In this document: piece by piece, positions 1-64,000 of the stretch
Position numbering within the stretch: the stretch's first letter is position 1
How the letters are laid out: the number at the start of each line of letters is the position of its first letter
Assembly: GCF_900119705.1 (NCBI RefSeq)
Contig: NZ_LT632322.1
Location: forward strand, 1-64,000
DNA length: 64,000 nucleotides
Direction of reading: 5' to 3'
DNA from: Murdochiella vaginalis
Lineage (GTDB): Bacteria; Bacillota; Clostridia; Tissierellales; Peptoniphilaceae
Notes under the pieces: generated by a model
The model's input: the letters and a program-made list of their open reading frames with translations, nothing else
Database searches by the model: none
Told to the model about the DNA's origin: nothing
Program-made: the position numbers and the translations under genes

Positions 1-1607
<1,607 letters not shown>

Positions 1608-1724
1608 AGTTTTGAGAGCCAATATCTTGACTCTAAATTTGTTGTTTGAATTATTTTTAACTCAAAGTTATTCACGTATTCACTTTTGAAGGTTCGCGCT
1701 CTCCCTTTTTGGGAGTGCTTGAAT
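1608..1724 (-). other. 16S rRNA leader region
   Basis: This is the transcribed leader between the downstream rrn promoter and the 16S 5' end. It contains a short hairpin at 1701-1715 (CTCCC-AAAAA-GGGAG on the minus strand). A second inverted repeat, CTCTCAAAA/TTTTGAGAG, overlaps the 16S 5' end at 1597-1618 and may belong to the rRNA processing stem. No gene is present between 1608 and 1919. Confidence 0.6.
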
Positions 1725-1753
1725 AGTCTATCACGCCATAAAGTACTTGTCAA
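1725..1753 (-). promoter_or_regulatory. rrn promoter P2
   Basis: On the minus strand a perfect -35 TTGACA (1748-1753) is followed after 17 bp by the -10 TAGACT (1725-1730). The upstream flank 1754-1790 is strongly A/T-rich, like an UP element. It is the promoter proximal to 16S. Confidence 0.8.
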
Positions 1754-1819
1754 GAAAAAATAGCTTTTATTTTATCTTTTTCTTTTTCAAACGTCCGTCC
1801 TTTTCGGCGCGACTTGAGT

Positions 1820-1848
1820 ATGTTACCACCCGATTAAATGTCTGTCAA
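1820..1848 (-). promoter_or_regulatory. rrn promoter P1
   Basis: On the minus strand a perfect -35 TTGACA (1843-1848) is followed after 17 bp by TAACAT (1820-1825). It lies 95 bp upstream of P2, giving the tandem-promoter arrangement common for rRNA operons in Bacillota. Confidence 0.7.
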
Positions 1849-1919
1849 CACTAAATTGTATTTTTTTCGAATGCGCCGTGTTTTCGTTATTCTCGGTCTT
1901 CCCTATATCCATGCCTGCG

Positions 1920-2831
1920 CTAGAGTGCTTCTTGCGTTTGTTCAATACGAATCATACTTAATAGCAAGGTCAGCCCCAGCATGGATATCGCAAAGAGCGC
2001 ATATAAAGGAATTTCCTGCAGTATTTGGAGCTCGATCAATGCCGCCAAGCAATAGGAATAAAGAGTTCCCCACGTGAATAGCAAGGCTTTATCTTTTTTC
2101 GTTTCCCATGCAATGTTTTTTCTGTGACGCACCAAGTAGAGGATGATACGGATAAACACAGCAATCCAAATGATTGCAAACGCCAGAAAGCTAAACCACT
2201 CATCACTCCACTGATCCAGCCATAAAGAAACAGCAGAGGCGAGGCCTACTACGCCAACGCCTGCCAAGCCAATCCATATGGCGTTGCCCAATGCGCGCAA
2301 GAGGTTTTTTTCACCTTTTTCCTGTTGAGCAAGCCATAGGTAAACAACGGTGGGAGTTTCAAAAAGATAGCCAAGAAAATTAACCCAGATCACACTCATG
2401 AACAGATGGTGGTTCATTTCTAATGTTATGGGCCGGCCATCCCAAACCCAAAAGCCGCCGTTAAGGCGAATCGCCGCAACATCTAAAAGAAGGTCAAACG
2501 AAACAATCAGCCAGCCGGATAAGAGAGCGGTCCTTACTTTCGATAAGGAAAATTTCTGTGCGATCCGCAAGGAGCATACCGCCAGAGTGCCCCACATCAG
2601 CCCTCCAAAGAAAGGAAACTGATATGGTTCCGGGCCGATCTGAATGAAAAAATCACGACTATAATGATAAATTCCGGTAAGGCGGACCGCCAAAAGCTCC
2701 AACGCAAAACCCGCAAAAGCAGCGGATAAAAATAGAAAAAACTCATTCCTTTTGTTGTTTTGAAGCAGATCCATGAAAAACACAAGGGTAATTGCGTAGC
2801 AAAGAAGCTCGAATGATTGAATCCAATTCAT
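1920..2831 (-). CDS. Multi-pass membrane protein (303 aa), possibly CruF/DUF422-like
   Basis: An integral membrane protein of about eight hydrophobic segments spread over its whole length, with no signal peptide or soluble domain. The segment around residues 35-115 (ALELLAVRLTGIYHYS, then FPFFGGLMWG, then a Trp-rich loop) resembles the layout of CruF/DUF422 'carotenoid biosynthesis' membrane proteins. That resemblance is weak and no carotenoid genes are nearby. It starts 14 bp after the LCP gene stop with a good ribosome site (GGGAGGAGG), so it is the last gene of the murB-whiA operon. No terminator is evident before the rRNA promoters. Its function is unknown. Confidence 0.75.
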   Translation of the reverse strand: MNWIQSFELLCYAITLVFFMDLLQNNKRNEFFLFLSAAFAGFALELLAVRLTGIYHYSRDFFIQIGPEPYQFPFFGGLMWGTLAVCSLRIAQKFSLSKVRTALLSGWLIVSFDLLLDVAAIRLNGGFWVWDGRPITLEMNHHLFMSVIWVNFLGYLFETPTVVYLWLAQQEKGEKNLLRALGNAIWIGLAGVGVVGLASAVSLWLDQWSDEWFSFLAFAIIWIAVFIRIILYLVRHRKNIAWETKKDKALLFTWGTLYSYCLAALIELQILQEIPLYALFAISMLGLTLLLSMIRIEQTQEAL

Positions 2832-2845
2832 CCGCCCTCCTCCCT

Positions 2846-3988
2846 CTAGAAGACAAACGGAGCAAATAATTCATTGACCAACTCCTCGGTGTCTTCGCTG
2901 TCCACGACATAGTAGCTTACACCATCAATCATTTGCCCGTCGCCCGGAACGGTATGCAGCTCCATATTCGATAAACCCGAAAGCAGCACGCCCGGAGCTT
3001 TCGGCAATAAGGGAAGCGCCGGAAGGTTCGTCTTGGCATTCGTGCGGAAAGCGTGCAATACCAATGGATAGCGATAGAAACGCAGCGGAGATACCACTTG
3101 CTTGGCCGTTTCCCGAATAAAGGCCTGCTGTGCTTTTACGCGATCCAGGTCTCCATTGCGATAGCCTTGACGATGGCGCAAAAAACTGAGCGCTTCCGGG
3201 CCGTCCAGCACATGGTCGCCCACGCGATGTATCTCCCCGGGAACCGGCGCCGCCTTTTCCGGAACGTCATAACGCACGCCGCCAGCCGCATCCACGACGG
3301 CCTTCACCGTCTCATAGTCCACCTCAACATAGTAATCCAGGTCGACGCCCAGAAAATCCCGAATGGTTTTCATGGTAAGCTCTATGCCGCCATACGCATG
3401 CGCATGATTGATCTTATCAAGCTCGCCTTTCACATAAACGCGCGAATCGCGAGGAATGGACAAGCCGATCAGGCGTCCCTCCTTAAACGCAAAACGCAAC
3501 AGCAAAAGTGTATCCGTTCGCTGAGGCTGTCCACTGCCGGTATCATCTACGCCGGCCAGCAGAACAAGAAGGTCATCCTGAATGGGAGCCAAGGTATTGC
3601 CTTCGTCCGCCGCCGGTACCGGCAAGGCTTCCTTTTCCTGATCCCAAAGAAACAGATAGATTGCAAGCGCGATCGTAGAGACAACAAGAAGAAGTAGAAA
3701 AAGACGAAACAAGCGGCCCAAACAGCTCTTCTTTTTACGGGGCTTTCCCTCATTCGGCACATTTGCCGAAGTAGGGCGATACCGATAGCCCTCGTTCGCT
3801 TCTTCGGCGTTTCGTGCCTGGCGCGCAGCTTGGTCGGCGCGCATCGCCCGTCGCACATCTGCCACCGTCAAAGGCATCGTATCCTCGGTCGATTCCTGTT
3901 CATATGCATCATCCGGAAAACGACGGCGTTTTTCTGGGCCACGCGAACCACGTGCGCGCGGATCTTCTTCCTTATTATAGGGATTCAT
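2846..3988 (-). CDS. LytR-CpsA-Psr (LCP) family wall-polymer ligase
   Basis: LCP enzymes transfer lipid-linked anionic glycopolymers such as teichoic acids or capsule onto peptidoglycan at the outer membrane face. This 380-aa protein has a charged cytoplasmic N-terminus of about 90 residues, one membrane segment (LFRLFLLLLVVSTIALAIYLFLW starts near residue 95, given here only as its location) and an extracellular LCP domain from about 140 to 335. Typical LCP elements are seen: LLAGVDD, RTDTLLLL, SIPRDSRV, KINHAHAYGG and DRVKAQQAFI. The start has GGAGG six bases upstream, and the ATG overlaps the whiA stop (ATGA). The coupling to whiA and murB suggests a wall and division cluster. The physiological polymer cannot be told from sequence. 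Confidence 0.92.
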   Translation of the reverse strand: MNPYNKEEDPRARGSRGPEKRRRFPDDAYEQESTEDTMPLTVADVRRAMRADQAARQARNAEEANEGYRYRPTSANVPNEGKPRKKKSCLGRLFRLFLLLLVVSTIALAIYLFLWDQEKEALPVPAADEGNTLAPIQDDLLVLLAGVDDTGSGQPQRTDTLLLLRFAFKEGRLIGLSIPRDSRVYVKGELDKINHAHAYGGIELTMKTIRDFLGVDLDYYVEVDYETVKAVVDAAGGVRYDVPEKAAPVPGEIHRVGDHVLDGPEALSFLRHRQGYRNGDLDRVKAQQAFIRETAKQVVSPLRFYRYPLVLHAFRTNAKTNLPALPLLPKAPGVLLSGLSNMELHTVPGDGQMIDGVSYYVVDSEDTEELVNELFAPFVF

Positions 3989-4920
3989 TTTTCCTCCAAC
4001 ATCGATGCCTCTTCCAGCAGGCGACGCATGCGATGCATAACGCCGGACTTGCTTAAAGGCGGATTCAACTGCTCTCCCAGTTGTCTGAGATTTGCCATGG
4101 GGTGCTCAAGCCGCGCTTGTGCTACAGCACGTAAGGATTCCGACAGACTTTCTAATCCGCGTTTTTCATCAATACAGTGAATAGCGCGAATTTGTTCCAG
4201 CGCCGCCTGATACTGTTTGTCCAGATTGGCGGTTTCCGCATTGGATTTGCGGTTGATTTCATTTTTTAACTCTTTTTTGATTTTGACATTTTCCAATGCC
4301 AGCATGGACGCCGAAGCGCCCATCGCAATCATCATATCGGAAATTGCCTCGGAATCTTTGAAATAGTATACCGTAAATGCGCCACGCTTGGTTTGCTTGG
4401 CAGGAAGCGAAAGCGTACGAAAAACGTGTTCCAGAATTTCGCCATCCCAAGCGTTTTTTGTGACCACTTCCAAATGATAGGACTTTTCCGGATCCACCAC
4501 CGAGCCCGCAGCCAAGAAGGCGCCGCGCAGATACGCACAGGCATTTGCCTCTACGCGAAGGCGTCCGAATATGGCCTCGCGACTTTGTGTCGCATGGCCG
4601 AAAAGGTCCACCCCGCTTTGCTCTAAAAGCGTCTCCGTTTTTTTTTCCGGAAGATCCATATAATAGACGGGCTTCTTTTGCAGCCGCTCATCCTGCTGCG
4701 AACGAATTTCGCCTTCCGTTTGCAATAAAAAACGCGACAGGTTGGCTACACAGCTGATCACCTCGGGATGCTCGGAAAAAAAACGGAGATGATGTCCATC
4801 GCGATTGATGACCATGGCGGCGTTCAGCCGCGCCATGGCGGAAAGCTCCAACAGAGCTTCTATTTTGGAATGCACGGGTAAACGTGCGCATTCACTTTTT
4901 GTATCGTAGGAAAAACTCAT
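3985..4920 (-). CDS. whiA: WhiA DNA-binding protein
   Basis: WhiA is a conserved Gram-positive DNA-binding protein (311 aa here) linked to cell division and chromosome segregation, and to sporulation in actinomycetes. The N-terminal half is the LAGLIDADG-like fold (CAYLRGAFLAAGSVVDPEKSY is seen in the middle of it) and the C-terminal part ends in a helix-turn-helix with the family element HPMANLRQLGEQLNPPLSKS. The start chosen is the ATG at 4920, preceded by GGAGAAG, which gives the usual family length. A longer frame upstream overlaps the Nudix gene and lacks a ribosome site. The order rapZ-nudix-whiA matches the classic yvcJ-yvcI/yvcL neighbourhood. The gene overlaps its neighbours by 4 bp on both sides. 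Confidence 0.95.
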   Translation of the reverse strand: MSFSYDTKSECARLPVHSKIEALLELSAMARLNAAMVINRDGHHLRFFSEHPEVISCVANLSRFLLQTEGEIRSQQDERLQKKPVYYMDLPEKKTETLLEQSGVDLFGHATQSREAIFGRLRVEANACAYLRGAFLAAGSVVDPEKSYHLEVVTKNAWDGEILEHVFRTLSLPAKQTKRGAFTVYYFKDSEAISDMMIAMGASASMLALENVKIKKELKNEINRKSNAETANLDKQYQAALEQIRAIHCIDEKRGLESLSESLRAVAQARLEHPMANLRQLGEQLNPPLSKSGVMHRMRRLLEEASMLEEK

Positions 4921-5357
4921 AATTTCTTCTCCGGAGAGAATGGGTCCTTTTTGGGAGAGGCCGCAACACCTGTAAAGGCTTGGCGCACCATGTTGCGCTC
5001 GGAGTCGTGGCGAAGCAGTTTTACCGCTTTTCTCCAGGGCATGAATGCCGAATCGCAAAAGCCCTCTTCTCGCTGCGGCTTCATCGTTCCACCCTCTGCC
5101 GTCATCGTATAATAATGAACGGTCTTGTGTACTTCTATACCGTTCGGTTTCGCATAGTTATATCGCACAAAGCCGATGTACTTGCCCACGCGACAAGTGA
5201 GACCGCTTTCTTCATTCACTTCGCGCAATGCCGTTTCTTCCAGCGTTTCGCCAGCCTCGATGCGTCCTTTTGGCAGCACCCAGTCTCCACGAAATTTACG
5301 CAGGACAAGCACTTCTTTTCCTTTGACGATGACGCCACCGGCGCTGGTTTCTTTCAT
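4917..5357 (-). CDS. Nudix hydrolase
   Basis: A small Nudix-family hydrolase (146 aa) that should cleave a nucleoside diphosphate linked to another moiety, with Mg2+. The Nudix box GX5EX7REUXEEXGU is complete at residues 31-53, with the REVNEE core intact. The start is the ATG at 5357, which overlaps the rapZ stop (ATGA) and is preceded by GGAGGGGC. The 3' end overlaps whiA by 4 bp. A Nudix protein between rapZ and whiA is conserved in many Bacillota, but its substrate is not known from sequence. Confidence 0.92.
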   Translation of the reverse strand: MKETSAGGVIVKGKEVLVLRKFRGDWVLPKGRIEAGETLEETALREVNEESGLTCRVGKYIGFVRYNYAKPNGIEVHKTVHYYTMTAEGGTMKPQREEGFCDSAFMPWRKAVKLLRHDSERNMVRQAFTGVAASPKKDPFSPEKKL

Positions 5358-6244
5358 CGTGCCCCTCCTTTCTGTGCAGAATCTTTCCAATAGCGGCGAT
5401 CGCGATGCGAAACACTCACGCCCGGATATCGTTCGCCCAGCCTTTGGGCCAGTATCTCCGCCATGACGACAGAGCGATGGCGACCGCCCGTGCATCCTAA
5501 AGCGATGGTCAGCGTCCGCTTTCCTTCCCGTATGTAAAGAGGGATCAGAAAAGAAAGTAAATCCAGCGTTTTTGCTAAGAAACGCTCGGTTTCGGGGAAT
5601 TGCATTACATAATCGCGCAAGGGTTCCTCTAAACCCGTCTGATGGCGCAACTCCGGAATGTAAAACGGATTGTTGACAAAGCGTACATCAAAGACCAAGT
5701 CGGCATCCAATACGATGCCGTGTTTATAGCCGAAAGACATGACGGAGATCAGAAGCGCCGGTTTCTCTCCTTGCGGCAAAAACAGAAGATCAATTTGTTC
5801 CTTTAATTCGCCCAAGGTCTTATCCGTGGTGTCTATCACCACATCCGACGACTGCAGCAGATGCTCCAGGAAGTTCTTCTCTCGTTGAATACCGTCAAAT
5901 ATATTGCCCGCTTTGTCCATGGGGTGCGGACGACGCAATTCCTTATAGCGACGCACCAGAGTTTCGTCCGAGGCGGTCAGAAACAGGGTGGTCACATCCA
6001 GATCTTTTTCTTTTTTCAGGGCTTCCACGGTGGACTGCAAATCCTCAAAAAAGGCACCGCCACGGATATCCACGCCTAAAGCGATGCGATTCATGGGCTT
6101 CGAAGCACTTCTGGTCAAATCCAGAAAATTATTGATCAAGCGCGGCGGAATATTATCCATGCAATAGTATCCCATGTCCTCAAACAAACGCAATGCAGAA
6201 CTCTTTCCCGCACCGCTCATGCCTGTGACAATAACCATTTTCAT
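5354..6244 (-). CDS. rapZ: RapZ-type P-loop protein (RNase adapter / YvcJ)
   Basis: This 296-aa nucleotide-binding protein of the RapZ/YvcJ family has a Walker A loop GMSGAGKSS at residues 8-16. It has the family C-terminal segment ending in a Gly-Cys-Thr-Gly-Gly-x-His-Arg-Ser motif (IALGCTGGRHRSV). In enterobacteria RapZ delivers the GlmZ sRNA to RNase E; in Bacillota the role is less clear and has been tied to competence and cell-wall metabolism. The ATG at 6244 follows AAAGGAGG by eight bases. It lies 73 bp after murB and overlaps the Nudix gene by 4 bp, so it appears co-transcribed. Confidence 0.95.
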   Translation of the reverse strand: MKMVIVTGMSGAGKSSALRLFEDMGYYCMDNIPPRLINNFLDLTRSASKPMNRIALGVDIRGGAFFEDLQSTVEALKKEKDLDVTTLFLTASDETLVRRYKELRRPHPMDKAGNIFDGIQREKNFLEHLLQSSDVVIDTTDKTLGELKEQIDLLFLPQGEKPALLISVMSFGYKHGIVLDADLVFDVRFVNNPFYIPELRHQTGLEEPLRDYVMQFPETERFLAKTLDLLSFLIPLYIREGKRTLTIALGCTGGRHRSVVMAEILAQRLGERYPGVSVSHRDRRYWKDSAQKGGAR

Positions 6245-6317
6245 GTGATCCGCCTCCTTTCCGACGCCCCGTGCTCCGTTCCGACGCAATGCCATGCGAT
6301 GGAGCGATTTTTCCACT

Positions 6318-7229
6318 TTATTCTTTGCCGATAATACGCACTTCCGGCTCCAAGTCCACGCCGGATTGTTTTTTCACTGTATCCTGCACATATGCGATCA
6401 GCTCCAACACATCTGCTGCTTTCGCTTCGCCATTATTGATGAGAAACCCGCAATGCTTTTCCGAAACCTGTGCCCCACGAATAGCATAGCCCCGCAGTCC
6501 CGCCTGTTCAATCAGGGCGCCTGCGAAATGCCCTTGCGGTCGCTTAAACGTCGATCCTGCAGAATACTTATCCAACGGTTGCTTCGTGCGGCGACGCAGG
6601 GCATATTCTTCCGCTTTCGCGCGAATGGCCTCCGGGTTTCCGGGCTCGAGCGTAAAGGTAACCTCGGTAACGACCATCCCCTCCTGCATCATGCGCGAGG
6701 TACGATAGCCCATATTCATCTCTTCGCGTGTCAACGTGCATAATGCATTGTTTTGATTGATGGCATGAAGGGAAGAAACCACATTCTTCATTTCGCGTTC
6801 ATACGCGCCCGCATTCATGATCACGCCGCCGCCCACCGTGCCAGGGATACCGGCAAGAGCTTCCATACCGGTAAGGCCCGCCTGAAAACTTGCCTGTGCC
6901 ACTTTTGCCAGCGCCGCGCCGGCCTGCGCCGTAACTACGTTACCATTCACTGTCACATCGGAAAATGCCGTGCCCATCTTGACCACCACACCATCCAGCC
7001 CGCCATCGCGCACCAACAGATTCGATCCGTTGCCAAGGATCATAAAAGGAATGTCATTGCTTCGCAAATATCGGATGGTACGCAACGCTTCTTTCTCGGA
7101 AGTCACCTCGATTAACAGATCGCACGGACCGCCCAAATGAAATGTGGTCAGCGAAGACAGGCGCACGTTTTCCGTGACCATGCCATACGCTCCTGAATGC
7201 AGTTCCGTACGCTGATTCGTGTTGATCAT
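6318..7229 (-). CDS. murB: UDP-N-acetylenolpyruvoylglucosamine reductase MurB
   Basis: MurB is a cytoplasmic FAD enzyme that reduces UDP-GlcNAc-enolpyruvate to UDP-N-acetylmuramate with NADPH, the second committed step of peptidoglycan precursor synthesis. The 303-aa product has the FAD-binding front half (TFHLGGPCDLLIEV, GNGSNLLVRDGG, GIPGTVGGGVIMNAGAYE) and the C-terminal substrate half with the catalytic-serine motif SAGSTFKRP and GLRGYAIRGAQVSEKHCGF, as in the short Bacillota type. The ATG at 7229 is chosen because GGAGGAG lies seven bases upstream. A TTG two codons earlier sits on top of the ribosome site. It heads the murB-rapZ-nudix-whiA-LCP operon; I see no strong promoter of its own. 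Confidence 0.96.
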   Translation of the reverse strand: MINTNQRTELHSGAYGMVTENVRLSSLTTFHLGGPCDLLIEVTSEKEALRTIRYLRSNDIPFMILGNGSNLLVRDGGLDGVVVKMGTAFSDVTVNGNVVTAQAGAALAKVAQASFQAGLTGMEALAGIPGTVGGGVIMNAGAYEREMKNVVSSLHAINQNNALCTLTREEMNMGYRTSRMMQEGMVVTEVTFTLEPGNPEAIRAKAEEYALRRRTKQPLDKYSAGSTFKRPQGHFAGALIEQAGLRGYAIRGAQVSEKHCGFLINNGEAKAADVLELIAYVQDTVKKQSGVDLEPEVRIIGKE

Positions 7230-7272
7230 TCGCAAGCTCCTCCCTATATCTCATATGTCATAAGATTACCCT

Positions 7273-7312
7273 AAAAAGAGCACCAAACACAAGATTTGTG
7301 CTTGGTGCTCTT
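7273..7312 (-). terminator. Rho-independent terminator of nifJ
   Basis: A long stem of about 17 bp (AAGAGCACCAA... / ...TTGGTGCTCTT, one mismatch) with a tight loop is followed on the minus strand by TTTTT. It lies 56 bp past the nifJ stop codon and before murB. Confidence 0.85.
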
Positions 7313-7367
7313 CCTGAATAAATTTTGTTTCTTTGGCCGTTCACAAACCCGGCACGTGTCTCATTCC

Positions 7368-10300
7368 TTAGTACTCAATCGCCGCTAAGCGCTTGTAATT
7401 CTCGTAGCGTTCCTTCGCAGCCTGTTCGGCAGCGACGTAGAGTTCGTTGGCCGCCTTCGGGAAGTTGCGTTTGAGGGAGGAGTAACGAACCTCACCCATC
7501 AGGAACTCTTGGAAGTCGGCTGTGGGCTCTTTGGAATCCAGCTGGAACGGGTTCTTGCCTTCTTGGGCCAGAAGCGGATTGTAGCGCCACAGATGCCAGT
7601 AACCGGCTTCGACAGCCTGCTTCTCGCGTTCTTGGCTCTTGCCCATGCCGATGCGGATGCCGTGGTTGATGCACGGTGCATAGGCGATGATGAGGGACGG
7701 TCCGTCGTAGGCTTCCGCTTCGCGCAGTGCTTTGATCGTCTGGTTCTGGTTCGCGCCCATAGCGATTTGGGCAACGTAGACATAACCGTAAGTGGACTGC
7801 ATGAGGCCCAAATCCTTGGACTTAATGCGTTTACCGGAAGCGGCAAACTGCGCAATCGCAGCGAGCGGCGTCGCCTTTGAGGACTGACCGCCGGTGTTGG
7901 AGTAGACCTCGGTGTTCATAACGAGGACGTTGACATCCTTGCCCGAAGCAAGAACGTGATCCAATCCGCCGTATCCGATATCAAAGGCCCAACCATCACC
8001 GCCGAAGATCCACTGGGACTTCTTGGTCATGTAATCTTTCAGGTCGACAATTTCGTCGAGGAGTTTTTGTCCTTCGGCATTGTTGACGCCCGCCTTGGCC
8101 ACTTCCAAAATGTCCGCCGTAGCGGCTTTGGAGGCACGATAGTCGCCCTTGCCTTCCATCCAGGCATGGAACAAGTCGTTCAGTGGCGAATCGATCTTGA
8201 GGTCCAGGAATTGCTTCATCTTGGTCTCCACCAGGTCACGGTTGGATTCCGTCGCCAGCAACATGCCATAGCCATATTCTGCAGCATCTTCAAAGAGCGA
8301 GTTACCCCACGTCGGGCCACAGCCGTTGGCATCGACCGTGTACGGCGTAGACGGTGCCGAAGCGCCCCAAATGGAGGAGCAGCCGGTGGCGTTCGCGATG
8401 AGCATGCGATCGCCGAAGAGCTGTGTCAAAAGACGTGCATACGGCGTTTCGCCGCAGCCTGCGCAGGCGCCGGAGAATTCCAGCAAGGATTGCTTGAACT
8501 GCGAGCCTTTAACCGTCGTATCCGGCATGACATCTTCTTTATAGCCAACCTTCTCATGCGCATATTCCCAGAAGCCCTTCTGTGCTTCATATTGCTCTTC
8601 GAACGGTTTCATGATGAGCGCCTTGGTCTTGGCCGGGCAGACATCTGCACAGTTTCCGCAGCCCGTGCAGTCCAGCTGCGAAACCTGAATACGGAAATTG
8701 AGTCCTTCCATTCCCTTGCCGATGGCTTTCTTGGAAACAAAGCCTTCCGGCGCATTCTTCTGGTCATCTTCATTTAGCAGGAACGGACGAATAACCGCGT
8801 GCGGGCAAACATACGCACACTGGTTACACTGAATGCAGTTGTCAATCTGCCATTCCGGAACATAGAGGGCAATGCCGCGCTTCTCGTATTGAGCAGTGCC
8901 GGCATCCCAGTGTCCGTCCTCACGGCCGACAAACGCCGATACCGGAAGATCGTCGCCTTCGTTGCGAAGCATCGGGCGCACCACTTTCTTAAAGAAGTCG
9001 GGCGTTCCCGAAAGATCCACGACCTCGTCCTCTGCATTGGCCCATGCGGCCGGAATGTCCACCTTCTCAAGCGCTTCGATTCCAAGGTCAACCGCCTTGT
9101 TATTCATGTTCACAATGTCTTCGCCCTTGTGGCCATAGGCTTTCACGATGGAATCCTTCAAATGTGCCACCGCTTCCTCAACGGGAAGTACGCCGGACAG
9201 CTTGAAGAACGCCGATTGAACAATCATGTTCGTACGGTTGCCCAGACCGATATCCTGTGCCAGCTTGGAGGCATTAATAATGTAGAACTGAATATCGTTT
9301 TGAGCCAGATAGCGCTTCATCTGTCCCGGCAGATGCGAATCCAGCTCTTCCTTCGACCATGTGCAGTTCAGCAGGAACACGCCACCTTTTTTTAGGCCGC
9401 GTAACAGATCATATTGATGGACATACGCCTGCTTCGAGCAGGAAACGAAATCCGCTTCATCCAAGAGATAGGTGGAACGAATCTTGTTCTTGCCGAAACG
9501 CAGATGGGAAATGGTCAAACCGCCGGATTTCTTCGAATCGTAGAAGAAATAGCCCTGCGCATTCTGATCGGTGTTATCGCCGATAATCTTGATCGCCTGT
9601 TTGTTCGCGCCGACCGTACCGTCGGAACCGAAACCCCAGAACTTGCAACGGGTCGTTCCCTCTTCACGAATGTGCAGCACTTCCGATTGATCCAACGAGA
9701 GATTGGTCACGTCATCTTCAATCGAAATGGTGAAGTGATTCTTGGGCTCGTCTTTTTCCAGGTTGCGGAATACGGCCAGAAGATGCGTCGGAATGGTATC
9801 CTTGGAACCCATGCCGTAGCGTCCGCCGACGACCAGCGGATGAATATCCGCATCGTAAAGCGCCGCGCAGACATCCATGTAGAGCGGTTCGCCCAGAGCG
9901 CCTTTTTCCTTCGTGCGGTCCAGAACGGCAATCTTCTTCACGTTCTTCGGGAGCGCTTCAAGGAAGTGCTTGCGGCTGAACGGACGATAGAGGCGTACCT
10001 TCACCATGCCAAGCTTATTGCCCTTTTCGGCCTCGGCATCAATGACCTCTTCCATAGCCTCGCAGGCAGATCCCATGAGCACCACGACGTTTTCCGCTTC
10101 GGGATCGCCGTAGTAATCAAACAGATGATAGGAACGGCCGGTCTTTTCGGAGACCTTAGCCATATTCTTTTCCACAATGGGGATAATGTCTTCATAGAAA
10201 CGGTTCGAGGCTTCCAGATTCTGGAAGAAAATATCCGGAGACTGCGCAGTCCCCATCGTCTTGGGACGATTCGGATTCATCGAACGGTCACGGAACGCCT

Positions 10301-10901
10301 GAATCGCTTTGTGATCCACCATTTCATCCAGGTCTTTGAAGTCCCAAACCGCAACTTTGTTAATTTCGTGCGACGTACGGAAGCCATCAAAGAAATGGCA
10401 GAACGGCAAAGAACCTTCAATGGCACTCAAATGCGCTACCGCACCCAGATCCATAACTTCCTGTACCGAGCTGGAGCAAAGGAACGCAAAGCCTGTCATA
10501 CGCGCCGAGTTGATGTCGGAATGATCTCCGTAAATGGAGAGCGCATGGCTGGCCACAGCACGTGCCGCCACATGGAAGACGCCCGGCAAATTCTCACCGG
10601 CGATCTTGTACATATCCGGAATCATGAGCAATAAGCCCTGTGACGCCGTGTAGGTGCTCGTCAGCGCCCCGGCGGCAAGCGAGCCATGCACGGCCCCCGC
10701 CGCGCCGGCTTCGGATTGCATCTCCACCACATGCACCGGTTTGCCGAAAATGTTGTTCATCCCGTTAGCCGCCCAGGTGTCGACGTGCTCCGGCATCGGG
10801 GACGAAGGGGTGATCGGATAGATCGTTGCCACTTCCGTAAACGCGTACGAAACGTAAGCAGCAGCTTCGTTGCCATCCATTGTTTTGAATTTTTGGACCA
10901 T
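7368..10901 (-). CDS. nifJ: Pyruvate:ferredoxin (flavodoxin) oxidoreductase, single-chain
   Basis: This enzyme converts pyruvate and CoA to acetyl-CoA and CO2 and passes two electrons to ferredoxin or flavodoxin; it is the hallmark of anaerobic fermentation. The 1177-aa chain has the complete homodimeric layout. The N-terminal pyrimidine-binding domain contains YPITPSSPM. The central domains lead to two [4Fe-4S] motifs near residues 687-760 (CIQCNQCAYVCP and CTGCGNCADVCP). The C-terminal thiamine-diphosphate domain near residues 830-1010 includes GCGETPY, GDGWAFDIGYGG and NTEVYSNTGGQSS. The length is normal for the family. It is a single-gene unit with its own promoter (10985-11013) and terminator. 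No Rex-type operator could be recognised near the promoter, although a rex gene lies elsewhere in the window. Confidence 0.98.
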   Translation of the reverse strand: MVQKFKTMDGNEAAAYVSYAFTEVATIYPITPSSPMPEHVDTWAANGMNNIFGKPVHVVEMQSEAGAAGAVHGSLAAGALTSTYTASQGLLLMIPDMYKIAGENLPGVFHVAARAVASHALSIYGDHSDINSARMTGFAFLCSSSVQEVMDLGAVAHLSAIEGSLPFCHFFDGFRTSHEINKVAVWDFKDLDEMVDHKAIQAFRDRSMNPNRPKTMGTAQSPDIFFQNLEASNRFYEDIIPIVEKNMAKVSEKTGRSYHLFDYYGDPEAENVVVLMGSACEAMEEVIDAEAEKGNKLGMVKVRLYRPFSRKHFLEALPKNVKKIAVLDRTKEKGALGEPLYMDVCAALYDADIHPLVVGGRYGMGSKDTIPTHLLAVFRNLEKDEPKNHFTISIEDDVTNLSLDQSEVLHIREEGTTRCKFWGFGSDGTVGANKQAIKIIGDNTDQNAQGYFFYDSKKSGGLTISHLRFGKNKIRSTYLLDEADFVSCSKQAYVHQYDLLRGLKKGGVFLLNCTWSKEELDSHLPGQMKRYLAQNDIQFYIINASKLAQDIGLGNRTNMIVQSAFFKLSGVLPVEEAVAHLKDSIVKAYGHKGEDIVNMNNKAVDLGIEALEKVDIPAAWANAEDEVVDLSGTPDFFKKVVRPMLRNEGDDLPVSAFVGREDGHWDAGTAQYEKRGIALYVPEWQIDNCIQCNQCAYVCPHAVIRPFLLNEDDQKNAPEGFVSKKAIGKGMEGLNFRIQVSQLDCTGCGNCADVCPAKTKALIMKPFEEQYEAQKGFWEYAHEKVGYKEDVMPDTTVKGSQFKQSLLEFSGACAGCGETPYARLLTQLFGDRMLIANATGCSSIWGASAPSTPYTVDANGCGPTWGNSLFEDAAEYGYGMLLATESNRDLVETKMKQFLDLKIDSPLNDLFHAWMEGKGDYRASKAATADILEVAKAGVNNAEGQKLLDEIVDLKDYMTKKSQWIFGGDGWAFDIGYGGLDHVLASGKDVNVLVMNTEVYSNTGGQSSKATPLAAIAQFAASGKRIKSKDLGLMQSTYGYVYVAQIAMGANQNQTIKALREAEAYDGPSLIIAYAPCINHGIRIGMGKSQEREKQAVEAGYWHLWRYNPLLAQEGKNPFQLDSKEPTADFQEFLMGEVRYSSLKRNFPKAANELYVAAEQAAKERYENYKRLAAIEY

Positions 10902-10984
10902 AGTTACTCCTGACTTTCTCCGCGGCCATCCTGCCGTTTTCTGGGGAAATCCCCACTGTTCTCCATCTTTTAGAACTACCTTAA

Positions 10985-11013
10985 AGTATAAAATAAAGCC
11001 GTTCTTCCGTCAA
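10985..11013 (-). promoter_or_regulatory. nifJ promoter
   Basis: On the minus strand -35 TTGACG (11008-11013), a 17-bp spacer and -10 TATACT (10985-10990) lie 84 bp before the nifJ start codon. It is a strong housekeeping-type promoter, in line with an abundant enzyme. Confidence 0.8.
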
Positions 11014-11090
11014 ACTTTCGCCCAATAGGGATCATCATCCCGCACACCACGATCCGCGATTTCCCACCGATTTCGCGCTTTTTCACGATC

Positions 11091-12044
11091 CTATTGCACG
11101 CCCTCTTCCCGTGCCTGGCGATTCGACTCTTCAATCAGGCGATTGTTTAACTCCAATGCGGCGTTATACCCCATTTGTTTGAGACGGTTATTGCGCACCG
11201 CCACTTCGATGATCATGCCGAGATTGCGTCCCGGCTTCACCGGCACGGTAATGGCCGGAAGGCGGACGCCTAAAATCTCAGTGTACTCATCCGTGATGCC
11301 GAGACGATCGTATTCTTTGTCATCCTGCCAATCTTCCAGCTTAATAACCATTTCAATTTCTGTTTCCTCTTTGACCGATCCAATGCCATAAAGTCGACGA
11401 ATGTCCAGAATGCCGAGCCCGCGAATTTCCATATAATGACGAATATTTTCCGGAGCCTGCCCGATCAAGCTGTTGTCCACACGCGTCAGCTCCACCACAT
11501 CATCCGCTACCAGCCGATGCCCGCGAATCAAGAGGTCCAAGCCCGTTTCGGATTTTCCCACTGCACTCTTGCCCTGAATGAGCACGCCAGTTCCGAAGAC
11601 ATCCATGAGTCCGGCATGCACCGTGGTGCGCGGCGCCAGCAATTTTTCCAGCTCCTGGTTCATCTCTGCTACCAACTTGGTAGTCTGCAGCGGCGTGCGC
11701 AAAACCGTTTTGTTGTAATAGTTCGCCAAATCTAAAATATCATCCGTGATGGCCTGGTCATACGAATAAATGAGCGCCGGAATCGGATAGGAAAAAAGTC
11801 CGCGAAAGCGTTCATAGCGCAGTTGTGGAGAAAGTTGCATGTAATAAATGTATTCCACGCGCCCGATGATCTGCAAACGCCCCCAAGGAAAATTCTCCAT
11901 GAAGCCGGCCAATTGCAGGCCAGGACGGTTGACGTCCGCACCCTTGATGATGATGTCTTCATAATCTGTCGAGCGCGACACCACTTCCAACCCGGTTTTT
12001 TCCACCAGTTCGGACAATTTTACGGTTCGATTTTCGCCTTCCAT
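11091..12044 (-). CDS. hprK: HPr kinase/phosphorylase
   Basis: HprK phosphorylates and dephosphorylates Ser46 of HPr according to glycolytic state, and so controls catabolite repression and sugar uptake. The 317-aa protein has the N-terminal DRTGG-like domain (1-130) and the C-terminal kinase domain. Seen are the catalytic region VHAGLMDVFG (His143), the P-loop GKSAVGKSE at 158-166, the HPrK signature GLGILDIRRLYGIGSV, and the C-terminal capping segment PVKPGRNLGMIIEVA. The start at 12044 has GAGGAG five bases upstream and lies 2 bp after the uvrC stop. No ptsH is present in the window, so its partner is encoded elsewhere. Confidence 0.96.
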   Translation of the reverse strand: MEGENRTVKLSELVEKTGLEVVSRSTDYEDIIIKGADVNRPGLQLAGFMENFPWGRLQIIGRVEYIYYMQLSPQLRYERFRGLFSYPIPALIYSYDQAITDDILDLANYYNKTVLRTPLQTTKLVAEMNQELEKLLAPRTTVHAGLMDVFGTGVLIQGKSAVGKSETGLDLLIRGHRLVADDVVELTRVDNSLIGQAPENIRHYMEIRGLGILDIRRLYGIGSVKEETEIEMVIKLEDWQDDKEYDRLGITDEYTEILGVRLPAITVPVKPGRNLGMIIEVAVRNNRLKQMGYNAALELNNRLIEESNRQAREEGVQ

Positions 12045-12046
12045 CG

Positions 12047-13924
12047 CTACTCCTCTTTCTGCTCGTCTCGCGTCTTGTATTGTGCTTCCTGTTGAAAGTA
12101 GTTCCAAACCGCCTGCGCAGCCGTGCGGGTCATCCCTTCCACCGAAGAAAGCTCTTCCACGGAAGCCTCCTGCATGCGCTCAAGAGATCCGAACGCACGA
12201 AGCAGGGCCGTGCGGCGCTTCTTGCCGATTCCTGCAATGCCGTCCAAGGCGGATTGTGTCATGGCGCTGGAGCGCAGCCGTCTATGATACGTGATGGCAA
12301 ACCGGTGCACCTCTTCCTGTACCACATAGAGATAGTGATAAAGCGGCGAGCGCGTATCCAGCTCCCACTCCTGTTCCTTATAAAACAACGCACGCGTCAC
12401 ATGACGATCGTCTTTGACCATGCCGACAACGGGAATATCCAAATGTTGCGCGCGAAGCACTTCTTCGGCCACATGCACATGCCCCTTCCCCCCGTCCATC
12501 AGGATCACGGAAGGCAAAACGCCAAAGCCGGTGTTCGTCTTTCCGGCCTCGCGATCGCGTAAGCCGTGGGCAATGCGCCGGGAAAGCATCTCGCGCTGGG
12601 AGGCATAATCATCACTGCCTTCGACACTTTGAATTTTAAACTTGCGGTATTCTTTCGGCTCTTTGCGTTCTCTGTGAAACACCACCATGGCGCCGACGTT
12701 TTGTACCCCGGAAACATTGGAAATATCATACGCCTCGACACGGGAAAGCTCGCGACCGACAATCGTTTCCAGCGCGCGAATGCCGGCATCTTTGTTGCGT
12801 TCTTTTCGTTCTTCGCGTGCCAACGCTTTCGTTAGCTGTTCCTCCGCATTGGCCTGGGCTGTGCGCAGGAGTGCCAGTTTATCGCCTCGCTTCGGCACCC
12901 GCAATTGTACCGTCCGCCCTTTTCGCTCGCTCAGAAAAGCCGCAATGGCCGCTTCCTCTTCCGGCAACACTGCCATAAAAAGTTCGCCGGGAATATAGGT
13001 CGCGTCCAGATAAAACTGTTTTAAAAACGAGCCGAGAATTGCTTTTTCTTCTTCCTGATATTCTTCCTGAATACGAAACGTGCGTCGATCCACGACCTTT
13101 CCGCCGCGGACGAAAAACACCTGCATAATCACCTGCGCGCCGCTGCGGGCCATGGCAATCACATCCGCATCTTTGCCACGCGCGAGCGTCACTTTTTGTT
13201 TCTCCTGCAAGGCGTCAAGATTGTAAAGCGCATCCCGAAAGCGCGCTGCTCGTTCATAGTCAAGCGCCTCCGATGCGGCAACCATCTCCTGCGTCCACTG
13301 TGCACGGATGGCCCGATCGTTTCCTTTGAGCACGTCTTCCACCTGACGCACCTGCGCCAGATATTCCTCTTCGTCCGCCAAGCCCACACAAGGCGCCGGG
13401 CACTGGCCTAAGTCATAATTGAGACAAGGCCTTTTCAGGCGCGCACCGCGGTCAAAATCCAGACGGCAGGTGCGCAGACCGAAAAGGCGCTGAAAAAGAC
13501 GAATGGTGTCATTGACGGCATAGGCATTCGGAAACGGGCCGAAGTATGTGGCGCCGTTCGATTTGACCTGCCGCACTTTCAGAAGGCGCGGATAGCGTTC
13601 CTTCGGAATGCAGATATAGGGATACTGCTTGTCGTCGCGTAGCAGAATATTATAGTGTGGCCGATGCTGTTTGATGAAATTGGATTCCAGCACCAGTGCT
13701 TCCACCTCGTTGTCCACGACGATGTATTCAAAATGATCCACGTGCTCCACCATGGCAAGCACCTTCGGGCTCTTGCCGTGAGAAGAGGGCGTGAAATAGG
13801 AGCGCACGCGCCGACGCAGCGAAATGGCCTTTCCCACATAAATGATGACATTGTGGGCATCGCGCATCAGATACACGCCCGGCGATTCCGGGACGCGTTT
13901 TAGCTCCTCGGAAAAATCCTTCAT
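12047..13924 (-). CDS. uvrC: Excinuclease ABC subunit C
   Basis: UvrC makes both incisions in nucleotide excision repair when joined to UvrB-marked lesions. The 625-aa product has the N-terminal GIY-YIG nuclease (residues 10-95, with PGVYLMRD and IYVGKA), a Cys-containing segment (RTCRLDF, CLNYDLGQCPAPC), a UVR motif near 200-235, the RNase H-like endonuclease domain with AYDISNVSG and MDGGKGH, and a C-terminal helix-hairpin-helix pair (GIAGIGKKRR, SVEGMTRTAA). The length is normal and the ATG overlaps the pepP stop by 4 bp. Gene order pepP-uvrC-hprK is tightly packed, so the three genes are likely one transcript. Confidence 0.97.
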   Translation of the reverse strand: MKDFSEELKRVPESPGVYLMRDAHNVIIYVGKAISLRRRVRSYFTPSSHGKSPKVLAMVEHVDHFEYIVVDNEVEALVLESNFIKQHRPHYNILLRDDKQYPYICIPKERYPRLLKVRQVKSNGATYFGPFPNAYAVNDTIRLFQRLFGLRTCRLDFDRGARLKRPCLNYDLGQCPAPCVGLADEEEYLAQVRQVEDVLKGNDRAIRAQWTQEMVAASEALDYERAARFRDALYNLDALQEKQKVTLARGKDADVIAMARSGAQVIMQVFFVRGGKVVDRRTFRIQEEYQEEEKAILGSFLKQFYLDATYIPGELFMAVLPEEEAAIAAFLSERKGRTVQLRVPKRGDKLALLRTAQANAEEQLTKALAREERKERNKDAGIRALETIVGRELSRVEAYDISNVSGVQNVGAMVVFHRERKEPKEYRKFKIQSVEGSDDYASQREMLSRRIAHGLRDREAGKTNTGFGVLPSVILMDGGKGHVHVAEEVLRAQHLDIPVVGMVKDDRHVTRALFYKEQEWELDTRSPLYHYLYVVQEEVHRFAITYHRRLRSSAMTQSALDGIAGIGKKRRTALLRAFGSLERMQEASVEELSSVEGMTRTAAQAVWNYFQQEAQYKTRDEQKEE

Positions 13925-15717
13925 TCCCTCGTCTCGCGTTCAAGCGGCTTGCAGCGTGCCGTCAAGTACCGCAGATCCTCGTCTTCCAGATGCGGCGAGA
14001 GTTTTTCAAAGCAGGTGGCGTTGTAGTTGTTGAGCCACTGCAGCTCTTCCTCCGTGAGCATGTCCACCTTGACCGGTCGCGTGTCGATGGGCACCCAGGT
14101 GAGAGCTTCCAAGGCATACCAAGTGCCGAACTCGTTGGTTTCCTTCTCTACGCAGAGGGTGATGGATTCGATACGAATGCCGTGTTTGCCAGCAATGTAG
14201 AGACCCGGTTCCATCGAGGTGACCATGCCCGGAGCCAGCTCCACGATGCCGCCCCCTCTCGGAACATTCGTAAACGACTGCGGGCCTTCATGGACGGCCA
14301 AAATATGGCCGACGCCGTGTCCCGTACCGTGGAAGTAGGTTTTGTGGGCCTGGTACAGCGGCGACATGGTGAGGGAAGACACATAGATGCCCGGCGTTCC
14401 CTTCGGGAAAACCGCCGTCATGCCGGCAATGTGTGCCTTTAATACCAAGGTGTAATCTTCGCGTTCCTCATCGGTCAGCGGTCCCATGGCTACCGTGCGG
14501 GTGATGTCGGTCGTGCCTTCCAGATAATGGCCGCCGCTATCCACCAGCAGCATCCCCTTGGGTTCGATGGTCGCCGTGGTTTTGCTGAGCATCGGATTAT
14601 AATGGACGATGGCCGCGTTGGGGCCAAAGCCAATGATCGCACCGAAGCTGTCCATCAGGAAATGCTCCTGCTCCGCGCGTAATTCATGCAATTTGCGTAC
14701 CGCCGCACGCTCATTGACCGCGCGGGAAGGTGCACCCGTTTCCACCCAGTTGAAGAACTTGGTCAATGCGATGCCGTCTTTGATGTACGCTTCTTTCATA
14801 TTGGAAATTTCGGTCTCGTTTTTGATGGCCTTCATCAGCGAGGTGAGGTTGGTGCCCTGCTGAATTTTCACGTTTTCACGCAGGCAACGGAAAAGCGTGA
14901 TGCTCGTATAATTGGGGTCGAGATAGACAATCTTCTGGCCGGCAATTTCCGCCAAAGCCGACCCAATCGAATCGTAATCCAAAATTTCAACGCCGGCTTC
15001 TGCCAAGCTCGTCTGAATTTCCGGAGTCATCTTTTCCATATTCACAAAGAGCTTGGCTTCGTCTTCCGAAACAAGAGCATAGCTCAACACCACCGGGGTG
15101 TCTTCCACGTCATAGCCGCGAATATTATAGAGATACGCGATATCATCCAGGCCGCTGATAAAGGTGTAGTCGCAATCACGATCACGCAACATAAAGCGCA
15201 AAATGCGCAGCTTTTCTTCAATCGTAGCGCCGGAATACGCCTTATCCAGGAAAAACGCCTGTTTGGAAGGCAACGCCGGACGATCGGTCCAAATGTCCGA
15301 AATATAGTCCACATCAATGACCAGAACGCGTTTGCCCATGGCTTCTGCCAACGCACGGTAGCGTGAAACCGAGAAGCACATCCCGTCGAAGCCGATTTTT
15401 CCAAACGGGGAGACGTTTTCTCGCAGGAAATCTTCCATTTTCTGATCGATGCCCATGCGATAGAGGGTAATTCCCGATCCCTTCAATTGCTCTGCGGCTT
15501 GCAGAAAATAGCGACTGTCCGTCCACAGTCCGGCCTCTTTTCGAGTCACCACCAAGGTGCCGGCAGATCCGGTAAAGCCGCTCATAAATACACGTGTCTT
15601 GTAATAATCCGGCACGTATTCCGATTGATGGGGGTCTGCGGTAGGAACGATGTACGCTTCCAAATCCCGTTGAGCCATTTGCTTGCGCAAGGCTTCCAAG
15701 CGCTCTGTAATTTTCAT
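13921..15717 (-). CDS. Xaa-Pro aminopeptidase (M24 family)
   Basis: A cytosolic metallopeptidase that removes N-terminal residues preceding proline. The 598-aa chain has two creatinase-like N-terminal domains, a pita-bread catalytic domain (about 310-540) and the short extra C-terminal region typical of the 600-residue aminopeptidase P group. Metal-ligand motifs are visible: LLVDSGGHYLEGTTDITRT (two Asp), GTGHGVGH (His), VTSMEPGLY (Glu) and the later HGIRIES segment (Glu). The ATG at 15717 is preceded by AAAGGAGC. An upstream Met in the same frame lacks a ribosome site. The gene overlaps uvrC by 4 bp. Confidence 0.94.
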   Translation of the reverse strand: MKITERLEALRKQMAQRDLEAYIVPTADPHQSEYVPDYYKTRVFMSGFTGSAGTLVVTRKEAGLWTDSRYFLQAAEQLKGSGITLYRMGIDQKMEDFLRENVSPFGKIGFDGMCFSVSRYRALAEAMGKRVLVIDVDYISDIWTDRPALPSKQAFFLDKAYSGATIEEKLRILRFMLRDRDCDYTFISGLDDIAYLYNIRGYDVEDTPVVLSYALVSEDEAKLFVNMEKMTPEIQTSLAEAGVEILDYDSIGSALAEIAGQKIVYLDPNYTSITLFRCLRENVKIQQGTNLTSLMKAIKNETEISNMKEAYIKDGIALTKFFNWVETGAPSRAVNERAAVRKLHELRAEQEHFLMDSFGAIIGFGPNAAIVHYNPMLSKTTATIEPKGMLLVDSGGHYLEGTTDITRTVAMGPLTDEEREDYTLVLKAHIAGMTAVFPKGTPGIYVSSLTMSPLYQAHKTYFHGTGHGVGHILAVHEGPQSFTNVPRGGGIVELAPGMVTSMEPGLYIAGKHGIRIESITLCVEKETNEFGTWYALEALTWVPIDTRPVKVDMLTEEELQWLNNYNATCFEKLSPHLEDEDLRYLTARCKPLERETRE

Positions 15718-15777
15718 AATGCTCCTTTCTGCCATATCGGCAAAGTCCACGGCGAAAGGTCCGCCGCTAGGTCAACG

Positions 15778-16872
15778 TTACACATTAAAGCGGAAATGCA
15801 CGATGTCGCCATCGCGCATGATGTAGTCTTTTCCTTCCAAACGCAATTTCCCCGATTCGCGAATCGCCGCCATGGAACCGGCTTCCATAAAGTCCGTATA
15901 GGAGAAAATCTCGGCGCGAATAAAGCCGCGCTGGATATCGGAATGAATTTTTCCGGCTGCTTCCCAGGCGCTGGTTCCCTTGGCAATGGTCCAAGCGCGT
16001 GTTTCATCTTCTCCTGTGGTAAGAAAGGACATGAGCCCCAATAAGTCATACGATGCGACGATGAGCCGATCCAAGCCCGACTGGCTGAGCCCCATCATGG
16101 CCAGAAATTCGGCGCGCTCTTCTTCCTCCAATTGGGCAATTTCCGCCTCCGTTTTGGCGGAAATCACGACCACGCGAGCCTGTTCTGTTTGGGCAAAAGC
16201 ACGAATCTTTTGCACGTTCTCGTTTGTGGCACCGTCATCCGCACAGTCTTCTTCTGCGACATTGGCCACATAGATCACTGGCTTCACCGACAACAGCTGA
16301 TAGGAGCTGAGCAGCTTCTTTTCTTCTTCGTTCAGGTCGAGAACGCGCGCGGACCTTCCCTCTTCCAGCACCTCCTTAATGCGCTGTAAGAGATCCACTT
16401 CGGGGCGCACTTCTTTGTCCGCCTTGGCCTGTTTCTCTTTTTTGACCAGAATGCGGTCAATCTGTTCCAGATCCGACAGAATCAGCTCTAAGTTGATGGT
16501 TTCAATGTCGCGCAGCGGATCCACGGAGCCGTCAACATGCGTCACATTCTCGTCTTCGAAGCAGCGCAGCACCTCGACGATGGCTTCGCACGTACGGATA
16601 TCGCCCAGAAATTTATTTCCCAGACCTTCTCCTTTGCTTGCGCCGCGCACCAAACCGGCGATATCGTAAAATTCGATGACCGCCGGTATGACTTTCTTCG
16701 ATGCAAAACGCTCGGCCAAAACGTGAAGGCGCGCATCCGGCACCTCCACCAGACCGATGTTCGGTTCAATGGTATTAAATGGGTAATTTTCCGCCGGTAC
16801 GCCGGCATGGGTGATCGCATTAAAAAGCGTGGATTTCCCGACGTTCGGCAAACCGACGATACCTAGTTTCAT
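15778..16872 (-). CDS. ychF: Redox-regulated ATPase YchF (OLA1 family)
   Basis: YchF is a ribosome-associated Obg-family P-loop protein that prefers ATP over GTP. The 364-aa product has the usual size and layout. The P-loop GLPNVGKSTLFNAIT is at residues 6-20. A DIAGLVRGASKGEGLGNKFL switch region and a coiled-coil hairpin insert follow. The base-recognition element reads NVAEED rather than NKxD, as expected for ATP preference. The C-terminal TGS domain ends DYIMRDGDIVHFRFNV. It has AAGGAGTT upstream of the ATG. It lies between pepP and hppA, with a 124-bp gap to hppA that holds the TACGCCATT repeats. Confidence 0.97.
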   Translation of the reverse strand: MKLGIVGLPNVGKSTLFNAITHAGVPAENYPFNTIEPNIGLVEVPDARLHVLAERFASKKVIPAVIEFYDIAGLVRGASKGEGLGNKFLGDIRTCEAIVEVLRCFEDENVTHVDGSVDPLRDIETINLELILSDLEQIDRILVKKEKQAKADKEVRPEVDLLQRIKEVLEEGRSARVLDLNEEEKKLLSSYQLLSVKPVIYVANVAEEDCADDGATNENVQKIRAFAQTEQARVVVISAKTEAEIAQLEEEERAEFLAMMGLSQSGLDRLIVASYDLLGLMSFLTTGEDETRAWTIAKGTSAWEAAGKIHSDIQRGFIRAEIFSYTDFMEAGSMAAIRESGKLRLEGKDYIMRDGDIVHFRFNV

Positions 16873-16923
16873 ATTTTCTTACAACTCCTTTATTTTCAAG
16901 GGTTCCGAGCGTTCCCTTCGGCG

Positions 16924-16969
16924 TTTTACGCCATTTCTACGCCATTCTGTACGCCATTATTACGCCATC
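16924..16969. repeat. Short TACGCCATT direct repeats
   Basis: Four copies of TACGCCAT(T) lie 11-12 bp apart between ychF and hppA (AATGGCGTA on the minus strand). The spacing is close to one helical turn, so they could be a protein-binding cluster or simple replication slippage. Confidence 0.6.
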
Positions 16970-16996
16970 CGTCCCAGGTTGTTCCCGGGTGAATGC

Positions 16997-18976
16997 TTAT
17001 AAGAATAACGGCAGGAAAATCAACGATACCGTCGTCATCAGCTTGATCAGAATGTTGATGGACGGACCCGACGTATCCTTGAACGGATCGCCGACCGTAT
17101 CGCCCGTGACGGCTGCTTTATGGGCATCGCTGCCCTTTCCGCCATATACGCCGGTTTCAATATATTTCTTGGCATTATCCCAAGCGCCGCCGGCATTGGC
17201 CATCATGATGGCCAGCAACACACCGGTGATCAGCGCACCGACCAGAAGGCCACCGAGCGCTTCCACGCCGATGAGCATGCCCACCAAAAGCGGCGCAGCA
17301 ACGGCCAAGATGCCCGGGAGGATCATTTTGCGCAAAGAGGCTCTCGTCGAGATATCAATGCAACGGCCGTAATCCGGAGACGCTGTCCCCTGCATAATGC
17401 CCGGGTTTTTACGGAACTGTCCACGCACTTCTTCGACCATGGCATTGGCGGCATCGCCGACGGCATTCATCGTCAAGGCGCTAAACAGGAACGGAAGCAT
17501 ACCACCGATAAACGTCCCGGCAATCACTTGCGGCTGCGTGACGTCCAGGGTTGCAAGCTGCGCATGCTGCGTATAGGAAGCAAACAGGGAAAGCGCCGTC
17601 AACGCGGCCGAGCCGATCGCAAAGCCTTTGCCGATGGCGGCGGTGGTGTTTCCGACCGAATCCAATTTATCTGTGATAGCGCGCACGTTTTCCGGCAGTT
17701 TAGTCATTTCCGCAATACCGCCCGCATTATCCGCTACCGGGCCGTAGGCATCGACTGCAATGGTCATAGCGCAAGTAGCCAACATGCCCAGGGCGGCTAA
17801 GGAAATCGCGTAAAGGCCGGCGTTCGGGCCCATTCCGTTCATGCCCATAAAGGACACGATGATGCCGATCGCAATAAAGAGAATCGGAACGGCGGTAGAG
17901 TTCATGCCGACGGAAAGTCCGGAAATGATATTCGTTGCGGAACCGGTTGTGGATTCTTTCGCAATCTTTTTCACGAACGGAAAAGCTTCCGACGTGTAGA
18001 TTTCGGTGATCTTCGAAATTCCCAGGCCAACGGCAATGCCGCAAAGCACCGGGATAAAGGGACGCACTTCGCCGAAAACTATGAAGCTGAAGAGCAGCGA
18101 GGTGACCAATAAAATGGCAGCCGAATAGAGTGTGCCCATGTTCAAGGAACGTTGCGGATTATCCGATCCGCGCACGGACTGAATGCCTATGATCGAGGAA
18201 ATTAAACCGCAGAAAACCAAGGTGAGCGCGTATTGCACGCCTTTTTCCTGGAAGGCCAGCGTACCGAGAGTGAGCGCCGACAGAATGGCGCCGACATAGG
18301 ATTCAAACAGATCCGCCCCCATACCGGCGACGTCGCCGACATTATCTCCGACGTTATCTGCAATAACCGCGGGGTTACGCGGATCATCTTCCGGAATGCC
18401 CGCTTCTACTTTACCGACCAGATCAGCACCGACGTCCGCTGCTTTGGTATAAATACCGCCACCTACACGGGCAAACAAGGCCACAAAGGAGGCGCCGAGG
18501 CTGAAGCCCATGACAATGCTGGCATCATGGAAAATCAGATAGAAAAAGCTGACACCGATGGCACCGAGGCCGACAACCACCAAGCCCATCACGGAGCCGC
18601 TGAAAAATGCAACCTGCAGTGCTTCATTGATGCCCTTGGTAGCCGCCGCATTCGTCGTACGCACGTTGGCCAACGTGGCGGCGTTCATGCCGATAAAGCC
18701 GGCAAGCATCGAGAAAATTGCGCCAATGAGGAAGCAAATGGCCGTAGACCACGTACCGAGACCCACGCCGATCGCGAGAAAAACAACGACCATCAGCGCA
18801 GCGATGACGATGTACTCCCGTCGTAAAAAGGCGAAGGCGCCTGTGCGGTTAAGACCTGCAATATGCGTCATTTCCTTTGTTCCGGCAGGAAGCCGCTGAA
18901 TCACTTGCAGTTTCATCATGGCCAGCGCGATCGCTGCCGCGCCGACAAGAATGGCAACAATAGCTAAAAAGTTCAT
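16997..18976 (-). CDS. hppA: Membrane-bound, probably K+-dependent pyrophosphatase
   Basis: This integral-membrane enzyme couples pyrophosphate hydrolysis to H+ or Na+ export and so recovers energy from biosynthetic PPi. The 659-aa protein shows about 16 hydrophobic helices and the signature substrate loops: [30 protein letters not shown] and, near the C-terminus, [14 protein letters not shown]. The motif [11 protein letters not shown] has Ala where K+-independent enzymes carry Lys (GNTTKA), which by family rules predicts K+ dependence. Na+ pumping is then possible but not decided. The start is the ATG at 18976 with TTTGGAGG four bases upstream; a TTG further up overlaps the ribosome site. 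It has a TATAAT -10 element at 19027-19032 but no clear -35. Confidence 0.96.
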
Positions 18977-18994
18977 GGTTACCTCCAAACGAGA

Positions 18995-19024
18995 TTCTGC
19001 CGGATGGTTGTCCGGCCTTTTTTT
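18995..19024 (+). terminator. Hairpin plus T-tract facing the hppA leader
   Basis: Read on the plus strand, GCCGGA-TGGTTG-TCCGGC is followed by CTTTTTTT, the shape of an intrinsic terminator. No plus-strand gene precedes it, because hppA runs the other way. In the hppA mRNA the same stem sits in the 5' untranslated leader. It may stop antisense transcription or fold in the leader. Confidence 0.4.
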
Positions 19025-19231
19025 CTATTATAGACAATACCGAAAGACAATACCATTGCCTCTTGCCGGCAAAAGAAAGAAAAGCACAGGTCTCATGCAC
19101 TTTGGGTATACAAGCGTCGAGAACGAACGCGCAGGAAAAACGGCTTGCGCAAGGCATCGCTTCCCCGGGAAGCGGATGATAAAAATAGCAGCGCCGCTGA
19201 AAGCGGCGCGAAACAACAAAAGGAGATGCAA

Positions 19232-19618
19232 ATGATCAAAGAATTTAAAGCCTTTATTGCTCGTGGCAATGTGCTGGACATGGCCGTTGGCTTGATTATG
19301 GGCGCCGCATTCAAAGCAATTATTGATTCCCTTGTAGCAGATCTGATTACACCGATTCTCAATGTTTTTCTGAATGGGGTGAATTTCAAAGAATGGACGA
19401 TTCAAGCCGGTCCCATTGTCTTTTCGGTCGGCAACTTTTTGAACGCCGTGTTCTCCTTCTTGGTCATTGCCTTTGTAATGTTCCTGCTGATCAAAGCCTT
19501 TAATAAAATGGTACCGGCGAAAGAAGCGGCACCGACAACAAAAACTTGCCCCTACTGCAAGTCGGAAGTAGCCATTGATGCGACGCGTTGCCCGCATTGC
19601 ACGTCCACATTGGACTAG
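19232..19618 (+). CDS. mscL: Large-conductance mechanosensitive channel MscL with C-terminal zinc ribbon
   Basis: MscL opens under membrane tension to release solutes during osmotic downshock. The 128-aa product has the amphipathic N-terminus MIKEFKAFIARGN, TM1 with the gate region NVLDMAVGLIMGAAF, a periplasmic loop, and TM2 near residues 65-90. In place of the usual short helical bundle, the tail carries two CxxC pairs (CPYCKSE and CPHC), a small zinc-ribbon seen in some clostridial MscL proteins. The ATG at 19232 has AGGAG six bases upstream; another ATG at 19226 is too close to it. A GC-rich stem (GCGCCGC-TGAAA-GCGGCGC, 19193-19211) precedes the ribosome site. Confidence 0.95.
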   Translation: MIKEFKAFIARGNVLDMAVGLIMGAAFKAIIDSLVADLITPILNVFLNGVNFKEWTIQAGPIVFSVGNFLNAVFSFLVIAFVMFLLIKAFNKMVPAKEAAPTTKTCPYCKSEVAIDATRCPHCTSTLD

Positions 19619-19621
19619 AAG

Positions 19622-19671
19622 TAAAAAAAGAAGCGACAAGATCAAACAGAAATCCTGTCGCTTCTTTTTTA
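19622..19671. terminator. Bidirectional terminator between mscL and rnhA
   Basis: An 11-bp stem AAGAAGCGACA/TGTCGCTTCTT has A-tracts on the left and T-tracts on the right, so it can end both the plus-strand mscL and the converging minus-strand rnhA transcript. The rnhA stop codon overlaps its edge. Confidence 0.8.
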
Positions 19672-20271
19672 CCCTAGCCCCGCCCCTTTTTTCGCCAAGA
19701 CATCCGCTTCTTCGTTATAGGCATTTCCGGTGTGCGCCTTGATTTTTACAAAACGGAGGGTGAGCTGATCCCGCACCGTTTTTGCCTTTTCGGCATAGGC
19801 GCGCGTCAAGGCCACGTTGGTTTTCCATTCGCCTAATGCCCAGTGACAAATGCCGGCATAGTCGTGATAAATGGTCAGCGTCTTCGCGTGCTGTGCGAGA
19901 GCGAGATCCATCGCTTTCTCCGCACCGCGAAGCTCGCCGGCAATGTTGCGGTGGCGGGCATGTTCATCCTTTCCGGAACCGTAAAAGGTTTCTTTTCCGT
20001 GCGCGGAAAAGAAGACAACGCCGTAGCCGAAGGTTTTCGTCTTGTTATTAAAGGAGCCATCTACATAGGCATGGCATTCCCCTGCCGGAATCTTTTCCGG
20101 CAGGGTCTTTTCGCTTGCCGCTGCAGCGTCCTGCATATACGCTTTCGCCTCTTCCTCGGTGGAAAATTTCTTAAACTGGGCGCCGGCAAAGCCGTGCACC
20201 TGCTCGCGGCAGGATGCCCAAGTGGCATAGATTCCCGGTTTTCTGCCAACGCGAACCGCATAATAGGTCAT
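19669..20271 (-). CDS. rnhA: Ribonuclease HI with N-terminal viroplasmin-like hybrid-binding domain
   Basis: It degrades RNA in RNA-DNA hybrids. The 200-aa product starts with a hybrid-binding domain of the caulimovirus VI/viroplasmin type (YYAVRVGRKPGIYATWASCR, then FKKFSTEEEAKAYM) and continues with an RNase H domain from about 65. Catalytic acids are visible: Asp71 in YVDGSF, Glu113 in GELRGAEKAM, Asp137 in IYHDYAG and Asp190 in NEEADVLAK. A His (KAHTGN) precedes the last Asp. The ATG at 20271 has AGGTGG close upstream. The gene follows the amylase by only 8 bp and may be co-transcribed with it. Confidence 0.94.
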   Translation of the reverse strand: MTYYAVRVGRKPGIYATWASCREQVHGFAGAQFKKFSTEEEAKAYMQDAAAASEKTLPEKIPAGECHAYVDGSFNNKTKTFGYGVVFFSAHGKETFYGSGKDEHARHRNIAGELRGAEKAMDLALAQHAKTLTIYHDYAGICHWALGEWKTNVALTRAYAEKAKTVRDQLTLRFVKIKAHTGNAYNEEADVLAKKGAGLG

Positions 20272-20279
20272 CGTCCACC

Positions 20280-21731
20280 TCAGCTTTCCGGTAGGTCGCG
20301 CCGCGTCCAATACGTTACCGAACCGGGTGCAACCGTAAACAGACCGAAGCCCTCGTCGTCAATGGTGATGTCGGCATTTTTCCCGCTGCGGTCGCAGTAA
20401 ACTTGGCCCGCTTCCTGTTCACCCACAAACATGCGTTCTTCATCCATGTCTCCTGTGGAAATCAGAACGGCCAGCGGATAGGGATGTTCTTCATTTCCCC
20501 GGCGCACCCAGCCGATTTTCGTCGGCGTCACCCAGTAATCGTCCTGCTCGCCATACGCGAATTCCTTTCGAACGTTCATCAGCGAAAGCAGGGCATCCTT
20601 TACGCCCGGATACTCCGCCGAAGGAATGCCGTAATAATCACCGGCAAACACGCAGGGATAGCCGTCGCGACGTAAAAGAATGAGCGCGTAGGCAATTTCT
20701 TTAAACCACGGATCCACCCAGCTTTCCAGAGCCTGTCCGGGTTGGGAATCGTGATTGTCCACAAACGTCACGGCCTGCACGGGATTCGTGGCCACCAAGG
20801 TATCATCAAAAACTTGGCGTATATCATAGTCTTCATTGCGCGAGGCCTCGACAAAGTTAAAATGTAATGGCACATCAAACAAGTGAATGTTATAATCCGT
20901 CTCCTCCAGATAGTGGTTCATCTTACTTTCGCTGTTTTTCCAATATTCCCCGACAAAGAAAAAGTCGGGATTGTATTCAAGGATAAAGGCGGACAGGCGA
21001 TCAATAAATCCCGTATCGATGTGCTTCAAGGCATCATAGCGGAAGCCGTCATAGCCGATGGAATCAATCATGAAATAGGCGACATCCAACAGTTCCTTCT
21101 GCACATCGGGATGCGCCACGTCGATGTCGGCATTCATCAGATAATCGAAATTGCCCTTCTCGGAATCGGTGTCATCCGACCAGTATTTGCCATCGCCCAA
21201 AATGCGGAAAATGGCGTTCGTATCGGTGCGCTGGTCGTAATCCACGCCCGTAAAATGGTAAAAATGCCACTGAAAGGTAGAATATTTTCCCTTGCGGCCG
21301 GGAAAGGTAAATTTCGTCCACGCCTCGATGTCATGCGCCTCCCCGACATCCTTCGTGCGGTCGTTCTGATCGACCATCACTGCGCGGAAAACTTCTGTCT
21401 CATCCGCACCGCCCTTGTGATTAAAGACCATATCTGCATAGACAGCGATATGGTGATCCTGCAATGCTTTAATACAGGCTTCCAGCTCTTCGCGTGTGCC
21501 GTACTTCGTGCGAACGCTTCCTTTCTGATCAAATTCGCCCAGATCCCAGTAGTCGTAACTACCATAGCCCACGTCCTGATCACTTGTGCCCTTGTGTGCC
21601 GGCGGCATCCATACGGCTGTGACGCCCATGTTTTCCATCGCTTCGGCCATTTCCGCCAACCGCCGATAAAATGTACCATCTGCCGGATATTCCCAATCAA
21701 ACGACTGTACCATTACTCCGTTAATTGCCAT
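20280..21731 (-). CDS. Cytosolic alpha-amylase (GH13)
   Basis: A glycoside hydrolase family 13 enzyme that cuts internal alpha-1,4 bonds of glycogen, starch or maltodextrins. The 483-aa chain has no signal peptide, so it should act inside the cell, like the AmyA/GH13_5 group. The four GH13 blocks are present: ADMVFNHKGG, GFRYDALKHI (nucleophile Asp233), FFFVGEYW (acid Glu262) and FVDNHDSQ (Asp328). The length agrees with cytoplasmic amylases (480-495 aa). The ATG at 21731 is preceded by AAAGGAAT; a longer frame upstream runs into the divergent MORN gene and is unlikely. It is probably used in turnover of storage glycogen. Confidence 0.94.
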   Translation of the reverse strand: MAINGVMVQSFDWEYPADGTFYRRLAEMAEAMENMGVTAVWMPPAHKGTSDQDVGYGSYDYWDLGEFDQKGSVRTKYGTREELEACIKALQDHHIAVYADMVFNHKGGADETEVFRAVMVDQNDRTKDVGEAHDIEAWTKFTFPGRKGKYSTFQWHFYHFTGVDYDQRTDTNAIFRILGDGKYWSDDTDSEKGNFDYLMNADIDVAHPDVQKELLDVAYFMIDSIGYDGFRYDALKHIDTGFIDRLSAFILEYNPDFFFVGEYWKNSESKMNHYLEETDYNIHLFDVPLHFNFVEASRNEDYDIRQVFDDTLVATNPVQAVTFVDNHDSQPGQALESWVDPWFKEIAYALILLRRDGYPCVFAGDYYGIPSAEYPGVKDALLSLMNVRKEFAYGEQDDYWVTPTKIGWVRRGNEEHPYPLAVLISTGDMDEERMFVGEQEAGQVYCDRSGKNADITIDDEGFGLFTVAPGSVTYWTRRDLPES

Positions 21732-21869
21732 GTAGATTCCTTTCTCCGCCGCATTCTTTTTCTTTTTTGTCGTAAAAAAAGCAATTTTGACCTGCACTGT
21801 ATTGTACCATGTTGTATCATAGGGGTTGCGCCGGAAATAGGCGAAAAAGAAAGGCGAGCAAGCAAAGCC

Positions 21870-22244
21870 ATGAAAATCCAACAACATATGAAACAATACG
21901 TCGCTATTGCCGGTTTGATGCTGGCGGCGGGCGTCTATGCTTTTCTTCCACAGGCGCCAAATAGAATGGTTTCTGCATATCCTTTGGGAAAGGACTTGCA
22001 GTATACCGGAAATCTGAAAGAGAATCTTTTTGACGGACAGGGCACCCTGCGATCGCCATCCGGAATCTATGAAGGCAATTTTGCGGAGGGGCGATTCTCC
22101 GGCGACGGCAAGTTTCAGTCCGTTGATGGTTGGCAATATTCCGCCAATTTTATACCGAAAAAAAGCAGTCATGACATAATTATCACCCTGGACGATAAAA
22201 CCTCGTGGATCAAAGGCGAGAAGCAATGGACGGAGAAAAAATGA
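21870..22244 (+). CDS. Membrane-anchored MORN-repeat protein
   Basis: A 124-aa protein with a single N-terminal hydrophobic segment (residues 9-27), which serves as a signal anchor. About two MORN repeats follow: YTGNLKENLFDGQGT and YEGNFAEGRFSGDGKF. MORN repeats mediate membrane or protein binding; no enzymatic motif is seen. The start is uncertain: the ATG at 21870 has only a weak AAAGG upstream, and an ATG at 21888 is possible. Its stop overlaps the start of the OatA-like gene (ATGA), so the two are translationally coupled and may work together at the envelope. It is divergent from the amylase. Confidence 0.8.
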   Translation: MKIQQHMKQYVAIAGLMLAAGVYAFLPQAPNRMVSAYPLGKDLQYTGNLKENLFDGQGTLRSPSGIYEGNFAEGRFSGDGKFQSVDGWQYSANFIPKKSSHDIIITLDDKTSWIKGEKQWTEKK

Positions 22245-24145
22245 CAACCGAACAGGATCGTACCGTGCCCGATGCGTCCGTCGTGGAGGCCCCTGCGGGC
22301 TCTCCCGCCGCTTCGGCACGTAAAATTTATGGTTTGGACGCCTTGCGCCTCGTTGCGCTGGGCTTCATTTTGGTGTATCACTTCGCGCCGAAGATCTTGC
22401 CGGCGGGTTTTTTGGGCGTCAATGTTTTTTTTGTTTTGTCCGGCTTTTTAGTGACGCATCATGCGCTGGAGGAAATCAAAGAGACGGGTCATTTTTCCCT
22501 CTCGACCTTCTACGCCAAGCGAGCCAAGCGCTTGTTGCCGGATTTTCTGTTGCTGCTAGTGATGGGCGTTCTGTTGGTCAATGTTGCTGAGCCGGATTTG
22601 CGCGTGGGCATTGATCGGCAAACGGCTGCTGCCTTTTCTTCTCTGACCAACTGGTTTGAAATCCTCAGCGGTGGAAGCTACGAAGCCCAATTTACCCCGC
22701 ATATCTTTGTACACACCTGGTTTTTGGCGGTGGAAATCCATTTCTACCTGTTATGGCCTCTATTTTTGATGGCATTACTGCGTTGGGCCAACAAAAAAGG
22801 AAAGGACGTGGAACAATTCGTGCTGGTCAGTTCCGGGGTGTTGTATCTCGTATCCTTCGGTCTTCTTCTTTACGGCCAGTTGGATTTTTCGAACCGTTTG
22901 TCCTGGATGTACTTTTCAGACTGCACGCGGTTCTCCTCTTTTTTTGTCGGTGCTATGCTTGCGGTGTATCGCAAACGCATTCAAAAAGTCTATATCTATT
23001 TGCCACAGCTATCTGTCGCTGGATTCCTTGTGTTGGGGGCGCTTTCTTTTGTTTTATCCTACACCAACCGTTGGACCTACCTTGTCGGTTTTTTCGTCGC
23101 GGACTTTTTGACCGCCTTCCTTATCTGGAATTACGGCAATGAGACGGTGCGAGTAGACCCGGCGCGTTTGCGCAAGGCAGCCTCCTTTTCCTATGACATC
23201 TATCTTCTGCACTGGCCTCTTCTGGTCATGAGCCGCAAGAGCCTGGGGTCCTTCAAAGGCGCTCTGTTTGCTCTTTGCTGCACGGCGGCGCTGCTTTTCC
23301 TGCGTTATCGGTATCTTTCGCGCGTAAAAAGCCTTCCCGCCATCGCCCTTCCCGACGAGGCGAGCCCTATCAAAGAAAAAGGGAAGGCTCTGTGGCGGCG
23401 GCTGCTTGCCTTTCCCACGTCTCTTCTCACCGGCTGCGCGGTTCTGACGATGGTCACGGCTGTTACGGCGTGGAATGCGCCCGACATGCTTTCGTTGCAG
23501 CAATCCATCTGGGAAAATTCGGTAAAACAGGATCTGGGAAAAATTCAAAATGATGTGGATCAGCTTCTGGCGCAGCGCAAAACCGTGCAGGACGCCTTGC
23601 AGAGCGACAGCGGCGCGAAGGATGAAGATTTGCAAAAGCTCGATAACAAGGGCATTACCATCATCGGCGACAGTGTGCTGCTCGGGCCGCGTGAATTTCT
23701 CATGGCGAATTTGCCTAAGACCTTTGTGGATGCGGAGGGCGAACGGCTGGCCGAAAAGGGAGCGGAAGTCATTCAGGAAATGAAGGCGGACGGAAAATTG
23801 GGCAACTATGTGGTGATTGCACTGGGTGCGAACGCCATTGAGAACCGTGAAAACTCCTTGCGCAAAATGGCGGAGGCCGTGCCCGCCGGAACGCGGATGA
23901 TCTTTGTCACACCCTACAGCGGCGAGGTGGATCATCATGCGGGCGGCGTGGCGATGAAAAACGTGGCCAAGGAGTTTCCCTTTATTACCATTATGGACTG
24001 GGAAGGCTATGCGAAAAAGCATCCCGAGCTCTATCAAAACACGGATGGCATTCATTTCTACGGGTTGATGGATACGTATAAAGCCTACTTGGCAAAGCTG
24101 AAAGCTGCGCTTCTGGAAGCATCCATGACGCCGGCGAAAAAATAA
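22241..24145 (+). CDS. OatA-like acyltransferase (acyltransferase_3 + SGNH domain)
   Basis: Proteins of this type O-acetylate peptidoglycan or other wall glycans and often give lysozyme resistance. The 634-aa chain has an N-terminal acyltransferase-3 membrane domain (about residues 30-370, some ten helices, with YGLDALRLVALGFILVYHF and the FFVLSGFLVT motif). After a further membrane segment near 395-415 comes an extracellular SGNH esterase-like domain. In the latter, IGDSVLLGP (nucleophile Ser), ALGANAIEN and TDGIHFYG (Asp and His) form a complete set. The ATG at 22241 has GGAG five bases upstream. The acceptor glycan cannot be read from sequence. Confidence 0.9.
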   Translation: MTTEQDRTVPDASVVEAPAGSPAASARKIYGLDALRLVALGFILVYHFAPKILPAGFLGVNVFFVLSGFLVTHHALEEIKETGHFSLSTFYAKRAKRLLPDFLLLLVMGVLLVNVAEPDLRVGIDRQTAAAFSSLTNWFEILSGGSYEAQFTPHIFVHTWFLAVEIHFYLLWPLFLMALLRWANKKGKDVEQFVLVSSGVLYLVSFGLLLYGQLDFSNRLSWMYFSDCTRFSSFFVGAMLAVYRKRIQKVYIYLPQLSVAGFLVLGALSFVLSYTNRWTYLVGFFVADFLTAFLIWNYGNETVRVDPARLRKAASFSYDIYLLHWPLLVMSRKSLGSFKGALFALCCTAALLFLRYRYLSRVKSLPAIALPDEASPIKEKGKALWRRLLAFPTSLLTGCAVLTMVTAVTAWNAPDMLSLQQSIWENSVKQDLGKIQNDVDQLLAQRKTVQDALQSDSGAKDEDLQKLDNKGITIIGDSVLLGPREFLMANLPKTFVDAEGERLAEKGAEVIQEMKADGKLGNYVVIALGANAIENRENSLRKMAEAVPAGTRMIFVTPYSGEVDHHAGGVAMKNVAKEFPFITIMDWEGYAKKHPELYQNTDGIHFYGLMDTYKAYLAKLKAALLEASMTPAKK

Positions 24146-24176
24146 AAATTTAATACGACATTTTTCGTTTTTCCCC

Positions 24177-24205
24177 TTGACGCTCCTTTACCGCTAGAGT
24201 AAGAT
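24177..24205 (+). promoter_or_regulatory. pyr operon promoter
   Basis: -35 TTGACG (24177-24182), a 17-bp spacer and -10 TAAGAT (24200-24205) lie 46 bp upstream of the pyrC ATG. The short leader leaves no room for a PyrR-type attenuator. Confidence 0.75.
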
Positions 24206-24251
24206 AGCTCAGATAAACTGCCCGGCGGTGGCAGAGACGAAAGGAGTGGCC

Positions 24252-25619
24252 ATGAACAAGCTGAAGCTCGTGAATGGAACGGTCTTTTATCAGGATCGTC
24301 TGCAAAGAATGGATGTTACCATTGAAAACGGACGTATTGTTCGTCTCGATCCTTCCTCCCTTTCCTCCGGAGCGCTTTCTCCTTCCCGTTCCCGTCTTTC
24401 CCAAGAAAATCAAGAATACGTGATGGATTGTTCTTCCCTTCACCTGTTTCCCGGTTTCGTTGATTTGCACGTGCATTTCCGCGAGCCGGGTTTTTCGTAT
24501 AAGGAAACCATCGAAACGGGCAGTAAAGCAGCGGCGCACGGCGGATACACCGTATGCTGTACCATGCCGAATCTGCGTCCCGTTCCCGATTCGCAGGAAA
24601 ATCTGGAGGTGCAGCGCGAAGTGATTCGGCAGCATGCCGTCGTGCATGTACTTCCCTATGGAGCCATTACGTGTGGAGAAAAGGGCGAAACGCTCGCAGA
24701 TTTTGAAGCGCTGGCCCCCTACGTGGTCGGCTTTACGGACGATGGGGTTGGCGTGGCGAACGGCGCGCGCATGCGGGAAGCCATGCTGGCTGCAAAAGCG
24801 CTGGGAAAGCCCATCGTGGCCCATGCCGAGGACCTGCCGCTCGTGCGCGGCGGCGTCATTCACGACGGTACGTACGCGAAACGGCACGGCCTTCCCGGGA
24901 ATCCATCGGAAAGTGAATGGAAGCAGGTGGAGCGAGATATTGCCTTGGCCGAAGAAACCGGCGCGCGCTACCACGTCTGTCATATTTCTACGAAAGAATC
25001 CGTTGCGCTCGTGCGCGACGCCAAAAAGCGGGGCCTCGCCGTTTCCGGCGAAACGGGCCCGCATTATCTCACCATGACCGATGAAGATCTGGAAGACGAC
25101 GGACGCTTTCGCATGAATCCGCCCATTCGCTCCGGTGCGGATCGCGAGGCGCTCATCGAGGCGCTGGCGGATGAAACGCTTTTGGCCGTCGCCACCGACC
25201 ATGCACCCCATTCTGCGGAAGAAAAAGCACGCGGTCTTGCGCATAGCGCAAACGGCATCGTCGGGCTGGAAACCGCCTTTCCGGTTCTCTACACACGCTT
25301 AGTGCTGACGGGAAAACTCTCGTTGGAACGCCTGCTTCATGCGATGAGCATCGATCCGGCAACAGCCTTCTCTCTTTCCTCTATTAAGGAAGCGAAGGAA
25401 AGTATCGGCATCGCAACCGGCATCGAACCCGGTGCTCCCGCGGATCTCTGTATTTGGGACCTTAACGCCGCTACGACCATCGACCCGGAAACCTTCCTTT
25501 CCAAAGGACGGGCCACGCCGTTTGCCGGCTGGACGGTACGCGGTGTCTGTCAGGCTACGCTGGTGGGCGGAAAGATCGCCTATGAAGATCCAAGCTGGAA
25601 GGAGCGTCGTCTTGACTGA
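24252..25619 (+). CDS. pyrC: Dihydroorotase
   Basis: This cytosolic zinc amidohydrolase cyclises carbamoyl-aspartate to dihydroorotate, step three of de novo pyrimidine synthesis. The 455-aa product has the metal-binding DLHVHFREPG (His73, His75), the substrate region ending in TMPNLRPVPD, later His ligands in VAHAED and YHVCHIST, and the catalytic Asp in ATDHAPH. It is slightly longer than many family members because of a Ser/Pro-rich insert at about 35-50. AAGGAG lies five bases before the ATG. It is the first gene of a pyr operon. Confidence 0.95.
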   Translation: MNKLKLVNGTVFYQDRLQRMDVTIENGRIVRLDPSSLSSGALSPSRSRLSQENQEYVMDCSSLHLFPGFVDLHVHFREPGFSYKETIETGSKAAAHGGYTVCCTMPNLRPVPDSQENLEVQREVIRQHAVVHVLPYGAITCGEKGETLADFEALAPYVVGFTDDGVGVANGARMREAMLAAKALGKPIVAHAEDLPLVRGGVIHDGTYAKRHGLPGNPSESEWKQVERDIALAEETGARYHVCHISTKESVALVRDAKKRGLAVSGETGPHYLTMTDEDLEDDGRFRMNPPIRSGADREALIEALADETLLAVATDHAPHSAEEKARGLAHSANGIVGLETAFPVLYTRLVLTGKLSLERLLHAMSIDPATAFSLSSIKEAKESIGIATGIEPGAPADLCIWDLNAATTIDPETFLSKGRATPFAGWTVRGVCQATLVGGKIAYEDPSWKERRLD

Positions 25620-26367
25620 ACTTCGCATTGTTTCGCACCGTCTCGTCGCGAAAGACACGTATGAGCTTCGCCTAGCCGGAGACACCCGCGCCCTGCACAC
25701 GCCCGGACAATTTCTGGCGCTTCGTCTTCCCGGCTTCTTCCTTCGTCGCCCGATGTCCGTCAGCGACTGGGATGCCGAAGGACTGCGCCTCTTTTATAAA
25801 GTCGTCGGCAAAGGCACTGCCGCGTTGTCCGCGAGCACCGAGGAAACGCTGGATGCGCTCGTCGGTCTGGGCAACGGCTTCACGCTTTCCGACAGCGAAG
25901 GCAAGACGCCGGTGTTGATCGGCGGCGGTGTGGGTGTTCCGCCCCTCTTCGGGCTCGCCAAGGCCTTGGTCGCGCAGAAAAATACGCCCGTGGTGCTCTT
26001 GGGCTTCAATACCAAAGACGAAATTTTCCTTGCGGACGACTTTCGTTCCTTGGGTTGCCGGGTAGAGCTTTTCACCATGGACGGCAGCGCCGGAACGAAG
26101 GGAACCGTTCTTCCGGGTGTAGAGGCACTTTGCAAAATGCATCGTCCTGAGGAGTTGTATGTGTATTCTTGCGGCCCGATGCCGATGTTTCGTGCGCTGT
26201 TTTCCGCCATGCAGGAAAAGGGAATCGATGGCGCCTTCAGTCTGGAAGAGCGCATGGGCTGTGCGGTCGGTATCTGCATGGGGTGTACAGTGGAAACGAC
26301 CAACGGACCGCGCCGTGTCTGCAAAGAAGGGCCGGTATTCCGAAAGGAGGATCTGCCATGGGCATGA
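25612..26367 (+). CDS. pyrK: Dihydroorotate dehydrogenase B, electron-transfer subunit
   Basis: PyrK carries FAD and a [2Fe-2S] cluster and passes electrons from dihydroorotate dehydrogenase PyrD to NAD+. The 251-aa chain has a flavin-binding front part (HTPGQFLALRLPG, FLRRPMSV), a nucleotide-binding middle (IGGGVGVPPLFGLA) and the C-terminal cluster cysteines in ERMGCAVGICMGCTV with the last one in RRVCKEG. The start is most likely the TTG at 25612, with GGAAGGAG seven bases upstream and the normal family length. It overlaps the pyrC stop by 8 bp, a sign of translational coupling. Confidence 0.93.
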   Translation: MTELRIVSHRLVAKDTYELRLAGDTRALHTPGQFLALRLPGFFLRRPMSVSDWDAEGLRLFYKVVGKGTAALSASTEETLDALVGLGNGFTLSDSEGKTPVLIGGGVGVPPLFGLAKALVAQKNTPVVLLGFNTKDEIFLADDFRSLGCRVELFTMDGSAGTKGTVLPGVEALCKMHRPEELYVYSCGPMPMFRALFSAMQEKGIDGAFSLEERMGCAVGICMGCTVETTNGPRRVCKEGPVFRKEDLPWA

Positions 26368-27314
26368 ACGAACGCCTTGTTGCGCGGAAAACACCGCGCC
26401 TTGCCGTCTCCTTTGCAGGACTGATGCTGGAGAATCCGCTGATTCCGGCAAGCGGCTGTTACGGTTTCGGCTATGAGCGCGCCGATGTGCTGGATCCGGA
26501 CTTTTTCGGTTCCATCGCCCTGAAGGGCACGACGCGAGAGGCCCGATTCGGCAATCCCCTGCCCCGTATCGCGGAAAGCGCCTCGGGAATGCTCAATGCC
26601 GTGGGCTTGCAAAATCCCGGCGTGGATCGCGTCATTGCCGAGGAGCTTCCAAAGCTCGCCGCCGTTTCGCACAAAGGCATGATTGCCAATGTCGCCGGCT
26701 TTTCGATAGACGACTATGTGGAGGTGGCCAAAAAGATGGATGCGCAGAAACAGATTGCCGCCATCGAGCTCAATATCAGCTGTCCCAATGTACACAGCGG
26801 CGGCATGGAATTCGGGGTGCATCCTGAAACGGCGAAAGCGGTGACCGCGGCGGTGAAAGCCGTCCTTCATAAGCCGCTCTTCGTCAAGTTGACGCCCAAT
26901 GTGACGGATATTGTCGCCATGGCGCGTGCCGCCGTGGAGGGCGGTGCCGACGGGTTAACGCTCATCAACACCGTCAAAGCCATGCGCATCGATTGGAAAA
27001 AACGCGCGCCGCTTTTGGCAAACGGCACCGGGGGACTATCCGGCCCCGCTATTTTCCCCATTGCGCTGCGCATGATCTATGACGTGTACGCAGCCGTTTC
27101 GGTGCCGATCCTCGGCTGCGGCGGTGTACAGACGGCGGAAGATGTCGTCGAGATGATGATGGCCGGCGCCTCTGCGGTGCAGATTGGAGCTGCCGGATTG
27201 GCGGATCCCGATATGTGGGATGCTCTTCTGACAGACCTTGAAGCCATGCCGGATCGCCTGGGTGTGGAAAATCTATCGGAAATTATCGGTGCGGCGCATC
27301 ACGACAATGCATAA
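26358..27314 (+). CDS. pyrD: Dihydroorotate dehydrogenase B, catalytic subunit
   Basis: A class 1B (NAD+-linked, heterotetrameric) dihydroorotate dehydrogenase that oxidises dihydroorotate to orotate with FMN. The 318-aa TIM barrel shows ASGCYGFG, the substrate loop ALKGTTREARFGNPLPR and the catalytic Cys in LNISCPNVHSGG, with FMN-phosphate contacts in the late GCGGVQTAEDV segment. Cys rather than Ser as base and the presence of pyrK agree with class 1B. AAAGGAGG lies seven bases before the ATG, and the gene overlaps pyrK by 10 bp. Confidence 0.96.
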   Translation: MGMNERLVARKTPRLAVSFAGLMLENPLIPASGCYGFGYERADVLDPDFFGSIALKGTTREARFGNPLPRIAESASGMLNAVGLQNPGVDRVIAEELPKLAAVSHKGMIANVAGFSIDDYVEVAKKMDAQKQIAAIELNISCPNVHSGGMEFGVHPETAKAVTAAVKAVLHKPLFVKLTPNVTDIVAMARAAVEGGADGLTLINTVKAMRIDWKKRAPLLANGTGGLSGPAIFPIALRMIYDVYAAVSVPILGCGGVQTAEDVVEMMMAGASAVQIGAAGLADPDMWDALLTDLEAMPDRLGVENLSEIIGAAHHDNA

Positions 27315-27364
27315 AAAGTAAGCCTGTGTCACGGCAGAAACACGAACCCCGGAAAGGATGTCTC

Positions 27365-28057
27365 ATGAAATCGGTCATTATCGCCCTGGACTTTGCCGAT
27401 CGCCAAGAAACGATGGCGTTCCTTCGTCCCTTTCGCGACGAAAAGCCATTTGTGAAAATCGGCATGGAGCTCTTCTATGCGGAGGGCGCGGACATCGTGC
27501 GCGAGATCAAGGATTTGGGCTATCCCATCTTTTTGGATCTGAAAGTGCATGATATTCCTCACACCGCCGAATGTGCCATGCGCCAGCTGCATCGCTTGCA
27601 GGTGGATATGACCAATGTGCATGCCGCCGGTGGAAGCGCCATGATGCGCGCCGCGCGCGAAGGCTATCCCGATGGGATTTTGCTGGCGGTCACGCAGCTG
27701 ACTTCCACCTCGCAGGAAACCATGAATCGCGAATTGGGCATTGCCGGTGCTATCAACGACGTCATCGTGCAATATGCCTCGTTAGCCAAGGCCTCCGGGC
27801 TCAACGGCGTGGTCTGTTCGCCGCTGGAATCGCCTATGGTACATAAAGCGCTCGGAGATGCGTTTCTGACGGTCACGCCGGGCATTCGCTTTGCCGAAGG
27901 CAGTAAGGACGACCAGAAGCGCGTGACGACACCGGAAATGGCCCAACGTCTCGGCAGCAACTACATCGTGGTCGGCCGTTCCATCACCAAGGCCGACGAT
28001 CCGGTTGCCGCCTATCATAAAGCACTCGCCGCTTTTCTCGGAAAAGCGGACGAATAG
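27365..28057 (+). CDS. pyrF: Orotidine 5'-phosphate decarboxylase
   Basis: It removes CO2 from OMP to form UMP, the last step of de novo UMP synthesis. The 230-aa product is a short (bacterial type I) family member. IALDFAD is at the N-terminus, and the catalytic array FLDLKVHDIPHT supplies the Asp-x-Lys-x-x-Asp triad. VTPGIRF and the phosphate-binding VVGRSIT lie near the end. GGAAAGGA precedes the ATG. It lies 50 bp after pyrD in the same operon. Confidence 0.96.
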   Translation: MKSVIIALDFADRQETMAFLRPFRDEKPFVKIGMELFYAEGADIVREIKDLGYPIFLDLKVHDIPHTAECAMRQLHRLQVDMTNVHAAGGSAMMRAAREGYPDGILLAVTQLTSTSQETMNRELGIAGAINDVIVQYASLAKASGLNGVVCSPLESPMVHKALGDAFLTVTPGIRFAEGSKDDQKRVTTPEMAQRLGSNYIVVGRSITKADDPVAAYHKALAAFLGKADE

Positions 28058-28156
28058 ACGCCGGTTTCGCTACTTGCAGCAAAAAAGATCGAATGTGCTT
28101 TCGATAGCGACGAACTCCGAAAGCATGGCAAATCGATAGAAAAGGAAGGAGAAACC

Positions 28157-28825
28157 ATGGAAGGAAAGCAACGAGAAGCGATCGCTCGCGATTTACTGGA
28201 CATCGGTGCCGTTTTTCTGCGCCCCGAACAGCCCTTCACCTGGGCAAGCGGCATCCACAGCCCCATCTATACGGATAACCGCCTGATTTTATCTGCACCG
28301 GCCGTGCGTGGACAGGTGGAGCAGGCCCTTGCTGACACCGTAAAGTGCCACTTTCCCGAAGCGCAGATGCTCATGGGAACGGCGACCGCCGGTATCGCTC
28401 ACGCGGCCCTGGCCGCCGCGTTGCTGGGATTGCCCATGGGCTATGTCCGTAGCGGCAATAAATCCCATGGACGCGAGAACCGTATAGAAGGAAAGCTGAC
28501 GGTCGGTGAGCGCGTCGTGGTCATTGAAGATCTCATTTCGACCGGTGGCAGCGTATTAGATGTCGTTCACGCTTTGCAGGATGCCGGCGCCGAAGTGCTG
28601 GGCATTGTCTGCATCTTTACCTATGGCATGCAAAAAAGCCGCGAGGCCCTTTCCGCGGAAGGGATCGCGATGGAAAGTTTGACCGATTTTGACACCATCC
28701 TGGATGTTGCCGTTCAAACCGGACGGCTTCCGGCCGAACAGGTTCCGCAGTTGAAACAATTTCGCGATCATCCCGCGGATGAATCGTGGATGGCGGGCAT
28801 TGCCCGAAATCAGAAGGAGGAGTGA
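28157..28825 (+). CDS. pyrE: Orotate phosphoribosyltransferase
   Basis: It joins orotate and PRPP to give OMP. The 222-aa protein has the PRPP-binding motif [14 protein letters not shown] at about residues 119-132, with the flexible catalytic loop before it ([15 protein letters not shown]). GGAAGGAG sits before the ATG. A 99-bp gap separates it from pyrF. That gap shows no convincing promoter or terminator, so the operon seems continuous. Confidence 0.95.
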
Positions 28826-28826
28826 A

Positions 28827-29750
28827 ATGCCGATGAAGGATTTGATTGACATCCAAGATCTCACCACCAAAGAGATTGACCAGCTCATTGCGGTGGCGGA
28901 GGAAATTATCGCCGATCCCGTGCGCTTTCAGGAAGTGTGCAAACACCGCGTGCTCGGCTCCCTGTTCTATGAACCCTCAACTCGTACTCGGTTAAGCTTC
29001 GAGTCGGCCATGCTGGCACTGGGCGGCGATGTGATCGGTTTCTCCGAGGCCACATCCAGCTCCGTTGCCAAGGGCGAAAGTGTTGCGGATACGGCGCGCA
29101 CCGTGGAATGCTTTGCGGATATCATCGCCATGCGCCATCCCAAGGAAGGCGCACCGTTTGTCGCCTCGCGTTCCGTGGATATTCCGGTCATCAATGCTGG
29201 TGACGGTGGTCACAACCATCCGACGCAGACCTTGACGGATCTCTTGACGATCCATCGCGAGATGGGGCATCTGGACAACATGGTGGTGGGCTGCTGTGGA
29301 GACCTGAAATTCGGCCGCACCGTACATTCGCTCATCGCAGCCATGAGCCGCTACCCCAACGTCCGCTTTGTGTTGATTTCGCCGGAAGAGCTGGTCATTC
29401 CGGAACACGTGCGCACGGAAATTTTGGAAAAACAGCACATTCCCTTTAAGGAGGTGCGTAAGCTCAGCGATGCCATGCCGGAATTGGATATTCTGTATAT
29501 GACTCGCGTCCAGCGCGAACGTTTCTTCAATGAGGCGGATTATATCCGTCTGAAAGATACCTATATTCTTACGCCGGAACGTCTGGCGACGGCGAAGCCG
29601 ACGATGCGCGTGCTGCACCCGCTGCCGCGTGTAAATGAGATTTCCGTCCAAGTCGACAAGGACCCGCGTGCCGCGTATTTCCGTCAGGTGAAAAACGGCC
29701 GCTTTATCCGTATGGCACTCATCATGAAATTATTGGGGGTAACAGCATGA
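28827..29750 (+). CDS. pyrB: Aspartate carbamoyltransferase, catalytic chain
   Basis: It condenses carbamoyl phosphate and aspartate, the committed pyrimidine step. The 307-aa product contains the carbamoyl-phosphate site [10 protein letters not shown], then [18 protein letters not shown] and the aspartate-binding HPLPRVNEI. The ATG at 28827 has AGGAGG six bases upstream and falls just after the pyrE stop. It overlaps pyrI by 4 bp, fitting equimolar synthesis of catalytic and regulatory chains. Confidence 0.96.
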
Positions 29751-30175
29751 TTTTAGGCGATTTACACGAAGGCATTGTCATTGACCACATTCCTGTCGGC
29801 AAAGGAATGGTACTCTATCACTACTTAGGCCTCGATAAGCTCAACTCGCAGATTGCGCTCATCGAAAATGCCGTCAGCTCCAAGCGCGGCCAAAAGGACA
29901 TTTTGAAAGTGGCGGAACACATCGATCTCAACTTTGAACTTCTGGGTTATTTTGATCCGCACATCACGGTCAATATCATTCACAACGGCGAAATTGTCGA
30001 AAAGAAGCATCCGAAGCTGCCGGAAACTATCACCAATATCCTGCATTGTCACAATCCGCGCTGCATTACGTCTATCGAGCAGGAGCTGGATCACGTCTTC
30101 CGCCTGACCGATCCGGAAACGAAGACCTATCGTTGCATCTATTGCGAAACCATCGGCAAGCCGGATGAGATGTAA
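29747..30175 (+). CDS. pyrI: Aspartate carbamoyltransferase, regulatory chain
   Basis: PyrI binds nucleotide effectors and, through zinc, the catalytic trimers to form an allosteric dodecamer. The 142-aa product has an allosteric domain (1-95, with IDHIPVGKG) and a zinc domain whose four Cys are visible in CHNPRC and CIYC. PyrI is typical of enterobacteria and archaea but also occurs in clostridia. Its presence implies feedback control at the protein level, which fits the lack of an RNA attenuator in the operon leader. Confidence 0.95.
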
Positions 30176-30217
30176 GTAACGAAAGCCGTTCCGCATAGAA
30201 AACTGTTCCGCATAATT

Positions 30218-30248
30218 AAGCACCCTTCGGTAAAGAAGGGTGCTTTTT
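30218..30248 (+). terminator. pyr operon terminator
   Basis: The stem AAGCACCCTTC/GAAGGGTGCTT with loop GGTAAA runs into TTTTT, 43 bp after the pyrI stop. Confidence 0.9.
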
Positions 30249-30302
30249 ACATGCTGACGAATGCCGGGTACGTGCTTTGTCTTTGCTGGCGAATGCTCGG
30301 CA

Positions 30303-30331
30303 CAAAAAAAGAAGCCTTTCGGCTTCTCAAT
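30303..30331 (-). terminator. SRP RNA terminator
   Basis: On the minus strand GAGAAGCC-GAAA-GGCTTCT is followed by TTTTTTT, closing the SRP RNA transcript. Confidence 0.85.
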
Positions 30332-30599
30332 AAGTGCGCACACCCGGCTTTGTGACAGGCAACGGATCCGGCACGACGGTCTTCCGCTCAACCATGGCTG
30401 CCTCGCAACACATGAAGAACAACACTTAATGCTGCTTCCTTCCGGACCTGACATGGTTCATGCGCCTTCATTGTGCAAGACCATGGCGTCAGCACGGTCA
30501 ACCGACACCTGCGATTCGCCTTCTGCCCCGGGGCCGGGAATTCTACCCTGCTAAAGCGGATTGCAGGTACAGGGCACCGCTAACTCCCCATATAGTGCA
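30332..30599 (-). ncRNA. ffs: Signal recognition particle RNA, large bacterial type
   Basis: The minus strand carries the universal SRP domain IV core GTCAGGTCCGGAAGGAAGCA (near 30433-30452). It also has the 5' Alu-domain landmarks GGTGCCCTGTACC and CAATCCGCTTTAGCAGGG (30540-30580) known from Bacillus and Clostridium 6S-size SRP RNAs. The roughly 268-nt length fits the large form with an Alu domain. The 5' end is placed just after the tRNA-Ser gene and the 3' end at the terminator, so both ends are approximate. It is likely co-transcribed with tRNA-Ser. The RNA scaffolds Ffh for co-translational membrane targeting. Confidence 0.93.
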
Positions 30600-30600
30600 A

Positions 30601-30687
30601 CGGAGAGCGAGGGATTCGAACCCTCGATACGGGAATCCGTATACATGATTTCCAATCATGCTCCTTCGGCCACTCGGACAGCTCTCC
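30601..30687 (-). tRNA. tRNA-Ser (anticodon GGA)
   Basis: On the minus strand an 87-nt cloverleaf begins GGAGAGC and ends in the complementary GCTCTCC plus G. It has a long variable arm typical of class II tRNAs, the anticodon stem-loop CATGATTGGAAATCATG with GGA anticodon, and the T-loop GGTTCGAATCC. No CCA is encoded. It reads UCC/UCU serine codons. Confidence 0.97.
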
Positions 30688-30710
30688 ACGCGCAAACGCG
30701 TTACCATAGA

Positions 30711-30738
30711 ATTATAACAGAATGCGCGCGGCTGTCAA
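30711..30738 (-). promoter_or_regulatory. tRNA-Ser/ffs promoter
   Basis: On the minus strand a perfect TTGACA (30733-30738), a 16-bp spacer and a perfect TATAAT (30711-30716) lie about 23 bp before the tRNA. It is the best consensus promoter in the window. Confidence 0.9.
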
Positions 30739-30790
30739 ATGCAAAGCACCATCCGAACCGCCCGTGTAACGGGTTGATGCCTGGTGGACT

Positions 30791-30892
30791 GAGGCTATAA
30801 AGGCGGGCGGCGGCCCGCTGGGCTGAAGCTATAAAGAGGTCAGCGGCCCGCTGGGCCGAAGCTATAAAGAGGTCGGCGGCCCGCTGGGCCGC
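30791..30892. repeat. Three tandem GC-rich 33-34 bp repeats
   Basis: Three near-identical units begin GA(A/G)GCTATAAAG and end in the imperfect palindrome GGCCCGCTGGGCC. The last unit merges into the stem GGCGGCCC-GCT-GGGCCGCC followed by TTCCTTCTTTT (30874-30905), which on the plus strand looks like a terminator. A second stem GCCGGCC-GCA-GGCCGGC follows at 30911-30927. No gene is present between the tRNA and the 53-bp array. Confidence 0.85.
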
Positions 30893-30951
30893 CTTCCTTC
30901 TTTTCCAATCGCCGGCCGCAGGCCGGCTCCTTATGAGTGCCCGTGGGAAGA

Positions 30952-31361
30952 TTACGGGGCATTTTGCTGTTTCGCCATTTTGGCCCGTAACTTCCCTCAC
31001 GGTTTTACGGGTCATTTCCCCATTTCGCGATTTTGGTCCGTAATTGTGGCGACGGTTTTACGGGTCATTTCGCTGCTTCGCCATTTTGGCCCGTAATTAC
31101 GGCGAGCCCTTTACGGGTCATTTCGCTGTTTCACGATTTTGACCCGTAACTTTCCTCACGGTTTTACGGGCCACTTCTTCACTTCGCCATTTTGACCCGT
31201 AATTGTGGTGATGGCTTTACGGGTCATTTCGCTGTTTCACGATTTTGACCCGTAACTTTCCTCACGGTTTTACGGGTCATTTCCCCATTTCACCATTTCG
31301 ACCCGTAACTTCCCCCACAGGCTTACGGGTCACTTCCACACTTTGCCATTTTGACCCGTAA
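30952..31361. repeat. Array 1: eight 53-bp units with a TTACGGGTCA...TGACCCGTAA inverted repeat
   Basis: Eight units start exactly 53 bp apart at 30952, 31005, 31058, 31111, 31164, 31217, 31270 and 31323. Each has a left arm near TTACGGGTCA, a 19-nt pyrimidine-rich middle and a right arm near TGACCCGTAA (39 nt), followed by a 14-nt linker of two alternating types (CTTTCCTCACGGTT or TTGTGGCGACGGTT). The arms are more conserved than the middles, and arm changes are mostly not compensated. It is not a CRISPR, because the linkers are also repeats. A partial ninth start may exist at 31376. A sister array lies at 53940. Confidence 0.95.
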
Positions 31362-31483
31362 TTGCGGCGCCACCCTTTACCAGGAAGCATACGAAAGATC
31401 ATCACCCGACGCAAAGCGGCTACATTCGGCCTCTTCGGTCAACCTCATTTTAGACGGCAATAGCATTGGCCCCGCCTCTTTCA
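31362..31483. other. Intergenic stretch without recognised feature
   Basis: Between array 1 and the 3' end of the following minus-strand gene I see no gene, hairpin terminator or promoter that I can support. Confidence 0.5.
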
Positions 31484-32323
31484 TTATTGATGGTCAGTCC
31501 ATAAATATCGCTGAATGCGCTCTTCGGCAATGCGCAAATCCAAAGTACATTCCGAGCTCTCGAAGGTCATGATCAGCCGATCGCCCGGATGAATATTCGC
31601 GGATTCATAGAGTGCAATTCTGCGAAGCGCATTGTTCGCATACTCCGGAACATCCATCATGCCGAAATGCTCCCAATACATTTCAATTTGACGTTCCGGA
31701 TGATAAAACGTAAAGTCCGGATGGATGCAGATCCCATTTTGCAGATACAGGGGACATTCATATTTATAGTCAATCCCTCTTGCAGTAAAAAGATCCGCTA
31801 AGATCTTCTCCGACTTGGAGCGCACTTTTTCATTTTTATTTGTATAAAGATTTTCACGCACATTGCGAGTCGATTTCGGTTGGAAAACCTGACTTTTCCA
31901 TTGATCCATCCGTTGCTGATTCGTTGGCAGCAAAGGTTGCACAGATCGCTTACGCATGGGATGCAGAATTTCGTAGAGAAGATCTAATTCCCCTGGCTGA
32001 TAGTCTCTTAACAGGGCCTCCAATTGTGGGATTCTTTTGCTGAGCAATCGATGCGCTGCCATATCATAACTTTTTTGTGCCAATGAGCGCACCGTTTCGC
32101 TTTTATCGCTTCCCAAGTAACGTTTTACGATTTCTTGTTTTCCTGTGTCGTCCTCCTCGCTGCGAGTTATCCAATAAAATTGATAGCGATTGTGCGACTT
32201 TGAAATGACCAGCCTTCCCTTTATCGAGGTACGAGAAAGTACCGATTCTCTTTTTTCCAGCTCACTCCATGCTGTCTTATACTTCAATAATGTCTTGCGC
32301 AAAACGAACTCCAAATAATCCAT
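31484..32323 (-). CDS. Uncharacterised protein with a PD-(D/E)XK-like C-terminal nuclease domain
   Basis: A 279-aa protein I cannot name. The first 120 residues are basic and helical, with a coiled-coil tendency around residues 95-120. The C-terminal part from about 165 has the order of acidic residues of the restriction-endonuclease fold: Glu in VRSKSEKILADLF, Asp in IHPDFTFYHPE, then Glu residues in IEMYWEHFGMMD. The lysine of the classical ExK is not seen, so a divergent nuclease or a dead fold is possible. GGAAGGG precedes the ATG. It stands alone between array 1 and pepC on the edge of the accessory region. Confidence 0.8.
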   Translation of the reverse strand: MDYLEFVLRKTLLKYKTAWSELEKRESVLSRTSIKGRLVISKSHNRYQFYWITRSEEDDTGKQEIVKRYLGSDKSETVRSLAQKSYDMAAHRLLSKRIPQLEALLRDYQPGELDLLYEILHPMRKRSVQPLLPTNQQRMDQWKSQVFQPKSTRNVRENLYTNKNEKVRSKSEKILADLFTARGIDYKYECPLYLQNGICIHPDFTFYHPERQIEMYWEHFGMMDVPEYANNALRRIALYESANIHPGDRLIMTFESSECTLDLRIAEERIQRYLWTDHQ

Positions 32324-32513
32324 ATTTCCCTTCCCATAATAATGTTACAGTTTCATTCCTCATCCCTCATAGTGAAAACACCCCTTCCCTTATTGTCTCC
32401 GCATTTTTTCTCAGGGCGTTCCGAAATTTAAACACTGTTGTCATATATAAACCCACTCTGGACTAGTCATTCCAAGTGATAGCTTGAAACCAGCATAAAC
32501 GCAAGGCGTTGTC

Positions 32514-32542
32514 TTGTTCTTTTCTCCTCGTTAGTCTAGAAT
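32514..32542 (+). promoter_or_regulatory. pepC promoter
   Basis: -35 TTGTTC (32514-32519), a 17-bp spacer and -10 TAGAAT (32537-32542) lie 31 bp before the ATG of the C1 aminopeptidase. The rest of 32324-32573 shows no other feature I can support. Confidence 0.65.
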
Positions 32543-32573
32543 AACTCGCGAAGGTTAAATAAAGGAGGTAGAA

Positions 32574-33905
32574 ATGGATAAGAAATTACTGGATCAATTT
32601 TCGAAGCGCTTTGCCGAAGATCCGCAATCGCAAGGGGTAAAAAACGCCATTGCTTCGGTGGGCTTTGAGAAAGCTTCCTTCAACAATAACGTATTGAGAA
32701 AGCACAATTTCGTGTTTTCGGATGAGACCAAACGCGGCGATATCACGAACCAAAAGAGCAGCGGTCGTTGCTGGATGTTCGCATCTTTGAATGTAGCACG
32801 CGTTTCGGTGATGGAAAAACTGAACATAAAGACGTTCGAGTTTTCACAGAACTATACGTTCTTCTGGGACAAGCTCGAAAAAGCCAACTACTTTTTGGAG
32901 AACATTCTCCATACGTTGGATGAGGACGTGGATTCCCGCTTGATGAAGCATTTGTTGGCAGCACCGCTGCAGGATGGCGGCCAGTGGGATATGTTCAAGG
33001 AAATTTTAAAAAAATACGGTGCGGTGCCCAAGAGCGTCATGCCGGAAACCTTCCATTCCTCGAATTCCCACATGCTCGACACCATCATGACCACACGTCT
33101 GCGTGAAGATGCCTGCCGCATTCGTCAGCAATACAAAGAAGGCAAAAAAGAGAAAGCGCTACGTGCCGAAAAGGATGACATGCTCTATGAAATTTATAAC
33201 ATCCTGACCAAGGCTTTGGGCGAAGTGCCGACGAAATTCGACTTCTCCTATCGCGATGAAGACGAGAAGTTCCATCGCATCGAAGGCATTACGCCGCAGG
33301 AATTCTTCAACCAGTACGTCGGTTGGAACATGGACGACAAGATTTCGCTCATCAATGCCCCTACGGTAGACAAGCCCTACGGCAAAGCCTACACCGTCCA
33401 ATATCTGGGTACGATCTATGAGGCGGATCCGGTCCGTTACGTCAACGTCCCCATGGAAGACCTCAAAAAGGCAGCCATTCGCTCCATTCAAGATGGTCAT
33501 CCCGTCTGGTTCGGTTGCGATGTCGGCCAGCGACTGGGTCGCAAGGAAGGCATCATGGATCTGGAAACCTACGACTTTGAAGACACCCTGGGCTTCACCC
33601 CGGGCATGACCAAAGCCGAACGCCTAGACTACAGCGAATCCGTCCTCACGCACGCCATGGTTCTTGTCGGCGTCGATCTGGACAAAAAAGGCAACCCGCT
33701 GAAATGGAAAGTGGAAAACAGCTGGGGCGACGAAAATGGCGATAAGGGCATCTATTCCATGAGCGATGCCTGGATGAACGAATTCACTTACCAGATCATG
33801 GTGGATCGCAAATACGTGGATAAAAAATGGCTCAAAGCCTACGATGGCGAAGTCATCGAACTCAAGCCCTGGGATCCGATCGGATCGTTGGCAAAAAATA
33901 ACTGA
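32574..33905 (+). CDS. pepC: Aminopeptidase C / bleomycin hydrolase (peptidase C1B)
   Basis: A cytosolic papain-like aminopeptidase (443 aa) that trims peptides and usually forms a hexameric barrel. The catalytic Cys lies in QKSSGRCWMFASLN (about residue 66), the His in LTHAMVLVGVD and the Asn in VENSWGDENGDKG, so the triad is complete. The length and the C-terminal arm are as in the family. AAAGGAGG lies before the ATG. It has its own promoter and terminator and has core-like base composition, so it is probably a resident gene between accessory blocks. Confidence 0.96.
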   Translation: MDKKLLDQFSKRFAEDPQSQGVKNAIASVGFEKASFNNNVLRKHNFVFSDETKRGDITNQKSSGRCWMFASLNVARVSVMEKLNIKTFEFSQNYTFFWDKLEKANYFLENILHTLDEDVDSRLMKHLLAAPLQDGGQWDMFKEILKKYGAVPKSVMPETFHSSNSHMLDTIMTTRLREDACRIRQQYKEGKKEKALRAEKDDMLYEIYNILTKALGEVPTKFDFSYRDEDEKFHRIEGITPQEFFNQYVGWNMDDKISLINAPTVDKPYGKAYTVQYLGTIYEADPVRYVNVPMEDLKKAAIRSIQDGHPVWFGCDVGQRLGRKEGIMDLETYDFEDTLGFTPGMTKAERLDYSESVLTHAMVLVGVDLDKKGNPLKWKVENSWGDENGDKGIYSMSDAWMNEFTYQIMVDRKYVDKKWLKAYDGEVIELKPWDPIGSLAKNN

Positions 33906-33924
33906 AATACAATATTTACTTCAT

Positions 33925-33985
33925 AAAAAGGGGCTGCCTCAAAATGCCGATTTTCGGCGAGATTTTGGAGCAGCCTTTTTATTTT
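33925..33985. terminator. Bidirectional terminator between pepC and mcrC
   Basis: A stem GGCTGC-C-TCAAAAT / ATTTTGG-A-GCAGCC encloses a smaller hairpin and is flanked by an A-tract and a T-tract. It can serve both converging genes. Confidence 0.75.
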
Positions 33986-33999
33986 CTTCTGTTTTCCCA

Positions 34000-35316
34000 T
34001 CACGCATGAAACACTTTGATAAGTTCCTGTTCCTGCGCCTGCAGCCTCGCGCTAAACTCGCCATAATCTTCGGCATTCGTCGGAATTTTTAAACCATATT
34101 TCGTGACCGAGATATCCTCACGCGGCGTGACATTATCTTCATACGTCAAGCCGCGGTTAAGCTTCATGGTCGAAGCATCGTAGCCTTCGGCTTCGGGATA
34201 GAGGTAGTAGCCTGTTTTTGCCTCAAAACGAAACATATAGGCAAGCACCTGCAAATAATCACGATTGCCGATTGTATCCATCATCTTATATTTAGCGTCT
34301 GCAATGACTCTGGGGCGACAGTTTCGACTGATGAAATCCGGATAAATGATCCCCCGGTTGCGATCAAAGAGTCTTTGCGCCCCGGTGCCTCTCTTATTCA
34401 TCGGATGATAGAACACGTCTTTAATGAGCAAATTCACGTATTCCTCCCACAGCCAAGCGCCGTCAAAGAGAATGCCATAAAGCTGCCTAATACCGGTTCC
34501 AATTTTGTGTTTTTGATGCTGCAAAATCAATAGGCATAACCGTTGTAACGCGAGATACTCACGAAAATATGCATGGCGAACCGCATGCTTCTTGTTGAGA
34601 GCAATTATTTTTCGCCTGTTGAGCGGTTCATAGCTCGGCGTCGCTTCGATAATAACCTTCACCTCGTCTTTTACTTTATTAAGAAGCCTCTGTCCGTAAG
34701 GTTTCCCTTTGATATACTCGATGGCATGCCGCACCAGTTCCATCAGGGCATTGTCGTATGAAAACTCACGATGACTGTAGGCTACCTTTCCGACAAACGG
34801 ACTGTTAATGAGGATATGATGCGCCACATCAATTGTGCCTCTGACATTGCCGTCATTGTACCGGTAACAACGGTATTTCTTGAATACGCCTTTTCGCATC
34901 GCGAGCTTGAGATAATGCGGAAACAGAAACAACAAAAAATTGAACAGTCGATCCTCGTAATCCGCATCCGCTTTCAAATTCACGATATTCGGAAAGGACA
35001 GCACCCTATCTAACAGATAACGTAAAAAATAATCCTCCCCCGCACCACAAAAACGAGATTCGATAATGAGCCGTTCATCGCCGTAGCCGAGAAATCCCAT
35101 AACATTACCGGAGCGATAAAAGGCGTTGATGCTTTGGAGAATCATCTGCTCTGTCGTGATATCCTCCGCTTCCTTAACGGTTTGGGGATAAATAAAAATG
35201 CCTTCGCGCTCCAGCTGTTCCAACGTTTTGTCCGAAATTTTTTCGGTCAAATTACCGATGGAAGAAAAATATTCCTTTTTCTGTTGCGCATTATCCTTGA
35301 TCTTTATCAGTTTCAT
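34000..35316 (-). CDS. mcrC: McrC-like nuclease subunit of a methyl-dependent restriction system
   Basis: McrC is the nuclease partner of the GTPase McrB in Type IV restriction of modified DNA. The 438-aa protein has the McrC layout: an N-terminal recognition and dimer region (GFLGYGDERLIIESRF), a middle with IEATPSYEPLNRRKI, and a C-terminal PD-(D/E)XK site with YPDFIS followed by VIADAKYK (near residues 330-350). The start is taken at 35316 because GAGGTG lies six bases upstream; an ATG at 35322 is too near. It overlaps the 3' end of mcrB by 26 bp, so the two are coupled. Confidence 0.92.
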   Translation of the reverse strand: MKLIKIKDNAQQKKEYFSSIGNLTEKISDKTLEQLEREGIFIYPQTVKEAEDITTEQMILQSINAFYRSGNVMGFLGYGDERLIIESRFCGAGEDYFLRYLLDRVLSFPNIVNLKADADYEDRLFNFLLFLFPHYLKLAMRKGVFKKYRCYRYNDGNVRGTIDVAHHILINSPFVGKVAYSHREFSYDNALMELVRHAIEYIKGKPYGQRLLNKVKDEVKVIIEATPSYEPLNRRKIIALNKKHAVRHAYFREYLALQRLCLLILQHQKHKIGTGIRQLYGILFDGAWLWEEYVNLLIKDVFYHPMNKRGTGAQRLFDRNRGIIYPDFISRNCRPRVIADAKYKMMDTIGNRDYLQVLAYMFRFEAKTGYYLYPEAEGYDASTMKLNRGLTYEDNVTPREDISVTKYGLKIPTNAEDYGEFSARLQAQEQELIKVFHA

Positions 35317-37387
35317 CCTCATCACCTCGGGGGGCATTCTGATAGCCATAAGCTTTGGCAAAGCGCTTCATAACGCTCTCTTCATCGTACATCCCTTGAA
35401 TGTAATCCTGCAGGAGCGGTTGCAGATAATCGGTCCAAAGTTTATCAAAATCAATGGTTTTCAGCTTCAAGAAGTACGAGGCACCAATTTGATAATTCTC
35501 ATTCAAATCTTCAACGCCGGCGATCTCGTGATTCAGTGCCGTCATTCTCCGGATGGCTTCTGCCTCTAGTTCCTCATCTTCCAGCTTTGCCAACATCGCC
35601 AGATTTTCATGGGCTTTCAGTTCTACGAAGCGGAAACGACGGCGCATGGCAAAATCAAAGCTGTCCACCGAGCGGTCAATATCGTTCATCGTACCAATGA
35701 TATAGACATTTTCGGGAATATAGAATTTTTCATCCGGATCTGCGTGCAGATTTGCATATTGCGTAGCAATTTCTCCAGCTTTGCCACGATACCCGGGATC
35801 GATGGCAAAGAACAGTTCCCCAAATATTTTTGAAATTTCGCCGCGATTGATTTCATCGATGATGAAAATATATTTTTTTAACTCTTCCGGTTTTGTTTGT
35901 GCCTTTGCCGCTGTATTCTTCTGCGCTCGGATGGCTTTATAAAGGGGAAAGATATACGAATAGCCCTGCGTGGCAAATGTCTTGCTGAAAAATGCCGTAA
36001 TATCTTTTATTTTTTCGAATTCCTGTCCGGATTCCAGCATCTTTTTAAGGATATCCAGATTTAAAGTGAGGCGGTTTACCGACGGGTTCTCGGAAATATA
36101 CACATAGATGTGTCGGTCATCCACATCGGTAATGGTGAACACATTGCCGTTAATCGTTTGAAAGGTGTCCACACCAAACTCGACACTGTCGAAAAACGCC
36201 TTCATGGCCTCTTGCACCGAAGCCTCGTTTTCCACCGCTTCTTCGGATTTTTGAGAATCCTCGTAGTTCTTACGAGCACCGGCAACAAATGCTTTAAAAA
36301 TACCATCCTGCAATTCAAAGCCCATCGTCCCGTCTTCATTAATCTTGGGCCGCAAGCCTTCCACAAAATCAGAGTAGTCATAGCTCGGATGGAATTGGAC
36401 AAACGCCACCTGCTTTTTCTGCTCCTCCGTCAAAAGCGTATAATCGTGGAAATAGCCGTCACTAATAATATCGGCGGCAATCTCTTTGGCCAAATAGGTT
36501 TTTCCGGTGCCGGGCGCTCCTCTCAAAATCAAATTTTTGGATTCCACCAGCATGGACGAATAAGGATTAAGATAGCCCTTATTTTTCGGATCAAGGTCTT
36601 CCCGAACCGCTGCTTCCTCTTCCGCTGCTTCACTTTCCTTCTTCTCTTTTTCACGATACGTCAGAATAAACCGATCCCCCGGTTCCCCAAAGCGCTTCAG
36701 GCATTCCTGCACGAAATAAAGCGTGGAAAACACATTCCAGCAATAGATAACGAACTGACGCCCGTTATCGTAACTGTATTTTGAAAATTGCCGATCCGAA
36801 TTGAAGTGCTTCAGGAATTCTTCAAAGCTTGTATAGATACCTCGAATTACCTCACTCTCCGGGTCATATTTAACGACCGGAAAGTTTTCTTTCTCCTCCA
36901 CGGATAAGGCGGCTATCTGCTTCTCGAAAACCTGAAAAGCAATACGCGGCAAGGTTTGGTTGGAAATTCTTTGTTCGCTTTTTCGGTAGTCTCTTTTTAT
37001 TATTTCGCCATTTGCCCTCTTCATATAGGCATCCAACGGTGTATAGTTGTCGCCCAGATGTAAATTATCGATCGTAAAGCGTTCATCCGTCGATTCCATG
37101 CTCTCGGCAGTAATCGTTAGCTCAAATTTTTCCTGCTTTGTCTCGATGGTAAAACCCCGATGCTTTAGCCAATTGTTGACATCAATACTGTTAATTGCAT
37201 CAATGGAGATAGGAAGACCGTTTGCCAAATGGTCCGCCACCGCCACTACGTACTTTGGTGGATACTCTTTTCCATCCTCGGCAACAAGGATATATTTTGT
37301 GCTTCTGTTTTTTTGCGGCACACCGTTTTTATCGATATACTCCAGTGCCTTCTGGATGTCTTCTTTATTAATCTTTGGGATGGTCAT
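35291..37387 (-). CDS. mcrB: McrB-like AAA+ GTPase of a methyl-dependent restriction system
   Basis: The motor and recognition subunit paired with mcrC. The 698-aa protein has an N-terminal part (about 1-260) not typical of E. coli McrB. It comprises a small domain of about 75 residues with YPPKYVVAVADHLANG, then an alpha/beta region around 170-245. The AAA+ domain follows with Walker A RGAPGTGKTYLA (about 293), FIIDEINRGEISKIFGEL as Walker B, and the McrB signature GTMNDIDRSVDSFD (about 565) with an Arg-finger RRRFRF. GAAGGAGG precedes the ATG at 37387. The novel N-terminus should set which modification is sensed. Confidence 0.93.
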   Translation of the reverse strand: MTIPKINKEDIQKALEYIDKNGVPQKNRSTKYILVAEDGKEYPPKYVVAVADHLANGLPISIDAINSIDVNNWLKHRGFTIETKQEKFELTITAESMESTDERFTIDNLHLGDNYTPLDAYMKRANGEIIKRDYRKSEQRISNQTLPRIAFQVFEKQIAALSVEEKENFPVVKYDPESEVIRGIYTSFEEFLKHFNSDRQFSKYSYDNGRQFVIYCWNVFSTLYFVQECLKRFGEPGDRFILTYREKEKKESEAAEEEAAVREDLDPKNKGYLNPYSSMLVESKNLILRGAPGTGKTYLAKEIAADIISDGYFHDYTLLTEEQKKQVAFVQFHPSYDYSDFVEGLRPKINEDGTMGFELQDGIFKAFVAGARKNYEDSQKSEEAVENEASVQEAMKAFFDSVEFGVDTFQTINGNVFTITDVDDRHIYVYISENPSVNRLTLNLDILKKMLESGQEFEKIKDITAFFSKTFATQGYSYIFPLYKAIRAQKNTAAKAQTKPEELKKYIFIIDEINRGEISKIFGELFFAIDPGYRGKAGEIATQYANLHADPDEKFYIPENVYIIGTMNDIDRSVDSFDFAMRRRFRFVELKAHENLAMLAKLEDEELEAEAIRRMTALNHEIAGVEDLNENYQIGASYFLKLKTIDFDKLWTDYLQPLLQDYIQGMYDEESVMKRFAKAYGYQNAPRGDEDETDKDQG

Positions 37388-37509
37388 GCTGCACCTCCTT
37401 CGCATTTTTATTCCCAGGCATCGATACGATGGAAAATTTCTTGTACCAGTATGGAGACTCGTTTCACTGCTATTTGGTTCCGGTGGCTAGTATCCGAAAA
37501 TAGCGATAG

Positions 37510-38073
37510 TTATTTTCCCCTTTTCTCCCATTCTTCCCTCAATAAACTGTAAATGGCCGCATCCACGATGCCCTGATTACTTCTGTCCGCCTGCCGTAAC
37601 GTCCCTTCATAGGTCAAGCCGCACTTTTTCATCACTTGCCCGGAATGCGGATTATTCGGATCGTGTTGAGATTCAATGCGATTCGCCCCAACTTCCTGAA
37701 ATAAAAAGGGAATGATCGCTTGGAAGGCCTCGGTCGTAATTCCCTTGTGCCACCACTTTTTCCCAATCGCATAGCCGATATGGACCGTGTCGGTCCTTTC
37801 CTCTTTTCCGACAACCGAAAGAGAGCCGATCCCTTCCTGAAGCTCTTTGAGCTCAATGGCCCATTGGTAAAAAGAAGGATCTGCATAGGATGTCACCCAA
37901 GACTGTAAAACCGCCTTGGTTTCTTCCACCGATTTCACTGCTTGCCATGTCAAAAACTTCGTGACTTCTTCGTCGGCATGCCAATTGCGAAACATCGCCT
38001 CCGCGTCATCCATGGTAAAAGGTCGTAAGATTAAGCGCGGCGTTTCAATGATTTGTGTGCCTTTGTGATGCAT
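37510..38073 (-). CDS. GNAT acetyltransferase, RimJ/RimL type
   Basis: A 187-aa N-acetyltransferase of the ribosomal-protein/alanine acetyltransferase branch. Seen are the N-terminal strand ETPRLILRPFTMDDAEAMF, the central VHIGYAIGKKWWHKGITTEAFQAI that carries the acetyl-CoA binding loop, and the late NRIESQHDPNNPHSGQVMKKCGLTYEGTLRQ. The substrate is unknown; ribosomal proteins, amino acids or an antibiotic are possible. GGAGAAGGA precedes the ATG at 38073. It is a single gene between mcrB and the lipoprotein. Confidence 0.9.
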   Translation of the reverse strand: MHHKGTQIIETPRLILRPFTMDDAEAMFRNWHADEEVTKFLTWQAVKSVEETKAVLQSWVTSYADPSFYQWAIELKELQEGIGSLSVVGKEERTDTVHIGYAIGKKWWHKGITTEAFQAIIPFLFQEVGANRIESQHDPNNPHSGQVMKKCGLTYEGTLRQADRSNQGIVDAAIYSLLREEWEKRGK

Positions 38074-38222
38074 CGTTCCTTCTCCTGCCCATTTGGTCAT
38101 TTTTTCTAATTTATTGTAGCGTAGCACGGGAACAGCTTTTTGTCATTACTCGGTGCTGCGGAGCGGGGAGAGAGAATCCTGTACATAAAAAGTATCAGCC
38201 AAACAAAGAAAGGTTAATGCCC

Positions 38223-38255
38223 ATGAAAAAACGTACCCTATGGATGGCGGGTTAG
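38223..38255 (+). other. Ten-codon mini-frame MKKRTLWMAG, stop inside a hairpin
   Basis: A plus-strand ATG after AAAGGTTAATGCCC encodes only MKKRTLWMAG before a TAG that falls in the loop of the hairpin at 38236-38271. The peptide resembles the start of a lipoprotein signal and also the neighbouring lipoprotein's MKKRIWMVWG. It may be a broken gene start or chance; no longer product is visible. Confidence 0.3.
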
Positions 38256-38271
38256 CCCGCCATCCATAGGG
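38236..38271 (-). terminator. Perfect 16-bp hairpin, likely terminator of the lipoprotein gene
   Basis: CCCTATGGATGGCGGG and its exact complement are separated by four bases. On the minus strand the stem is followed by TACG and then TTTTTT, 96 bp past the lipoprotein stop. Such a long perfect stem is unusual for a plain terminator. Confidence 0.65.
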
Positions 38272-38366
38272 CTAAATACAGGAAACTCTCTTATGTTTTT
38301 GGTCTCACATCGTTTACAAAGGTGCCGTTGCCTTACTCCACGAACTTCTTTCGCAGACTGCGCCGA

Positions 38367-38942
38367 TTATGGTTGCATCGGCATCATGTCCGTTGCATTT
38401 CCCTGAACGCCCATGGTTTTTATAAAGAGCGTCTGCGGATCCGCAATTACCCAGCGATCATCGTCATATTTCACGTCGATATCAAGCGATGTTTCGTCCG
38501 TCTTAACGGTGGAAAGATCTAACTGCGAATAGTCCGGCTGACCATTCGGCCCGATAATGCTCATCATTTTGGACGCAAGATCCATCATATTGGGGGCTGT
38601 CACCTTATAAGTCAGCGTTCCTTCCGTCTTTCCTTTCTCGATCTCGCCACTCACGTAAGCGGCTTGCACCTTCGCAAAAACCGACTTGTACATATCCACT
38701 TGCTTCTTCACGTTGGGATCGTCCATGTTCAAACTTGAACTTTCCTTTTCAGCGCTCTGCTGCTTTTCGCGCATCTCCTTTGGCAGGAACTTGGCCATTT
38801 CCTTGGCATCCATCTTGGCAAACGCCTGAAAGAAGCCTTCGACAGTTGACTTGGCTTGTTCCGTGGGGGAGGCCTTGGCGCCGCACGCCGTCAGAATCAG
38901 CAACAAGATACAACCCCATACCATCCAAATCCGCTTTTTCAT
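38367..38942 (-). CDS. Secreted lipoprotein of unknown function
   Basis: A 191-aa exported lipoprotein. The signal peptide MKKRIWMVWGCILLLILTAC ends in the lipobox LTAC at Cys20. The mature part begins with PTEQAKSTVEGFFQAFAKMDAKEMAKF, typical of small NTF2-like or DUF4878-type lipoproteins, and ends with a YDDDRWVIADPQ strand pair as in that fold. No catalytic motif is visible. GAAGGAGG precedes the ATG. It lies just downstream of a remnant of the asnA 3' end, so before the island inserted it was probably the gene following asnA. Confidence 0.85.
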   Translation of the reverse strand: MKKRIWMVWGCILLLILTACGAKASPTEQAKSTVEGFFQAFAKMDAKEMAKFLPKEMREKQQSAEKESSSLNMDDPNVKKQVDMYKSVFAKVQAAYVSGEIEKGKTEGTLTYKVTAPNMMDLASKMMSIIGPNGQPDYSQLDLSTVKTDETSLDIDVKYDDDRWVIADPQTLFIKTMGVQGNATDMMPMQP

Positions 38943-38981
38943 AGGCCCTCCTTCTTGCTAGCGAGTTGTAGGTGCATCGTC

Positions 38982-39079
38982 CTACAACAGAGGAATACCC
39001 ATTTTTTGACACTCTGCAAGCGTTTCTTCGTCCCAGACACTCGCTTGAATTTCGCCGATGTGGGCCGCGCCGAGCAGGA
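38982..39079 (-). pseudogene. Left-hand remnant of the asnA 3' end
   Basis: The minus strand encodes LLGAAHIGEIQASVWDEET and then a C-terminus LAECQKMGIPLL with a TAG stop. The intact asnA at 52813-53814 has the same first part followed by QKECEKAGIKLL. The first 60 bp (39020-39079) match asnA at 58 of 60 positions, and both differences are synonymous. The last 12 codons have diverged. This is the expected left junction of an element inserted in the 3' part of asnA. Confidence 0.9.
39020..39079. repeat. Left 60-bp direct repeat of the island (attL-like)
   Basis: Matches 52851-52910 in the same orientation with two mismatches. It marks the left edge of the island. On its right, sequence similarity to asnA stops abruptly. 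Confidence 0.85.
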
Positions 39080-39842
39080 AGTGACGCTGAAAGAGAAGCT
39101 ACAAGCCACGCGCGATGCTCTGCAAAACGCCAAGGAGGAGCTTCAAAAGCCCTTTGATAAGGCTGAAGAACTGCAGGATAAGGTGCTGCGCCTGGCCGAA
39201 CTCAACAAACTTCTTGATATGGGCGAAGTGGAAGAACTCAAGAATCCTTCTCCGCTGCTCGAAGATGTCATGCGTACCATTATGGAATTTCGCAACCGAG
39301 AATATGATGAAAACAACACGGTGGACATGTTTGACACTCTCTATCTGGACTTGAAACATGTGGCCCTGGCCTATACGGAAACCGAAGACGGCCGGCACAG
39401 CATTCAGTACGAACTCAATCTGGAAGATAAGACCTGGACGCAGTACGTGGATGAGGTGGCGGTCGTCGTGGAAAGTTTTGTACGCGAAGGCGAAGAACAG
39501 ATCAACCCCCTGCGAAACATGAAAGACGAGATTGATCTCTCCGATTTCAGCGACTTGCTCTACATCGAAGAAAGTCAGCTCAATGATCTGATTCGGCGGA
39601 ACGAGAACGCTAGGTTTGTAGAAGATCTCCTGGCCAAAGATATGGACAACGATGGCATTCCCGACCGGAACGATAACGCCTTTCAGGACAGCGGCTATCT
39701 GGAGTCCACCTATGACGTGGATGAACGGATTAAAGAGCCGGAGGCAACGGAGAAGCCGTCGATCTTACAGCAGATTGCGGACTTCAAGGCCGAGGAACAG
39801 GATACGCCGTCCGGCGGACGGAGCAAGGAACAGGAAAGATGA
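39080..39842 (+). pseudogene. C-terminal remnant of a large conjugative-element protein
   Basis: An open frame of about 254 codons runs into the island edge without a start of its own. It begins VTLKEKLQATRDALQNAKEE, continues through RLAELNKLLDMG, and ends with an Asp-rich DMDNDGIPDRND segment and a charged tail. This pattern is familiar from the end of very large helicase/methylase proteins of Tn1549/CTn-type conjugative elements; the match is from memory. The 5' part was lost exactly at the asnA repeat, so the element is truncated there. A terminator follows. Confidence 0.7.
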
Positions 39843-39886
39843 AAAGGGCGGTGTGGCTTTCGGGCTGCACCGCTCTTATTTTTTTG
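39843..39886 (+). terminator. Terminator after the helicase remnant
   Basis: GGGCGGTG-TGGCTTTCGGGCTG-CACCGCTC followed by TTATTTTTTT. It separates the remnant from the restriction operon. Confidence 0.7.
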
Positions 39887-39915
39887 TTGAGAGCCATTTT
39901 TACATATGATATAGT
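39887..39915 (+). promoter_or_regulatory. Promoter of the restriction/NTPase operon
   Basis: -35 TTGAGA (39887-39892), a 17-bp spacer and -10 TATAGT (39910-39915) lie 57 bp before the HTH gene. Two direct repeats ATTCAGC at 39924-39930 and 39945-39951, 21 bp apart, fall in the leader and may be the operator for the HTH protein. Confidence 0.65.
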
Positions 39916-39972
39916 TTTATTGAATTCAGCGAAGAATGAATTATATTCAGCAATCAATGATGAGGAGTTCAC

Positions 39973-40191
39973 ATGTCGATCAGCTATAAAAAGCTTTGGA
40001 AAATTTTGATTGATAAAGATATGAAGAAAAAAGATCTCTGTGCAGCAGCTGGCATAAGTCATGCATCAATGGCTAAGCTCGGAAAGAACGAAAACTTGAC
40101 CACAGATGTCTTAGTCAAAATATGTTCGGCACTTGATTGCGATATAAGCGACATTATGGAAATTTCCAAGGATGAGGAGGAAGCGTTGTGA
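39973..40191 (+). CDS. Small XRE-family HTH regulator (possible C protein)
   Basis: A 72-aa Cro/C1-type DNA-binding protein that consists almost only of the helix-turn-helix domain (DMKKKDLCAAAGISHASMAKLGKNE for helices 2-3, given in part, and DVLVKICSALDCDISDIMEI after it). GAGGAG lies before the ATG. It is the first gene of the operon and overlaps the methyltransferase start by 4 bp. By position and size it resembles control (C) proteins of Type II restriction systems, which delay endonuclease expression. Autoregulation through the ATTCAGC repeats is inference. Confidence 0.88.
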   Translation: MSISYKKLWKILIDKDMKKKDLCAAAGISHASMAKLGKNENLTTDVLVKICSALDCDISDIMEISKDEEEAL

Positions 40192-42065
40192 GCAAAAAAA
40201 TTGATAAAACTGTTCGCATTAAGCCAATCCTTAAATGGGCGGGCGGAAAGACGCAACTCCTTCCTGATTTGCTACCTAAAACACCAGCATCATTCCGAAC
40301 CTACATTGAGCCTTTTTTTGGTGGTGGTGCGCTGTTTTTTGCATTACAACCTGAAAATGCCGTGATTGCAGATAGCAATCCGGAGATTATCAATGTTTAT
40401 CAACAGGTTGCTGACTCAGTTGATGAAGTAATTTCGTATCTTTCTCAATATCAAAATACGAGTGAGATGTTTTATGAAGTTAGAAACCAAGACTGGGAAA
40501 AGCTTAGCAAATCTGAGGCTGCAGCCCGGACAATCTATTTGAATAGAACTTGCTTTAATGGACTATATCGAGTTAACCGGAAGGGACAGTTCAATGTGCC
40601 CTATGGCAAATACAAAAATCCAACGATATGCGATGAAACAGGATTAAGAGCGGCATCATCGTTACTGAAACGAGCTCAAATTGTATGCGGTGATTATAAA
40701 GTTGTCTTGCGTGAATATGTAAAGCCAGGAGATTACGTCTTTCTAGATCCTCCATATTTACCTGTCTCTGAATATGCTGATTTTAAGAGATATACAAAGG
40801 AACAATTCTATGAAGAAGATCATCGTGAATTAGCTCAAGAAATAGAGCATTTGCGCGCTTTGGGATGTCATACCCTCCTTACAAATTCCAATCATCCCTT
40901 GGTTCATGAGCTTTATTCAGATTATCCGATAGAAGTTCTATCTACAAAACGCTTTATTTCAAGTAAAGGTAGTAGTCGGAAGGGTGAAGATGTCATCATT
41001 TCTATTCCGCCAATTATCAAATTTGATGGCGTTGAACTTGACAAAAATGTTGCATTATACCCAACAACTCGGTTCATGGGCTCTAAAAGGAAGCTGTTAA
41101 AAGAAATCTGGGGCGTTGCATCACGTTTTGAGTTTACGACGGTCATTGATCTGTTTTCGGGTTCAGGTATTGTAGGTTACATGTTCAAAGCCCAAGGAAA
41201 ACAAGTGTTAAGCAATGATTATATGGCTATGTCTGCCGTTTTTGCCAAAGCCATGATCGAGAATAATTCAGTAGTGTTGTCCGACGAAGAAGCTGAACAG
41301 CTTTTGCATAGTCCAGGAGAATATGACCACTTTGTTTCCAACACTTTTGCTGGACTCTATTTTTCTGATGAAGACAATGATCTTATTGATGTCCTTCGTA
41401 CAAATATTTGGGCTATGGATGATCCGTTCAAACAAGCCATTGCTCTGGCTGCACTGATTAGAGCATGCACAAAAAAAAGACCGCGCGGTATTTTTACGTA
41501 TACCGGACATCGATATGATGATGGCAGAAAAGATCTAAAAAAGTCACTGCGCAACCATTTCCTTGATGCAGTGAATGCGGTGAATAAAGCCGTATTTGAT
41601 AACGGGATGAAAAACCAATCTAAACGCGGAGACGCAATGGAGCTTCGGACGAAGCAAGCTGATTTAGTCTATATAGATCCTCCGTACTATTCACCGCTAT
41701 CAGACAATGAATATGTAAGACGTTATCACTTTGTTGAAGGTCTAGCCTGCGACTGGGAAGGCGTTAAGATACAAGAAAATACTCAAACTAAAAAATTCAA
41801 GTCATATCCTACGCCTTTTTCCACTAAGACAGGCGCAGCGGATGCTTTTGATCGGCTGTTTAAGAAATACAAAGACAGTATTTTAATCGTCTCGTATTCA
41901 TCGAATAGCCTGCCCACGAAGGATGAAATGGTTGCCTTATTGGCTAAACATAAGAATCATGTCGAGGTTATTCCCATAGATTATACGTATTCATTTGGGA
42001 ACCAGAAGGATGTAAAAACCAACAGGAATCGAGTCCAGGAATACCTATTTGTCGCGTTTAACTGA
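40188..42065 (+). CDS. Double-domain N6-adenine DNA methyltransferase
   Basis: A 625-aa fusion of two D12-class adenine methyltransferases. Domain 1 (about 5-285) is Dam-like: KWAGGKTQLL, EPFFGGGALF (SAM site) and VFLDPPYLP (catalytic, about 184-192). Domain 2 (about 290-625) has TRFMGSKRKLL, a second SAM site DLFSGSGIVGY (about 322) and YIDPPYYSPL (about 495). Both catalytic DPPY motifs are intact. Two fused domains are known from M.FokI, where each methylates one strand of an asymmetric site, as a Type IIS system needs. The GTG start overlaps the HTH gene stop (GTGA). The endonuclease gene begins 8 bp later. The recognition sequence is unknown. Confidence 0.93.
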   Translation: MSKKIDKTVRIKPILKWAGGKTQLLPDLLPKTPASFRTYIEPFFGGGALFFALQPENAVIADSNPEIINVYQQVADSVDEVISYLSQYQNTSEMFYEVRNQDWEKLSKSEAAARTIYLNRTCFNGLYRVNRKGQFNVPYGKYKNPTICDETGLRAASSLLKRAQIVCGDYKVVLREYVKPGDYVFLDPPYLPVSEYADFKRYTKEQFYEEDHRELAQEIEHLRALGCHTLLTNSNHPLVHELYSDYPIEVLSTKRFISSKGSSRKGEDVIISIPPIIKFDGVELDKNVALYPTTRFMGSKRKLLKEIWGVASRFEFTTVIDLFSGSGIVGYMFKAQGKQVLSNDYMAMSAVFAKAMIENNSVVLSDEEAEQLLHSPGEYDHFVSNTFAGLYFSDEDNDLIDVLRTNIWAMDDPFKQAIALAALIRACTKKRPRGIFTYTGHRYDDGRKDLKKSLRNHFLDAVNAVNKAVFDNGMKNQSKRGDAMELRTKQADLVYIDPPYYSPLSDNEYVRRYHFVEGLACDWEGVKIQENTQTKKFKSYPTPFSTKTGAADAFDRLFKKYKDSILIVSYSSNSLPTKDEMVALLAKHKNHVEVIPIDYTYSFGNQKDVKTNRNRVQEYLFVAFN

Positions 42066-42073
42066 GGAGAAAT

Positions 42074-44020
42074 ATGGACGAGAATATTTCAATTTGGCTT
42101 GTAGGCAATACCGGGTTAAGAAGTCCTAATCGTATTCAAGAAGGATTAAGGATTTTTGCTGAATCGTCGTATGTAGGTAATCTACGTGGACGAGAAAATG
42201 AAGTTGGTTTTATGAACCTTCTTAATGAAAAAGGAATTATTCAAAATGTGGCCGGCAAAGATTCCTCCGGAAGCCATGCTCGAAAATGGAGACTAATGTT
42301 TGCCAAACATGGGTTCATCTATCCTCAAATAAAAAAGAGTGATGGTTTTGAACAGTCGGAACTGGGCACACTGGATGAACTTACGCCTTTTGGAAGATCA
42401 TTTCTACAAGCCGATACGTTTCCCGCTGTCCAAGAATGTTATTTGCGAGCGATGAGTGTCGAGCAGTTTGAACTTCCAGATCATTCGGGATTGTTTTCGC
42501 CTCTAAGATGGATATTAGCAATCATGTTGGAACTGGAAAAACGCACGGGAACATCCGAGATGCAACGCATTGAATTTGCTCTCTGGGGGCATACAACCAA
42601 TCCTCTTTATGATGTCAATTGGGTCGTCGATCAGATTCTGGACCTGCGTGAAAGAAGATCTAAGGCTCCTGCTAAAAGAACTTTTGACAAGAAAGAAATT
42701 GCAGAGCGCAGTAAACATTATGATAAAAAGCCAGAGAATTTCCTTGACTATTCTGATATGAACATGCGTTATCTACGTATTACGGGTGTTCTGCAGAGAA
42801 AGGGACGAGGTTTAGTCATTGTTCCGTCAAAGCATCTATTGGTTGAACAGCTTGCTAAAAGTGTGCCAGGAAATATTACTCTGAAAAATGCGCTTTTTGA
42901 GTTGTGCACTGGCGCTCCACTTCCGTCTGACCATGCCGAGACTGCCATGGCCATTCTTCAGGACTTGATGAAACAGATGAAGGAACGGCACATTCTATTT
43001 GATATTTCTGATTTACCACTGGAAACAACAACTCAAATCAACATTGCTCGTCAAAGACTAGAAGACACGCTTTCAAAAACTGATGAGCTGACATACGCTG
43101 CCGAGCAAAAAGATCAATGGCGTGAAATTGCCGATTACATGTCCTTGCTGATAAAAGGTGGCGGAAAAATTGAATATGACGAAGATAACATCATTGAAGT
43201 ACCCAAAGATGAAACGCCGGCCTATCTGGAATGGACGCTTTGGCGTGCTGCCCTTGCAATAGATCACTTGCTGAACAAGCCCTACGAGGTGCGCGGATTC
43301 AAACTGGACTCTGACTATTTGCCTGTCTCAGCTGCCGGAGGCGGTAAGGGTGATCTCTACTGTGAATTCAATGATTTTACTATTCTAACTGAAGTTACAA
43401 TGTCTACTTCATCCAGGCAAGAAGCCATGGAAGGTGAACCTGTACGACGGCATGTCTCTGATGCAGTTCTGAATTATGACAAGCCAGTCTATGGCATGTT
43501 CATCGCGGTAAAAATTGACACTAATACGGCTGAGACTTTCCGCCATGGAGTCTGGTATGCAAAGGGTGACGAACAACAACGTTTGAATATTGTTCCGTTT
43601 ACTTTGGCCCAGTACAGGTCATATTTCATAAATATGTTTTCAACTGGGCAGGCACATCCGGGGAGCTTAGTAAGCTTGATTGATCTCTGCGCTCGGAAAC
43701 GAGATTGGATGGAGGCTCCTGCTTGGAAAGAATACATAGATTATGCTGTTAAATATCCTACAGATGCACATAGTGTTGAGGGTGAGCTATTGGTCGCTGA
43801 GAGCCCAGGGCATTATTTGATTAACAGTGATAGGCAATGGAAGTTCCCTTATGGAATATATTTTGGATCCAGGGTGAAAGAAAAGCATACTGGCCGTGTT
43901 GGATGTGTTGTTAGAGTTAATAAGAAGGACATATCTGTTGCCTTTCAAAGAGACGGTTTACCAGAAATCGTTTCTGTGGATGAAGATACCTTTCTAAAGA
44001 GCGGGTTCACGATTATTTAA
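42074..44020 (+). CDS. AlwI-family Type IIS restriction endonuclease
   Basis: A 648-aa protein that should cut unmethylated DNA at a fixed distance from a short asymmetric site. It begins IWLVGNTGLRSPNRIQEGL, the opening pattern of AlwI-family enzymes. It carries a PD-(D/E)XK-like core near residues 420-465: GGGKGDLYCEFNDFTIL, then LTEVTMSTSSRQEAMEGEPV and RRHV. The Glu-x-Thr-x-x form and the RRHV tail are as in AlwI, PleI and BstNBI relatives. About 130 residues after the core form an added C-terminal domain (SRVKEKHTGRVGCVVRV). GAGGAG precedes the ATG. Pairing with the two-domain methyltransferase supports the Type IIS assignment. Confidence 0.85.
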   Translation: MDENISIWLVGNTGLRSPNRIQEGLRIFAESSYVGNLRGRENEVGFMNLLNEKGIIQNVAGKDSSGSHARKWRLMFAKHGFIYPQIKKSDGFEQSELGTLDELTPFGRSFLQADTFPAVQECYLRAMSVEQFELPDHSGLFSPLRWILAIMLELEKRTGTSEMQRIEFALWGHTTNPLYDVNWVVDQILDLRERRSKAPAKRTFDKKEIAERSKHYDKKPENFLDYSDMNMRYLRITGVLQRKGRGLVIVPSKHLLVEQLAKSVPGNITLKNALFELCTGAPLPSDHAETAMAILQDLMKQMKERHILFDISDLPLETTTQINIARQRLEDTLSKTDELTYAAEQKDQWREIADYMSLLIKGGGKIEYDEDNIIEVPKDETPAYLEWTLWRAALAIDHLLNKPYEVRGFKLDSDYLPVSAAGGGKGDLYCEFNDFTILTEVTMSTSSRQEAMEGEPVRRHVSDAVLNYDKPVYGMFIAVKIDTNTAETFRHGVWYAKGDEQQRLNIVPFTLAQYRSYFINMFSTGQAHPGSLVSLIDLCARKRDWMEAPAWKEYIDYAVKYPTDAHSVEGELLVAESPGHYLINSDRQWKFPYGIYFGSRVKEKHTGRVGCVVRVNKKDISVAFQRDGLPEIVSVDEDTFLKSGFTII

Positions 44021-44065
44021 TGGTTGAAAGGCTGACGAATATTCTTATTACAGTGGGGAAAAGTT

Positions 44066-47000
44066 ATGACTGAGACTAATTATAAAGAGTTTAAATACAA
44101 GGCCTTACTTCCCGGCGTAGTTGAGCGTGACGAAAAATTTCAGTCATATGCTACAGCTATGGATCAAGCGTTTCAGAATTCAAAGATCCATAACATAGCA
44201 ATAACTGGAATCTATGGCGCTGGGAAAAGCAGTTTTTGGAAAACATATCTTCAAGACGACTCCAGTGTGGCCATTGAACGAAAGTCCAATGTCGGTAATA
44301 CAGTTACCATATCCCTTGCTGCATTTGAACAGGAAGAAAGCACACAAATCGCGTCTCAAGATCAGAACCAAGCAGCGATCGAAAAGCAAATTATCAACCA
44401 GCTTTTATTTCAGCTTGACCCGAAGAAAATATCCCGTAGCAAATATGCTGTAAAAATGCCGGAAGCGCATTGTGAAAAACTCTTGCTCGCACTAATGGTA
44501 TTAGCATTTGCAATTGGCGGTATGTTATTGTATTTTGCAAAGGACGTATTTGCGTCATTCCCAATCGCTTTCTCTACAACCCATTGGGTGTTATTTTATC
44601 GAGTTATATCGGCAATACTTATGCTGCTTCCATTAGTGTTTTTTTCTATTCGACTGATGAAACAATTACCATTCCAGCATGGAAAAATCAATTTCAAGGG
44701 TTTAGAAGCCGAAATCGGTGCTCCTGAAAAAGATGATGTGTTAAATAATAACATGCAAGAGCTTGTTTATCTGATTATTGCCGGACAAGTACAAACCATC
44801 GTTTTTGAGGATTTAGACCGTTTCAAGGATGTCAATTTATTCGTTAAATTGAGAGAGTTAAATTACCTTGTCAATGCACAGGTCAAGGCAACAAATGGAA
44901 AACCTATTCGCTTCGTTTATATGCTTCGAGACGACCTTTTGGAATCGAAAGACAGAACAAAGTTTTTCGACTTTATTCTTCCTATTATTCCAGCTATTGA
45001 TTCGCATAATTCCAAAGGGAAGATGCTAGAACTTTTTCAGAACGATGAAACGGAAACTGCATCTCTGCCATCAAGAGAGACGTTAGAAGCCTTATCGTTA
45101 TACATTGACGATATGCGCTTACTATTGAGCATACGAAACGAATACGAGATCTACCGACAAGTAATTGATCTAAAAGGAAGAAGACTGAAACCCGATAAGT
45201 TACTGGCGCTTGTAGTCCTAAAAAATGTTTTCCCTAAGGAGTTCAGTCGTCTACAGCAGGATACCGGATATATATATTCTCTGTTTTCTAAGATACAAAA
45301 CGAACGTGCTAAACAGGTCGAAGAGATTGAAAACGCCATCAAGGAACTGCAGTTGCGTCAAACAAACAAGAAAGAGTCAATCCCACGCAATGAAGCTCAA
45401 CTTATTTGTATGTATTTGCCTTTGCATTTCCAAATACAGCCGCAATTTACAACTAGTGGTAATACAGTATCAGAGATTCTTAGTGATTGGATAAAAGCGC
45501 CTACACAACATGCCTCTGTTATTCTGAATGACAGAGGGTATTCTTGTGACTTCAATCAGTTCATTGATTACTTATCCCAGAAAGATGAAAAGTTCAAAAT
45601 TCGCTGGGAAAGACATGACTCTAGACCAATTCTGGATCAAGTTGAAAACCTGCAAGAAGAAATCAATTCTCTTGAAGTTCAAAAATCACAGGTCGCGAAT
45701 ATGTATCTTTCTGAATTGTTAAGGATAAAATCAATTGGGAAACTGGAAGAATTTTTCACAACGCAAACTGTGAATATTACTAATGGCGGTGAAGAGCCAA
45801 TTATAAGTGATCATTATTTTAACCTCATACGTTTTTTGCTTCTAGAAGGGCTCATTGATGAAGCTTATCCGGATTATAAGGGCGTTTTTTATAAGAATTC
45901 TCTTGGCTCGAATGATTCCATTTTCTTAAGATCCTTACTCGAGAGGGCTTCACTTGACGCACATTTCCATTTGGACAATCCGGCGCTTGTCGCGGAAAGA
46001 TTAAAACCAAACGATTATTTTCGTTCGGAAACATTTAATCACGAGCTAATTGATTTTCTGCGTGGTAATAACAAGGGTGATGCACTGTCCAAAATCATTA
46101 ACACGGCACTCAAGAATAAGAACGAAACAGATATTCTGTCATACCTATCTGCTTTAGACCCATCCTCATTAACCAAGCTTATTCTCTGCTTGTTTCCCGT
46201 TTTTATTGACACAATTTTGGCCATCATTTCAACTGAGCATAAAAATACATTGCTTAATTATCGCATCTGCATAATTCTCTATGAACATCCGGAATTGATA
46301 AAAAATAATGTACCTGAGCTAACTGCATTTATTGAATCAAATAGTGATATACTTACAATGGAAGGATTGGACATAACAGCCAAATTCTTAGATGGATTAG
46401 AAAAAGAAGGCATCCGCTTCATTGATATCGACGGTCTTGATATCAAAAAGAAGATCGCGGAAACCCTTGCTCAAAAAGCCTTGGTTGTAATGAATTATCG
46501 TAATTTAGCACACCTTATGAGCATTATCCGACAATTGGAAAAGCATGAAATCAGGGTGATGTTCTTAAATGAATTACTAGATAATCCTTTATATGAGCTA
46601 TATCGTGCAGAGGTTCTTTCTTCTCCGGATTCTCTGATTCAGGCATATATTGATGATATTCAAAACTATAAAACAAAGGCCGAGCTTTCCGATAAACCCA
46701 TGCAGGAGATGCTGAATAGCATCCTTGCAGAGAAACTAAAACATGAACTGATTGCTTGCGTAAAGGCAACTGTAATTCAACTAAAAAACATCATTGATGC
46801 CTCATTGTGGGATCTAATGATTCAGCAAAAGTTGGTTCTTATTACACCGGAAAACATCCTGACGTATTGGGAAAAATACAATTACACTCCGACCATGGAA
46901 AATATGCTTAATCAATTTTATATAGACAACAATCATATGAAATTGCCGACAGGGTTGGCAAACAAATTGCTTAATAGGCCAACTATCGTCGAGAATTCCT

Positions 47001-47812
47001 TTAATGATGCCCTACAACAATCCAACACCAGTATTGAACTTTTGAGTTCTGAGATGCCGATAAATCGGGTTCTCACTTTGATTCAAAATAATAAATTGAA
47101 GCTAACGCTACAAAACTTCAATACTATTGTGAAGCATGAAGATAATGGCCTTTTCCTATCATATGTGGATTGTCAGAAAGATAATTTCCTCGCGTTCTTA
47201 CAAAACAATAATCTCATACAAATTCTGACACAAAGTCAAATAACGCTACTTATTGACAAACGAAGCTTGAGTGACAATAATCTGACTGTTTTATTACAGC
47301 AGACAGGGATGAAGATATCTCTGTTCAAAATACCTAACGCCACGCCATTCATGCGAAGATATATACTCAGCAACGCCTTCTGTGAGAAAGATATACCGCT
47401 TATTATTGAAACAGCATCCACACTAGATCTATGGCCAGAGTTTTTGAGTCTCCTTGCCAATGATACTTTTTTCGAGCAAACAAAAGGACACCTGTGGACT
47501 AGCAAATATATTGATGATTTACTCTCTGCAAGTGCACTAAATGAAGCGAGGAAAATAGATGTTCTGGAGCATATTATCACAAAGGCTTATGAACCTCATA
47601 AAATACGGACTAGAATTGAGAGAATTGATAAGGTAAGAAGTCTGGCCAATGTTTTTGATAATAAGAAGCCGAAAATTCAAGACGCTGATCAGTTAAAAAT
47701 TGCGTGTTCCTTGGAGAAAGTTAATATAGTTTCAATTTCTAAGAACGAAGACGGCGAGTCCTTAAACTTTAAACCTAAAGCCTTTCAAGCGTTACTAAAA
47801 GAGGAGGAATAA
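44066..47812 (+). CDS. YobI-like membrane-anchored P-loop NTPase
   Basis: A 1248-aa protein of the YobI/KAP-type P-loop group. Walker A GIYGAGKSS is at 48-56. Two membrane helices interrupt the NTPase domain at about 139-158 and 175-195, as in KAP NTPases. Walker B TIVFEDLDRF is at 244-253, followed by RFVYMLRDDLL (282-292). The remaining 850 residues are mostly helical and repeat-like with no domain I recognise. Such NTPases are suspected phage-defence sensors or effectors. It lies 45 bp after the endonuclease gene on the same strand with GGGGAAAAG before the ATG and no promoter or terminator between, so it is probably co-expressed with the Type IIS system. It is AT-rich. Confidence 0.85.
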   Translation: MTETNYKEFKYKALLPGVVERDEKFQSYATAMDQAFQNSKIHNIAITGIYGAGKSSFWKTYLQDDSSVAIERKSNVGNTVTISLAAFEQEESTQIASQDQNQAAIEKQIINQLLFQLDPKKISRSKYAVKMPEAHCEKLLLALMVLAFAIGGMLLYFAKDVFASFPIAFSTTHWVLFYRVISAILMLLPLVFFSIRLMKQLPFQHGKINFKGLEAEIGAPEKDDVLNNNMQELVYLIIAGQVQTIVFEDLDRFKDVNLFVKLRELNYLVNAQVKATNGKPIRFVYMLRDDLLESKDRTKFFDFILPIIPAIDSHNSKGKMLELFQNDETETASLPSRETLEALSLYIDDMRLLLSIRNEYEIYRQVIDLKGRRLKPDKLLALVVLKNVFPKEFSRLQQDTGYIYSLFSKIQNERAKQVEEIENAIKELQLRQTNKKESIPRNEAQLICMYLPLHFQIQPQFTTSGNTVSEILSDWIKAPTQHASVILNDRGYSCDFNQFIDYLSQKDEKFKIRWERHDSRPILDQVENLQEEINSLEVQKSQVANMYLSELLRIKSIGKLEEFFTTQTVNITNGGEEPIISDHYFNLIRFLLLEGLIDEAYPDYKGVFYKNSLGSNDSIFLRSLLERASLDAHFHLDNPALVAERLKPNDYFRSETFNHELIDFLRGNNKGDALSKIINTALKNKNETDILSYLSALDPSSLTKLILCLFPVFIDTILAIISTEHKNTLLNYRICIILYEHPELIKNNVPELTAFIESNSDILTMEGLDITAKFLDGLEKEGIRFIDIDGLDIKKKIAETLAQKALVVMNYRNLAHLMSIIRQLEKHEIRVMFLNELLDNPLYELYRAEVLSSPDSLIQAYIDDIQNYKTKAELSDKPMQEMLNSILAEKLKHELIACVKATVIQLKNIIDASLWDLMIQQKLVLITPENILTYWEKYNYTPTMENMLNQFYIDNNHMKLPTGLANKLLNRPTIVENSFNDALQQSNTSIELLSSEMPINRVLTLIQNNKLKLTLQNFNTIVKHEDNGLFLSYVDCQKDNFLAFLQNNNLIQILTQSQITLLIDKRSLSDNNLTVLLQQTGMKISLFKIPNATPFMRRYILSNAFCEKDIPLIIETASTLDLWPEFLSLLANDTFFEQTKGHLWTSKYIDDLLSASALNEARKIDVLEHIITKAYEPHKIRTRIERIDKVRSLANVFDNKKPKIQDADQLKIACSLEKVNIVSISKNEDGESLNFKPKAFQALLKEEE

Positions 47813-47823
47813 CAATAGTTTTC

Positions 47824-49153
47824 TCACCTCTCCATCTTCTTTTCAATGCCCTGCTCATAGTTCCGGCGCTATTCAATCAGTTCCTCAAATTGCGCCTTGT
47901 TGTCCTCGTACCGGGACATCTGTGCGTTCTTTTTTGTGCCAGATCGTCCAGCTGTTTGAGAAGCCCTTTGCTATCCGGAAGGCCGGAATGGCGCTTCAAA
48001 ATCGCCATGGCGGCCATCTTGTAGACGGCCAGTTCACTGCGGTATTCCTCAGCGAAAGCCGTATCTTCCGGATGCGCCTTGTGGTACTTGTACAGTTCAC
48101 GGTAGGTCTGTACCATATGCACGTTTTCCATATCTTGAGAGAGCGCATTCATCTGCGTTTCCAGTTCCCCAATTTCATCCTGAAGAGACTTGCGCTCATC
48201 TGCGGATTGCGTAAGCAAAGCGTCTAACTGCGTGATGGACTGAATGCCCAGATTACGCAGAGCCACGATGGATTCTGCCGTCATTTTGAGATTGTGTTTC
48301 TTGATCCAGTTGGCATACGCTGAGCTGTTTTTTGCCTTCGCGTTTTTGCTGGCGTCGATGATTTTTCCAATCTGTTTCTTGACGGCAAAGGTGGGCCGGG
48401 CAAGTGCTTCTTCAAGGCATTCTCTCAACCGCTCTTCCGTATAATCTTCGCCGATTGTCTTGGAACGGGTGAAGCGTTCTTTATCCTTATGGCGAAAGGC
48501 AATGTGCTTTCCCTGCTTGATTTCATATTCCTGCTCCTCCATCCGGGACACAAAATCATCCCAGCATTTGGATGCTTCGATCGTCCGGTCAATGTCGAAT
48601 TGCAGACGACTTTTCCAGGACTTTCCCTGTTTGGCTTGTTGCTGTTCAAACCAGCTTTTCCGTTGGTCTTATACTTCCGGCGATAGGCTTCATAATATTC
48701 ATCGATCACAGAGAGGTGGTTTTCTTTGCAGAGATTATCGCTGATTGTGCGAATCCGGTGATAGCTCCGCTTGTTGGACTGATAGCATTTCCCTGTCTCT
48801 TTATTGACGTTATTGAAGATGATGTGGTTATGAAGGTGGCCTTTATCCACGTACATGGCCAGCACATATTCATATTCGTCTTTTAGCACATTCGCGCAGA
48901 GTGAAAGGCCGATTTCTTGAGCCTGTTCGGGCGTGGTTTCGCCCGGCAAAAAGGACTGAATCAAGTGACGCGCCAGCACATTTCCTCGCGCATGCGCATC
49001 CTCTCTGGTGCGAAAAAACTGCACAGCTGCGCTGGAAGGCAGGCAATCAAAAGCATCAATCAGAACCTTCTCATCGGTTTTGTGCGCATCGGTGATGTAG
49101 TCAATCGCATAGTTCAGGGTCGCTTTAATGGGATGGATTTTCGTGATGGCCAT
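47824..49153 (-). pseudogene. Relaxase (MobP-like) broken by two frameshifts and a stop
   Basis: The 5' frame (start 49153) has the relaxase beginning MAITKIHPIKATLNYAIDYI and the metal-binding histidine motif GHLHNHIIFNNVN. It should continue into WFEQQQAKQGKSWKSRLQF but one A is missing from the run at 48656-48659. The second frame continues to 47930, where one more A is missing from the run at 47930-47935. In the restored frame an in-frame TAG follows at 47869-47871 before the natural end at 47824. All three lesions agree with decay of a conjugative-element nickase; sequencing error in homopolymers could explain the first two but not the stop. Confidence 0.88.
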
Positions 49154-49514
49154 CGGTTGTCTTCTCCTGTTTTGAGGTCGTTCGATTTAGTAAAAGGGCA
49201 TGAATCTTAAGGATTTCTTTGCCCATATCATCAATTTGTTCCTGCATTTTGCGGATGTCTTTAGGGTCAATCTCATCGGTGGCGTTGGCTTTTTTGGCGA
49301 CCTGATTGACGTTGCTGGCAATATTGGCAAGCCGTCCTTCCAGCTTACGGAATGGTTCCAGATCGACCAACTGGATTTCTTTTTCCAGTACGCACTTGCG
49401 GATGAATAGGCTCATATTGCGGAACCTGGCAAGCTTCATCTTTTGCCAAAACAGATTCTTTTCTTCCTTCGTCAACTTGATTTCAATGCGTTCATTTCTC
49501 AATCGATTTACCAT
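49125..49514 (-). CDS. MobC-like relaxosome protein
   Basis: A 129-aa basic helical protein of the MobC family that helps the relaxase nick oriT. It starts with a ribbon-helix-helix-like segment (RNERIEIKLTKEEKNLFWQK), followed by RNMSLFIRKCVLEKE and the family motif LANIASNVNQVAKKAN. The 3' end overlaps the relaxase start by 29 bp as in intact elements. An oriT would be expected just upstream at 49515-49570, where I see no clear inverted repeat. With the relaxase broken, the protein is probably a leftover. Confidence 0.85.
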   Translation of the reverse strand: MVNRLRNERIEIKLTKEEKNLFWQKMKLARFRNMSLFIRKCVLEKEIQLVDLEPFRKLEGRLANIASNVNQVAKKANATDEIDPKDIRKMQEQIDDMGKEILKIHALLLNRTTSKQEKTTDGHHENPSH

Positions 49515-49576
49515 GGTTATTTCCTCCGTGCAGTATTTTTTGGGGTCTAAGGGTTCGCCCTAACAAGATTCAAATT

Positions 49577-49611
49577 GAAAAAAAGAAGCAGGACTCCGAG
49601 GAGGCTGCTTC
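49577..49611 (-). terminator. Terminator of the AlbA_2 gene
   Basis: On the minus strand GAAGCAG-CCTCC-TCG-GGAG-CCTGCTTC style stem (one bulge) is followed by TTTTTTT, 107 bp after the gene's stop. Confidence 0.75.
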
Positions 49612-49717
49612 ATCAATTTGTCGTCAGTGGCCGGACACTGACTGTGCTTGCTACAAAAGTTTTATTTGCGCGTTAGCGTTAAGCAAAGTTTTGGTTGTTG
49701 AACTGATTTTATCGCGC

Positions 49718-50914
49718 TCATTGGGCATTGTCTGCCTGTCTCATGAATGAAAACTTCTTCTGGTTTGGGCTTCCATCTTGTTCGAATAATGTCGAATGTG
49801 ATAAGCCCATTGTCTGAGACAGTTTAGTGAAGATTGGTAGGATTGATGCAGCAAAATCCTTATTGATATCGACTCGAACAAAAGATGTCTTTATTAAGTT
49901 TTTGTTGATAGGAAGGGCATCCTCGTTGTAGTAAGCGCGCGAAGGCAATGACTTGCCTTTAGCGTTAGCGAGAGTCATGCCAATATGGTACACATCACCC
50001 AAACCTAAAATATTCAATTCATGACAAAGAGAATAAATGTCTTTGACTACGACCTCCTCGACATCATCCCATAGTGGTAAGTAATATTTTTCATCGTCCC
50101 ATAGTCTTAGGGTTAGGGACTCTAAAAATCCATTTAATGAGAGCTGAATGTATGAGCTTAACCCGGATTGGCCCCGCCCTAATTTGACTTTTATAAGTCC
50201 GTCGGAATTGTATGAATATACGCTATAAGAAGTTGTGCAAATTGGGTGAAAGGCTGAATTATAAATTATTTTTGATAGTTCAACGGTGGTGCTCATATCC
50301 AAAGACTGTTCAGGTAAGATGTGCAGAAGCAAAAACGGCATTTCTATTAAGGTTTCGTCGAGATCACCATTGAGTAAGAAAGATAGGCGTTCATCCCTAT
50401 ATCCTTGAATCTTCTGCATTACGTGATCAAGCTCCAGAAATGAATGTTTTAAATCGTTATAGCGCATTGGAGAGGAAGTATTCCCATTACGCATATAGAT
50501 GTCATCACGGCTTCCAGAGTTGAATGCATGTGGTTTTAATACACTCCTTGGAACGGTAATGAGAATGCAATTCTTCTCCCGAACTGTCATGTGCTCTGCT
50601 TTGATACCGTAAAGCACAGGGATGGTCTGTGTGGCTATCTTATTGCGCAAGGCTTTTTCCCATTCCTCAAACAGTTCGGGAGTGACGCCAGTATCCACTA
50701 ATTTGTCTGGATTATGATTCTCATCTTCTCCAATGCCTAATACGATGGTGCCACCATAGGTATTCGCGAAGGCACAAATTTCTTTTAGGAATTTATCAGA
50801 TTCTTTTTGGCCAAGACTGTTAAATTTCCCCTGTTCAAAGCGGTAATCCTTGAATTCAAGGCGTTCAGATTCTCTTTCCTGGTTCTCGAGTATTTGTTCA
50901 ATAAAATTTCCCAT
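49718..50914 (-). CDS. AlbA_2/Schlafen-like putative nucleic-acid-binding protein
   Basis: A 398-aa protein. Its N-terminal 150 residues match the AlbA_2 (divergent AAA_4/Schlafen core) pattern: ERESERLEFKDYRF, FLKEICAFANTYGGTIVLGIGEDENH and the later GSRDDIYMRNGNTS. The C-terminal 240 residues show no domain I recognise. Bacterial AlbA_2 proteins often sit in defence or mobile regions and may bind or cut RNA; no function is assigned here. The ATG at 50914 has GGAGG five bases upstream; an earlier GTG overlaps that site. It stands between mobC and the restriction fragments on the island. Confidence 0.8.
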   Translation of the reverse strand: MGNFIEQILENQERESERLEFKDYRFEQGKFNSLGQKESDKFLKEICAFANTYGGTIVLGIGEDENHNPDKLVDTGVTPELFEEWEKALRNKIATQTIPVLYGIKAEHMTVREKNCILITVPRSVLKPHAFNSGSRDDIYMRNGNTSSPMRYNDLKHSFLELDHVMQKIQGYRDERLSFLLNGDLDETLIEMPFLLLHILPEQSLDMSTTVELSKIIYNSAFHPICTTSYSVYSYNSDGLIKVKLGRGQSGLSSYIQLSLNGFLESLTLRLWDDEKYYLPLWDDVEEVVVKDIYSLCHELNILGLGDVYHIGMTLANAKGKSLPSRAYYNEDALPINKNLIKTSFVRVDINKDFAASILPIFTKLSQTMGLSHSTLFEQDGSPNQKKFSFMRQADNAQ

Positions 50915-51010
50915 TTTCACCTCCGAATTTATTTTTTCGATCTTAGATACCCGTTCACAGATAACCGGTAGTTCATCTGAATTTTGTTTCTTTTTCTAAG
51001 CCGATATTAC

Positions 51011-51350
51011 TCAAGAGATTAAAGTAATGGAATCCGTCAGCTTGCCATTTTCATCCAGATGGAAGAACAAGCCGGCAAGAATCCAACTTGCCACAGGATT
51101 GACGTTTCCATCCTGCGGGTCTTCGTGTTTTCCGTTTGTGAAAATATCGATGGCACCAGAGGAAAGCAACTGCGGTATTTGCTCCAACCGGCTCTCTGAA
51201 GTAGGAGAGGTAGCTCCCTGATTCAATTCATCGCGGGAGCTTTTGTTAATAGTGATGGTGCCTTCACAGTGTTGATCCGGATTTTCGATTCGTGCCTCAT
51301 CCAAATCATACCCACCATATTCATAAATGATGGCGTCTTCGGTTTCATTG
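51011..51350 (-). pseudogene. Conjugative-element protein fragment
   Basis: A minus-strand frame of about 110 codons reads KKINETEDAIIYEYGGYDLD, then DQHCEGTITINKSSRDELNQ, and ends DENGKLTDSITLIS. It has no plausible start with a ribosome site and overlaps the next fragment out of frame. It looks like an accessory gene of Tn1549-type elements, but I cannot name it. Treated as a remnant. Confidence 0.45.
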
Positions 51351-51503
51351 ATCTTCTTCGCGGTAGCTCAGCTGCCTTTGAGTATAACCATATCCTTTCA
51401 AGTTTTCAGCATCCCCAGTCTTCCGGCACCGTTCATAGGTCACCAGAAAATCGCTTTTCGGTTTTTCCGCCTGTGTCAGAATCGACGCATCAAGTTTGCC
51501 CAT
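51345..51503 (-). pseudogene. Conjugative-element protein C-terminal fragment
   Basis: About 52 codons from an internal ATG (51503): MGKLDASILTQAEKPKSDFL through GYTQRQLSYREEDQ. Its upstream continuation is antisense to a zinc-ribbon fragment, so it was cut at about 51501. It is not a complete gene. Confidence 0.45.
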
Positions 51504-51621
51504 CTGCGCGGAATGTGGCCATATTCTGACCTATTCTTCAACGACACGAACTTATCCAAGCGGAAAGAAGCAATGCGCTTATTTCCGATGCCGCACCTGC
51601 AAAAGCGCCAAAAGCAAATAA
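51502..51621 (+). pseudogene. Fragment with recombinase-like zinc ribbon
   Basis: The plus strand encodes ICAECGHILTYSSTTRTYPS followed by CAYFRCRTCKSAKSK and a stop. The CxxC...CxxC arrangement with YFRC resembles the zinc beta-ribbon of large serine recombinases. Forty codons without a start mark it as a remnant; it could be the last trace of a phase-variation or element recombinase. Confidence 0.4.
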
Positions 51622-52019
51622 AGCAGCTCAACAGAAAAATTGTTTTTTCCTGTTATGATATGAGCGTGATTATTCACCCAGAATTTTCCCTCCACATACT
51701 GCAAAATTGGATAACCTTTACTATCGATAACAGTGCCATCTTCTCCAAGAAGAAGATAGATGCCATCAAATAAATATCTGTCCACGCAGTCCATAACAGA
51801 TGTGGCTCCATAATATGGGTAAATTTTGGCAAGATTCGCGCGTTCTCGGCTAGAAAGTGGAATTCGCTTTGCATCATGTAGCTCTATGATTTCCGCTACA
51901 GTTCCAAGATGCCACTCTTCCGGAATAGTCCCTTTAAAGGGCATTAAGTCGATAAAACGATTTTTATATAGAGCCTTTGCTTGCTCTTCTAAATTCTTGT
52001 TTATCTTAGCATGACTCAA
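51579..52019 (-). pseudogene. Type I restriction specificity subunit (HsdS) half-gene fragment
   Basis: The 146-codon frame begins in the conserved HsdS central spacer (KINKNLEEQAKALYKNRFID) and runs into a target-recognition domain with EEWHLGTVAEI, YPYYGATSVMDCVDRYLFDG and the family motif WVNNHAHII. The gene stops after about 100 residues of the domain, where it meets the conjugative fragments, so it is truncated at the 3' end. The first recognition domain is also missing. It may once have been a swappable hsdS half. Confidence 0.75.
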
Positions 52020-52050
52020 TTTTACTAAGAACTTCTCTCAAAAACGGAGT

Positions 52051-52632
52051 ATGATAGTAGTAACAAGAATAACTGAGTTTTCGCTCTTCGATCCAAAGTT
52101 CCTCGAAGAAATTGCAAAAATGAAGGAAAAAAATCTTGCTGTTGAACTATTAAGAAGATTGATAGATGATCAAGTGCAAATATATAAGCATAATAATGTT
52201 GTTAAATCTGAAAAATTCAGTGAAATCATACAAGGTGTGATGAATCGCTATCTGAATGGAATGCTTACCAACGAGCAGGTAATCGAGGAGCTGTTAAAGA
52301 TAGCAAAACAGATTCGAGACGCTCGTAATGCAGGAAAGGCAATGGGTCTGTCAGAAGAGGAGTTAGCATTTTATGACGCTTTAACCAGGCCGGAAGCAAT
52401 TAAAGATTTTTATGAGAATGATGAGCTGATTGCTATCACAAAAGAACTGACCGAAGCTCTTCGTAAAAATCAAACGATCGATTGGCAAAAGCGTGACTCT
52501 GCGCGGGCCAGAATGCGCATGATGATCAAAAGACTACTCAAAAAGCATCACTATCCACCGGAAGGCATGGAAGACGCTGTCCAAACGGTAATGACGCAAT
52601 GCGAATTGTGGACAGATCATGCTGAATTCTAA
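52051..52632 (+). pseudogene. C-terminal fragment of Type I restriction motor subunit HsdR
   Basis: 193 codons match the helical C-terminal domain of HsdR (DUF3387/EcoEI R C-terminus). Seen are FLEEIAKMKEKNLAVELLRR, FSEIIQGVMNRYLNGMLTNE, GLSEEELAFYDAL and the ending DWQKRDSARARMRMMIKRLL. The nuclease and helicase parts, some 800 residues, are absent. The ATG at 52051 is an internal Met and no ribosome site is present. It is oriented opposite to the HsdS fragment. Confidence 0.85.
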
Positions 52633-52670
52633 AAATACAAGCTCAATTCTAATCTGGGACAAGTAACACG

Positions 52671-52738
52671 AGTGCGTCTTCTATCTGTGAAGAGGTAAAG
52701 GATCATCAGAATCTTCACTTACAGATGGAAGGCGCACT
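52671..52738. repeat. Imperfect inverted repeat next to the island edge
   Basis: The left arm 52671-52693 (AGTGCGTCTTCTATCTGTGA...) and the right arm 52712-52738 are complementary with a few mismatches and a 4-nt bulge around an 18-nt loop. It lies between the HsdR fragment and asnA and could be a terminator stem or an element end. No T-tract directly follows on either strand. Confidence 0.6.
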
Positions 52739-52812
52739 TGTCGTCTCTTCTTAATTTTTAAATAAGACTTCTCTTATAACACCTATTATCGAAAACTATA
52801 TGTTTCTCCTCC

Positions 52813-53814
52813 TTACAACAGCTTGATTCCCGCTTTTTCACATTCTTTCTGCGTTTCTTCGTCCCAGACACTTGCTTGAATTTCGCCGATGTGCGCCGCG
52901 CCGAGCAGGAGCATGCAAAGGCGCGATTGGCCGATGCCGCCGCCGATGGTCTGCGGATATTCTCCTTGCAGCAGCGCGCGATGGAACGGTAGCGATGCGC
53001 GTTCTTCGGCGTGGGCGGCTTTAAGTTGGCGGGTGAGCGCAGCTTCGTCCACGCGAATTCCCATGGAGGAGAGCTCGAACGCTGTTTGCAGCACCTCGTT
53101 CCAAAGAATGATGTCACCGTTTAGCGTCCAGTCGTCATAGTCGGGCGCACGATCGCCGTGGCGCTTGCCCGAACGCAGCGTGCCACCGATGCCCTGAATA
53201 AAAATCGTCTTGTATTGCTCCGCGGCCGCGGCTTCCCGCTCCTCCGGCGTTTTGTCCGGCCAGCGATCCTCGAGTTCTTGGGCAGTGAAGAACGTCACTT
53301 CGCGGCGGATTTGGGTGTCTAGCGATGGGAATCGGGCCTGCACCAGGTGATTGACATTGCAAATGGTCGAAACAATTGCTTGAACGGTTTCGCGCAGGGT
53401 TTTCTCCGTGCGCTCAACGGGCGTAATGATGCGCTCCCAATCCCATTGATCCACATAGATAGAATGGAGATTATCCAAGATTTCATCGCGACGAATGGCA
53501 TTCATATCGGTATACAGGCCTTGGCCGGGTTCGAAGCCGTAGCGACCGAGGGCCATGCGCTTCCACTTGGCCAGGGAGTGCACAACTTCCGCCTCGGCGC
53601 CGACATCGGGAATATCAAAAGAAACCGGACGTTCCTTGCCGCTTAAATTATCGTTTAAACCGCTGTCACGTAGCACAAAGAGCGGCGCAGAAACGCGCTG
53701 GAGATTCAGTGCCTGCGAAATTTCCGCCTGAAACGTCTTTTTGACGTAATCGATGGCGCGCTGCAATTCGAAATGATCCAGCTTGGGCACGTAGTCGGAA
53801 GGGAAAGTAATCAT
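52813..53814 (-). CDS. asnA: Aspartate-ammonia ligase (asparagine synthetase A)
   Basis: It makes asparagine from aspartate, ammonia and ATP. The 333-aa product has the class II synthetase-like fold: LQRVSAPLFVLRDSGLNDNL near residues 40-60, HSLAKWKRMALGRYGF, DWERII, GDRAPDYDDW and the C-terminal GGGIGQSRLCMLLLG with LGAAHIGEIQASVW. The length is normal. The last 12 codons (after the 60-bp repeat) differ from those preserved at the island's left end. The present 3' end was therefore probably supplied by the inserted element, with function kept. GAGGT precedes the ATG. Confidence 0.96.
   Translation of the reverse strand: MITFPSDYVPKLDHFELQRAIDYVKKTFQAEISQALNLQRVSAPLFVLRDSGLNDNLSGKERPVSFDIPDVGAEAEVVHSLAKWKRMALGRYGFEPGQGLYTDMNAIRRDEILDNLHSIYVDQWDWERIITPVERTEKTLRETVQAIVSTICNVNHLVQARFPSLDTQIRREVTFFTAQELEDRWPDKTPEEREAAAAEQYKTIFIQGIGGTLRSGKRHGDRAPDYDDWTLNGDIILWNEVLQTAFELSSMGIRVDEAALTRQLKAAHAEERASLPFHRALLQGEYPQTIGGGIGQSRLCMLLLGAAHIGEIQASVWDEETQKECEKAGIKLL
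52851..52910. repeat. Right 60-bp direct repeat of the island (attR-like), inside asnA
   Basis: It matches 39020-39079 with 58 of 60 identical bases in the same orientation and lies within the C-terminal coding part of asnA. Confidence 0.85.
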
Positions 53815-53939
53815 AACAACCTCTTTTCTTGCATTTGGTTCATTTTACCACCTTCCGCTGATGCGATGTACCGCTATGAAAGTGGGGGGCCGGGGAGCGG
53901 CCGACGCCTTACGGGCGGCGTCAGGCGCCTATGTATAGA
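53815..53939. other. asnA upstream region
   Basis: This stretch holds the asnA leader on the minus strand, with a possible -10 TAAAAT but no convincing -35, and a small stem GACGCC-TTACGG-GCGGCGTC region near the array. No gene is seen. Confidence 0.45.
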
Positions 53940-54350
53940 TTACGGGGCATTTCCGCATTTCGCGTTTTTGATCCGTAATCGCACCGACCGCTTTACGGGC
54001 CTTTTCCTCATTTCACGTTTTTGACCCGTAATCGCACCGACCGTTTTACGGGTCATTTCCCCATTCCGCGCTTTTGGCCCGTAATTTCACCGACCGCTTT
54101 ACGGGTCCTTTCCCCATTTCGCGATTTTGACCCGTAATTCCACCACCGGCTTTACGGGTCGTTTCTCCGTTTTTCGTCTTTGACCCGTAATTCCACCACC
54201 GGCTTTACGGGTCGTTTCTCCATTTCGCGTTTTTGACCCGTAATTCCACCACCCGCTTTACGGGTCGTTTCTCCATTTCGCGTTTTTGACCCGTAATTTT
54301 GCCACCCACTTTACGGGTCATTTCTCTACTTTCGCGTTTTTGACCCGTAA
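53940..54350. repeat. Array 2: eight 53-bp units with a TTACGGGTCA...TGACCCGTAA inverted repeat
   Basis: Eight units start 53 bp apart at 53940, 53993, 54046, 54099, 54152, 54205, 54258 and 54311. Each has arms near TTACGGG(T)CA and TGACCCGTAA and a 14-nt linker (TCGCACCGACCGCT or TTCCACCACCGGCT types). As in array 1, the first unit starts TTACGGGGCA. The last unit is one base longer. The middles differ from array 1, so the arrays diverged as units rather than by recent copying. It has the same orientation as array 1. Confidence 0.95.
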
Positions 54351-54377
54351 TCGCAACAACCGCCAGCCGTATACAAA

Positions 54378-54405
54378 AAAGGAAGGCGGCCCGACGGGCC
54401 GCCCT
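54378..54405 (-). terminator. clpB terminator
   Basis: On the minus strand GGCGGCCC-GTC-GGGCCGCC is followed by TTCCTTTTTT, 95 bp after the clpB stop. The stem is nearly identical to the one beside array 1 (30874-30905). A further stem (GCCGG-TTGCA-GGCCGGC) lies at 54455-54472. Confidence 0.75.
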
Positions 54406-54499
54406 CCACTTCTATCTATCTGCGCCGTCAAAGTGGCGCTACTTGTTTTGAACCGCCGGTTGCAGGCCGGCTCTTTCTTGGCACCGTTAGGCGTCCATG

Positions 54500-57145
54500 T
54501 TATTCCACCACCTCGTAGGTGCCCTCGCCATGAGAGTCTTCGGAGGAGGTCGCTGCGGCAGGACGCGGTTCGACCTGTACTTTGAGGTCGTTGGCGTCTG
54601 CCGTGACGGTCACGTGATCGTGATCGGCAATGCTGCCTTCTATCAGCATACGACCGAGAATGGTCTGCAGATGCTTCTGCAAGTAGCGTTCGATCGGACG
54701 GGCACCGAACTGCGGCGAATAGGCGTGGGCCAGAATGAAGTCGCGCGCCGTGGCGTCGGCTTCAATGGTAATGTCGCGCTCGGCGAGGCGAGCGGAAATT
54801 TTAGCCAAATTGAGGTCGATAATGCGACCGATTTCATCCTTCGTGAGGCCCTTAAACGTGATAATGTCATCGATACGATTCAAAAACTCCGGGCGGAACG
54901 CGCGATGCAGGGCTTCGTCGACCGTCTTTTGCGCCGCATCAGTGAGGTTCCCTTGAGCGTCTAAGCCTTGCAGAATCGTGTCGGCCCCGAGGTTCGATGT
55001 CATAATGATGATGGTATTGCGGAAGTTTACCGTCCGCCCCTGGTTATCGGTCAGACGCCCGTCGTCGAGCACTTGCAACAGGATGTTAAACACGTCGGGA
55101 TGCGCCTTCTCGATTTCATCAAAGAGCACTACCGCATACGGCTTGCGGCGCACCGCTTCGGTCAGTTGTCCGCCTTCTTCATAGCCGACATAGCCCGGCG
55201 CCGCACCAATCAGGCGTGACACGGAATATTTTTCCATGTATTCGGACATGTCGATGCGAATCATGTTGCGTTCATCATCAAACATCGCCTCGGTAAGGGC
55301 TTTGGCGAGCTCCGTCTTGCCGACGCCCGTGGGACCGAGGAAAATGAAGCTGCCGAGCGGTTTCGTATCGTCGGAAAGGCCGGCGCGTGCCCGCAATAAG
55401 GCTTCGGAAACCGCATCAATAGCCTGATCTTGGCCGATAACGCGCCGATGCAGAAGCTCCGGCAAGCGTAAAATCTTTTGCCGTTCGCTTTCCACCAGTT
55501 TCGCAACGGGGATATGCGTCCATTTGGACACGACTTCCGCCACTTCCTCTTCCGTAACCTCTTCTTTTACCGCTTCGCTGTCTTTTTCTAGCGCCTTCTC
55601 GCTTTCTGCGTACTGTTTTTCCAGCTCGCTTAGCTTGCCGTATCGCAGTGCCGACGCCTTTTCATAATCATAATCGCGCTCCGCCTCTTCGATGGCATGG
55701 CGCGTCTGGTCTATCTCTTCCTTGATCTTCGTCTGCCCCTCCAACGCCGACTTCGAATTTTGCCACTTGATGAAGCCTTCGTTGTAAGACTCATTGAGAT
55801 TCGCCAATTCCTCGGTGAGCTCCGCCAAGCGTTTCTTGGACGCTTCATCCGTCTCTTTTTGCAGCGCCACTTTTTCGATCTCCAGCTGCAGAATGCGGCG
55901 ACGCTCTTCGTCCAGCTCTTCCGGCATGGAATCCAGTGCTGTACGCACCATGGCGGCCGCTTCGTCCATCAGGTCGATGGCTTTATCCGGCAAGAAGCGG
56001 TCCGTGATATAGCGATCGGACAGCTTCGCTGCCGCCACCACCGCTCCGTCGGAAATGCGCAAGCCGTGATGCAGTTCATATTTTGATTTGATGCCGCGCA
56101 AGATGGAGACCGTGTCTTCCACGCTCGGCTCATTGACCATCACCTTTTGGAAACGCCGTTCCAGCGCGCCATCCTTTTCAATATATTGACGGTACTCATT
56201 GAGCGTCGTCGCGCCGATCATGCGAATCTCGCCGCGCGAAAGCGCAGGCTTCATCAGGTTGGAAGCATCCATGGCGCCGTCGGTACGTCCGGCACCAACG
56301 ATGAGGTGCAGCTCATCCACGAAAAGAATAATTTTTCCGTCGGAAGCTTTGATTTCTTCCAGCACGGCTTTCAGCCGTTCCTCAAACTCACCGCGGTATT
56401 TTGCGCCGGCAAGCAGCTGGCCCATATCCAGAGCGAAGATGGTGGTGTCTTTTAAGCCGTCCGGCACATCTCCGTTAATGATGCGCTGCGCGAGACCTTC
56501 CACCACAGCCGTTTTGCCTACGCCCGGTTCACCGATCAGCACCGGATTGTTTTTGGTGCGCCGTGAAAGAATACGGGTCACATTGCGGATTTCTTCATCC
56601 CGACCGATGACCGGGTCACCTTTTCCTTCTTTGGCTTTTGCCGTCAGATCGGTGCCGTATTTCTCCAATACGTTTTCGGTGTCTTCCGGATTATCCGTCG
56701 TCACCTTCCGGGAGCCGCGAATACCATCCAACGCTTTGGCAAAGGCTTCGCGCGTAATATGGTATTCCGCAAGAATGGTTTCCGATGGGATGTTACGTTC
56801 GTCGAGCAGCGCCAAATACAGGTGCTCGGTGGAAACGTAGCTGTCTCCCATTTTATCCGCTTCATCTTTAGCCTTGAGCAGAATGCGCTGAAAAATCGCA
56901 TTCGGATAGACCTGTGAAGCGCCCTGTTGCTGCGGCAGGTTCTCCATTGCGCGCCGAACTGCCGTGCGGTAGGCAGCAATCTGCACGCCGAGATGCGCGA
57001 GCACCTGCGCCACCATGCCGTCCGATTCCCGAATCAGGGCATCGTGCAAATGCAGATCCGTCAATTCCGGGTTGCCATTTTTAATCGCCGCATTTTGCGC
57101 GTCTTGAATCGCTTGTAATGCTTTTTTGGTATATTGTTCGTTCAT
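54500..57145 (-). CDS. clpB: ATP-dependent disaggregase ClpB
   Basis: ClpB threads aggregated proteins through its hexamer and works with DnaK/DnaJ. The 881-aa chain has the Clp N-domain (1-145), AAA-1 with [13 protein letters not shown] and [12 protein letters not shown], the long M-domain coiled coil (about 400-530) that sets ClpB apart from ClpA and ClpC, and AAA-2 with [27 protein letters not shown] and the sensor MTSNLGAD. The acidic C-terminal tail is slightly extended. GGAGAC precedes the ATG. It lies 123 bp after the DnaJ-like gene, with only a stem-loop region between (GTGCGAAA/TTTCGCAC), so both may be expressed from the CtsR-controlled promoter. Confidence 0.97.
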
Positions 57146-57268
57146 AGAAAGTCTCCTTTCTGTATTTTTTATTCAATGCTTTGTGCGAAAAGCTATCCGG
57201 CCAGGGCCTTAATTGGACACCTTTCGCACTTCTTTCCATCCGGACAACTCTACGCTCGCCGAATGGTT

Positions 57269-58315
57269 TTACTCTCTTTCTTCCTTCATCCACTTTTCAT
57301 AGCAGGCCTTCTGCTCGTCGCTTAAGGTTGCCGGATTTTGCATTTGAATCTCCAACAGCAGATCGCCGCGCTCTCCTTTACGATTGCGGTATCCCTTCTT
57401 GGGGACCCGAATGCGCTTTCCGGAAGTCATTTCCCTCGGTACACTCACCTGGATACGCCCATCCGGCGTTTCCACGGTTTTCTTCGTTCCGCAATAGGCT
57501 TCCCAAGGCGTGAGCGCCAGCGGCTGAACCAGATTGATACCTTCCAGGTGCCCTGTCGTCAGCAGTTGAATTTTCACCATGAGGTTGCCGTCCAGGCCGA
57601 ATTTTTCGCCCTTCACCCGGATGCGGTTCCCATCCTGAATACCTGCCGGCCAGCGCACTGTAACGTCATAGGACTTGGCGCCGATGGTAAAACGCATCGT
57701 TCGCTCACCGCCCTGATAGGCATCCTTGAGCGCAAGAGACATCGTGGTTTCATAACGGTCGTTCGCTTTGCGCGCCGTGCCGGCCTGCGCCGCACGATAC
57801 GCTTCGGGGCCAACGCCACCAAAGCCTTGTGCAGAGGAATGTCGATTTGCTCCCCCGTGTGCGCCGCGAAGCAGATCGCCTAAGTCACCGAATCCGCTAA
57901 ACCCTGCGCTTTTGCCGGTATAGGTTCTCGCGCCGGAAGCACCGCTAAAGCCCTGTGCCCCGCCGAAGATCAAATCGAAAAAGTCGGAAAAACCGCTTCC
58001 GCCGCCTGTCGTATGATAGGTATAGGTTGTTCCGTTGGATCCAAACCCTTGAAAACCGAAATCCGACGGATCAAAGTTCTGCCCGCCTTGAAAATTATAA
58101 TTGGCGCCGAACTGGTCATATTTTTTCCGCTTTTCCGCGTCTCCCAATACCTCGTAGGCTTCGTTAATCTGTTTGAATTTTTCCTGCGCCTTCTCATCAT
58201 TCGGATGCAGGTCGGGATGATATTTTTTCGCTAATTTGCGATAGGCTTTTTTGATGTCTGTCTGGGATGCCTTTTTTTCTACGCCCAGCGTTTTATAGTA
58301 ATCTTGAAATTGCAA
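57269..58315 (-). CDS. DnaJ/CbpA-type co-chaperone
   Basis: A 348-aa J-domain protein that stimulates DnaK. The J domain occupies 1-70 with the HPD motif ([11 protein letters not shown]). A Gly/Phe-rich linker runs from about 75 to 180, and the peptide-binding C-terminal domains follow. The Cys-rich zinc domain of true DnaJ is absent, so it is CbpA-like. The start is most likely the TTG at 58315, with AAGGAGG five bases before it. The ATG at 58375 lies inside the CtsR operator and has no ribosome site. It precedes clpB, a plausible heat-shock pair. Confidence 0.92.
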
Positions 58316-58366
58316 AGCATCCTCCTTTCCGGTCAAACGCGGTCTACTGTGTCGTTTTTCTTTTTC

Positions 58367-58383
58367 TTTGACCATCTTTGACT
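58367..58383 (-). promoter_or_regulatory. CtsR operator
   Basis: The minus strand reads AGTCAAAGATGGTCAAA, a full match to the CtsR heptad consensus (A/G)GTCAAANAN(A/G)GTCAAA. It sits just downstream of the -10 box, so binding should block initiation. A weaker half-matching copy GGTCAAACGCGGTCTAC lies at 58331-58347 on the plus strand. CtsR itself is not encoded in the window. Confidence 0.85.
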
Positions 58384-58390
58384 AATTGAT

Positions 58391-58419
58391 ATTATAGCCG
58401 CTTTCCTCCTCTTGCGCAA
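58391..58419 (-). promoter_or_regulatory. Heat-shock promoter of the dnaJ-like gene/clpB
   Basis: On the minus strand -35 TTGCGC (58414-58419), a 17-bp spacer and a perfect -10 TATAAT (58391-58396). Confidence 0.8.
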
Positions 58420-58524
58420 GAGAAACTGTCTGCTTTTCTATAAAGCTGTTCTTTTTTTGCAGTCTGCAAAACGCTATACTGAAAGAGGAAGGAAAATGGT
58501 ATTCCGAAAGCGAAAGGAGCTATC

Positions 58525-59751
58525 ATGGAAAACAAACATCGCCTCAATTTAGGCCTGCAAATTCTCATCGCTTTGGTGTTGGGTATTGTCGCAGGCATTC
58601 TCTTACAGGGAAAGGGCGAATTCACCTCGACCTTTCTCCAGCCGGTAGGAACCATCTACATCAATCTGTTGAAATTTATGGTTGTGCCCGTCGTTCTTTT
58701 TTCTATTATTGAAGGTACGATCTCGCTCGGCGATATTCGCCGCGTCGGTTCCATCGGATGGAAAACCTTCGTCTATTACATGTCCACGACCGCCGTGGCG
58801 GTCATCATCGGCATCGCCTTTGCCACGCTTTTTCAGGGTTTCTTCCCGGTTCTACAAACCTCGGGCTTGACCTATGAAGCAAAAACCGCCAACTTTATGG
58901 AAGTCATCGTTGCGATGTTCCCGAAAAATATTCTGGAACCGCTGCTCAAAGCGGATATGCTCCCGCTCATCCTTACGGCGCTTCTGATTGGGCTTGGTAT
59001 TCTTCTTTCCGGGGATGCCGGACAGCGCGTGGGCGAAAGTGTGAAAGACATTTATGCAGTGATTATGAAAATGATGGAGCTAGTCATTCGGTTGACCCCC
59101 ATTGGTGTGTTCTGCCTGATGACGAATGTCGTCGCCGTCAATGGCGCCTCCATCGTCTCGTCGCTGGGCATCGTTCTGGGGGTCGCCTACCTTGCCTACA
59201 TTACGCACATCGTCGTCGTCTATGGATTTAGCGTCCATCTGTTCTCCAAAATGGGCCTGCTCACCTTTTTGCGCGGCATGGCACCGGCCATGACAACCGC
59301 TTTTACGACGTCCAGCTCCAACGCCACGTTGCCGCTGACCATCCGCTGTTCCAATGAATTGGGCGCCGATCCCAGCATTTCGTCCTTTGTCTTGCCGCTC
59401 GGTGCCACCATCAATATGGACGGTACGGCGATCTATATGGGCGTCACGTCCCTTTTCATCGCTTCGTGTTACGGTGTGCATTTAAGTGTTGCGCAACTCG
59501 TTTCCATCGTTTTGACTGCTGTTTTGGCCTCAATCGGCACAGCCGGCGTTGCCGGTGGCGGCATGATCATGCTGGCCATGGTTCTGACGAGTGTGAATTT
59601 GCCGGTCGAGGGTATTGCGCTCATCGCCGGCATCGACCGTCTCTTTGATATGGGGCGCACGACGCTGAATATCACTGGCGATGCGACGGCCGCTCTTGCG
59701 GTCAGCAACTGGGATCGCAAAGCCGGTGCGAAAAAATCGCAAAAAAAATAA
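58525..59751 (+). CDS. Dicarboxylate/amino acid:cation symporter (DAACS family)
   Basis: A 408-aa secondary transporter of the glutamate/aspartate/C4-dicarboxylate family, driven by Na+ or H+. About eight membrane helices and two re-entrant hairpins are apparent. Family motifs are present: the serine-rich TTSSSNATLPL in hairpin 1, GATINMDGTAIY in TM7, GVAGGGMIMLA in hairpin 2 and GIDRLFDMGRTTLNITGDA in TM8. The substrate is not certain; the Asp and Thr residues in TM8 fit acidic or neutral amino-acid transporters. AAAGGAG precedes the ATG. It is divergent from the dnaJ-like gene and ends with its own terminator. Confidence 0.94.
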   Translation: MENKHRLNLGLQILIALVLGIVAGILLQGKGEFTSTFLQPVGTIYINLLKFMVVPVVLFSIIEGTISLGDIRRVGSIGWKTFVYYMSTTAVAVIIGIAFATLFQGFFPVLQTSGLTYEAKTANFMEVIVAMFPKNILEPLLKADMLPLILTALLIGLGILLSGDAGQRVGESVKDIYAVIMKMMELVIRLTPIGVFCLMTNVVAVNGASIVSSLGIVLGVAYLAYITHIVVVYGFSVHLFSKMGLLTFLRGMAPAMTTAFTTSSSNATLPLTIRCSNELGADPSISSFVLPLGATINMDGTAIYMGVTSLFIASCYGVHLSVAQLVSIVLTAVLASIGTAGVAGGGMIMLAMVLTSVNLPVEGIALIAGIDRLFDMGRTTLNITGDATAALAVSNWDRKAGAKKSQKK

Positions 59752-59789
59752 TCCGCTTTCGCAAGGATCTTTCGGTAAATAAAAAGGCT

Positions 59790-59825
59790 GTGTCCGAGCT
59801 TTTCTGTTCGGCACAGCCTTTTTCC
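59790..59825. terminator. Bidirectional terminator
   Basis: AAGGCTGTG-TCCGA / TTCGG-CACAGCCTT stem flanked by an A-tract and a T-tract between the symporter (+) and the converging GDPD-like gene (-). Confidence 0.85.
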
Positions 59826-59854
59826 TTATTTCTTTGCGCTGTAGCGTTGCTTTA

Positions 59855-60805
59855 TTAGTGAAACAGCCCTTTCAGAAGATTCATGAACAGGCCGGCTAGA
59901 AACGTTGCGACTGCCACACATAAAATCATGCTGAGGGCAATGGCCACAAGGTTACTTTTCCCGTTTCGCTTGCCTCTGCCGTATGTGAGACTCTTCGCTC
60001 GCTGCGCCAGCATCTGCATGGGAGTCTTCTGTCCCTCTTCGCTCGGCGTTTCTGTTGCATATTTCAGTTGCTCGGACGAAAAGGGCATCTTGGTTTCTTT
60101 AAGAGCCGCACGTGCCGTCGTCATATCGGTCACCAAAATGTTTTCCACCCCAAGTTCTTGCAAACGCAAAATCTGTTCCGCTGTAGACACGCCCTGCGCC
60201 ATAATTTTCACACCACGCGCGGCACAGTTTTCCACTAGCTCCCGTGTGGTCTGCGTCAGCGGAACCAACACGTGATCCACCTCGAGGTCCTTTAGTCGAT
60301 CCCAATCTTCGGGAAGCCAAGATTCCGGCATCCACGCTAAGGCAATATCCGGGTAGCGCGTATGTAACAGGCGCAGACTCGAAAGCCGGGAAGTGGCCAA
60401 AATCAGACGTTCCCGTCCTTCCGCCTCTGCTAGGCAGGCCATGATGTCCTCTTCAAAATTGGAATAGAGAAAATTATCGTTATTCATCATCAGAATGGTT
60501 TTATGCGGCAGCAGGGCCGCCCATTCCAGATATTCCGCCAAGGAAGGAATGTGCTCGTTGAATTTTGTGTACGGCTCATTAAATTCCGCCGCCTGAATTT
60601 CATTCAGATCATGATGTCGTACCAGGCCGATGGCATCCGTCGCCCGACCCAGTGACTCGTCTCGAAACACAATCGGCTGCCGATCGCGGGTCATAAGAAC
60701 ATCCAAGGCGATGCCTTCAGCGCCGTTGAGCAAAGCTTGACGAAATGCGATCATCGTATTCTCGGGGAGGTGTTCGTGATCCCCGCGGTAGGAATAAATT
60801 TTCAT
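59855..60805 (-). CDS. GDPD-fold protein lacking catalytic residues, membrane-anchored
   Basis: The 316-aa protein aligns with glycerophosphodiester phosphodiesterases at the start (SYRGDHEHLPENTMIAF, ALLNGAEGIALDV, PIVFRDESLGRATD) but key residues are replaced. The His of HRG is Tyr6, the metal Glu of the ElDv motif is Ala33, and the His of HDe is Arg48. The usual IExK strand reads ILMMNND. Asp35 is kept. A C-terminal membrane helix (about 290-312) anchors it, which places the domain inside the cell. I predict a pseudo-enzyme, perhaps a binding or regulatory protein. It overlaps the ABC-F gene by 4 bp. Confidence 0.85.
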   Translation of the reverse strand: MKIYSYRGDHEHLPENTMIAFRQALLNGAEGIALDVLMTRDRQPIVFRDESLGRATDAIGLVRHHDLNEIQAAEFNEPYTKFNEHIPSLAEYLEWAALLPHKTILMMNNDNFLYSNFEEDIMACLAEAEGRERLILATSRLSSLRLLHTRYPDIALAWMPESWLPEDWDRLKDLEVDHVLVPLTQTTRELVENCAARGVKIMAQGVSTAEQILRLQELGVENILVTDMTTARAALKETKMPFSSEQLKYATETPSEEGQKTPMQMLAQRAKSLTYGRGKRNGKSNLVAIALSMILCVAVATFLAGLFMNLLKGLFH

Positions 60806-62763
60806 CTTTCTTCCCCTTCCTTCGCTTCATCCAGCGTAGTTTCCAGCTCCAACCATTCCTCTTCTAGCGCCTCCCGCTTTTGCTGTATGCCGCTTAGCTC
60901 ATCGTGAACGCGTTGTGCTTCCTCGTAATCCTCATAGAGTGCCGGTTCACAGGCTTTTTTCTGCAGCCGTGCCTCCTCTTCATGCAAGGCGTCAATCTCC
61001 CGCTGTACGGCGCTCACGCGCGCACGCATTTGGCGCAGCTGCTTCTTCTCTACATTTGCCTGTTTCTTTTCTTTTTTCTCCTGCGTTTTGGTTTTGGATC
61101 GCTCTACGTCTTTTTCGACGCTGCCTCCGGGCGAGGTACTCTGTGCGATGGTGCGCAGATACTCGTCATAATTTCCTGTACTCGTTTGCATGCCCTGTGG
61201 CTGGAGTCGAAAGATATGCGTGCAGACATGGTTGAGAAAATAGCGGTCATGGCTGATCACAAAAACCGTTCCCTCGTAATCCAACAGCGCCTGCTCCAAA
61301 ATTTCCCGACTCTCGATATCGAGGTGATTCGTGGGCTCGTCGAGAAGCAAGACATTTGCCGAGGAAAGCATGAGCTTAAGCAACGCCAGGCGTGTCTTTT
61401 CGCCGCCAGAAAGATCCCCCACCAGACGAAAAATGTCGTCGCCGATAAACTGAAACTTGGCCAGATGCGCGCGCACAGAATAGTGATCCATGTGCGGATA
61501 GCGATCCCACAGTTCATCCAAAACCGTTTTTTCCGGCGAGAGGGTTCGCTGTTCCTGGTCAAAAAAAGCGATCTTGACCGAAGCGCCAAAGTGTATTTGT
61601 CCTTCGTCCGGCTCTTCCTGATGAAGAAGAAGGCGAAACAGGGTGGTCTTCCCTACGCCGTTTTCACCGATCAGCCCGACGCGCTGTCCACGAAACAGGG
61701 AAAAGGACACGTCGGAAAATAGACGGCGCACACCGAAGGATTTGCTCAGTCCTTCCACGCGGAGCACATCTTCTCCGCTGGGATATTTCGGTGTGAGTCG
61801 CAAACGCATGTGAGCGATGTCTTCGGGCGGTTTCTCCACCAATACCATTTTATCCAACAACTTTTGCCGCGAACGCGATTGTGCAATTCCGCGCTTTCGT
61901 TTGGAGCCGCCCAGATGCCCCAGACGCTCAATAATTTCTTTTTGGCGCGCAATTTCCTCTTGCTGGTTTTCATAGGCGTTGCGCTGGATCTCCAGATCTT
62001 TTTCACGCCGCTTCGCAAATTCCTGATACCCGCAGGCATACGAATAGACTTTGCGGTGTTCGACCAGCAAAATGCGCTGACAGACCTGATTCAGAAAATA
62101 ACGGTCATGGGAAATGAGCAAAACCGTTCCGCGAAAAGCGCCGAGCATTTGCTCCAAATACGCCGTTACCTCCATGTCCAGGTGGTTTGTGGGCTCGTCC
62201 AGAAAAAGGATGTCCGGACGACCGCAAAGCATGGTGGCCAGCTCCAGCCGTGACTTTTCACCGCCGGAAAGTACATTGACCGGTGTGGAAAAGCGATCCT
62301 CCTCAAAGCCCATGCCTTTCAGGATGCCGCGTATCTCGGAATCATAGGAGAGGCCGCCCTCGTCCACAAAGCGCTCCGTCAGCAGCCGATGGCGCTCCAT
62401 CACGGCTTCCAATTCTTTTGGGCGATCCGCCAAGTGCCCCATTTCCCGTTCCAGCTCGCGCAATCGGGCTTCCAAAGAAAAGGCACGTGCATATCCTTTT
62501 TTACACTCTTCATACAGACTGTCTTCGCTCTCAATATGCACGTTCTGCCGAAGATAGCCTATGCGCAGGTCGTCACGATGAAAAATGTGGCCCCCGTCGG
62601 GCTCCAAATCGTGTACCAAAAGGCGCATAAGGGTCGTTTTGCCGGAACCGTTCACACCGACAATGCCGATTTTCTCGCCTTTTTCCACCAAAAACGAAAC
62701 GTCTTCCAGAATAGAGCGTACACCGAACTGCTTATGTAATTGTTGTACGGTCAATTCCGCCAT
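60802..62763 (-). CDS. ABC-F family ATPase (Uup/YdiF type)
   Basis: A 653-aa soluble twin-ATPase that acts on ribosomes rather than in transport. Walker A motifs GVNGSGKTT and GENGVGKTT, ABC signatures LSGGEKSRLELA and LSGGEKTRLALL, and Walker B with FLDEPTNHLDM and LLDEPTNHLDI are all intact. The linker between the cassettes is the P-site tRNA interaction motif (charged, about 240-310). The C-terminal 100 residues form a Lys/Glu-rich coiled coil, as in Uup and YdiF. It has no membrane segment. GAGGAATAATT precedes the ATG and the gene starts 2 bp after rex. A role in translation or antibiotic protection is possible. Confidence 0.93.
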   Translation of the reverse strand: MAELTVQQLHKQFGVRSILEDVSFLVEKGEKIGIVGVNGSGKTTLMRLLVHDLEPDGGHIFHRDDLRIGYLRQNVHIESEDSLYEECKKGYARAFSLEARLRELEREMGHLADRPKELEAVMERHRLLTERFVDEGGLSYDSEIRGILKGMGFEEDRFSTPVNVLSGGEKSRLELATMLCGRPDILFLDEPTNHLDMEVTAYLEQMLGAFRGTVLLISHDRYFLNQVCQRILLVEHRKVYSYACGYQEFAKRREKDLEIQRNAYENQQEEIARQKEIIERLGHLGGSKRKRGIAQSRSRQKLLDKMVLVEKPPEDIAHMRLRLTPKYPSGEDVLRVEGLSKSFGVRRLFSDVSFSLFRGQRVGLIGENGVGKTTLFRLLLHQEEPDEGQIHFGASVKIAFFDQEQRTLSPEKTVLDELWDRYPHMDHYSVRAHLAKFQFIGDDIFRLVGDLSGGEKTRLALLKLMLSSANVLLLDEPTNHLDIESREILEQALLDYEGTVFVISHDRYFLNHVCTHIFRLQPQGMQTSTGNYDEYLRTIAQSTSPGGSVEKDVERSKTKTQEKKEKKQANVEKKQLRQMRARVSAVQREIDALHEEEARLQKKACEPALYEDYEEAQRVHDELSGIQQKREALEEEWLELETTLDEAKEGEER

Positions 62764-62765
62764 AA

Positions 62766-63413
62766 TTATTCCTCGAAGCCTTTATAGTCCTTCCAGTTTC
62801 CCATGTAGTAGGCGAGGGTAAAGAGGCTTTCTTTCAAATAGACGTTCTCCAGCACCACCCCGTGCGGAAGATGCAAGTCGGTCTGCGCATAATTCCAGAT
62901 TCCGCGCACACCCGCTTCCACGGCGCGGTCGGCCAGATCCTGCGCCACATCGCGCGGCGTCGTAATGGTCAATATATCAATTTGCCGTTCCCGAAGCACG
63001 GTTTCCATTCTTTCAATGGAATAGACCTCGGCTCCGGCAATGCACTGCCCCACGCATTCGGGACGAATATCAAAAAGCGCTTCCAACCGAAAGTGATTTT
63101 CCTTAAACAAATCGGAATTCGCGAGTGCCACACCCAGATGTCCTGCACCAGCAATGGCCACCCGATGCGGATGATCCAAGCCGATAATATGAATAATCTG
63201 CTCCCGCAGGGACTCAACGTTATAGCCGTAGCCTTGCTGACCGAAGCCGCCGAAATGATTGAGATCCTGGCGAATCTGCGAAGCGGTAAAGCCGGTGATC
63301 TCGCTTAATTTCTGAGAAGAAATGCGCTCTCTTCCCTGCTCATGAAGCGCGGTAAGATAGCGTAAATACTTTGGCAATCGCCGAATGACGGCGCTGGATA
63401 TCGCTTTTTTCAT
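62766..63413 (-). CDS. rex: Redox-sensing transcriptional repressor Rex
   Basis: Rex senses the NADH/NAD+ ratio and represses fermentation and NADH-oxidising genes. The 215-aa protein has the N-terminal winged helix (AVIRRLPKYLRYL, SSQKLSEITGFTASQIRQDL) with the family motif FGGFGQQGYGYNV. The Rossmann NAD-binding domain contains VAIAGAGHLGVALANS, and the C-terminal domain-swap helix ends ESLFTLAYYM. GAGGAGG precedes the ATG. It is tightly followed by the ABC-F and GDPD-like genes. nifJ in this window is a natural candidate target, but I see no clear Rex box at its promoter. Confidence 0.96.
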   Translation of the reverse strand: MKKAISSAVIRRLPKYLRYLTALHEQGRERISSQKLSEITGFTASQIRQDLNHFGGFGQQGYGYNVESLREQIIHIIGLDHPHRVAIAGAGHLGVALANSDLFKENHFRLEALFDIRPECVGQCIAGAEVYSIERMETVLRERQIDILTITTPRDVAQDLADRAVEAGVRGIWNYAQTDLHLPHGVVLENVYLKESLFTLAYYMGNWKDYKGFEE

Positions 63414-63428
63414 CCGTTCCTCCTCTGC

Positions 63429-63917
63429 TCACGTCTCATCGCTGTTAGTTTCGATATCCGCTAACGTTAGACGCGGCTTGGGGGCTTTTCGTATCCATCT
63501 TGGCCCCACCAGCATCAACAGCAGCACAAAAAGGCTCACCATCCGTGCTAAAAACCAGAACCGAAAATAGTGAGGCTCACGGAAGAGAGAAAACAGTAGG
63601 CTAGGATCCTTTGTGAAGGCCTGCCAAGCGGTAAAAACTTCCGGTACCATACTGCAAAGCAGAATCGCCTCCGCTACGCCCTGAATCACTTCGATGCCGT
63701 CCGCTTCCTTTCGCAGAAAAATCGCCACGACATGCAAGATAAGAAATAACCAAATGACCGCATTCAGTAAGTACTGAAGCGAAAGCAACACAATGGGCCA
63801 CTGTGAACTGCCCCAATGCAGAAACACGGTACCCAGAATGCCGCCAAAAAGCAGCAGACTCACAAAAAGCAAGATCGAGAGCAGCTTGCCCAGTCTTGTA
63901 GGTTCGTGTATAGACAT
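63429..63917 (-). CDS. Small four-helix membrane protein of unknown function
   Basis: A 162-aa integral membrane protein with four hydrophobic segments (about 12-33, 42-65, 78-98 and 118-140) and a basic C-terminal tail. I recognise no family. The ATG at 63917 has GGGAGG six bases upstream; an earlier Met lacks a ribosome site. It lies 15 bp before rex on the same strand and is probably co-transcribed with it. Confidence 0.8.
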   Translation of the reverse strand: MSIHEPTRLGKLLSILLFVSLLLFGGILGTVFLHWGSSQWPIVLLSLQYLLNAVIWLFLILHVVAIFLRKEADGIEVIQGVAEAILLCSMVPEVFTAWQAFTKDPSLLFSLFREPHYFRFWFLARMVSLFVLLLMLVGPRWIRKAPKPRLTLADIETNSDET

Positions 63918-64000
63918 GATTTTCCTCCCTCTCGGACACCCGTTTACAGTAAAGGCGCAAACAGCCGACAAATCGGCTCTTTGATTTTCAACATAATCCC

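Follow-up and report, generated by a model that had tools for sequence, protein, structure and literature searches.

What bacterial intergenic palindromes do is still under debate. Architectural or boundary roles have been proposed for BIME clusters in E. coli, and the dRS3/NIME of Neisseria are another instance of repeated inverted-repeat units lying between genes. In excerpts of PMC1525189 and PMC3733652, gyrase, IHF, and DNA polymerase I are reported to bind REP/PU elements and BIME clusters, and the excerpt of PMC3733652, in which dRS3 is also mentioned, describes REP elements as carrying a GTAG or CGTC tetranucleotide at one end. Several IS elements are reported to target REPs, namely IS1397, ISKpn1, and ISPsy8 of the IS3 family and IS621 of the IS110 family (excerpt of PMC1525189). 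At the level of titles and the first part of abstracts, we recognised neither arrays like those described below nor any repeats of Murdochiella in the literature.

The window analysed here is the first 64 kb of the single-contig genome (1,671,491 bases; G000) of Murdochiella vaginalis, and Murdochiella is a member of the Peptoniphilaceae. The locus under study, array 1, has a tRNA-Ser and the large SRP RNA (30336-30688, minus strand) on one side and a 279-aa minus-strand ORF, with no Pfam or NCBIfam match at E 0.001, on the other. The features needed to follow the argument are these:

30766..30898, no strand given: 33-bp GC-rich hairpin repeat, 3-4 copies, between tRNA-Ser and array 1
30911..30929, plus strand: GC-rich hairpin GCCGGCCGCAGGCCGGCTC, directly before array 1
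30952..31361, plus strand: array 1, eight 39-nt palindromic units TTACGG-GTCA-N19-TGAC-CCGTAA with 14-nt linkers, period 53
53940..54350, plus strand: array 2, eight units with the arms of array 1, last unit 40 nt, between asnA and clpB
54455..54473, plus strand: GC-rich hairpin copy with 2 mismatches to GCCGGCCGCAGGCCGGCTC, beyond array 2
1,517,591-1,517,894, units on the other strand: array 3, six units plus one that is interrupted by the end of an IS

A sequence-only reading of this DNA had described eight units at exactly 53 bp, and both the unit starts, which follow 30952 + 53k for k = 0-7 with the final right arm ending at 31361, and Tandem Repeats Finder, which returns the identical start and period together with a second period of 159, confirm it. 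The 39-nt pattern with up to 3 mismatches matches 21 times in its own genome versus 0 times for a reversed control pattern, so array 1 is not a chance pattern. Two finer points of that reading have to be amended. The 19-nt middles, described there as simply variable, contain three invariant positions (T12, T28, and T29) and several further columns that reach 90% in 31 units from five arrays, and because of these columns the unit is directional. The linkers of array 1 do fall roughly into two types (CTTYCC.. and TTGYGG-like, plus one TTACGG..), but they do not alternate strictly; sorted by eye, they run C,T,T,C,T,C,C,T.

The 33-bp hairpin repeat beside array 1 is a separate repeat. Other GC-rich hairpins adjoin several arrays as well: GCCGGCCGCAGGCCGGCTC or a similar hairpin also precedes array 3 and the arrays in L048, L054, and L059 (type B) and L225 (type H), and the window holds 2 copies at up to 3 mismatches versus 0.03 expected. 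Four copies of a 32-bp repeat, TGTGCCTGGCATTCGTCAGCAAAGACAAAGCA, lie near the SRP RNA gene of Murdochiella massiliensis (L012:4133-4260), and an 84-bp GC-rich tandem repeat lies near a tRNA and 5S rRNA at L010:15886-16058, with a like sequence following an H array at L223:11502.

Array 3 shares the arms of arrays 1 and 2, and these three arrays contain all 21 pattern matches and all 22 matches of the 31-unit model in this genome; neither search found a single family-A copy outside them. Units scattered singly, which the earlier reading had named as the sign of an ordinary REP-like element, are thus not what the genome-wide search returned. Exact unit matches occur in records of Levyella massiliensis and Murdochiella massiliensis. 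The model matches 5 of 130 genomes of the family (22 matches in G000, 20 in G091, 25 in G092, 15 in G093, and 1 in G059, which belongs to another genus), and a looser TTACGG tandem pattern matches 6 of 249 genomes of the order, namely those five and, at one place, G171. The loose pattern also matches 115 viral-contig stretches, which we ascribe to chance on a rough estimate that assumes a collection size. Carriage by viruses or plasmids was rejected as an explanation, array 1 having no match in phages or plasmids, as was symmetry about the origin: the best dnaA match lies at 242.6-243.1 kb, a point about which the three family-A arrays (31, 54, and 1517 kb) show no symmetry.

The positions of arrays 1 and 2 are kept in G091, G092, and G093, and array 1 of the relatives adjoins the same 279-aa ORF and pepC. 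The proteins flanking the two arrays are 89.6-98.2% identical where found whole, so the shared positions reflect close kinship as well as any constraint. By tblastn, pepC gives three separate pieces in G091 and M. massiliensis and one full-length match in G092 and G093; pyrI has no match on the G092 locus. In the order G000/G091/G092/G093, the number of complete units is 8/8/2/8 for array 1 and 8/5/4+2/4 for array 2, the 4+2 units of G092 flanking an IS. Such differences between species would suit selfish or neutral satellite DNA, in which units are amplified by unequal recombination or replication slippage, have no binding partner, and merely offer an IS a harmless landing site. Blocks of units have indeed been duplicated, as seen from the 159-bp period and from units 4 and 6 of array 1, which are identical with their linkers included, and the arrays are known so far from few genera. 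Satellite DNA of this kind would not, however, be expected to hold the five outermost arm pairs constant in 31 units while the linkers drift, nor to produce the whole-turn periods, common to unrelated families, that are described below, and we consider this explanation unlikely, though not strikingly so.

Array 1 is one member of a class of palindrome arrays that lie between genes in its genus (Murdochiella/Levyella) and in some related genera. This is what the sequence-only reading missed: there are many arrays, of unrelated arm families, with periods in steps of about one helical turn and with IS elements at their dyad centres. All TTACGG types have the outer TTACGG/CCGTAA in common, this being the search criterion, and the four inner bases differ from type to type, the two arms varying in step. 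Two further types were reached by following the IS:

Type A: inner arms GTCA/TGAC, 39 nt, period 53
Type B: inner arms CGGC/GCCG or ACCG, 40 nt, period 54
TTACGG units of G059: inner arms TCTA/TAGA and GTAT/ATGC, 38-39 nt, period 62-64, once 53
Type C: CCCATGTTAT..ATAACATGGG, in G092 (Levyella), linkers 18-19 or 28-29 nt
Type D: GCCAGGG..CCCTGGC, period 52-54, reached by following the IS
Type E: CTGTA-like arms, period 51.5-53, reached by following the IS

Type A and B-like units occur within one array in L055. The type B arrays of G091 and G093 (L048 and L059) end mid-unit at the identical place, GCTTTCTGCGCTAAAGAG, a shared truncation. The exact type C pattern is found in 1 of 130 family genomes, and four type C arrays of G092 (L072, L073, L075, and L076) begin with a common spacing order of 64, 64, and 54 bp.

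Tandem Repeats Finder, run on forty 20-kb stretches of the M. vaginalis genome together with the window and two flanks (902,493 bases, 902 kb of 1.67 Mb), led to 18 palindrome arrays of six unrelated arm families, which occupy 8,121 bases or 0.9% of the surveyed sequence: six arrays of family F (TCAGGG), four of G (TGGTGG), three of A, three of H (GTAGAG), and one each of I (GTGTCC) and J (GGAGCC). This count leaves out, by judgement, L211:18341 (period 42, about 2.5 copies), L251:13555 (40), L010:15886 (42/84), and the 33-bp repeat of the window. The longest array, at L217:18415-19298 (about 808.4-809.3 kb of the genome), repeats TCAGGG..CCCTGA about 20 times with a period of 43. Palindrome arrays also occur in congeners and two other genera. 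Surveys of 200 kb each of G003 and G017, from other genera, contained no palindrome array of period 40-70. Twenty more genomes, each sampled by a single stretch of 20 kb or less (328,381 bases, including 2.4 kb of the congener G094), yielded none either, a weak negative. A CAGGG tandem pattern, whose control pattern occasionally matches too, matches 32 of 130 genomes, with 155, 243, and 222 forward matches in G000, G091, and G093 and 75, 127, and 46 in G079, G080, and G081 of genus g27; G071, G072, and G128 have 11-14 scattered matches, those of G128 being single places, and the others have 0-2 forward.

Arm sequences are unrelated between most families, and every array is built on a single pair of inverted arms specific to its family. 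A core of A-tract or CGC type common to the arrays was looked for by counting six motifs, none of which was high across every family. A preferred gene orientation was rejected as well: 42 arrays, with orthologous arrays entered more than once, lie in 21 tandem, 11 convergent, 8 divergent, and 2 unclassed gaps, versus 155/69/61 for other gaps as delimited by a crude custom ORF caller, which is no clear difference. The sole property that we found across families is geometric, namely palindromic dyads set at about whole helical turns. Dyad-to-dyad spacings between 30 and 80 bp are distributed as follows:

TTACGG types, 85 spacings: 71 at 53-54, 12 at 62-64, 2 at 39.5 bp
Type C, 34 spacings: 10 at 53-54.5, 24 at 63-64.5 bp
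Type D, 31 spacings: 52-54 bp
Type E, 4 spacings: 51.5-53 bp
Type F, 74 spacings: 41.5-44 bp
Type G, 22 spacings: 12 at 55, the rest at 52-58 bp
Type H, 19 spacings: 53-54 bp, one at 62
Type I, 5 spacings: 62.5-63.5 bp
Type J, 5 spacings: 63 bp

The proposal that 53 bp corresponds to about five turns per unit is supported by these values. In ten arm groups, 273 of 279 spacings fall at 41.5-44.5, 51.5-56.5, or 62-65 bp, or about 4, 5, and 6 turns, within windows that were drawn post hoc on data already seen and with spacings that are non-independent inside a family. The six outlying values (39.5 twice and 58 four times) are ascribed to a spurious extra match and to the 3-bp ambiguity of the TGGTGG arms, respectively. 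Spacings below 30 and above 80 bp were excluded; among them are multiples or near-multiples of the period (86, 106, 108-108.5, 125, and 126) and also 13.5, 17.5, 25, and 28. Eleven hand-picked array-type periods fit 10.62 bp per turn with a mean cosine of 0.909 (p ~5e-5 from 20,000 uniform simulations), and with one period per arm family (nine values) p is ~1e-4 against uniform periods. For comparison, PMC8501960 places the in vivo helical repeat of bacterial DNA near 11 bp per turn.

If the left-out repeats and a 48-bp case from G006 are restored, the mean cosine becomes 0.725 (14 values, p 0.0008) or 0.745 (16 values, p 0.0002), and if the nine values are joined only by the two misfits (40 and 48.5), it becomes 0.677 (p 0.006). 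The restored repeats in phase are the 33-bp repeat of the window and the 42-bp repeats of L211:18341 and L010, and those out of phase are L251:13555 (40 bp) and the CAGGG repeat of G006 (~48 bp); family G, with a period of 55 or 5.2 turns, is a misfit among the arrays themselves. Because the fit weakens yet stays when these repeats are restored, the whole-turn rule is strong yet has exceptions, and it is somewhat sensitive to which repeats are taken to be arrays. The repeat at L251:13555-13709 consists of four units of a 40-bp GC-rich palindrome close to a type G array, its period not being a whole number of turns, while L288 of G006 contains, from 1501, three CAGGGGCTATGCCCCTG-like hairpin units with GGATTGAAA tails at ~48 bp, perhaps a different repeat element. 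Three arm families each occur at two periods one turn apart: TTACGG arms at 53/54 in the genus and 62-64 in G059, CCCATG arms at 53-54 and 63-65 inside single arrays, and GCCAGGG arms at 52-54 in G091 and 43-44 in G080. Linker length is near-constant in types A/B (14 nt) and D (20-21 nt), with palindrome length varying by about 1 base; this constancy could result from copying by recombination instead of selection.

The second line of evidence comes from an IS that inserts into the arrays. Its 20-nt end pattern matches 15 places in four genomes with no more than 1 mismatch, which we read as ten insertions; five places with 3 mismatches lie outside this set. In the one copy tested, in L202, two ORFs code for an IS3-family transposase (NF033516, 283.9 bits, cut-off 160). 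Every one of the ten insertions examined sits in a palindrome array (type D in five cases, type A or B in four, and type E in one), and this is far beyond chance because arrays make up about 1% of the genome, if the other genomes resemble that of M. vaginalis. Both flanks are available for five copies. In three type D copies 3 bp of the target are duplicated, at positions 10-12, 11-13, and 10-12 of the 21-nt gap; the type E copy has such a duplication at 11-13 of a 23-nt gap, and the type A copy shows no matching target duplication when its two flanks are compared. Assuming a 3-bp duplication for the other cases, 9 of the 10 insertions have their centre no more than 1 bp from the larger gap's dyad; only the copy in L201, which lies in the other gap, is further off, by about 3. 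The insertions are independent evidence that the dyad is recognised in the cell, whether bound or extruded.

If the arms were extruded under negative supercoiling, then the cruciform, and not a sequence-specific protein, would be what matters and what the IS recognises. Arms of differing sequence would serve this purpose equally, and the IS does go to the dyad centre whatever the arms. The arms of family A are nevertheless conserved as sequence with no compensatory change, mismatched arm pairs are common, and extrusion offers no obvious cause for whole-turn spacing, so that we judge a cruciform-based explanation to be quite improbable.

A further alternative is that a transcript of the region gives rise, after processing, to hairpins or a repeat RNA. 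Single strands of four array pieces do fold well (z -2.5 to -6.7), but this says little because the arrays are palindromes, and pairing across the 14-nt linker competes in these folds. The earlier observation that arm substitutions are uncompensated was borne out, as across 31 units none of the 10 arm pairs of family A is altered on both sides, and pairing, at 96.1%, does not exceed the 96.6% of shuffles. From one to another of types A, B, and the G059 units, the two inner arms do vary in concert, but a DNA dyad would show the same. Among 80 different units, selected because their outer hexamers are exact, G.U and A.C mismatches between the arms, read on the T-rich strand, number 23 and 12 in type A, as an RNA would favour, and 3 and 16 in type B; because the bias reverses, no single RNA strand is favoured. 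Orientation to genes varies too: at arrays 1 and 2 the units point opposite to the adjacent genes, at array 3 in the same direction. A known structured RNA was rejected, Rfam giving no match at gathering score on the array and three sub-threshold matches with E 0.05-0.14. An RNA hairpin array thus appears very improbable to us, and the preference of the sequence-only reading for protein-DNA contacts over a conserved RNA hairpin stands as the better explanation of the regular array, with the binding protein itself being putative.

We put at about even the prospect that the arrays are double-stranded DNA platforms for putative dyad-binding proteins that touch along one face of the helix. Since dyads lie at about whole turns across families, a platform of symmetric complexes on one face is the simplest cause. 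Each dyad would be the site of a protein bound to double-stranded DNA as a dimer or symmetric complex, and whole-turn spacing would place neighbouring complexes on the same helix face, where they could touch and form a rod of 2 to ~20 complexes. Such rods may act as architectural or boundary elements between operons, a role that we infer by analogy with REP/BIME clusters. Arm families would grow apart as their units are duplicated and homogenised in step with the protein that reads them, the spacing being held by helix geometry, and the IS3-family element would exploit the common geometry by inserting at the dyad centre. A more specific form of the platform model is a satellite-like system of at least six unrelated arm families, presumably with a dedicated dyad binder each, whose proteins polymerise via the whole-turn spacing, with an IS3-family transposase that reads dyad geometry and not sequence; this we offer as a tentative possibility. 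If a family of binding proteins does stand behind the arrays, it would be a new set of chromosome-organising proteins. Because families unrelated in sequence seem to obey one geometric rule, the rule is directly testable by adding 5 or 10 bp between units.

How, then, do these arrays compare with described systems? Like CRISPRs, they consist of repeats at regular spacing with intervening segments, but the unit is a long-gap palindrome whose middle and, less so, whose linker are partly conserved. Cas1 (PF01867), the sole Cas gene sought, has no match in G000, G092, and G094, with a full match in G093 and two pieces in G091. The lack of a match in two array-bearing genomes (G000 and G092), together with the semi-conserved segments, leads us to reject CRISPR identity, in agreement with the earlier reading. 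The likeness to dRS3/NIME, as generally described, lies in repeated inverted-repeat units between genes. REP and BIME elements are likewise intergenic palindromes, of 20-40 nt, that are partly clustered and are IS targets, as the arrays are in all ten insertions. REPs, however, are found singly, as dimers, or in clusters of varying composition, whereas here several unrelated arm families form fixed-period arrays, and the matches of family A in its own genome are confined to three arrays, with no dispersed singles or dimers. By eye, family A unit ends lack GTAG and CGTC, while family H arms contain GTAG on both sides. An association with RAYTs was rejected, since the Y1 (REP-associated tyrosine) transposase PF01797 is found in none of the four congeners with family-A arrays; one match, in a frame with one stop, occurs in G094, a genome 87% complete with no family-A match.

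The IS described here resembles the REP-targeting elements in its IS3-family transposase and its insertion into intergenic palindromes. Its targets differ in sharing no arm sequence (TTACGG, GCCAGGG, and CTGTA), only the dyad centre of a 19-23-nt gap, and among the REP-targeting IS named in the excerpt of PMC1525189 we met no like case of arm-independent targeting. This would make it a naturally occurring IS that seems to target either the shape of the DNA or a dyad with protein bound to it. We rate the arrays as a variant of bacterial intergenic palindrome arrays, and as a new kind if dedicated binding proteins are shown.
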